DNA of 34,256 nucleotides from Chloroflexaceae bacterium (GTDB lineage Bacteria; Cyanobacteriota; Cyanobacteriia; Cyanobacteriales; JAAUTE01). How positions within the stretch are numbered: position 1 is the first letter of the stretch; every line of letters starts with the position of its first letter. Position numbers and translations under genes: made by a program. The stretch is from positions 1 to 34,256 of the forward strand of contig JAAUTE010000008.1 in assembly GCA_012031815.1 (NCBI GenBank). The letters are read 5' to 3'. Positions 1-34,256 of this stretch are shown piece after piece. Under the pieces are notes generated by a model, which ran no database searches, was not told the DNA's origin, and saw only the letters and a list, made by a program, of their open reading frames with translations.

Positions 1-397
1 GACGGCTCTCGGCAATAGAGGCGGGGTTGGGGCTGTGATGGTCGGGGTGGGAATGCTGCCCGCCGCAGGTGCGCCATCAATTAAAATTTCTGGGTTGGGC
101 ACAAGGACGCCGCCAGGGGTTTGGGCCAGCAGGTCTTGTCCCATCCAGTGTCTTAAATTCTGTGGCTTCTTCTGGGATTGCCTCTGAGGCGGCTTCGTCT
201 GAAACGGCGATCGCGCCGGAGGCGATCTGGTTCGATGGTAGAGTTTTGGCTAATTTTAGAGGATTTTCTTCAAAGGCTTCGAAGGTGGCCTCTGTAGAAG
301 ACAGGATTGGTTCGGCTGTCCCTAAGCCGTGGGGTAATGCCAGAAATAACAGGGCCGTGCTAGTTAAAATCCCTAGCGTATTACTATGCTGATTCAC
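1..397 (-). CDS. pilQ: PilQ-type secretin, N-terminal part, cut by window edge
   Basis: Outer-membrane secretin through which type IV pili pass. Its place directly after pilM-pilN-pilO identifies it. The ORF starts with a hydrophobic signal-like segment (ILTSTALLFLALPHG) followed by an acidic low-complexity stretch. The starting frame stops at about position 77, but the next frame continues as GGVLVPNPEILIDGAPA and a Pro/Thr-rich linker ending LLPRAV, which is the linker that precedes the secretin N-domains in cyanobacterial PilQ. Removing one base from the GGG run at 140-142 (CCC on the plus strand) joins the frames. The AMIN domain usually found between signal peptide and linker is not recognisable here. 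The secretin core lies beyond the window. Identity is confident; the AMIN-less reading is tentative. Confidence 0.75.
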
Positions 398-495
398 CGT
401 TCGCTCCTCACCGTAAGGGGTTGTTACAAAACCAATCGTTCTAGTGCTCGATTAAGCAGCACTAATCCAAGAGATAGTCTTAAGTTACCCGTCTA

Positions 496-1206
496 CTAAT
501 TGACGGGTAACAAGGCGTCCAAGCGAAAATCGGCTTTCAAGTCCCGCGTCTCCGTGGGAACCCACTCCCCGTTTTCATTAATCTCACCCGATGTTAGCTG
601 GCCAGGTTCTTTGAGAGCCAGCTTCAGCTCGCGAACCACCAGCAGCGACTGCAATCGCTCCAGATCTTGCATCAGAGCTTGGATTTCTGAAAATTCCCCT
701 TCAACTTGTAAATTAATGCTTTGCCGTTTGATTTTGCCGTTGACCAGTTCGCCAAGGGAACCATCGCTGACCACAACGGCCTGCGGCTCAACGGGCGCAT
801 AGCTTCTCAGTTGGAGTCCTTCCTTCTCGCTGGGGAAAAATTGGTTGACATCCAACAGCAGGGTATCCAGGGAGGATTCGCTGGCAAACAACGCCAGGAT
901 TTGGGGTTGGAGGGCCTGAGTTTGTTGAATTTGAGCATTTAGTTCCTGGAGAGCCTGGCCGGTCTGCTGGGCTTTAACTTGCTGGAGTTGGGTTTCTTTG
1001 GCTTGTCGATCCTGCTCCAGTTGTTCTCCCTTTTGGCGGGCTGGCTCCACTAAGGTGAACCACAGGTAAGCGGTGGTTGCAATGCCTAAAAGCGCACAAA
1101 TTACCCCGCCCACCGAGGGCGTGAACGTGATGCCGAAAACCACGGGATACTCTGATGCCGCCGCCTGGGCTTGTCCCTCTTCGACAAATTCTTCGCTGTA
1201 ACTCAT
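496..1206 (-). CDS. pilO: Type IV pilus alignment protein PilO
   Basis: Inner-membrane protein of the PilMNO alignment complex linking the cytoplasmic pilus motor to the PilQ secretin. The 236-residue product has a short acidic cytoplasmic tail, one membrane helix (about residues 28-52, GGVICALLGIATTAYLWF), a periplasmic coiled coil rich in Gln/Glu (about 55-105), and a ferredoxin-like C-terminal region, which is the PilO plan. Its ATG overlaps the pilN stop by four bases (ATGA), so the two are probably translationally coupled. About 98 bases separate it from pilQ. This is the only intact gene of the cluster in this sequence. Confidence 0.88.
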   Translation of the reverse strand: MSYSEEFVEEGQAQAAASEYPVVFGITFTPSVGGVICALLGIATTAYLWFTLVEPARQKGEQLEQDRQAKETQLQQVKAQQTGQALQELNAQIQQTQALQPQILALFASESSLDTLLLDVNQFFPSEKEGLQLRSYAPVEPQAVVVSDGSLGELVNGKIKRQSINLQVEGEFSEIQALMQDLERLQSLLVVRELKLALKEPGQLTSGEINENGEWVPTETRDLKADFRLDALLPVN

Positions 1207-1946
1207 CGCTTAATCGCTCCTTTTTGCTCTAAGGTTTTGATCCGGGTGACCAGACCCGTTGCGCCTTGCACGGAGAGTTGCTCAATGACCTGGGAGGCGG
1301 GAACGTCGCTGAGGGTGGTGACGATGGTAAACTCTACGACCTCTGGCACTTCAACGGGAACGGCTTCGCCAGCGGCGTTGGTACGCTGTAGCTGCAAAGC
1401 CGTCGATTTTTTAGTCGAGGTGAGAGTGGTGGCATTGGCCTCCAAAAAGGGCGACTGCTGCAAGGCCAGCAAAAAATTGTTGGCTTCGGCGTAGGTACGG
1501 GCTATGCCTGCAATGGTTAATTGATCGCCGCCTTGCTGGAGGGAGCTGACCACCACCCCCAAAGGAATGCGATCGCTAATTTCTCCCAGGATGGCCGACC
1601 AGGGTTTGATTTGATCGAAGACACTAACTAGAGCTTGGGTTTGGGCTTCGACGGTCTTCAATTGTTCTTGAAGCTGCTGTACCTGCTGTCCCTCGGCTTG
1701 GAGGGTAGCGATTTCCTGATCAATGGCCTGAATGGCGGTAGTGATCTCGCGATTGTTGCTGTTGGTCTGCCAAAGTAGCAGCAATGCCACCAGCGGAAGG
1801 ACAACCATGGCCGCGCCCCCCGGCAATTAGCGGTACCAGAGAATCGCACCGATCGCGGTGGTTTTGGCAGCAGCTTTTTGGGAAGAAGGCTTGGTTTCCT
1901 GCGCTTGATGGCGATCTTTGAGGAAATTAATGTCGATGATAAACAT
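1203..1946 (-). CDS. pilN: Type IV pilus protein PilN, interrupted by an in-frame stop
   Basis: Partner of PilO that binds PilM through its N-terminal peptide. From ATG at 1946 the product begins MFIIDINFLKDR, the conserved cytoplasmic PilM-binding segment (INFLKxR). It then reads an in-frame TAA at 1827-1829, after which the same frame continues through a membrane helix (VVLPLVALLLLW), a coiled coil and the periplasmic domain to 1203. The ORF track lists only the downstream part from an unlikely TTG. Because the frame is the same on both sides, a single substitution (for example CAA to TAA) or two compensating indels would explain the stop. It starts three bases after the pilM stop, overlaps pilO by four bases, and is probably functional in the living cell. 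Confidence 0.8.
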
Positions 1947-1949
1947 AAG

Positions 1950-3058
1950 CTAGATCACTCGCAGTCCTAAACCGAGTACTGTTCCCAGACCCGGTCGTTT
2001 CACAGGGGGTAAATCCATCTCCTTGTCCACCTCCAGGGTGAGAGTAGAGATGGGATCGACTTGGACGGCAGGCAAACTCAAGCGCTGGGTGAAAAATTCA
2101 TCCAGTTGGGCAATGCCGCCGCCGGGCCCAGCGAGCAAAAGCTGAACCACTTCTAAGTTACTGGTTTGATTGAGGTAGAAGTTAATGGAACGGCGCAATT
2201 CGTCGGAAAGCTCGCCTAAAACCCGCATTAAGGCGGCCATGCCCGGGTTGATACCCGTGGCGCCAGTGTGAGTGGGATCGGCTTGGGTGCGAGGAATGGT
2301 CATGGTCAGCAGTAGCTCCGTATCGCGGGAAGCGGGTAAATTCATCGCCGCTGAGAGAGCATTCTGCATTTGGAAGGTGCCAATGGGAACGGTGCGGGAA
2401 AATTGGGGGACGCCATCAACCACAATGGCAATCTCGGTGCTGTCAAACTCAATATCGACTAAAACCGCGGCTTCGCTGGGGCCAAACTGGCGCAGTTGTT
2501 CCCGCAGGGTACGCAGCAGGGAAAAGCTGTTGATCTCAAGGACTTGTAGGTTTAGCCCGGCCTGGCGGAAGGTATCGACATACACCTCGGTTATGTCCCG
2601 CTTGGTGGCAACCAGCAATACCTGGACTTTCTCAATGCCATCTTCGTCCACAAAGTAGCCGAGCTTTTGGTAGTCGAGATCGACTTCTTCGCGGGGGTAG
2701 GGGAGATAGAGGCTGGCCTCGTGGTTGAGTACCATGTCCCGCAACTCCATCTCGTCTAGTTCCGCCGGAATGGGAATAATGCGAATGATCGCTTCCCGCA
2801 TGGGGACGGCGGTGGCTACGTCCTTAGTTTTGATTTTGTTGTCTTGGAGGATCTGCTGAATAAATTGGGCCAGTCCGGGGGAATCAACAATTTGCCCTTC
2901 TTCATAAATCCCGTTGGGCAATTCTAGGGAAATATGTTTAGCCAGTTTAAACTGCTGTCCTTTTTTTTGAGTTCGGCCAAGTTAATGCGATCGGGAGTAA
3001 TTTCAATGCCGATTCCTTTCGGCTTGCTGGCAAAGAGTTTATTGAAGCGACTAAACAT
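1950..3058 (-). CDS. pilM: Type IV pilus ATPase-like protein PilM (frameshifted in this sequence)
   Basis: Cytoplasmic actin/FtsA-fold protein that binds the PilN N-terminus. The ORF track starts at 2921, but ATG at 3058 gives the expected PilM beginning with GIGIEITPDRINLAEL. The two frames join if the 8-base A run (T run at about 2961-2968 on plus) is taken as 9, giving KKKGQQFKLAKHISLELPNG. The joined product is about 369 residues, normal for the family. The C-terminal half keeps the nucleotide-binding pattern (AAVLVDIEFDSTEIAIVVDG; LLLAGPGGGIAQLDEFF). It is the first gene of pilMNOQ, transcribed leftwards and divergent from the ABC binding protein. Confidence 0.88.
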
Positions 3059-3237
3059 ACTATTGACCCTACCTATAACAATGGCAAGCGTGCGGGAACT
3101 TCAATATCTGCTACCCAATCTACCCTACAATCAGTCAAGTGGCTAGGGTTTTGCAGATCTTTACCACCCTTAGCTGATGCAAAAGATTGCAACAAGAGCT
3201 AGGTTTTTGCAGTTTTCTGAAAACAAGAGCAACCGTG

Positions 3238-4527
3238 ATGATCAGTACCGTGAAAGTCAGGCGCTTCGGCTGGTGGACAGTTCTGGGATTGCTAGCAAGC
3301 TGGTTAATTAGTTGTCAGCCTGCGGTAACTCCCCCCAACGCCACGGAAATTGAGTTTTGGACGATGCAGTTACAACCGCAATTCACATCGTTTTTTCAGA
3401 CCTTGATCGGGGACTATCAAGATCAGCATTCCCAGGTAAAGGTGCGATGGGTTGATGTTCCTTGGTCGGCGATGGAAAGCAAAATTTTAACGGCGGTTGC
3501 GGCGGGTACTGCCCCGGATGTGGTAAACCTCAACCCTAATTTTGCCTCGCAGTTGGCCGCACGCCAAGCCTGGTTGGATCTGGATGCTCAGGTGGAGTCG
3601 CCGCTGCGGGAGCAGTATTTACCCAAGATTTGGCAGGCGAGCAGTCTTGAGGGTCGGGGGTTTGGCCTGCCCTGGTATTTGACGACTCAGGTGAGCATCT
3701 ACAATCGGGATTTGCTGGCACGGGCGGGGAATTGAGGAGCCGCCCAGTACCTATGAAGCTCTGGCTGAGGCGGCTCAGGCGATTCATGAGAAAACTGGAA
3801 AGTATGCTTTGTTTGTTTCCTTTGTGCCGGGGGATTCGGGGGAGGCGTTGGAATCTCTAGTACAGATGGGGGTGACGTTGGTGGATGAGCAAGGACGGGC
3901 CGCCTTTGATTCGCCGGAGGGACGGGCGGCCTTTGGGTATTGGGTGAAGCTCTATCAAGATGGTCTGCTGCCGCCGGAAGTGCTGACCCAGGGCCACCGT
4001 CGTGCCATTGAACTCTATCAGGCGGGGGAAACGGCCTTGCTCTCGGCGGGAGCGGAATTTTTGAGGCGATCGCCACCAATGCCCCGTCGGTGGCGGCGGT
4101 TTCGGGGGCGGCTCCCCAGATTACGGGAAAAACGGGCAAGCGCAACGTGGCGGTGATGAATTTAACGGTGTCTCGTGGCAGTGAGATTGCCGATCGCGCC
4201 TTAGATTTTGCGTTGTTTGTGACCAGCAGTGAGAACCAGTTGGCCTTTGCTAAGGCGGCCAATGTGTTGCCTTCTACAAAAGCGGCTCTGGAGCAATATG
4301 TGGCGGAACTGGAGCAATTACCGGAGACAACCCCGGCGGAGCAAGCCCGGAAGGTGAGTGCGCTGCAATTGCGGGAGGCGGAGGTGTTGGTTCCGGCGAT
4401 GAAAGACCTGAATCGCTTGCAGCAGGCGATTTATGAAAATCTCCAGGCGGCGATGCTGGGCCAGAAATCCGTGGAGCAGGCGGTGACGGAGGCGGCGAAC
4501 CAGTGGAATCAAGCCCTTGCATCTTAA
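3238..4527 (+). CDS. ABC transporter sugar-type solute-binding lipoprotein (two frameshifts)
   Basis: Extracytoplasmic substrate-binding protein of the carbohydrate ABC transporter class. ATG at 3238 gives a lipoprotein signal with lipobox LISC, so the mature protein is lipid-anchored. Early motifs (IEFWTMQLQPQFTSFF, AAGTAPDVVNLNP, GLPWYLTTQVSIYNRDLL) are typical of the family. Two homopolymer errors split it: GGGG at 3726-3729 reads through as RAGIEEPPSTYEAL with one G fewer, and TTTTT at 4058-4062 reads EFFEAIATNAP with one T more. Joined, the protein is about 429 residues, which is normal. No permease or ATPase gene lies beside it, so the substrate cannot be inferred. Its stop abuts the stop of convergent pcyA without a gap. 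Confidence 0.82.
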
Positions 4528-5276
4528 TTAACGATCATTGGGGAGGTCGAATAAAATCTGGTTCATGTAAAAATCCGCCCAGTCCTGACCGAAGGCTTTT
4601 TCGAGGACGCGGCGGGTTTTATCGTTTTGGCGCTGCTGGTTGCAGTAGTGGCGCTGTCCTTCTAGGTAGAGGGCCTGTTGGTCGGGGGTTAATGGCTCGG
4701 CCTGGAGGGCTTGCTGGCAGTGGATGTGGAGGTAGTCGCCGACGCGCTCAATAAAGGCGCTGTCTTCTCGGGGCTGGCGGGGCGGATGAAGAGGCAGTAT
4801 GGGGAAAAAATGTCGCCCCATTCTGGCAGGGCGCGGGGTTGGGCAAAGTCTAGGGGTGCTAAGTTGGAGAGCTGTTGCTGGTAGGGTTCAGCTAATCGGC
4901 GATCGCTGGCGGTGGGGGAGAGATCGGCGATCGCGGCGCTGACCTGGCCGCGGCCGGCTACGATGTCGCAGCCAAACATGGGTAAAGGATAGGCGGGGTG
5001 GGGAAACATGACGCAGTGCAAGATGTCGAGATTGGTGCCAACTTTGGCTAGTTCCAGGTGGAGTTTGCGGAAGTGGGGGGTTTGGTAGCAGCGGTTTTCA
5101 ATACGCAGGCGCTCTCCTTCCAGGTGTCCTTCCACGTAACCGAGGCCGGGGGGCAGTTGGTAATCGCCTAGCTCAAAGTATTGTTCCCAGCGTTGGAGAA
5201 TCACTTGGGCCAGTTGGCCGATGAGGGGATGGAGTTCGTCGCGCAGGTTAGAAGCAGAAGTTTGTAATTCTTGCAT
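4528..5276 (-). CDS. pcyA: Phycocyanobilin:ferredoxin oxidoreductase PcyA (one frameshift)
   Basis: Ferredoxin-dependent bilin reductase that converts biliverdin IX-alpha to phycocyanobilin, the chromophore of phycobilisomes and cyanobacterial phytochromes. The family signature is clear: [43 protein letters not shown] and [13 protein letters not shown]. By spacing, the active-site Glu, His and Asp (Glu76, His88, Asp105 in the Synechocystis enzyme) lie in HLELAK, LHCV and FGCD and all are present. The frame breaks at the G run 4770-4773; one extra base joins RPASP to [10 protein letters not shown] and gives about 249 residues. I chose ATG 5276 ([10 protein letters not shown]) because the upstream extension in the ORF track only translates a DNA repeat. 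Confidence 0.93.
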
Positions 5277-5436
5277 GTTAAAAACCGTTAAATCTATGGG
5301 CGATCGCCCCTGGGGATTTCTTTGTTCAGCATATCGGAGTAGGTGACCCGAATGCCTGGGGTCTGGGGAGGCGGCACTGTTCTGGAAACGGCTCCCGGAG
5401 AAGGTTTCCCGGTTAATAACCGCCGTTGGATCGTCA

Positions 5437-5499
5437 CAAACCAAGCGTGAGTTATGGCAAACCAAGCGTGAGTCGTGGCAAACCAAGCGTGAGTCGTGG
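5437..5499. repeat. Three tandem 21-bp repeats
   Basis: Three consecutive copies of CAAACCAAGCGTGAGTCGTGG. Copies two and three are identical; the first differs at two positions (TTATGG for TCGTGG). The array lies between the divergent pcyA and tatA genes, upstream of both starts. The unit is a multiple of three and is open in some frames, which produces the artefactual N-terminus of the pcyA ORF in the track. It is a minisatellite; any regulatory role is unknown. Confidence 0.85.
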
Positions 5500-5604
5500 C
5501 AGCTAAAGTTGCGATCGCCCTGCCCAATCCCTGCCAATCCCCCTCCAGGTTAGACTTAGCGCTATACTGGTCAGCGATTTACCTGTAAAGCGAGAGAACC
5601 CCTT

Positions 5605-5775
5605 ATGTTTGGTTTGGGATGGCCGGAGGTTGCGCTCATTGGTGTGGTTGGCCTGCTAGTTTTTGGGCCGAAAAAGATTCCTGAGCTGGGCAGTGCCCTG
5701 GGAAAAACCCTGCGCGGCTTTAAAGAAGAAGTCAAAGGAACCGCTAGCGACGAGGAACCCGACGTCAACCCTTAA
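5605..5775 (+). CDS. tatA: Twin-arginine translocase subunit TatA/TatE
   Basis: Small membrane subunit that forms the protein-conducting part of the Tat pathway, which exports folded proteins across the plasma and thylakoid membranes. The 56-residue product was too short for the ORF track. It has the TatA plan: a short N-terminal membrane helix (PEVALIGVVGLLVF), the conserved hinge FGPKKIPELG, an amphipathic helix (SALGKTLRGFKEEV) and an acidic tail. Thylakoid Tat is needed in cyanobacteria for proteins such as the Rieske subunit. It stands alone, divergent from pcyA and 90 bases ahead of the TPR gene, with no tatC nearby. Confidence 0.93.
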   Translation: MFGLGWPEVALIGVVGLLVFGPKKIPELGSALGKTLRGFKEEVKGTASDEEPDVNP

Positions 5776-5865
5776 TGGGAAATTAATCAAATCCCAGCAG
5801 CTCTGTCGGGAATAATTAAAAAGAAATTCTTTTGCCCTGATCCATCGGACTGAGGGAGGCAACTC

Positions 5866-6423
5866 ATGGAAAAACAACTTCTTAGCGCCCTATTGCTGCT
5901 AGGTGTTCTGGGAACCATCCCACCCGCCTGGACTCAGGAGAGCGCTCCCGCCAATCCCACCGAAGCGGCCGCCGATCCCGAAGCTCAGCTCAAAGCCCAA
6001 TTACAGCAACTCCTGGCCCGCGGCCAGCAACAAAATCGCGATCGCCAATCCCAGCAAGCCATCTCCGCCTTCAAACAAGTTCTGGGCCTGTCCCAGCCCT
6101 TGGGCTATCAAGACATGACCGCCGCCGCCTTGATCGGCCTCGGCCGCAGCTACCTCCTCCTCGACAAACCCCAAGAGGCCATTCGTTATTTTGGGCAGGC
6201 CGCTCCCGTTTTCCGCAAAATGAACAACCGCCCAGGGGAAGCCAGTACGTTCTACAGTCTTGGCGCTTCCTACCATCGCCTCGGCGATCGCAACCAAGCG
6301 AGAGATTACTTCAACCAAGCCCTGGAATTGTATCGACAGGCCGAAGACCGTTCCGGCGAAAGCGCGGCTCTCAGCCAACTCCGCGCCCTCGATCGCCCTA
6401 ATCCCACCGTCTCCCAACCTTAA
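5866..6423 (+). CDS. Secreted tetratricopeptide-repeat protein
   Basis: The 185-residue product starts with a clear signal peptide (LLSALLLLGVLGTIPPAWTQ, probable cleavage after AWT). A Gln/Ala-rich linker follows, then about three TPR units between residues 45 and 170, for example ALIGLGRSYLLLDKPQEAI and STFYSLGASYHRLGDRNQA. TPR arrays mediate protein-protein contacts, so it is probably a periplasmic or lumenal scaffold. A strong ribosome site (GGGAGG) precedes the ATG. It may be co-transcribed with tatA. No specific function can be assigned. Confidence 0.85.
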   Translation: MEKQLLSALLLLGVLGTIPPAWTQESAPANPTEAAADPEAQLKAQLQQLLARGQQQNRDRQSQQAISAFKQVLGLSQPLGYQDMTAAALIGLGRSYLLLDKPQEAIRYFGQAAPVFRKMNNRPGEASTFYSLGASYHRLGDRNQARDYFNQALELYRQAEDRSGESAALSQLRALDRPNPTVSQP

Positions 6424-6575
6424 GGCTCCCCTGGGAGTCCCCGAACGCCAGCGACATTAGCGATCGCCGGAATCAAGCCGCCGCCATCGCCAAGCAAGCC
6501 CAGAATGCCGAATTCCAGGGATGAGTTTGGACATATTCCAAGGAGTCAAGACCGCACATCCAGATTAAACGCGGA

Positions 6576-6613
6576 AAAGCGGGAATGCCCTATCCAACAC
6601 TCCCGCTTTATTC
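6576..6613. terminator. Probable bidirectional terminator hairpin
   Basis: AAAGCGGGA at 6576 pairs with TCCCGCTTT at 6601-6609 around a 16-base loop. On the minus strand the stem is followed by TTTT, so it would end the lipoprotein transcript; on the plus strand a weaker TTTATT follows and could serve the TPR gene. The region 6424-6701 otherwise holds no gene that I can support. Confidence 0.55.
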
Positions 6614-6701
6614 TCCTCGGACTAAGCTCAAAAACGACGATCGCCAAAGAGCGCTAGCTCAATTGAACGCGATAGGCCTCCGGCATAACTTCGCTTACCG
6701 C

Positions 6702-6917
6702 CTACTGTCCCGTTCCGCCAGGAACTTCGGTTTCGGGAGGGACTTCTTCTCCCGGTTCAGCATCGGGTGTTACGCCCTCTGCTCCCGTGTCTGGGACGGT
6801 TTCGGTGGGTGTTTCGGTGCCGGGTGCTGTTTCCGTATCCGTCGCGGTGTTGCAAGCGCCCATCACAGTTGCGCCTAAAAGTAAAGTCAGAAATAAAGCG
6901 ATCGCTTTGGGTTGCAT
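6702..6917 (-). CDS. Small Thr/Pro/Glu-rich lipoprotein
   Basis: The track ORF begins at 7034, but ATG at 6917 preceded by AGGAG is the better start. It gives a 71-residue protein with a hydrophobic signal (AIALFLTLLLGATVMGAC) whose Cys fits a lipobox. The mature part is entirely low-complexity, rich in Thr, Glu, Pro and Gly (TETAPGTETPTET), with no recognisable fold. Small acidic lipoproteins like this are common and poorly understood in cyanobacteria. Real-gene status rests on the lipobox and the ribosome site. Confidence 0.65.
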   Translation of the reverse strand: MQPKAIALFLTLLLGATVMGACNTATDTETAPGTETPTETVPDTGAEGVTPDAEPGEEVPPETEVPGGTGQ

Positions 6918-7070
6918 TAGCGTTCTCCTGCAAAGAAGGCTGATTGAATCCTCAAGATACGCAATATTCCCTCCCGGAGATTCTACCTGAAGAACTATTT
7001 TTCTAGGGCGCTTCTGCGGCTGATTTTGCGCCAATCATAGCCTATCTTGGCTATATTCCTCGCTCTGGTT

Positions 7071-7542
7071 TCAAGGCAGTTGAGCCATACATTCCAAAAT
7101 CAAACGTTGATTGATGTCCCCATAGGGTTGAATGGCCAGTGCCCCGCGAAAGGCCAGGATGGCTTCTTGATAGTGACCCAAGGCGGCTCGACACAGCCCA
7201 ACCCCACTGCCAGGCACCAAAATGATGGGGAATAAGTTCAATCACTCGCTCGCAGTCCTGTTGGGAGCGCTCAAACTCTCCTTGGACATAGAAAAGCACC
7301 GCCCGGCGATTCCAGGCTTCCCCAAAATCTGGCAAGGCGGCGATCGCCTCGGTTAAAATCTGCTCGGCCCGATCGAACTCGGCCGCCTCCAGATGACTCT
7401 GAGCGCTTCGCAGAGCTTCCAGCCCGATTAATCCTTTTTGCTCAAACCAAGACTGCCACAGCATTGCCGCAGCGTTGGAGCGGATCGCTTCGTCCGCGCA
7501 TTTGAGGTCTTTGAGCAAGCGCTCGACGAGAATTTCATCCAT
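7071..7542 (-). CDS. Tetratricopeptide-repeat protein (one frameshift)
   Basis: Starting at ATG 7542 (MDEILVERLLKDL), the product has an N-terminal helical part and TPR motifs: HLEAAEFDRAEQILTEAI, EAWNRRAVLFYVQGEFERS and, in the shifted frame, AALGHYQEAILAFRGALAI, ending ILECMAQLP. The frame breaks near 7203-7210 within a GGGG/TT context; removing one base joins the parts into about 156 residues. It lacks a signal peptide, so it is probably cytoplasmic. It lies 40 bases after psb35 on the same strand and may share its transcript, which makes a role in photosystem biogenesis conceivable but unproven. Confidence 0.72.
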
Positions 7543-7582
7543 GACTTGACTCTCCGGCGGCAACCATTGAGCGGCTGCGGGG

Positions 7583-7786
7583 TTAGTCCTGGGATTCGCC
7601 CACGGTGGGATCGACTTTGGGTACGACGTTGGGGCGGTCTTTGTCTTCCCAGCCGACGGGACGCTTGGAATTGTACCAGGCAATGGAACCGATGGTCACC
7701 GCAGCAATAAACCCGATGGCATAAACTGCAATAAAGTATACCGGCAAGCCGCCAGAAGCCGCAGCAGCCTCTAGGAGAATGTACAT
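7583..7786 (-). CDS. psb35: Psb35-like photosystem II assembly membrane protein
   Basis: A 67-residue protein with one membrane helix (PVYFIAVYAIGFIAAVTIGSIAW) followed by the conserved cyanobacterial tail WYNSKRPVGWEDKDRP and an acidic C-terminus. From memory of the family, this matches Psb35, a small protein that stabilises the CP47 assembly module and its associated high-light-inducible proteins in Synechocystis. I cannot run an alignment, so the name is a recognition call. I chose ATG 7786 (MYILLEAAAA) rather than the upstream in-frame ATG of the track because the preceding residues (MFVETEF) look like leader sequence. A TPR gene follows 40 bases downstream. Confidence 0.65.
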   Translation of the reverse strand: MYILLEAAAASGGLPVYFIAVYAIGFIAAVTIGSIAWYNSKRPVGWEDKDRPNVVPKVDPTVGESQD

Positions 7787-7979
7787 AAATTCGGTTTCAA
7801 CAAACAATCTGGGGCTATCTTAGCAGAAATTCCTGGGGGAATCCCCGCTGCTCTCCCAGGAAAAGTTTTAGTTCCATCAATAAAGCGGCGATCGCCACGC
7901 TGGCTTCTCTTTTGGCAAAAGATCCGTCACAATAATAACTAGTCACAAAATTTTCAAGATCTCTCTTTAGGAAGTCATT

Positions 7980-8222
7980 ATGGCGGTCGAGCGGCGCAAG
8001 CAGAGTATTATGGAGCATTTGGCTCGCAGTACCAGCAATTTGAACCTGGTACGCCTGCCTCAAACCCTGGAAGCTTCAAGGGTATCGTCTCGCACAGATG
8101 CCGAAAAAGCTCGTATTATGGATCACCTTTCCCGCAGTGCTGGTCAGTCTAACGTTGTGGGCTTTGCCAGCCAGCAGCGCAAGCAAAAAGTTCTCAATCA
8201 CGCTCAAATCACCAGAGGGTAA
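7980..8222 (+). CDS. Small protein with three copies of a basic helical motif
   Basis: An 80-residue protein of unknown function. It carries one motif three times: ERRKQSIMEHLARS (about residues 4-17), EKARIMDHLSRS (about 42-53) and QRKQKVLNHAQITRG at the C-terminus. The consensus is RK-x-x-I/V-M/L-x-H-L/A. The linkers between copies are polar and low-complexity, so it may be a string of short helices in a disordered chain. There is no signal peptide or membrane segment. The ribosome site is AGGAAG and a strong terminator follows, so it is a single-gene transcript. The overlapping minus-strand ORF 7815-8063 is judged a shadow. Confidence 0.75.
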   Translation: MAVERRKQSIMEHLARSTSNLNLVRLPQTLEASRVSSRTDAEKARIMDHLSRSAGQSNVVGFASQQRKQKVLNHAQITRG

Positions 8223-8254
8223 TTTCCCTTAGCACAGCGTTATGACAATCTCTG

Positions 8255-8286
8255 GAGGGGTTCTGCAAGGAACGCCTCTTTTTTTT
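8255..8286 (+). terminator. Rho-independent terminator
   Basis: GAGGGGTTC pairs with GAACGCCTC (one mismatch) around a six-base loop and is followed by eight T residues. It lies just after the triple-motif protein gene and should end its transcript. Confidence 0.85.
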
Positions 8287-8418
8287 GATTTAAAGATTTG
8301 GTTTGGGGCAGGCGGTGAGCGCCGTGGGAGAGAAATACTCAGGTTTGCTCTTTGCCATACTAAAGATAGAAAATACAATTGACTGTTCATTGAGTCGTTT
8401 TTGAGCAATTTTTAGGTC

Positions 8419-9965
8419 ATGAACCAATCTTTAAGTCCGGCTCTCATTGAGCAGATGAAGCAGCCCAATTTCTATCCCCATGCGGTGCGATCGCTGGAAG
8501 TCTTACAAACCCATGCTTCCTATGTTTTTCTCACCGGGGATTATGCTTACAAGCTTAAAAAAGCGGTTAACTTTGGCTTTTTAGACTATTCAACCCTGGA
8601 AAACGCCGTTTTTTTTGTCAAGAAGAACTGCGCCTTAATCAGGAAATAGCGCCGGATATTTATCTGGAGGTTTTGGTGATTGCGAAAGTCGGGGAAAGGT
8701 TTGTTTTAAATGGTGAAGGGGAGCCAGGGGAATATGTGCTGAAAATGCGGCAATTTCCCCAAGAAGCTCTATTGATTCATCTGTTTGAGCAGGGCAACTT
8801 AGATCGGGCATTAATGGAAGAGCTGGGTCGAGTAACGGCAAAATTCCACGAAAAAGCGGAGACCAATGATTATATTACTAGCTTTGGCACGCCCCAGAGA
8901 ATTCGGCAAGCCTTTGAGCAAAATTACCAACAAACCCAAAAGTATGTGGGTAATCTGCTAACTCAGCAACAGTACGACGAGACGCGAAATTTTACCAATG
9001 ATTTTTTTGAGAAGGTTAATTTATTTCAGCAGCGCCAAATGCAGCAGAGAATTCGGGAATGCCACGGCGACCTGCACTTAAGAAATATTTGTTTCTGGCA
9101 CGATAAAATTCAGCTTTTCGATCGCAGCGAATTTAATGAAGCATTTCGTTTCGTGGATGTCATGTACGATGTGGCGTTTACCGTCATGGATGTGGACGCC
9201 CGCCAGCGATGGGATTTAGGCAATGCCTTTCTTAACACCTACATTGAGCAAACCGGGGATTGGGAGGGATTACAAATCTTGCCGCTGTATTTAAGCCGCC
9301 AGGCCTACGTGCGAGCCAAGGTTAACTCGCTGTTGCTCGACGATCCAGAAATCTCTCCCCAAGACCAACAGCAAGCAGCCCGAATTGCCGCCGATTATTA
9401 CCAGCTTGCCTGGAGCTACGGGCAAAAACGCTCAGGAAAGCTAATTTTGATGTCCGGGCTATCCGGTTCTGGTAAAAGCACCGTTGCTCAAGCCCTCGCC
9501 AGACAAATTAATGGGATTCACCTTCGCTCTGATGCCCTTCGCAAACATCTTGCCAAACTGCCCCTCTACGAGTCCGGCCCTCCATCTCTCTATCGTCCCG
9601 AAATGAGCGATCGCACCTATGAGCGGCTGCTGGAGTTGGGGGAAATGCTGGTACTTTCTGGCTTTTTTGTGATTTTAGACGCCAAATTCGACCGGCGGCA
9701 CTGGCGGGAAAAGGCGATCGCCTTTGCCGAAGCCGAGGGCATTTCCTTACAAATCCTGCATTGCCATGCCCCCCTGTCCGTCTTAGAAAAACGCCTGGTT
9801 CAACGCCAGAATGACATCTCCGACGCCACGCCCCAACTCCTCGCTCAGCAACAAGCCGCAGCCGAACCCTTTAGCGAGGGAGAAAGCCCCTATGTCCGGG
9901 AAGTCGAAACCAACCACCCTGACAGCCAGAATCCCCGCTTTTTAGCCAATCTAGTCGGGCTTTAA
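8419..9965 (+). CDS. Fused APH-like/P-loop kinase protein (AAA family, one frameshift)
   Basis: A two-domain protein of about 515 residues. The N-terminal half resembles the aminoglycoside-phosphotransferase fold: LTGDYAYKLKKAVNFGFLDYSTLE holds the ATP-binding Lys, and CHGDLHLRNICFW is the catalytic loop HGDLHxxN. The C-terminal half is a small kinase with Walker A GLSGSGKST and a distal Arg-rich region (LEKRLVQRQNDISDAT), like gluconate or zeta-type kinases. The substrate is unknown. The frame breaks at the A run 8600-8603; one more A gives LEKRRFFCQEELRLNQEIAPDIY, which joins both track ORFs. The fusion itself is known across bacteria. It does not look like part of an operon. Confidence 0.82.
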
Positions 9966-12140
<2,175 letters not shown>

Positions 12141-12163
12141 ATCTTCTGGTTTCGTTAATCTAA

Positions 12164-12192
12164 AGGCAGCATCGTATTGGTGCTGCTTTTTT
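12164..12192 (+). terminator. Rho-independent terminator after ftsH
   Basis: GCAGCA at 12166 pairs with TGCTGC at 12181 around a nine-base loop and runs into TTTTTT. It is 23 bases after the ftsH stop. Confidence 0.85.
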
Positions 12193-12321
12193 AGGCTTGA
12201 GTTGTAAGAGACGTTGAACCCAATGTGATTGGAAGTCTTAGGTTTCACTGCTTTTGAGTGGGGGCGATCACGTAGGAGCTGTTAAACTACATTTAGCTTT
12301 AATTGAAAACGCTGGCGAACC

Positions 12322-12675
12322 ATGCAACTAGAAGACTACTTTATGTTTCTCTCTAAGGATGATATTCGCTTAAAAAATACGCGAATTGGTATCGAAACAA
12401 TTTTGTATGATTACATTTACCGTAGTCGAACCCCCGAAGAAATTGCCAAAACCTACCTGTCATTAAGTTTAGAGCAGGTTTATGCAACGATTCTCTATTA
12501 TCTGCACAACAAAGATGAAATTAGTCAGTATCTAACCAATTGGCTGGAGTGGAGCTATAAAATGAGGGAAGAACAAAAACGAAGCTTACCGCCCATTGCT
12601 GAAAAACTTGGCCAACTTCGAGCCGAACGGCTAGCATTAGGAAAATCCTATGCCAATCAAGTATTTGATGGATGA
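12322..12675 (+). CDS. DUF433-type antitoxin-like protein
   Basis: A 117-residue cytoplasmic protein. The region from about residue 22 (RIGIETILYDYIYRSRTPEEIAKTYLSLSLEQVYATILYYLHNKDEI) fits the DUF433 helix-turn-helix fold (IxIxxIlxxYxxGxSPEEIaxxyPxLslexVyaalayYl). DUF433 proteins are usually the upstream partner of DUF5615 PIN-like nucleases and are taken as antitoxins and self-repressors. Its 3' end overlaps the next gene by 26 bases, so the two are translationally coupled. An uncharged AT-rich upstream region (about 12280-12320) probably holds the promoter. Confidence 0.8.
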   Translation: MQLEDYFMFLSKDDIRLKNTRIGIETILYDYIYRSRTPEEIAKTYLSLSLEQVYATILYYLHNKDEISQYLTNWLEWSYKMREEQKRSLPPIAEKLGQLRAERLALGKSYANQVFDG

Positions 12676-13012
12676 AAATCTCGACCCAATTTATCAAATA
12701 CAGCTACGTCGAAAAGAGCCAGATTTAGTTGCTTGGGCCATTGGCGATCCCAACACACCTCCGAAAGGGGCTTTAGATCCTGATATTTTGCTTTGGTGTG
12801 AAAAATATAACTTTATTCTCGTGACTAATAATCGAAGGTCTATGCCTATCCATCTAAGCAATCATCTGGCTCAAGGACATCACCTTCCTGGAATTTTCCA
12901 ACTCAACCCTGGCATGAGTGTCGGCGAAACTCTGGAAGAGTTAGTCCTTGCTGCTCTAGCCTCTCTAGAAGATGAGTATCGCGATCGCATTTCATATTTA
13001 CCCTTGGCGTAG
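12650..13012 (+). CDS. PIN-like nuclease toxin, DUF5615 family
   Basis: A 120-residue product beginning IKYLMDENLDP, where the first acidic cluster (DEN) matches the PIN-like active site. ILVTNNRRSMPIHLSNHL sits where DUF5615 proteins have their second conserved block (typically TxDxD), here changed to TNNRRSM, which also occurs in cyanobacterial members. HHLPGIFQLNPGMSVGETLEELV is the expected distal strand-helix. With the overlapping DUF433 gene it forms a probable type II toxin-antitoxin pair acting on RNA. Activity is inferred from the family only. Confidence 0.78.
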   Translation: MPIKYLMDENLDPIYQIQLRRKEPDLVAWAIGDPNTPPKGALDPDILLWCEKYNFILVTNNRRSMPIHLSNHLAQGHHLPGIFQLNPGMSVGETLEELVLAALASLEDEYRDRISYLPLA

Positions 13013-13024
13013 TGTGGCGGTAGC

Positions 13025-13055
13025 AAAGAGTTGCCCGCCTGGAAAGCGGGGTGAT
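13025..13055. terminator. Possible hairpin between convergent genes
   Basis: CCCGC-CTGGAAA-GCGGG forms a short GC stem in the gap between the DUF5615 gene and uvrB. There is no T tract close by on either strand, so terminator function is uncertain. Confidence 0.3.
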
Positions 13056-13096
13056 CGGGTTCATGTTTTTCGCAGAAGATTGCTGTTGACGGCAGA

Positions 13097-15100
13097 TCAT
13101 TGCCGCTGACCTAGCAGTTTGTCCCGCAGTTGTTTGATGCGATCGCGAAATTTAGCAGCCTCTTCAAATTCGAGATTTTTGGCGGCGGTTTTCATCTGGT
13201 CTTCCAGTTGAGTAATCAGTTCTGGGATTTTCTCCAGGGGCAATTCATCGCAGTGTTCGTAAACTTGCTCCAATTGTTGGGAATTGAGGCGGCGGGAAAT
13301 ATCGAGAAAATCCAGAATGGAATTGACGGAGCGTTTGACAATGGGTTGGGGTTCAAGATTGTGCATGCGGTTGTGCGCCATTTGAATATTGCGCCGTCGT
13401 TCCGTTTCTTCAATGGCTTTAATCATGCTGTCGGTGAGATTGTCCGCGTAGAGAATGGCTTGGCCCCGCACGTGTCGCGCCGCCCGCCCAATGGTTTGAA
13501 TCAAGGATCTGGCTGCCCGCAGGAAACCTTCCTTGTCTGCATCCATGATGGCCACCAGGGAAACTTCCGGCAGATCCAAGCCTTCTCGCAATAGGTTAAC
13601 CCCGATCAGCACGTCAAACTCCCCTTCCCGCAAGCCCTGCAACAGCTCGATCCGCTGAATTGGCTGGATTTCTGAGTGGAGATAGCGCACCCGTACCGCC
13701 CGCTCCTGCATGTATTCCGTTAAATCTTCGGCCATGCGTTTGGTCAGGGTTGTCACCAACACCCGTTCTTGGCGATCCACGCGCTGGAAAATTTCGCTAA
13801 GCAGATCGTCTATCTGGCCTGCCGTTGGTCGCACAAAAATCTCCGGGTCGAGTACCCCCGTCGGTCGAATGATTTGCTCGACAATGCGATCGCCAGATTG
13901 CTCGATTTCCCAATCTCCCGGCGTGGCCGAGACAAAAATGCACTGATGGACTTTCCCCCAAAATTCATCAGCTTTGAGGGGTCGGTTGTCGGCAGCACTG
14001 GGCAAACGAAATCCGTGGTCGATTAAGATGCGCTTGCGGGATTGGTCGCCGTTGTACATGCCCCGTAGTTGGGGGACGGTGACGTGGGACTCATCGACTA
14101 CCAGCAGCCAATCCTGGGGAAAATAATCAATCAAACATTCCGGCGGTTCTCCCGGCTGGCGACCTGCGAGGTGGCGGGAATAATTTTCGACGCCGCTACA
14201 ATAGCCCACTTCCTGCAATAGATCCAGGTCGTAGCGGGTGCGCTGGGAAAGTCGCTGGGCTTCGAGGAGTTTGTTTTCCTGCTCCAGTTTTGCCACCTGT
14301 TGCTCTAGTTCGGCGCGGATATTGATGATGGCCTGTTCGAGTTGTTCTTCCGGGGTGACAAAGTGACGGGCTGGATAGATACTGATGCGCTCCAAACTTT
14401 GCAAAATTTCGCCAGTAACCGGATTGACGTAGCGCAGGGCGTCAATTTCATCCCCAAAAAACTCCACGCGAATAATGCGGTCTTCGTAGGCGGGCACGAT
14501 TTCTAGGACATCGCCCCTCACGCGAAAATTGCCCCGGCGCAGGTCGGTGTCGTTGCGGTTGTATTGCACGGAGACCAGATCTCGCAAAATCTGCCGCTGA
14601 TCCACTTCCTTACCAATTTCCAGGGGGACGGCTGCCTTCAAATATTCTGAGGGAATCCCCAAACCATAGATGCAGCTAATGGAAGCGACCACAATCACAT
14701 CTTGGCGTTCAAAGAGATTGCGCGTGGCGGAGTGGCGCAGCATGTCGATCTCTTCGTTAATCGACGCGGTTTTTTCAATATAGGTGTCGGTGACGGGGAT
14801 GTAGGCTTCTGGCTGGTAGTAATCGTAGTAGCTGATGAAGTACTCAACGGCATTTTCCGGGAAGAATTGGCGCAACTCATTGCAGAGCTGGGCGGCCAGG
14901 GTTTTGTTATGGGCAAGAACCAAGGTGGGTTTGCCGACATTGGCAATGACGGAAGCAATGGTAAAAGTTTTGCCCGTTCCCGTCGCTCCGAGGAGGGTTT
15001 GGAGGCGGTGGCCTTCTCTGAGGTAGCGGGTCAATTGGGCGATCGCCTGGGGTTGGTCGCCGGTGGGTTGAAAGGGGGCATCCAGTCGAAACTGAGCCAT
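13097..15100 (-). CDS. uvrB: Excinuclease ABC subunit B
   Basis: DNA damage-binding helicase-like subunit of nucleotide excision repair, loaded by UvrA and recruiting UvrC. ATG 15100 gives [20 protein letters not shown], the standard start and a 667-residue protein of normal length. The ORF track extends too far upstream. Seen: Walker [10 protein letters not shown], the DNA-inserting beta-hairpin [12 protein letters not shown], motif [12 protein letters not shown], and the C-terminal UVR motif [16 protein letters not shown] that contacts UvrC. It is intact, which is notable given the frameshifts in neighbours. It is transcribed alone. Confidence 0.97.
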
Positions 15101-15524
15101 AGGAGTCGGAGGGGCAGGGAGTACAAGGGGTCTTCTCTCTACTTTAAGCGAGCCGCTCAAGGATTTCCTGGAACAGCGATGCACTAACCGATGGTATTGA
15201 TGGGGTGGAGATGGGGAGACAGGGAGGATTGGGGGATAGTAAGTCAAGATTCGGCTTTACTTGGTTGCAAGTTTCCCAACAACGGGAGGCAATCGCGCGC
15301 TAAACAGTGACTTTTTCTTGAGGTCAGATGTGCTTTTCACAACTGTACAAAACGCAAATTAGTACGATCAAAGCGTAACTAAGTATTTTTAATATCTAAA
15401 TTAGTGTGCCAAAAGCGTAGCTATATTTTTTCAAGATTTAAACTAATAATCCGAAAGTGCAACCTTAACTGTGTAAAGTCTGGCCTAGCGTGGCAAAAAT
15501 ACAGCCATATCTGTTTTAATAGCA
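15101..15524. other. Gene-free AT-richer region upstream of uvrB
   Basis: No convincing gene. Two imperfect copies of about 30 bases occur, one near 15400 (AGTGTGCCAAAAGCGTAGC) and one near 15487 (AGCGTGGCAAAAATACAGC). The base composition is AT-richer than the flanking genes. The uvrB promoter must lie in the right-hand part near 15100-15250. Confidence 0.4.
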
Positions 15525-15656
15525 AGCTAGCGCCAGAAAATACTAAGAATCCGCTAAACCCGGAAGAACGGCGCAATCTGGGAATCCAGGGCTTAATAAC
15601 GCCCACCAACACGAAGGCAGGTAGAGAACTGCCAATGGTTCCGGCGATCGCCCCGT
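15525..15656 (-). pseudogene. Remnant of a chrA-like gene (3' part)
   Basis: Read on the minus strand, this fragment encodes GAIAGTIGSSLPAFVLVGVIKPWIPRLRRSSGFSGFL, which aligns almost residue for residue with GAIAGTIGIFLPAFVLVGIINPWVPKLRRSSWFSGFL of the chrA gene at 17890-19112. At DNA level the best block, 15550-15650, is clearly similar to about 18090-18195. Upstream and downstream chrA sequence is missing, so it is a relic of duplication or of a second transporter. The orientation matches intact chrA. Confidence 0.8.
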
Positions 15657-15743
15657 CAGAATGATGCCTGAAATGATTAGGCGATCGCAGGCAAAGAGTC
15701 ATTATGATGAGACCAAGTACCCATCGACAAACCGTCAATTTTC

Positions 15744-16136
15744 ATGGAAACGATGACTCATCGAATCGTTCTTGAACTGCCGGAATCTCTCATTCAGCGA
15801 GTAGAAGCGATCGCCATCCGGCAAAAGCAGTCTCTGGAAACGTTATTGATAGATTTGATTGACCAGGCCATTGATAATATTCCCTTAGAGTTCTTACCTG
15901 ACGAGCAAATTTTAGCTTTATGCGATCGGCAGATGGAAGCCAACGATCAGGCACAACTGAGTGAATTATTGGCACAACAGCGGGAAGGAGATCTCAGTAG
16001 TGACGAACAGCAGAAACTAGACTCTTTGATGGAAATTTATCGTCAAGGTCTAATTGAGAAAGCCAGAGCGACCCAAATAGCAGTTGAACGAAAGCTCCGT
16101 TCATCCTTGGGTTTTGACTTTACTGAAGTTCAATGA
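15744..16136 (+). CDS. Helical protein with RHH-like N-terminus, partner of the HNH gene
   Basis: A 130-residue protein. The N-terminal THRIVLELPESLIQRVEAIAIRQKQSLETLLIDLIDQAI looks like a ribbon-helix-helix DNA-binding fold (strand, helix, helix). The rest is charged helix with DEQQKLDSLMEIYRQGLIEKARATQIA. Its stop overlaps the start of the HNH nuclease gene (ATGA), so it is co-translated with it. This organisation, with a small DNA-binding protein just before a nuclease, resembles a toxin-antitoxin or addiction pair, but the pairing has no established function that I know of. The start is at 15744 or the second Met at 15753. Confidence 0.72.
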   Translation: METMTHRIVLELPESLIQRVEAIAIRQKQSLETLLIDLIDQAIDNIPLEFLPDEQILALCDRQMEANDQAQLSELLAQQREGDLSSDEQQKLDSLMEIYRQGLIEKARATQIAVERKLRSSLGFDFTEVQ

Positions 16137-16567
16137 GCCGCCGTTTATCCCTGAGTTCTGAATTAGATAGAAAGATTAGAAGTGATGCAAAAAATCGCTG
16201 TGGTTATTGCCTAAGTCCACAGAATTTAGTGATGGCACGATTGGAGATTGAACATATTATTCCTGTGTCTAAAGGTGGTAGTAATGATGAATCTAATTTA
16301 TGGTTGGCCTGTCCACTTTGTAACGGGCATAAAGCCAGCAAAGTAAAAGCTTTTGATCCTCAAACTAAACAAATATTTCCCCTATTTAATCCTAGAAAAC
16401 AAGTGTGGTCGGAGCATTTTGAATGGTCGGAAGATGGAATCAAAATTATTGGTAAAACCCCTATTGGCAGGGCAACCGTTTCTGCATTGCATCTTAGTAA
16501 CGATCCCGATGCGTTAGAGGTCAGAAGCTATTGGGTAATGGCCGGTTGGCATCCCCCGGAAAACTAG
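16133..16567 (+). CDS. HNH endonuclease
   Basis: A 144-residue protein with a zinc-stabilised HNH domain: CGYC (about residues 21-24), the metal-site segment LEIEHIIPVSKGGSNDESNLWLACPLCNGHK holding His, Asn and a second CxxC, followed by a C-terminal strand-rich part (WSEHFEWSEDG) common in cyanobacterial HNH proteins. It should bind a zinc structurally and a divalent metal for DNA or RNA cleavage. It overlaps its upstream partner by four bases. It could be a toxin, a restriction-type nuclease or a homing relative. The AT-richer composition suggests an accessory origin. Confidence 0.88.
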   Translation: MSRRLSLSSELDRKIRSDAKNRCGYCLSPQNLVMARLEIEHIIPVSKGGSNDESNLWLACPLCNGHKASKVKAFDPQTKQIFPLFNPRKQVWSEHFEWSEDGIKIIGKTPIGRATVSALHLSNDPDALEVRSYWVMAGWHPPEN

Positions 16568-16646
16568 CATGACGGCGATCGCCTATTTCGCTCAGGTTAC
16601 GCTCGCAAACAAAGAATCAGCTTGACCAACTCCCGATCAGCCAATT

Positions 16647-16746
16647 ACCCAAACCGTTTTGGGTAACCCTAAATAGGTTTGGTGGCTAAACCAATAAGGT
16701 TTTGTCCCTAGACCAATCGGTTTCTCCCGCTAAACCCATAAGGTTT
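16647..16746. repeat. Cluster of five imperfect palindromic units (AACC-loop-GGTT)
   Basis: Five short hairpin-like units follow each other: ACCCAAA/TTTGGGT at 16647-16664, AACC/GGTT at 16665-16680, AAACC/GGTTT near 16688-16702, GACC/GGTT(T) near 16711-16723 and AAACC/GGTTT near 16731-16746. The last three are spaced about 22 bases apart and share CTAAACC-AATAA-GGTTT. The region 16568-16918 holds no gene. Confidence 0.75.
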
Positions 16747-16921
16747 CACAGCGCGATCACAAAAGTTGCTCCCACACCGAATGATTAGCTGAGAGTTGAA
16801 ACGGGCGATCGCTGAAAAGTGGAGATTTAGTGGTAATCTGAGAATGCTTACAGTAGGTAAACTCATCGGTTAGACCTACTCCTAAGTTTTAAATTTTCTT
16901 ACATGGAGTTGAGGAAAAGTG

Positions 16922-17206
16922 ATGTCTGCACAGTTTTTGTGGAAGAAGTTCCAATTTATCATTGAAGTTCAAACTGCACTGATTAATAACGCAGTTAATT
17001 TATCGCTTGAAGCTGACGCAAAAGAACAACGACATATCTTTTCTGCAACTGGCGCGTTAATGACTATGGATGAGGCGTTTTATGCGGCAGAGAGAATCCC
17101 GGAGAATTTGAGCGCTCACGAAGCTGCACATGAATTTGTTTACTGGTATTTGGATAATCTACGCGAAACAGGAAAAACTGTACCCCATGGGCTTTCTCGT
17201 CCTTAA
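16922..17206 (+). CDS. Orphan small cytoplasmic protein
   Basis: A 94-residue protein without a signal peptide or membrane helix. It reads MSAQFLWKKFQFIIEVQTALI, then ATGALMTMDEAFYAAERIPENLSAHEAAHEFVYWYLDNLRETGK. It is largely helical and acidic. I do not recognise a family. ATG 16922 is preferred over GTG 16919; GAGG (about 16912) is the ribosome site. It stands alone between the hairpin repeats and the YefM/YoeB pair, in AT-richer DNA that suggests accessory origin. Confidence 0.65.
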   Translation: MSAQFLWKKFQFIIEVQTALINNAVNLSLEADAKEQRHIFSATGALMTMDEAFYAAERIPENLSAHEAAHEFVYWYLDNLRETGKTVPHGLSRP

Positions 17207-17289
17207 TCAAGGCATTAGCAGAGTTTTGATTGTTAATTTAGTAGTTCGGTCTCTATCATAAAATTCAGCACTCATAGAATAATCGCTAG

Positions 17290-17544
17290 TTAGTAATGAT
17301 AGCGAAGCTGAGCGATGAAAACTGCGTCATTTTCAACTTTGTAAATAATTCGATGTTCATCGTTGATTCGTCTCGACCAATATCCCGATAATCCATGTTT
17401 GAGGGGTTCTGGTTTGCCAATTCTCTCAAAAGGTTGTCGCTGAATCTCTTTAATCAACGTATTAATCCGATTCAGTAGTTTGCGATCGCTGCGCTGCCAA
17501 TAGAGGTAGTCATCCCAGGCATTTTCTGAGAAGATTAACTTCAC
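17290..17544 (-). CDS. yoeB: YoeB-type mRNA interferase toxin
   Basis: Ribosome-dependent endoribonuclease of the RelE superfamily. The 84-residue length is standard. Conserved blocks FSENAWDDYLYWQ, INTLIKEIQRQPFERIGKPEPLKHGLSGYWSRRINDEHRIIYKV and the C-terminal RYHY are present; by family knowledge Glu (in GKPEPL), Arg (SRRI) and His (RYHY) form the catalytic set. Overlaps the yefM stop by four bases. It is neutralised by the adjacent YefM, which also represses the operon together with YoeB. Confidence 0.95.
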   Translation of the reverse strand: MKLIFSENAWDDYLYWQRSDRKLLNRINTLIKEIQRQPFERIGKPEPLKHGLSGYWSRRINDEHRIIYKVENDAVFIAQLRYHY

Positions 17545-17792
17545 TCAATTAACTCCTGCTCCTGCCCTCCTCCAGCCTCCAGTTCGATGACAGAATCGAT
17601 GAGCCGCTTGGCATTTTTAGGACTGCGAAGTAAATAAGCTGTCTCTTCGAGGGCTTGATAATCTTCCAATGACAGCAAGACAACCGCCTGGGAATTACTC
17701 CGAGTAATCGTAATGGGGGCATGATCGTCACATACCTTGTCCATTGTCTTTGCCAGATTGTTTCTCAGGGCTGTGTAAGTGATAGTGTCCAT
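17541..17792 (-). CDS. yefM: YefM-type antitoxin (Phd/YefM family)
   Basis: The 83-residue antitoxin pairs with YoeB. The N-terminal Phd/YefM DNA-binding fold reads TYTALRNNLAKTMDKVCDDHAPITITRSNSQAVVLLSLEDYQALEETAYLL, and the acidic C-terminal tail would wrap YoeB. It is the first gene of the operon. The palindromic operator expected upstream lies in 17793-17830, where TACAGGTACTTATAATTTTA offers a plausible promoter with a GTAC core, as known for YefM sites in other bacteria. Confidence 0.93.
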   Translation of the reverse strand: MDTITYTALRNNLAKTMDKVCDDHAPITITRSNSQAVVLLSLEDYQALEETAYLLRSPKNAKRLIDSVIELEAGGGQEQELIE

Positions 17793-17889
17793 AACCCCTC
17801 CAGAACCGTACAGGTACTTATAATTTTACGTTCAGGACGCGAAGGCCATCTTGTCCGTTAATTTGGCGATCGCTGCTTTGAAAGTAACT

Positions 17890-19112
17890 TTATGCCAACA
17901 AATTGAGCCACTGCGCCAAAAAGCCGACAATTGCGCCCGCCAAAACGATCCAAGCTGAATTAATCTGCCAGCGAAACACGGCAACTACTGCCAAAATTGC
18001 TAGCAATCCGGTCAGCCAATCCGCGATCGCGCCCGGCCCAAGGTGTAGGTAACCACCGCCATTAATCCCATCGAAGCGGCATTGACGCCATCCAAAAAGC
18101 CGCTAAACCAGGAAGAACGGCGTAATTTGGGAACCCAGGGGTTAATAATGCCCACCAACACGAATGCAGGTAGAAAAATGCCAATGGTTCCGGCGATCGC
18201 CCCCAGATTTCCTGCCAGAAGATAGCCGACAAAGGTGGCCGTCGTAAAAACCGGGCCAGGGGTAAACTGACCGATGGCTACCGCATCTAGCAATTCTTGG
18301 GAGGTCAGCCAGCCGTTGCGCTCCACCAGATCCTGCTGCAAAAAAGCGAGTAACACGTAGCCGCTGCCATAGAGTACCGAGCCAATTTTCAGGAAAAAGA
18401 AAAAGACCTGCACCCAGCCTACGGACGCAGCCGTCGCTGTCGGGGGATTTCCCTGGGCGATCGCCACTGCCGGGAGTAAAAAAGCCGCCGTTCCGCCTTT
18501 CCCTAAATTTTTCACCAGCATCACCCCTAATCCGCCCAGTAACAGCAGCAGGATTTCATTGGCTCCCACAAAAAACGCCCCAATAACGGCGATCGCCGCC
18601 AGGGTTGTGGGAGGATCTTTGATGGCTTTTTTGCCTAATTTCCAGAGCGCTTGCAGAATAATGGCGATAATCACGGGTTTAATGCCGTAGAGCAGCCAAT
18701 TCACTTCAGGAACCTGCTGATAGCGCACATAAACCGCCGCCAGAATCCATACCAGGGTCATGGCAGGTAAAATAAAGCAAGTTCCCGCAATCACTAAGCC
18801 GCGCCAGCCCCCGCGTTCGTAGCCTAAATGAATCGCTAATTCCGTAGAATTCGGCCCTGGAATTAGGCTAGTCACTCCAATCAAGTCCAGCAGCTTTTCC
18901 CGACTCAGCCAGCGACGGCGCTTGACCGCTTCCTCATCCATCATGGCAATGTGAGCCGCCGGGCCGCCAAAGGCAACGGTTCCCAAGCGCAAAAATACCA
19001 CAGCCAATTCCTGGAGCCGCTGCCGTTGCTCGGTGGGTGCTAGCGCTCTGTAGGGAATCGGTTCATCAATGGGAGATTCAGGGGGTAAGTCCCCCGCTTC
19101 TGGTACTGTCAT
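17890..19112 (-). CDS. chrA: ChrA-type chromate efflux transporter (frameshift near C-terminus)
   Basis: CHR-family membrane transporter that exports chromate, driven by the membrane potential. It has the long two-domain form. Domain one has FGGPAAHIAMMDEE and SLIPGPNSTELAIHLGY; domain two has GSGYVLLAFLQQDL and GQFTPGPVFTTATFVGY; hydrophobic helices fill the rest. The track ORF stops at 18012, but the next frame continues as AIADWLTGLLAILAVVAVF to a stop at 17890. One missing base at about 18030-18035 joins them, giving about 407 residues, the usual length. The substrate is inferred from the family. A relic copy of part of its 3' region lies at 15525-15656. Confidence 0.92.
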
Positions 19113-19193
19113 GGCTTAAACTTCCAAATTTAAGGGGGTCTCTAGATTGCGATCGCCATCCGCCTAACAGGTTAGCCTGAACCAGGTGCAAAG

Positions 19194-19869
19194 ATGGTAA
19201 AAATGAATCGGCTCTCACCAACACCTATGGATACTACCGCTCTCATTTCACCGCCTTTCTCCCCCCCCAGACTTCACCACTGCGCCCCTCATCTTAGGGA
19301 TTCTCGCTTCCGGGCAAGGGAGCAATTTTGCAGCGATCGCCACAGCCATTGCCACGGGCCAGCTCAATGCCCAGATTGCCGTTGCCATTTATAATCGCCC
19401 TGAAGCGCAAATCAAGCAAAAAGCCGAAGCTTGTCAGGTTCCAGCGGTGTTTATCGACCATCGCGCCTACGATACTCGCCCAGCTTGCGATCGGGCCATT
19501 GTTGAGGTCTTACAACGGTATAGAGTTGAACTCGTCGTTATGGCGGGATGGATGCGCATTGTCACCCCCGTTCTCCTGGAGACTTTTCCCCATCGCATCC
19601 TCAACATTCACCCTAGTTTGTTGCCCAGTTTTCGGGGGTTGAAGGCCATAGAACAAGCGTTAGAGGCTGGGGTTAAGATTTCCGGCTGCACGGTGCATCT
19701 GGTCAGCGAAGCAGTCGATAGCGGCCCGATTTTGCTGCAAGCAGCGGTTCCCGTCCTCCCCGACGACACCCCAGCAACTCTCCATGCCCGCATTCAAGAG
19801 CAGGAGCATCACCTGCTGCCCCAGGGCATTACCCACATGATGCAACGTTTACGCGGGAAATTGGGCTAG
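19194..19869 (+). CDS. purN: Phosphoribosylglycinamide formyltransferase (frameshift near the start)
   Basis: Transfers a formyl group from 10-formyl-tetrahydrofolate to GAR in step three of purine synthesis. The catalytic signature is complete: phosphate loop LASGQGSNF, Asn and His in RILNIHPSLLPSF, and the Asp in SEAVDSGPILLQ. A run of eight C at 19261-19268 must be seven to join the start (MVKMNRLSPTPMDTT) with PLILGILASGQGSN. The N-terminal extension ahead of the domain is usual in cyanobacteria, so the start could also be 19203 or 19227. The product is about 224 residues. Its 3' end overlaps the convergent glycosyltransferase gene by 21 bases. Confidence 0.93.
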
Positions 19870-21116
19870 GATACGGACATATTGAGCGGCCACATCTTCC
19901 CAGCGCCAATGACCAAAGCGCTCCTGAATTTGTTCAGGGGAGAGCTTACCCGGCGGCTCCAACAACACCCGCTTCATGCACGCGGCTAAAGCCCCTACGT
20001 CTCCGGGCGCAAACAACTGAACGCGATCGCCACAGCGGTATAGCTCCACCTGTTCCCGTAGCACCGGCAAATCAGAGGCAATCACGGGCTGGCCGCGGAC
20101 GATCGCCTCCGATAGGGCAAAACCAAAGCCTTCAAACCTGGAGGGAAAAACAACGCCAGCACAAGTTGCGTAGAGCTTTTCCACGACTTCCCCATCGCAG
20201 TACCCTAATCCCTCAAAGTGCTCCGCAAAAAAGTCAGGATGAGCTTGATAGAGGGCTTCGAGTCGCTCCACGTAGTCTTGATGTTCAGGGAGCTTGGACT
20301 GTTCCGGCAGGTCAAATTCGCCCCGACTCAGTTGGTCGGTGTTTCTACCCGTCAGGACGACTTTAAAGTTAAACCCAGCTTGCCACAATTGCACGCTGGC
20401 TTGAATTAAGGTGAGGTGGTCTTTATAGAGGCTGTAGGCCGAGGGGAAATAGAAAAAAGGAACATCACTGGGGTCGGCTGCGACGAGGAGGTGCTGCCGA
20501 CCCAAAAACCCTGATAGGGGAACGCTCTCGATCTTGGCGGCAAAATCCGGGAATAATGAGAGAATATCCTGGCGGTTACTTTCAGAAATAGAAAACACTA
20601 CATCCGCCTGCTCCAGCCAGTCCAAGAGGCTGCGATCGTATTCCTGCACCAGGGATTCGGGATAGGTGAGGGGAGCAAAATGCCAGAAGAGATCGTAGGA
20701 AATCATGGCTAGGGGGATCTCAAGGCGAGGCGGCACAATCCGATTGGCAATGCCGTAGAGGCAGTGGGTGGCTTGATGTTTGTCGATGAGGTGGCGTAAC
20801 AGCGCTTCGTAGCGATAATTTTCGTTATATTGGCTGAGCTGGCTGTGTAATTGCTTAAAATTAAGTTTCTTAAGGAGGGTTGCCCTTTGCTAAAAACAGC
20901 CGAAATTTTGGACTGGGGCAAGGTGGCAGGCAGCCGGGAAACTTCGTAAACCAGGGACTCACACTCAGGCAGTTGGGGACGAAAATACTCAAGTTGTTTG
21001 GGGGAGACAATGAGTATCACTCGCTCAACCTGTCGGGCCAGTTCGCTCAACAGGCAAATCAGCACGCGCTCGACTCCACCGTAGCGAGAATATTTAATGG
21101 GCACAATCAACCGCAT
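19849..21116 (-). CDS. GT4-type glycosyltransferase (one frameshift)
   Basis: Retaining GT-B glycosyltransferase, probably of family GT4. The N-terminal half starts MRLIVPIKYSRYGGVERVL with the glycine loop YGGVERV. The C-terminal half carries VVLTGRN, the nucleotide-sugar site PSRFEGFGFALSEAIVRGQPVIASDLPVLRE (EGFG...E motif). The two track ORFs join when GGG at 20883-20885 (plus CCC) becomes GGGG, giving AVFSKGATLLKKLNFKQL and a protein of about 422 residues. Substrate and product are unknown; a role in surface polysaccharide or protein glycosylation is likely. It is divergent from a second glycosyltransferase. Confidence 0.85.
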
Positions 21117-21339
21117 AGGCTTAGCAACTATCGCGATCGGGTTAAACAGCTCAGCACTGCTCCGGGATGGGCAAGGGCACCAGAGTCCTCATTTTACCAC
21201 CCCCGGGTGGGGAACCTTGAGGTTTGTGGGGATCAGGAAGGGCGATCGCGAAGGTTGTCCCTGGGAATTGATTTGATCAACCCAGATCGCCATGTTATAA
21301 ATTAGAGCAACTCAAGGTTAAGGATAATTTGGGCAACAG
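21117..21339. promoter_or_regulatory. Divergent promoter region of the two glycosyltransferase genes
   Basis: This 223-base gap must contain both promoters. It includes the GC-rich inverted repeat CCACCC-CC-GGGTGG at 21197-21210. GGGCAACAG just before 21340 may act as ribosome site for the rightward gene. No gene is seen. Confidence 0.35.
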
Positions 21340-22487
21340 ATGAGCAATAATCCTCATGATAACGGCAAAAAATCCATTGCAATTTATTGTCCAACCTTTT
21401 CGGGAGGAGGGGCAGAAGCGGTTTGCCTGTGGATTTTAGAAGCGTTGGCTGGCCACTATAATTTGACTTTATTTACGATTGTTCCCATCGATCTCGACAA
21501 GATTAATACCATGTATGGTACACAGCTTTCTCCGGAAAAAGTGACCGTCAGGTTTCATTATCCTGCCTGGGCAAAATCAGTGATTAATTGGCTGGTGGCT
21601 AATAATAATGACCGTAAAAGCTGGGCCCGCCATCTGGTACTGCGGGATGTCAAACAAAAGGCCGAGGACTTTGATCTGTGCTTTTCTGCCTATAATGCCG
21701 TCGATTTTGGTCGTCCTGGGATGCAATATCTCCATTATATCCGGGTAGTGGACGATCGCAGTCGTTTTTATACCCTTTCAGACTTTTCTGAAGCGGGAAT
21801 TAAAGACAATGTTTCGATTGTCAATTCGGAGTTTGTGGCGGAGGCGGCCCGGCAGGAATACGGGGTTGACTCCCTGGTGATCTACCCGCCGGTAGACGTG
21901 GAAGTCACGCCCTTGCCTTGGGAAAAAAAGAAAATGCCTTTATTTGTAGCGGTCGTTTAACCGATGCCAAAGCCCCCCATCGCGTGATTAACATCCTCAA
22001 AGCGGTGCGCGATCGCGGATTTCCTGTGAAGCTTTATTTAACCGGCGGCGGTGGTGGACTTTATGGCTGGAAATACCTGCGATTTCTCAAACAAATGGTG
22101 TCTAAAAACCGCGATTGGGTGAATCTCTACCAAAATTTGAGCTACCGAGATTATTTGACCTTAATGTCCCGCTGTCGCTACGGCATTCATTTCAAGCGAG
22201 AACCCTTTGGGATTTCCGTGGCCGAAATGCTCAAATCCGATGCTATTCCCTTTGTGCGCTTCAAGGGTGGCCAGCTAGAAATTGTCGGTAAACACAACCA
22301 AGATTTAATTTTTTACGATGAAGCTGAAGCCATCGAAAAAATTGTCAGCGTCCTGAGCGATCCCGTCCGACAACAGCAACTTCGCACCTCCCTCCATCAA
22401 CAAAAACCGCTGTTCACGCGGGAAAAATTTATTGGCGATATTCAAGAGATTGTTGCCCATTATTTCGCCGATCGCCCTCAAGCTTAA
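21340..22487 (+). CDS. GT4-type glycosyltransferase (one frameshift)
   Basis: A second GT-B glycosyltransferase. The N-terminal domain has the glycine loop YCPTFSGGGAEAVCLWILEAL and later NSEFVAEAARQEYGV; the C-terminal domain reads ICSGRLTDAKAPHRVINIL, VKLYLTGGGG and FKREPFGISVAEML, which is the EPFG...E nucleotide-sugar motif. The frame breaks at the A run 21923-21929; eight A instead of seven reads WEKKENAFICSGRL and gives about 382 residues. It has no signal peptide. It lies divergently to the other glycosyltransferase, so the pair may act in one glycan pathway. The acceptor is unknown. Confidence 0.85.
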
Positions 22488-22669
22488 CCTAGAGCCTGGC
22501 CCCTTGATCGCCAATTGACCCCTAAAACTTTATCGGTAAATCTGCCGTATCCCAAATCTGATCTTGGGGGAGCGTTCCCGGCTGGCTTGTCTTTCAGGGG
22601 ATAGATGTTGGGGCGGAGCAGTTTTTCTTTAATGAAAGGCGAAGCGTTAAATAGCCTTGAAATTAAACT

Positions 22670-23209
22670 ATGCATCCCATCAACATTGGCCTTAGCGAAG
22701 AACAACGCCACGGCGTTATCGATCTGCTCAACAGCGATCTGGCAGACACCTATCTACTTGTCATCAAAACCAAGAAATACCACTGGGATGTTGTTGGCCC
22801 TCAATTTCGCTCCCTCCACGAACTCTGGCAGCAACAGTATGAAATGATGACCGAAAACGTGGATGCGATCGCCGAGCGCATTCGAGCTTTGGGTGGCTAT
22901 CCTCTGGGAACGGCGGAAGGATTTATAAAATTTAGCTCCCTCAAAGAGCATCCAGGCGACCTCCCCAACGCCAACGAAATGGTCGAGCGCCTCGTCTATG
23001 ACCACGAACAAGTCGTCCGTAACCTGCGCGATCACTCCCACCAGTGCGAAGAGACGTTCAACGATCCGGCGACCCAAGATTTCATCAACGGACTTATTGA
23101 ACAGCACGAAGAAATGGCTTGGATGCTCCGTTCCTTTATTGAAGGCGAGCAAATCCAACCCAGCGGCACGATCCCAAAAGAAGCCATTAAGCCGGGAGCA
23201 GGCATGTAA
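22670..23209 (+). CDS. dps: Dps-family ferritin-like protein
   Basis: Dodecameric mini-ferritin that oxidises Fe(II) with peroxide and protects DNA. The 179-residue protein has the four-helix bundle with inter-subunit ferroxidase motif KYHWDVVGPQF...LHELWQQQYE and DAIAERIRALGGYP, which hold the His, Asp and Glu ligands. The C-terminal tail (IQPSGTIPKEAIKPGAGM) is longer than in minimal Dps and may bind DNA or metals. It is followed 30 bases later by a ChaB-domain gene on the same strand, consistent with a stress-response unit. Confidence 0.93.
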   Translation: MHPINIGLSEEQRHGVIDLLNSDLADTYLLVIKTKKYHWDVVGPQFRSLHELWQQQYEMMTENVDAIAERIRALGGYPLGTAEGFIKFSSLKEHPGDLPNANEMVERLVYDHEQVVRNLRDHSHQCEETFNDPATQDFINGLIEQHEEMAWMLRSFIEGEQIQPSGTIPKEAIKPGAGM

Positions 23210-23238
23210 TTGGGGACACTTAGGTAGGAGCAATCAGA

Positions 23239-24015
23239 ATGGCGAATAATTATCGAGTAGAACAGACGCTTACGGCGGTTTTTGCCAATCAAACCCAGGT
23301 TGATGAGGCGGTGCGCCGTCTAATTGACCAGGGCGTTGACCGCGATCATATTTCAGTGTTGGGCAAAAACTTCCAATCCCAAAGTCGCATCAGCGGCTTT
23401 CTCACCAAGCGGGATGTGATTTTCGGCGGCTTGCGGAATGGGGCGCTTTTTGGTTCTTTATTTGGCTCTTTTTTGAGCTTACTAACGGGCGTAGGCGTTT
23501 TGTTCGTTCCCTTTGTAGGAACGGTAGTGGCTGCCGGGCCCATTGGGGCCATTCTCTTGGGTGCAGCAACCGGGGCGATCGCCGGCGGGACGGGGGGCGG
23601 ACTGGCTTCATTTTTAGCCACCCTAGGAATGCCGGAAGAAAAAGCAGCGGTTTATGAAACCCGACTACAAGCCGGAGAATACCTAGTCATGGTAGAAGTA
23701 CCGGGTGATCGTCTCGGCCTGGCCCAACAAACCCTGAACGAGGTAGGGGGCGAAGAAATTCATGTCAGCGAAGGCGTATTGCCTCGGGCCTGTGAAGGTC
23801 GCTGCAACTCTCCAGCGGATCTCTCACCAGAAATCCGCAACCATCTGTCGCCAGCCGCCCAAAATGCCTTTATTGAGCGCTATAACCAGGCACTTTCTGA
23901 CTCGGCTGACCCCACCGCCGCCGAACAAGCTGCCTGGGAACAGGTTCGCCAGGACTATCAAGAAGACGAAAACGGTATTTGGTCTCAAGGTAAGGTAAAA
24001 GTCGGCGCCATGTAA
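23239..24015 (+). CDS. General-stress-type membrane protein with C-terminal ChaB domain
   Basis: A 258-residue fusion. Residues 8-50 ([32 protein letters not shown]) resemble the heat-induced/general stress YflT-like domain. Residues 63-125 form a glycine-rich membrane hairpin ([39 protein letters not shown]), as in DUF1269-like proteins. The tail [25 protein letters not shown]...[17 protein letters not shown] is a ChaB domain. ChaB is classically linked to cation transport, but its role is unsettled. Closeness to dps suggests a stress function. The domain order is clear; the function is not. Confidence 0.85.
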
Positions 24016-24036
24016 GCAGGACAGGTGGCGTTCTCT

Positions 24037-24069
24037 CCAAAAACAAAAGGCAAGCCCCCGGCCTGCCTT
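24037..24069 (-). terminator. Rho-independent terminator for the A-type carrier gene
   Basis: AAGGCAAGCC pairs with GGCCTGCCTT (one mismatch, three-base loop) at 24047-24069. On the minus strand it runs into TTTTGTTTTT, so it ends the leftward transcript. No T tract follows on the plus strand. Confidence 0.75.
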
Positions 24070-24111
24070 CCCAACCCTAAATTAGCTCGTTGTTTGAGCG
24101 ACGACGTTCTT

Positions 24112-24468
24112 CTAAACGCCAAAGGACTTACCACAACCACAAGTTTGGCTAGCGTTGGGATTGGTAAACTGAAACCCACCTCCGATCATGGCGTTGCTGT
24201 AATCCAGCATCAAGCCGTACAAATACAGCAAACTCTTGCGATCGCAAACCAGACGAAAACCGCCGTAATCAAAAACTTCGTCGTCCTCACGAATCTGAGA
24301 GGGGTCGGTAAAATCCATGAGGTAAGACAGTCCCGAACAACCGCCTTGGCGAATGCCAACCCGCAGACAGAGGTCTTTTCCCTGCTGGTCTCGCAACATC
24401 GAAATATGTGCCAGGGCAGTATCGGTCAATTGAATTCCTTGGGATTTAGGCTGAATTGCTTGTGTCAT
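24112..24468 (-). CDS. A-type Fe-S cluster carrier protein (SufA/IscA/ErpA family)
   Basis: Accepts an Fe-S cluster from the SUF scaffold and passes it to apo-proteins, or holds iron. The 118-residue protein has the three conserved cysteines: one in [10 protein letters not shown] and two in the C-terminal [10 protein letters not shown]. The core ([45 protein letters not shown]) fits the fold. In cyanobacteria the two to three paralogues are hard to tell apart without a tree, so I give no gene symbol. It is transcribed alone with its own terminator and faces the ChaB gene. Confidence 0.93.
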
Positions 24469-24803
24469 TGGTTAAAGCGGCTCCTAACCTTAAAGATGAA
24501 CACCTAACAGCTCGGTTGGCAATGGAGGGCAAGCTTAGCTTTACCCCTGGTAACCGACAAAAAGCTGCCTATGCTCCCCATGTTAGCGACTTTCCGCTGG
24601 TCAACCAAGCACCCAACGGCACAGAAATGAGGGTTGATTTCCAGCCAAGGCGGTAACTCAAGCCTCCTCGGAGACTGGGTCGTTTATCCGCTAGTTTTCC
24701 AGGCAGCTAAGCCGGAATGAAGAAAGAGCTAGTTACCCGACACGCCGTTTGACAAGCACTCGATCAACCCTCTCTGCTAGCACCTAATCAATTGCCTAGT
24801 TAG
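24469..24803. other. Gene-free region upstream of the Fe-S carrier gene
   Basis: No gene that I can support; the 66-aa plus-strand ORF here has no recognisable features. The right part is the 3' flank of the next minus-strand gene, the left part the promoter region of the Fe-S carrier gene. Confidence 0.4.
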
Positions 24804-25160
24804 TTATTGATCGAGAGACTCTAAGCTGCCAAAGCTAATGGGTACAAAATCTCCATAGGTCGTCAGGGCTAGCATCATGGTTTCATTTTCCGGGATCAGC
24901 TTGCCGGTGAGGACGCAGCTTTCGTCTTTGCGGGCGACGGCTTCTATGGTGGCGCGGATGTCGGCTCTGGTGAATTGCGGCCGGTAGTCTCCAGACTTCT
25001 GCTGGACATAGTTCCAGAGAATATCGCGAATCAAAGCTTGATAGCCTTGATTGCCAGCTAAGGCTTTAAGTTTGTCCTTGAGCGTCCGCTCTAGGCGAAT
25101 GCTGGTGACTTCCATCTCGGTCGTCGATGTGCGAGCCATCGAGCGCGTGCGCATAATCAT
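24804..25160 (-). CDS. Ribbon-helix-helix-like small protein
   Basis: A 118-residue protein. Its middle part EVTSIRLERTLKDKLKALAGNQGYQALIRDILWNYVQQKSG looks like an RHH (CopG/MetJ-type) DNA-binding fold, and the C-terminal part (SCVLTGKLIPENETMMLALTTYGDFVPISF) is a small beta-rich domain. I know this domain pair as a cyanobacterial conserved family without an assigned function. ATG 25160 has a GAGG ribosome site eight bases upstream; starts at 25154 or 25139 (MARTSTTEME) are also possible. It has a long gene-free region upstream. Confidence 0.72.
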   Translation of the reverse strand: MIMRTRSMARTSTTEMEVTSIRLERTLKDKLKALAGNQGYQALIRDILWNYVQQKSGDYRPQFTRADIRATIEAVARKDESCVLTGKLIPENETMMLALTTYGDFVPISFGSLESLDQ

Positions 25161-25926
25161 AAATTACCTCAACACACTACGGGTTTTTGGGTTTAGGGGT
25201 TAATGGGACAGGATTTGCAGCACAATCTCCCCCTGAAATCGGGAGGAGCGAACCCTTGCTTGGATGCAATCCTCGACGTTGGGAGAGCCTGCTACAAACA
25301 GGTTGGCTTGGGGTTAAATCCAGGCTTACTCACCAAGAATTGAGGGAAACCTCAGTCATTGATTGAGAAAATTATAACTGATTACCCTACCCCAGCGTAC
25401 ATCAAGTATACAAATTTTGCACCATTTTTGGAAGAACGAACAGCTATGGGCGAGGATAGCTAGGGGGTGAGATGCTTGCGCTACGCCTATTTGCTACATT
25501 GCGACAGTAGCGGATTTAACTCGCGCCACGGGACAGACACCCCAAAAAGTTAATATTTTTTTACGTTTTTGGCGGGCAGGAAGCCGGGGCGAGCTAGTCT
25601 CTTCCAGGTAACGGTCTAAATTGAGGCTAAAATCCTCTATCACAAGGCGTAAAATCAGAGATAGGACTTTTCCCCTGCAAGCCTCGTCGCCAGTTGCCGA
25701 GTTCGCCAGCCATTGCTTGCCACCATTAAGTTCTAAATTCTTTCCTGTCTTGTGTCTGCTGCCCTTGGCTGGCAACTGAGAGTTCTCCGCTCCCTGCCTG
25801 TTCCAGGTCGCCTATGTCCTGGGAGCACGAGTACTTAACTGTGGCCTGCTAGTGGTTTAAGCGCTGAATTCCCAACCTGCCAATCCTCGACTTTCAGCTC
25901 TATTTAAGGGAACGAGGAATGACACA
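25161..25926. other. Long gene-poor region (about 766 bp)
   Basis: No gene that I can support. The minus-strand part next to the RHH-like gene contains several small inverted repeats (for example CCTG-TTTGTAG-CAGG near 25285) and may be a long 5' leader. ORF 25494-25775 (93 aa, minus; ends RLPARQKRKK...) could be a degenerate protein, perhaps the end of a transposase, but I recognise no family. A plus-strand ribosome site precedes 25927. Confidence 0.4.
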
Positions 25927-26352
25927 ATGCTCAAGCTTATTTATACAGATACGGGGTTTGGTTTAGAGCTAGTTGAGCAAGCGGTGGAAGAGTGGCTGCA
26001 AGCGCGGCTGTTGTTGTCCCTGCGAGCAAGCACGAGTTTCTGGCTGGATCCTGGGCGAGCTTCCTTTGGTATCACCAGTAATTTGCCTTGTCTGTCGGCT
26101 TTTCAACAGGCTATTGAAAGGGAGAACCAAGCGATCGCCCCGGAAAATCGGCTAATTGAACTGTCTTGCTTGGACGATTTCTCCCTGGAGGTGAGTTTGC
26201 GCGGTGTTTGGATTGCTCAAACCAGCGATCGCCATGAAGGGGTGTTCGTAACTCGACTGAGCGATCGCTGTGAAGATTTGCTTTGGCAGCTTTGGCAGGA
26301 AGCTCAAATCTTTGCTTCTCTAGCGAGTCTTTCCCTGGATCTGGGAACTTAG
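25927..26352 (+). CDS. Cyanobacterial conserved protein of unknown function
   Basis: A 141-residue cytoplasmic protein. It begins MLKLIYTDTGFGLELVEQAVEEWLQARLLLSLRASTSFWLDPGRASFGI and ends with helix LWQLWQEAQIFASLASLSLDL. The N-terminal block reminds me of a conserved cyanobacterial family, but I cannot assign a function. There is no signal peptide, membrane helix or catalytic motif. A strong terminator follows, so it forms its own transcript. The start ATG 25927 fits the first conserved residues. Confidence 0.7.
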   Translation: MLKLIYTDTGFGLELVEQAVEEWLQARLLLSLRASTSFWLDPGRASFGITSNLPCLSAFQQAIERENQAIAPENRLIELSCLDDFSLEVSLRGVWIAQTSDRHEGVFVTRLSDRCEDLLWQLWQEAQIFASLASLSLDLGT

Positions 26353-26371
26353 CAGGACTGCTAAGGGAACT

Positions 26372-26414
26372 ATCCCCCGCCATCAACCGACTCGGCTGAG
26401 GCGGGGGATTTTTC
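26372..26414 (+). terminator. Strong rho-independent terminator
   Basis: ATCCCCCGCC pairs with GGCGGGGGAT around an 18-base loop and is followed by TTTT. It lies 20 bases after the stop of the upstream gene. Confidence 0.92.
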
Positions 26415-26546
26415 GGGGATAAAAGGGAGAAATTAAACTAGATGGCCGGTTCTGTTCCTTGAAAACTGGCCGTTCCATGAGTTTTATCCCAAAAGGGTTT
26501 GTTAATAGAGACACTACAACGACTTGTCTTTATTCCTCCAGGTGAC

Positions 26547-26834
26547 TTAGGGATTATCTTCGGTTTCTGAGGGATTTCCCCGTTCCGGCGACAGGAGAGT
26601 GGGGTCAATCTCCAGGAGCGGGGCTTGGCTAGCCTGTTGCCGTTGGTTTAATCGGTTAACTTCTTCGTCAAGGTGCTCTCGTCCCGCCTCAAAAAAGCGA
26701 TCGGAACTGGTGGGCGAAAAAATACCGTTGAGGCTGGGATAGTTGATGGGAATCCTAACCTGACTTGCCAAATTTTTAGAAGATAAAGCTAGCGTCAGCA
26801 GGAGAAATGTGGCGAAAAAATGCGCAAATTTCAT
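26547..26834 (-). CDS. Small secreted or membrane-anchored protein
   Basis: ATG 26834 with a clear GGAGG ribosome site gives a 95-residue protein. The first 23 residues (MKFAHFFATFLLLTLALSSKN) form a signal peptide. The mature part is polar (FEAGREHLDEEVNRLNQRQQ) with PLLEIDPTLLSPERG near the end. It has no recognised domain; small proteins with this layout occur in several cyanobacteria. The ORF track starts nine codons too early. It stands between a terminator and the M16 gene on the same strand. Confidence 0.65.
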   Translation of the reverse strand: MKFAHFFATFLLLTLALSSKNLASQVRIPINYPSLNGIFSPTSSDRFFEAGREHLDEEVNRLNQRQQASQAPLLEIDPTLLSPERGNPSETEDNP

Positions 26835-26927
26835 TTTCCCCTCCTTTTGGCCCATCGGAGCGCTAATGTTCTTACATCTCTAATCCTATTGTAGTAGAAA
26901 TTGCTTCTAAGTTAGGATTTCTTGACT

Positions 26928-28257
26928 TCAACTCTTGGTATGTTGGCCGGGGCCAGCCACCAGGGGAGGCAAGGCCAGCCCGGACAGTTGGGGCGCAATA
27001 ATGGCTTGGGGGCCTACCAGGGAAACGTAGGGTTGTTGCAGATACTGGGCGGCGATCGCCTGGGCTTGGGGGGCCGTAACTGCGGCGATGCGGGCTTGAA
27101 ACTCCTGATCGAAATCGATGCCCAATCCGAGGGTTTCGTACCAGCCATAAACCTGGGCAATTTCGGCATTGGTTTGCTTGCCCAAGGCGTACTGGCCGAG
27201 CAGTTTATTTTTAGCCCCTTGCCATTCCAAGGGTTCCAGGACTTCCTCGACTAAGCGTTCTACTTCCCGGCGCAAACTGGCGATCGCGATTTCCGTATTT
27301 TGAGGTGCGGTTCCCAAATAGACCACAAACTGAGAGCGATCGAGGCGGGTGGGATAAAAAGCAGAAACATCGTAAGCTAAGCCCTGTTTTTCCCGGAGTT
27401 CCACAAATAAGCGACTAGAGAGTCCATTTCCCAGATAACTACTCAGCAGCTTCAACGTGGGATAGTCAGGGCTAGTTGCCTCTGGTGCCAAATAAGCCAG
27501 CATCACAATGGCCTGCTGACTGTCGCGATCGACGAAACTGGTTTGGGGCTGGGAGCACAGGGGCGGTAGGGTGAGGGCAGGGGGTGGCGTAAGGGGAGCG
27601 GGCCAGTCCCCCAAGGTGGCTCCCACTAACTGAACTGCCTCAGCAAAGCGAATGCGCCCGGATAGGCTCACAATCAGACAATCGGGCCGAAAATGGCGGG
27701 CATGATAGGCTATCAGGTCAGCAGGCGTGAGATTGGCGACGGTTTCAGGGGTTCCCAGGATGGAAACGCCGTAGGGGTGGGGGCCGTACATTACCTGACG
27801 CAAGCGTTCAAAGGCAACGTTAAAGGGCTGTTCCTGCTGAGAGCGGATTGCTTGTAGGGTCAGGGTTTTTTCCCGATTCACCTCGCCTTCGGGAAAACTG
27901 GGCGATCGCAAAATTTGGGCAGCTAAACCGAGGATCGCCCCAAAGTCTGCCGTGACGGTTTTAAAAGATAGGAGAAAAATAGTCAGCCGTGCTGTCGGTA
28001 CTCAAGCTTGCTCCCAGCGACTCTACCTGTTCGGCAATTTCCAGGGCGCTGAGGTGAGTGGTTCCCTTGGTGGCCGTGGCCGCTAACAGGTGGGTCAAAC
28101 CCGCTTGATGGGGCGCTTCCCACCGACCTCCCGCTTCGCGCAAAAACAAACGTCCCGAAATAATATCGGCCGCCGGATTTTCTACAACAATCAGGGTAAT
28201 ACCGTTGTCGAGAACTCGGCGCTGCACGAGTTGGGGCAGAGAAGTCGTTGTACTCAT
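26928..28257 (-). CDS. M16 peptidase homologue lacking the zinc motif (one frameshift)
   Basis: Insulinase-like protein of about 442 residues after repair. At the usual HxxEH site it reads GLTHLLAATATKGT, so the zinc-binding Glu and second His are missing, while ALEIAEQVESLGASLSTDSTADYF and the glycine-rich loop SSYLGNGLSSRLFVELREKQGLAYDVSAFY are kept. This marks the non-catalytic subunit of M16 pairs, which contributes substrate-binding Arg/Tyr residues. Its active partner is not beside it in this window. The frame breaks at the A run 27975-27979; one base fewer gives DYFLLSFKTVTADFGAIL. It may act in processing of exported peptides, by family only. Confidence 0.83.
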
Positions 28258-28357
28258 AAAAAGCGAAGGCCAGGCAGGAAATACGCCTACCTAGTCTAGC
28301 TTGTCACAGTGGCACTGTCAGCGCGGAATCCGGCCTGGCGATCGCCCACTTACAACC

Positions 28358-28864
28358 TTAGGCTGCCGCCCGTAGACTACGGTAATGCCACAGCAACAGC
28401 GCCGTCCCTGCCAGCAATTTAACCCCTTCTAGTCCCCAATAAACCCCGTGAAGTAGCAGTAAAGAAGAGGACATCGGTGCAGGAGTTGCAAACTGATTGA
28501 GCGCGAGGGCTAAACCACTCATCTGTGGTGTCAACACAAACGTACAGAGCAAAACCACCGCTAACATCGCGAGTGACAGCGCAATGGCCCCTTTTGCCTG
28601 AGAGCGATCCAAGCAATCACTGGTGAGGACGAGGGTTCCTACCAGCACAAAAGCAGCGCAGAGGAGTTCTACGTGGTTAAACAAACCAAAAATCAGGTAG
28701 CCAGTGCTGGCAAACCCAGCTTCAGCCATCATGCCCGCAGCAGACAGACAGGGCACAATCACGGCGTCTAAAAGCAAGCTAGCACTTAACCAAAAGCCCA
28801 GCGTTAGGAGAACAGCCGCCAGCCAAACCTCAGACTTTGAACGACTGTGAACAATTGCATTCAT
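28358..28864 (-). CDS. Four-helix membrane protein (DUF4149-like)
   Basis: A 168-residue protein with four hydrophobic segments: VWLAAVLLTLGFWLSASLLL, YLIFGLFNHVELLCAAFVLVGTLVL, AIALSLAMLAVVLLCTFVLT and LLLLHGVYWGLEGVKLLAGTALLLWH. The pattern and the conserved first pair (FWLSASLLLDAVIVP, GLFNHVELL) resemble the TMEM205/DUF4149-like family seen widely in cyanobacteria. The function is unknown. It is divergent from the peptide cassette at 29147, with a 280-base gap that must hold both promoters. Confidence 0.7.
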   Translation of the reverse strand: MNAIVHSRSKSEVWLAAVLLTLGFWLSASLLLDAVIVPCLSAAGMMAEAGFASTGYLIFGLFNHVELLCAAFVLVGTLVLTSDCLDRSQAKGAIALSLAMLAVVLLCTFVLTPQMSGLALALNQFATPAPMSSSLLLLHGVYWGLEGVKLLAGTALLLWHYRSLRAAA

Positions 28865-29146
28865 GGATAAATCTCAGCCCATAATTCCTGGTATTAGGTT
28901 AGCCAATTCTGGGGACTTGGAATATAAACTATTTTTACGGCGATCTCAAGGGCTGGACTGCTTTAAAATCCGAAACTAATTCGCAAATTACCTCTAAATT
29001 GCGGTTCAGTTCTGCTTTGTTCAAACTCGCAGAACGATTGAGTTCCGGCGTAACTTTCCTGCAAATAGGGATTTCTAGCGTTTTTTGGAGAAGAGGTCTG
29101 TTAAGATCAGTTGCTGATGATAAAAGCCCCCTGGAAAGAAGGAATA
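28865..29146 (+). promoter_or_regulatory. Upstream region of the peptide cassette
   Basis: No gene that I support. The 3' part holds TGTTAAGAT (about 29099) as a possible -10 element and AAGAAGGA just before the GTG of the precursor as ribosome site. An in-frame ATG at 29117 could extend the precursor by ten residues. The plus ORF 28999-29217 overlaps the precursor in another frame and is taken as a shadow. Confidence 0.35.
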
Positions 29147-29290
29147 GTGAATCAAAGCAATACGCAACCCAAAAAGCCTTACCGTCAGCCTCAATTGACC
29201 AAATACGGGAGTATTAACATGTTGACTCTGGAAAACGGGATGTTAGGAAGAGTTGACAACCTTGTAACGATGACTATGGCGCTATCTTAA
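29147..29290 (+). CDS. RiPP precursor peptide with lasso-type leader
   Basis: A 47-residue peptide, too short for the ORF track. Residues 10-27 (KPYRQPQLTKYGSINMLT) match the lasso leader rule YxxPxL-x3-G-x5-T exactly: Tyr12, Pro15, Leu17, Gly21, Thr27. In lasso precursors the Tyr/Pro/Leu part is bound by the RRE protein B1 and the Thr is the penultimate leader residue. By that rule the core starts at residue 29 (ENGMLGRVDNLVTMTMALS), with Asp at core position 9 and one Arg at position 7. GTG 29147 has the best ribosome site (AAGAAGGA); ATG 29117 is an in-frame alternative. Four bases separate it from the RRE-methyltransferase gene. Confidence 0.82.
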   Translation: MNQSNTQPKKPYRQPQLTKYGSINMLTLENGMLGRVDNLVTMTMALS

Positions 29291-29294
29291 GTTT

Positions 29295-30497
29295 GTGCTA
29301 AACCCCAACACTAAACTGCACCGATCGCCAAATCTCCAGATTCAACTGAGCAGCCCTGACACGGTTGAGATTATGCGTGGGGCGACGGTTGTTAATGGCG
29401 GGCCCCATGCTTTAGCCATTCTGCATATTTTTGCTCGTCCAACGACGCTTAGAGATGCTCTTGACTCTTTAGCCCAGGGAGTGCGCGGCTCCCAGGACTG
29501 GATAAATCTCACGACAGCCTTATCCTATCTTTACCAGACGGGCATACTTGAGGATGACAGCCGCGATCAAAGACCGCTCCTAGATACAACCGGGTTTGGC
29601 GCCGCCCCAATCCACTTGGAAATGCTCAACGATCGCCAGCGCACAAGCTGTTTTCTGGCCGCCATTGCTGAAGTTGTCCGTCCGGGGGATGTGGTCGTCG
29701 ATATTGGCACGGGAACCGGGGTGTTGGCGATCGCGGCGGTTCGGGCGGGGGCGAAACGGGTTTATGCTATTGAATCCACTGCCATGGCCAGCGTTGCGGC
29801 GGCAATTATTGCGGCTAACGGCTGCTCCGAGCAGATTACCTTGATTTCCGGCTGGTCAACCCAAGTGGAGCTGCCAGAGCGCGGCGACGTACTCACCAGC
29901 GAAATCATCGGCAATGACCCCTTGGGCGAACAAGTTTTAGAAACCACGGCAGATGCGCGGCAACGACTGCTCAAGCTCAACCCGCGCCTTCTTCCCCAGC
30001 AGCTCGCTATCTACGCATTGCCCCTCACTCTCCCCCCAGACGAATGGGCGCGACGCGTGGTTACTTCAGAAACCCTGGACAATTGGCGATCGTGGTACGG
30101 CATGGATTTTGCCGAATTAGCGGCGGCTCAGTCGGCTTCAGCGACGGTCTTTTATTTGCCGCCCCACCGCACTCAAACCTGGCCCGTTCTTAGCGATCCC
30201 ATCTTACTTGCAAAAATTGACTTAAATCAAGCTGAACGTTACCTGAACTGTACTTCTACGGCTTTTGCGACAACTTCAGGGCATTTAGACGCTATTCTGA
30301 TTTATTTTGAATTGCAGCTCAGTCCTACCGTCTCCCTATCCACTCGCCCCGGCCAGGCATCATCCGACTGCTCTTGGCGCTGTCCCCTTTGGTTGCTGGG
30401 CCACTCTCTTTTCCTGCAAGCCCAAGAATCATTCCAGGTTACCTATCGCTATGGAATTGGCCGCCAAGGCAACCTTGTTCAAGTTTCCCGACCATAG
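29295..30497 (+). CDS. RRE domain fused to PRMT-like methyltransferase
   Basis: A 400-residue fusion. Residues about 10-92 (PNLQIQLSSPDTVEIMRG, ALAILHIFARPTTLRDALDSLAQGV, INLTTALSYLYQTGILED) fit the PqqD-like RiPP recognition element: a beta part then a winged helix. Residues about 130-250 are a class I SAM methyltransferase: motif I VVVDIGTGTGVLAIAAVRAG, acidic KRVYAIE, and SEIIGNDPLGEQVLETT, which aligns with the double-E loop SExMGxxLxxExML of protein arginine methyltransferases. LLPQQLAIYALPL and a beta-rich C-terminus follow, also PRMT-like. I infer that it binds the leader of the peptide encoded four bases upstream and methylates its Arg. Start GTG 29295. Confidence 0.83.
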   Translation: MLNPNTKLHRSPNLQIQLSSPDTVEIMRGATVVNGGPHALAILHIFARPTTLRDALDSLAQGVRGSQDWINLTTALSYLYQTGILEDDSRDQRPLLDTTGFGAAPIHLEMLNDRQRTSCFLAAIAEVVRPGDVVVDIGTGTGVLAIAAVRAGAKRVYAIESTAMASVAAAIIAANGCSEQITLISGWSTQVELPERGDVLTSEIIGNDPLGEQVLETTADARQRLLKLNPRLLPQQLAIYALPLTLPPDEWARRVVTSETLDNWRSWYGMDFAELAAAQSASATVFYLPPHRTQTWPVLSDPILLAKIDLNQAERYLNCTSTAFATTSGHLDAILIYFELQLSPTVSLSTRPGQASSDCSWRCPLWLLGHSLFLQAQESFQVTYRYGIGRQGNLVQVSRP

Positions 30498-30568
30498 GGT
30501 TTTTTCCGGCTGGTCTCTGGCGATCGCGCTCTGGCGGTAAACCAGCAAACTCCAGTGGAGAACCGGAG

Positions 30569-30574
30569 TATACT
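30569..30574 (+). promoter_or_regulatory. Probable -10 element of the Rrf2 gene
   Basis: TATACT in AACCGGAGTATACTAGAGAT, 37 bases before the GTG of the Rrf2 gene. AGTATACT is itself palindromic and could be part of an autoregulatory operator. Confidence 0.45.
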
Positions 30575-30610
30575 AGAGATGGTTGCCAGACGCTCAAGAC
30601 GACGAAATTC

Positions 30611-31051
30611 GTGGAACTCTCCTGTAAAACTGAATACGCGCTGCTAGCGCTCCTGGAACTATCTTCCCACTACCAACAAAACGAACCGCTGCAAATTCGT
30701 CAGATCGCCGCCCAGCAGCATATTCCCGATCGCTATCTGGAACAGCTTCTGGCCGTTCTGCGGCGCGGTGGTTTCGTTCGCAGCCAGCGGGGCCCCAAGG
30801 GCGGCTACCTGTTGGCGAGGGAACCCTGGAAAATCACCCTGCTTGAGGTCATTAATTGCCTGGAAGGACAAAATCCCCAACCGCCTAAAGCCCCTGTCAG
30901 TCCGCCACCAACGGCTGAAAGCGCTATGGTTAAAGAGATTTGGCTGGAAGCCCATGCCAGTTCCTTGTCTGTATGGCAGCGCTATACACTCGAGGATGTG
31001 TGCGAACTTCGGGATGCTCGCCAGCAGTTGAATCTGATGTATTATATTTAG
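30611..31051 (+). CDS. Rrf2-family transcriptional regulator (CymR-like)
   Basis: A 146-residue winged-helix regulator starting at GTG 30611 (MELSCKTEYALLALLELSSHY), much shorter than the track ORF. The wing region RGGFVRSQRGPKGGYLLAREPWKITLLEVINCLEG is typical of Rrf2. The three closely spaced cysteines of IscR-type Fe-S members are missing. It lies 70 bases upstream of cysK on the same strand. In Bacillus the Rrf2 protein CymR represses cysteine genes and responds to CysK; the gene order here points to the same kind of circuit. This role is inferred from context. Confidence 0.9.
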   Translation: MELSCKTEYALLALLELSSHYQQNEPLQIRQIAAQQHIPDRYLEQLLAVLRRGGFVRSQRGPKGGYLLAREPWKITLLEVINCLEGQNPQPPKAPVSPPPTAESAMVKEIWLEAHASSLSVWQRYTLEDVCELRDARQQLNLMYYI

Positions 31052-31121
31052 TCCGTCTGAAAACAGTGGAAAACAAGCAGAACGGGCCCCGTCCATCACT
31101 TTTTAAAGAGGATTTAGAGGT

Positions 31122-32081
31122 ATGCGAATTGCTAAAAACGTTACGGATTTAATTGGTCGGACGCCGCTGGTGCAACTCAATCGGATTGCTCAGGCAGAAG
31201 GCTGTCTGGCCCGAATTATCATCAAGCTAGAAGGCATGAATCCTTCGGCGTCCGTCAAAGACCGCATCGGTGTCAATATGATTAATCAGGCGGAGGCGGC
31301 GGGATTGATTGCCCCCGGTCAAACTATTTTGGTTGAACCCACCTCTGGCAATACGGGAATTGCGCTGGCAATGGCAGCGGCGGCCAAGGGCTATGCCTTG
31401 ATTCTCACCATGCCAGAAACTATGAGCAGCGAACGGCGAGCCATGCTACGAGCCTACGGGGCCCGCTTAGAACTGACCCCTGGCAGTGAGGGGATGAGTG
31501 GCTGCATTCGCCGGGCCCAAGACATTGTAGATACTATCCCCAATGCTTACATGCTCCAGCAGTTTAACAATCCTGCCAATCCCGAAGTTCACCAGCGGAC
31601 AACGGCGGAGGAAATCTGGAGCGATACTGACGGTTTGGCAGACATTTTGGTGGCGGGGGTTGGCACGGGTGGTACGATTACTGGGGTTGCCCAGACTCTT
31701 AAGGCTCGCAAGCCTTCGTTTCAGGCGATCGCCGTCGAACCGGCCAGCTCGCCGGTACTGTCTGGGGGGCGGCCCGGTGCCCACAAAATTCAAGGGATTG
31801 GGGCGGGTTTTGTGCCCAGCGTCTTGCGACTCGATCTCATTGATGAAGTGATTTGTGTCGGGGACGAGGAGGCGATCGCCTACGGCCGCCGTCTAGCCCG
31901 CGAGGAAGGAATTTTGTCCGGAATTTCAACGGGGGCAGCTCTAGCGGCAGCGATCCAGGTGGGCAAGCGCCCGGAAAATCGCGACAAGCTGATCGTCGTC
32001 ATCCAACCCAGCTTTGGCGAACGTTATTTGAGTACGCCGCTGTTTCAAAACTTAGATGCGCCAGAGCCAGTCCTGGTCTAG
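31122..32081 (+). CDS. cysK: Cysteine synthase A
   Basis: O-acetylserine sulfhydrylase, a PLP enzyme forming cysteine from O-acetylserine and sulfide. The PLP lysine lies in [11 protein letters not shown], the substrate loop is [10 protein letters not shown], the phosphate loop is [10 protein letters not shown], and the C-terminal part ([25 protein letters not shown]) is normal. The length is 319 residues. AGAGG lies just before the ATG. It probably shares a transcript with the upstream Rrf2 regulator and perhaps with the J-domain gene, whose ORF begins 43 bases after the stop. Confidence 0.96.
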
Positions 32082-32124
32082 GCAGCCACCAACGACCGAG
32101 GGAGGAGATTTTCTTGCTTTAGCC

Positions 32125-32823
32125 ATGATTCCAGACTATTACCAGACCTTAGAGTGCGATTCCCAGGCGACCCCGGAGGAGATTAAGCAAGCCTATCGGC
32201 GTTTGGTAAAGCGCTACCATCCAGATAGCCAGCTTGAGAGTGCGGACAGCGAGACGACCATCCGCCTTAATGCTGCCTACGAAGTGTTGAGCGATCCCCA
32301 GCGCCGCCGTTCCTACGATCGCCGAGAATACCAGGGCACGGCTAACCCCACGGTTACGCGGGAGCAGCGGACGGCTTCTGCCCAGCAACAGTACCAGCAA
32401 CAGCGCCAAAGCGAACAGGGAAGCGATCGCCAACAGAAACAATGGCAAAAGCAAGTTTATATCCCGATTAAGCGGCTGATTGCTAAAATTCTGAGTCCAT
32501 TGACGGCACAAATTGACCAACTGGCTGCCGATCCCTTTGACGACGATTTGTTGGCAGCCTTTGACGACTATTTAGCAACTTGCCGAGAGTGGTTGGAGCA
32601 AGCCCGGCGCATTCTCGCTTCCCAGCCCAATCCTGCTACGCAAGCTGGTACGGCGGCCCATCTCTACTACTGTCTCAATCAAATTGGCGACGGCATTGAT
32701 GAATTAGCTTATTTTTCGCTAAATTATGACGATCGCCACCTCCACACCGGGCAAGAACTGTTTCGCATCGCCCGCCGCCTCTACCAGGAAGCCCAGGAAC
32801 GGGCCCAAATCCTTATTTTTTGA
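32125..32823 (+). CDS. J-domain (DnaJ-like) protein
   Basis: A co-chaperone-like protein of 232 residues. Residues 3-70 are a J domain: DYYQTLECDSQATPEEIKQAYRRLVKRYHPDS with the HPD motif that activates Hsp70, then LNAAYEVLSDPQRRRSYD. A Gln-rich linker follows and then a helical C-terminal domain (LAAFDDYLATCREWLEQARRIL, AYFSLNYDDRHLHTGQELFRIARRLYQEAQER), without the Gly/Phe or zinc-finger regions of classical DnaJ, so it is a class III J-protein with its own client domain. ATG 32125 is preferred since MIPDYYQTLE is the normal start. It ends just before a short convergent gap. Confidence 0.9.
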   Translation: MIPDYYQTLECDSQATPEEIKQAYRRLVKRYHPDSQLESADSETTIRLNAAYEVLSDPQRRRSYDRREYQGTANPTVTREQRTASAQQQYQQQRQSEQGSDRQQKQWQKQVYIPIKRLIAKILSPLTAQIDQLAADPFDDDLLAAFDDYLATCREWLEQARRILASQPNPATQAGTAAHLYYCLNQIGDGIDELAYFSLNYDDRHLHTGQELFRIARRLYQEAQERAQILIF

Positions 32824-32883
32824 GGGATCGGGCGAAGTTTTTCCCGGCAATGCCCCAAGCCAGGTCAACCCGCAATTCGCCAA

Positions 32884-32901
32884 TTACCAAACGTTTGGTA
32901 A
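32884..32901. other. 18-bp perfect palindrome
   Basis: TTACCAAACGTTTGGTAA, a perfect 18-base inverted repeat without spacer between the convergent J-domain and pstS-like genes. It has no T tract. It could be a regulator site, a recombination remnant or a weak terminator. Confidence 0.8.
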
Positions 32902-32961
32902 CTTAATGCAAGGATGCGATCGCCATTTGCTGCGTTAAATTGTTTGGTTAGGCAGAGACTT

Positions 32962-34005
32962 TTAGTCGCGTATTCTGACAAAACCCGCTTTTTCAATAAA
33001 TTTTTGATCCTCTTCGGTCAGCAACAGCTCGGCGTAAGCTTTTCCCGCTGTTTCCAAGTCGCTGCCTTCCTTGACGATGACGTATAGTTCTCGCGTAATT
33101 GGATACGTCCCTTCTTGGAAAGCCTGGCTATTGAGTCGATTGCGATAGCGCGGGCAGTCCTTTTGCGGAATGTAGGGCAGGGTGTAGGGCGCTACCCACT
33201 GGCCTGTTTTTTCGCCCAGGGCCAGGGGTTTAACGGTGCATTGACCGACAACCTCCGGGGCCGACCCATAATAAATGCCGCCCAGGTCGCGGCCCGCCTT
33301 GCGCAGTCCATCGGTAGTATCGCGGGCAAATTGCACATTATTGCCAAAACTGCCTTCAATAACTTCTTCCAGAAAGAATTCCACCGTACCGCCATCTTCT
33401 TGGCGGCGAGAGTAGGGCACGATCGCCAAATTGGGCCCGCCCACTGCCTGCCAGTTGTTGATTTGACCCGTATAAATACGGCGCAGTTGCTCCAGGGTTA
33501 AGCCGTCAATTGCCAGGGACGGATGAACCGCGATCGCAATACCGTCGAGGGCAACGGGAATTTGCCGGAGGTTAAAACCCTGTAGCCGAGCTTTGGCTTG
33601 CTCTTTATCTTTGACCGGGCGGGAAGACTGGGAAAAGTTTAATTCCCCGTCTAGAAGCATGCGAATTCCCGTTCCTGAACCAGGGGTTTCTCCACTCCCA
33701 GGCTTGGGGTCTCTATATTTCAACCGAAATGTGGGAACGGCAGCGAACAATTGAGAATCTACATCCCGGCGAATCGGGGCCCAGGTGGTACTGCCGCCGT
33801 AATAGTAGGTGTCTGAAGGGACGGGAGTTACATCGTTGAACTGTTGTTTATCTAGAGACAAGTCAGCCCATTGTGAGTGGGAGGAAGTCTCTGACTGGGC
33901 AGGCTGCTGCTCAACCGAGAAGGAACCCCTGACTGCCCAAATACACACTGCCGCAATAACAACAGAAGCACACGTTTTTAGATAGGGCGACATAGCTAAA
34001 ATCAT
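32962..34005 (-). CDS. PstS-like phosphate-binding protein
   Basis: Periplasmic substrate-binding protein of the PstS/SphX class. The N-terminus has a membrane segment (KTCASVVIAAVCIWAVRGSF) acting as signal or anchor. The ligand-binding pattern is typical: YYYGGSTTWAPIRRDVD, PGSGTGIRMLLDGELNFSQSSRP, VALDGIAIAVHPSL, LEQLRRIYTGQINNWQAVGG and TYPITRELYVIV. The 347-residue length is normal. The start is ATG 34005 or ATG 33993 (MSPYLKTC). No pstC, pstA or pstB is visible, so it may be a stand-alone phosphate sensor or binding protein. Phosphate specificity is inferred. Confidence 0.88.
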   Translation of the reverse strand: MILAMSPYLKTCASVVIAAVCIWAVRGSFSVEQQPAQSETSSHSQWADLSLDKQQFNDVTPVPSDTYYYGGSTTWAPIRRDVDSQLFAAVPTFRLKYRDPKPGSGETPGSGTGIRMLLDGELNFSQSSRPVKDKEQAKARLQGFNLRQIPVALDGIAIAVHPSLAIDGLTLEQLRRIYTGQINNWQAVGGPNLAIVPYSRRQEDGGTVEFFLEEVIEGSFGNNVQFARDTTDGLRKAGRDLGGIYYGSAPEVVGQCTVKPLALGEKTGQWVAPYTLPYIPQKDCPRYRNRLNSQAFQEGTYPITRELYVIVKEGSDLETAGKAYAELLLTEEDQKFIEKAGFVRIRD

Positions 34006-34150
34006 CCAGAAACGGGTACCAGCCTTTAGCGTTATCTAATTGCTATTTAAGCGAACTTTCAGAAGCAGCGGCAATTACTACGGTTTTTTGTAGGATTGTC
34101 GATTAGCCAATCAGACGTTTAGGGGAAGAGCGGCTAGCTTGAGTCGGTAA

Positions 34151-34256
34151 CCCACCAGATCCCTTGGGCCGCACGCCAGGTTTCCTTGGCGACCCATCAG
34201 GTTTCCTTGGCGACCCATCAGGTTTCCTTGGCGACCCATCAGGTTTCCTTGGCGAC
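34151..34256. repeat. 21-bp minisatellite array reaching the window edge
   Basis: GGTTTCCTTGGCGACCCATCA repeats perfectly from 34179 (copies at 34179, 34200, 34221 and a partial at 34242) and continues past the window end. Two diverged units precede it (34151-34178). All three plus-strand frames are open within the array (for example GFLGDPS), but no start codon or ribosome site supports translation. There are no unique spacers, so it is not a CRISPR array. Confidence 0.92.

Follow-up and report, generated by a model that had tools for sequence, protein, structure and literature searches.

A putative lasso peptide precursor paired with a PRMT-type methyltransferase carrying a predicted RiPP recognition element, and a lasso cluster on another contig of the same cyanobacterial genome

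Does the 47-codon ORF that begins at 29147 of the window (the whole 34,256-nt stretch analysed) encode a lasso peptide, which of its residues would the methyltransferase encoded just behind it modify, and which enzymes would mature it? Direct reading agrees with the first-pass annotation: a GTG at 29147 opens 47 codons, a TAA at 29288-29290 closes them, and Thr27, Glu29, Arg35 and Asp37 fall where they had been placed. The product consists of the leader (M)NQSNTQPKKPYRQPQLTKYGSINMLTL followed directly by the core ENGMLGRVDNLVTMTMALS. Lasso leaders carry Y at -17, P at -14, L at -12 and T at -2 (PMC10368454). Here, Y, P, L, G and T are found at -17, -14, -12, -8 and -2, respectively, with Thr27 as the penultimate leader residue. 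By the lasso counting rule, the leader ends at Leu28, and Glu29 becomes core position 1. The YxxPxL motif at -17 to -12 and the Thr (rarely Ile or Val) at -2 that characterize lasso precursors are therefore both present, and Asp37, at core 9, lies within the core 7-9 range of Asp/Glu ring acceptors. Arg35 is the only Arg of a core without Lys and thus its only basic residue.

Table 1. Features of the window and of the lasso cluster on contig C120
Feature	Position	Strand	Basis
Shine-Dalgarno-like AGAAGGA ahead of the GTG start	29137..29143	+	direct reading
Lasso precursor gene (probable), 47 aa, GTG start, TAA stop	29147..29290	+	direct reading, profile, NCBIfam lasso_cyano 19 bits
Leader, residues 1-28, Y12 P15 L17 G21 T27	29147..29230	+	sequence; spacing per PMC10368454 and 20-sequence alignment
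Core ENGMLGRVDNLVTMTMALS, 19 aa	29231..29287	+	sequence; comparison with 30 relatives
Arg35 (core 7), proposed methylation site	29249..29251	+	sole core Arg, zero core Lys; position not conserved
Asp37 (core 9), proposed macrolactam acceptor	29255..29257	+	first acidic residue past position 1; aligned Asp
RRE-PRMT fusion methyltransferase (RRE predicted), 400 aa, GTG start	29295..30497	+	4 nt past precursor stop
N-terminal domain, residues 1-90, predicted RiPP recognition element (RRE)	29295..29564	+	predicted fold, Foldseek
PRMT domain, residues 105-400, SAM motif VDIGTGTG	29607..30494	+	PDB sequence matches, PRMT_C
Double-E loop, Glu203 and Glu212	29901..29930	+	alignment to PRMT 5eku E172/E181
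C120 (locus L033) precursor	5947-6147		
C120 (L033) C	6190-8048		
C120 (L033) methyltransferase	8069-9208		
C120 (L033) kinase	9178-10180		
C120 (L033) B2	10258-10920		
C120 (L033) B1	10727-11059		

The motif Y..P.L...G.....T, combined with an Asp at core 8-10, occurred once in the six frames of the window, compared with 0.01 occurrences in shuffles. Related precursors were collected from ORFs adjoining related methyltransferases in cyanobacteria and in genomes from the order and the phylum to which G439 belongs, a Gemmatimonadaceae bacterium whose genome carries the methyltransferase locus L032. A profile of 19 other precursors, with the window sequence excluded, matched the ORF at E 4.4e-10, with E 4.7 for the runner-up among 438 ORFs; the value was E 5.2e-9 when the precursor of the lasso cluster on contig C120 of the same genome was also omitted. 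The E value of 1.9e-13 from the A6 profile, which includes the window sequence, arises by construction, and the leave-out value is the one to use. A core-only profile gave no significant match, which is unsurprising for so short and variable a stretch. The precursor scored 19 bits with NCBIfam lasso_cyano and 13.2 bits with lasso_leader_L3, below the cut-offs of 33 and 19 bits, respectively; the C120 precursor likewise stays under the lasso_cyano cut-off (20.6 bits), though it lies within a complete lasso cluster. Promoter and terminator signals were at background level only, and an Rfam search returned no RNA family. Leader spacing and the leave-out profile bear out the earlier reading of a lasso-type leader with an Asp at core 9, and on this sequence evidence the ORF very probably encodes a lasso precursor. 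A lasso topology of the mature product is favoured as well, with distinctly less assurance. The precursor shares its leader signature and acidic core 9 with lasso peptides made by B1/B2/C systems (TbiA/TbiB1, paeninodin and BsfA; lasso_cyano NF033528), and B1, B2 and C are present in its genome. Unlike in the TbiA/TbiB1, paeninodin and BsfA systems, it lies away from the B and C genes, begins its core with Glu and neighbours an RRE-PRMT, and unlike the NF033528 family it scores below the curated cut-off.

Invariance among relatives had been raised for both Arg35 and Asp37, and it was found for the latter: the Asp aligned with Asp37 is invariant in the 20-sequence alignment, and across the family no core position except the ring Asp comes close to invariance. 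Core 7 is Arg in only 3/30 related precursors (Lys in 5/30), so the conservation argument for Arg35 fails and Arg was rejected as a conserved hallmark. The acidic residue at the ring position stands at core 9 in 12 of these precursors, core 10 in 16 and core 11 in 2. Glu at position 1, rightly flagged at first pass as atypical, occurs in 0/30. Additionally, nearly all relatives have [KR][TS] near the C-terminus and the window precursor does not; the idea that the core runs on in a different frame and so regains a [KR]T tail was rejected, as inspection by eye of the other frames gave none. No close homolog of the precursor was found in the searched set. A plasmid search found no relative of it and gave only weak and partial matches to the methyltransferase.

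Counted from Y(-17)/T(-2), a ring Asp at core 10 (16/30) or 11 (2/30) exceeds the 7-9 of known lasso peptides. For such precursors (L034-L043, L087-L096, L138 and L139), this means either a leader extended by one residue or a ring of greater size. Separately, genome G947 encodes several near-identical lasso-like precursors (L153, L154 and L156) with KCSGSGDVRTVQELSPNYSTDCP cores and one Arg each. Some of the lasso-like precursors of G947 have no B or C gene within 1.5 kb, and this genome also carries the RRE-PRMT L135.

The methyltransferase is probably co-transcribed with the precursor. Nearly all of the PDB sequence matches shown for residues 105-400 were named PRMTs (best E 1.8e-23), and PRMT_C scored 24.3 bits, under its 27-bit cut-off. 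Sequence similarity, the SAM motif and the double-E loop together mark the domain as a PRMT. The double-E loop of PRMTs holds the arginine guanidinium. The enzyme resembles eukaryotic-type PRMTs (PRMT7/6/1) in its SAM fold, the IHxxMLxD...RT start, the SE...GE double-E loop and the C-terminal barrel region; unlike them, it has a predicted RRE at its N-terminus and an adjacent RiPP precursor.

Specifically, the N-terminal domain was modelled as β-β-β-(β)-α-α-α with a pLDDT of about 80, the PqqD-like order of three strands and then three helices that defines an RRE. Pfam gave no match to residues 1-90, PqqD included, and a PDB sequence search with this domain gave none. In a Foldseek search against the PDB, the best 25 matches were all RiPP-biosynthesis proteins (TigE, TruD-type heterocyclases, ThcOx, TbiB1 with leader, MccB, PqqD and PbtF), known RREs included, with E 0.005-0.07 and probability 0.98-1.00; for the RRE matches overall, E was 0.005-0.1 and probability 0.9-1.0. 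A profile comparison with lasso B1 was weak and spanned the domain. The full-length model was of low confidence (mean pLDDT 54) and too poor for use. Because of the predicted fold, the RiPP matches from Foldseek and the weak B1 profile match, the domain is likely an RRE fused to the PRMT.

In many lasso clusters of cyanobacteria and Gemmatimonad-related genomes (L033-L045 and L086-L102), B1/B2/C occur together with an HPr-type kinase and a PRMT-like methyltransferase that has [SE]D[LV]RG in the double-E loop; the precursors nearly all end in a [KR][TS] motif. The cluster-type enzymes (C120, L033:8069-9208; cyanobacterial and Gemmatimonad) share the PRMT-like fold and the lasso association with the window enzyme. 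However, in most of them [SE]D[LV]RG stands in place of the SEIIG..GE of the window enzyme and the N-terminal domain is missing; the cluster type also has an extra C-terminal region of about 60-100 aa and falls in a separate clade. The tree places the window enzyme with L032, L135 and L136 in a single clade (100/96) that excludes the C120 enzyme, and tree and loop motif together led us to reject the window gene as a duplicate of the C120 gene. Within this analysis, the other clade members came only from genomes of another phylum. The window enzyme is about 39% identical to L032, its catalytic residues are intact, and both enzymes keep Glu203 and Glu212; the N-terminal domain is also present in L032 and L135. 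No lasso precursor was seen adjoining L032, L135 or L136. A search of 391 genomes from the order of the window's genome turned up no further enzyme of the window type, and no other precursor/RRE-PRMT pair was found in the genomes searched. B2 is present in the genomes of L032, L135 and L136. Because 48/101 genomes of that phylum match B2, its co-occurrence with an RRE-PRMT is not telling and was rejected as evidence.

The first-pass annotation pointed to Arg35 as the residue to be methylated, and this remains plausible because the neighbouring PRMT retains the two glutamates of the loop and is predicted to have a domain that binds leaders; what did not hold was the invariance of the residue. 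We rate Arg as the methyl acceptor at even chances. The strongest competitor, a less likely reading, keeps in-trans lasso maturation and sends the methyl group to the C-terminal carboxylate, the Asp side chain or the N-terminus. The lasso methylations described in the available text of PMC9266682 are C-terminal esters (StspM and LasF) and a PIMT-type modification of Asp6. This reading also draws on the variability of core 7 and on PRMT-fold enzymes without a double-E loop in many lasso clusters; in the cores of those clusters, it is the ring Asp that is conserved. Against it, the window enzyme, unlike the cluster type, retains both guanidinium-holding glutamates of PRMTs, and the known lasso carboxyl methyltransferases belong to other families.

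B or C genes are usual, not required, beside a lasso precursor, and none was found in the 34-kb window. The first-pass annotation had allowed for a cyclase encoded elsewhere, and the genome search confirmed one: the genome has a single B2 match, and contig C120 carries B1, B2 and C. B (B1+B2) and C are thus available on another contig, with the C frame split in the assembly. One frameshift splits each of the C120 C (cyclase) and kinase genes. Genes at 19849-22487 and 26928-28257 of the window (glycosyltransferase-like and M16 peptidase-like ORFs) look split too. Because several other genes look split, indel errors in the assembly are likely, and the C120 frameshifts are probably sequence errors and possibly real decay. 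Only two lasso-precursor matches were found in the whole genome, the window ORF and the C120 ORF. Their cores agree at five of the first 11 residues (N2, M4, G6, D9 and N10; permutation p 0.002), and their Thr-to-Asp spacing is identical, which fits one enzyme set serving both. Maturation of the window precursor in trans by the C120 enzymes appears somewhat more probable than not.

The first-pass annotation had left open a linear methylated peptide or a lasso with a remote cyclase. The lasso with remote enzymes stood up better. A linear RiPP, with the leader removed and no ring formed, or a product made without the C120 enzymes, would suit the absence of B and C genes from the window, the unusual Glu1 and the capacity of a predicted RRE-bearing modifying enzyme to define its own RiPP class. 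It is improbable because the leader has the full lasso protease motif, including T(-2), and the ring Asp, here at 9, is nearly invariant; moreover, the core resembles that of the C120 precursor, and the lasso machinery is in the same genome. It is just as improbable that the pair makes no product and is what remains of a lasso cluster that decayed or was transferred in part, an idea suggested by its isolation from the full cluster and by a methyltransferase clade otherwise known here only from another phylum, but opposed by two open frames with a start, a Shine-Dalgarno sequence and 4-nt spacing, and by catalytic residues intact at this distance from L032.

The HIP1 signature of cyanobacteria, GCGATCGC, occurs 55 times in the window against 0.6 expected, once inside the methyltransferase gene (at 29727), which fits a resident cyanobacterial locus. 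Perfect or near-perfect 21-bp tandem repeat arrays lie at 5437-5501 and 34177-34256, the latter reaching the window end.

For a lasso matured by the C120 enzymes, the following order of events is proposed. The predicted RRE would bind the YxxPxL leader, and the PRMT domain would N-methylate the guanidinium of Arg35 on the linear precursor. C120 B1 and B2 would then cut the leader off after Leu28 in trans, and C120 C would link the amine of Glu29 with the side chain of Asp37 to close a ring of nine residues. The lasso tailoring enzymes StspM, ThcoK and MslH likewise work on the linear precursor (PMC8498205). The scheme builds on the precursor signature, the 4-nt adjacency, the PRMT active-site residues and the genomic lasso set. 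The rarity of Arg at core 7, Glu1, the missing [KR][TS] tail, the split C120 C and kinase frames, the lack of a precursor beside L032 and L135, the Foldseek E values and the low-confidence full-length model all count against it. As a whole, from methylation of Arg35 to ring closure in trans, we consider it evenly poised between right and wrong. More tentatively still, the RRE-PRMT may be dedicated to this orphan precursor and may place an N-methylarginine in the ring before cutting and closure by the enzymes of a separate cluster.

The lasso tailoring listed in the reviews, as far as their available text goes, comprises C-terminal methyl esters, phosphorylation, acetylation, citrullination, epimerisation and aspartimide; for methylation, that text of PMC8498205 and PMC9266682 gives C-terminal and Asp sites only, with no arginine N-methylation. 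A search of the open-access literature for lasso peptides or RiPPs with an arginine methyltransferase found no relevant paper, an absence that is not proof, and the pairing of a lasso precursor with an RRE-PRMT appears not to have been reported so far. In the lassomycin/StspM and cellulonodin-2/lihuanodin systems, as presented in the accessible part of PMC9266682, a methyltransferase likewise tailors a lasso precursor or lasso. Those enzymes are encoded within the lasso cluster and methylate either the C-terminal carboxyl group or, for the PIMT type, Asp, whereas the window enzyme is a double-E PRMT with a predicted RRE outside it. Citrulassin with its remote peptidyl arginine deiminase (same part of PMC9266682) is similar in that a lasso Arg is modified, as proposed here, and part of the pathway is remote. 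For citrulassin, it is the tailoring enzyme, which deiminates Arg, that is encoded at a distance; for the window precursor, the tailoring enzyme is next door and the core machinery is the distant part.

If true, the proposal would extend the known lasso modifications by one and reveal a lasso pathway that is split and operates in trans. An RRE-PRMT fusion would make the methylation of arginine in leader-tagged peptides genetically portable. Meanwhile, an orphan precursor and a separate lasso cluster in one genome make in-trans lasso maturation testable, and this matters because mining that starts from B and C genes misses such precursors.
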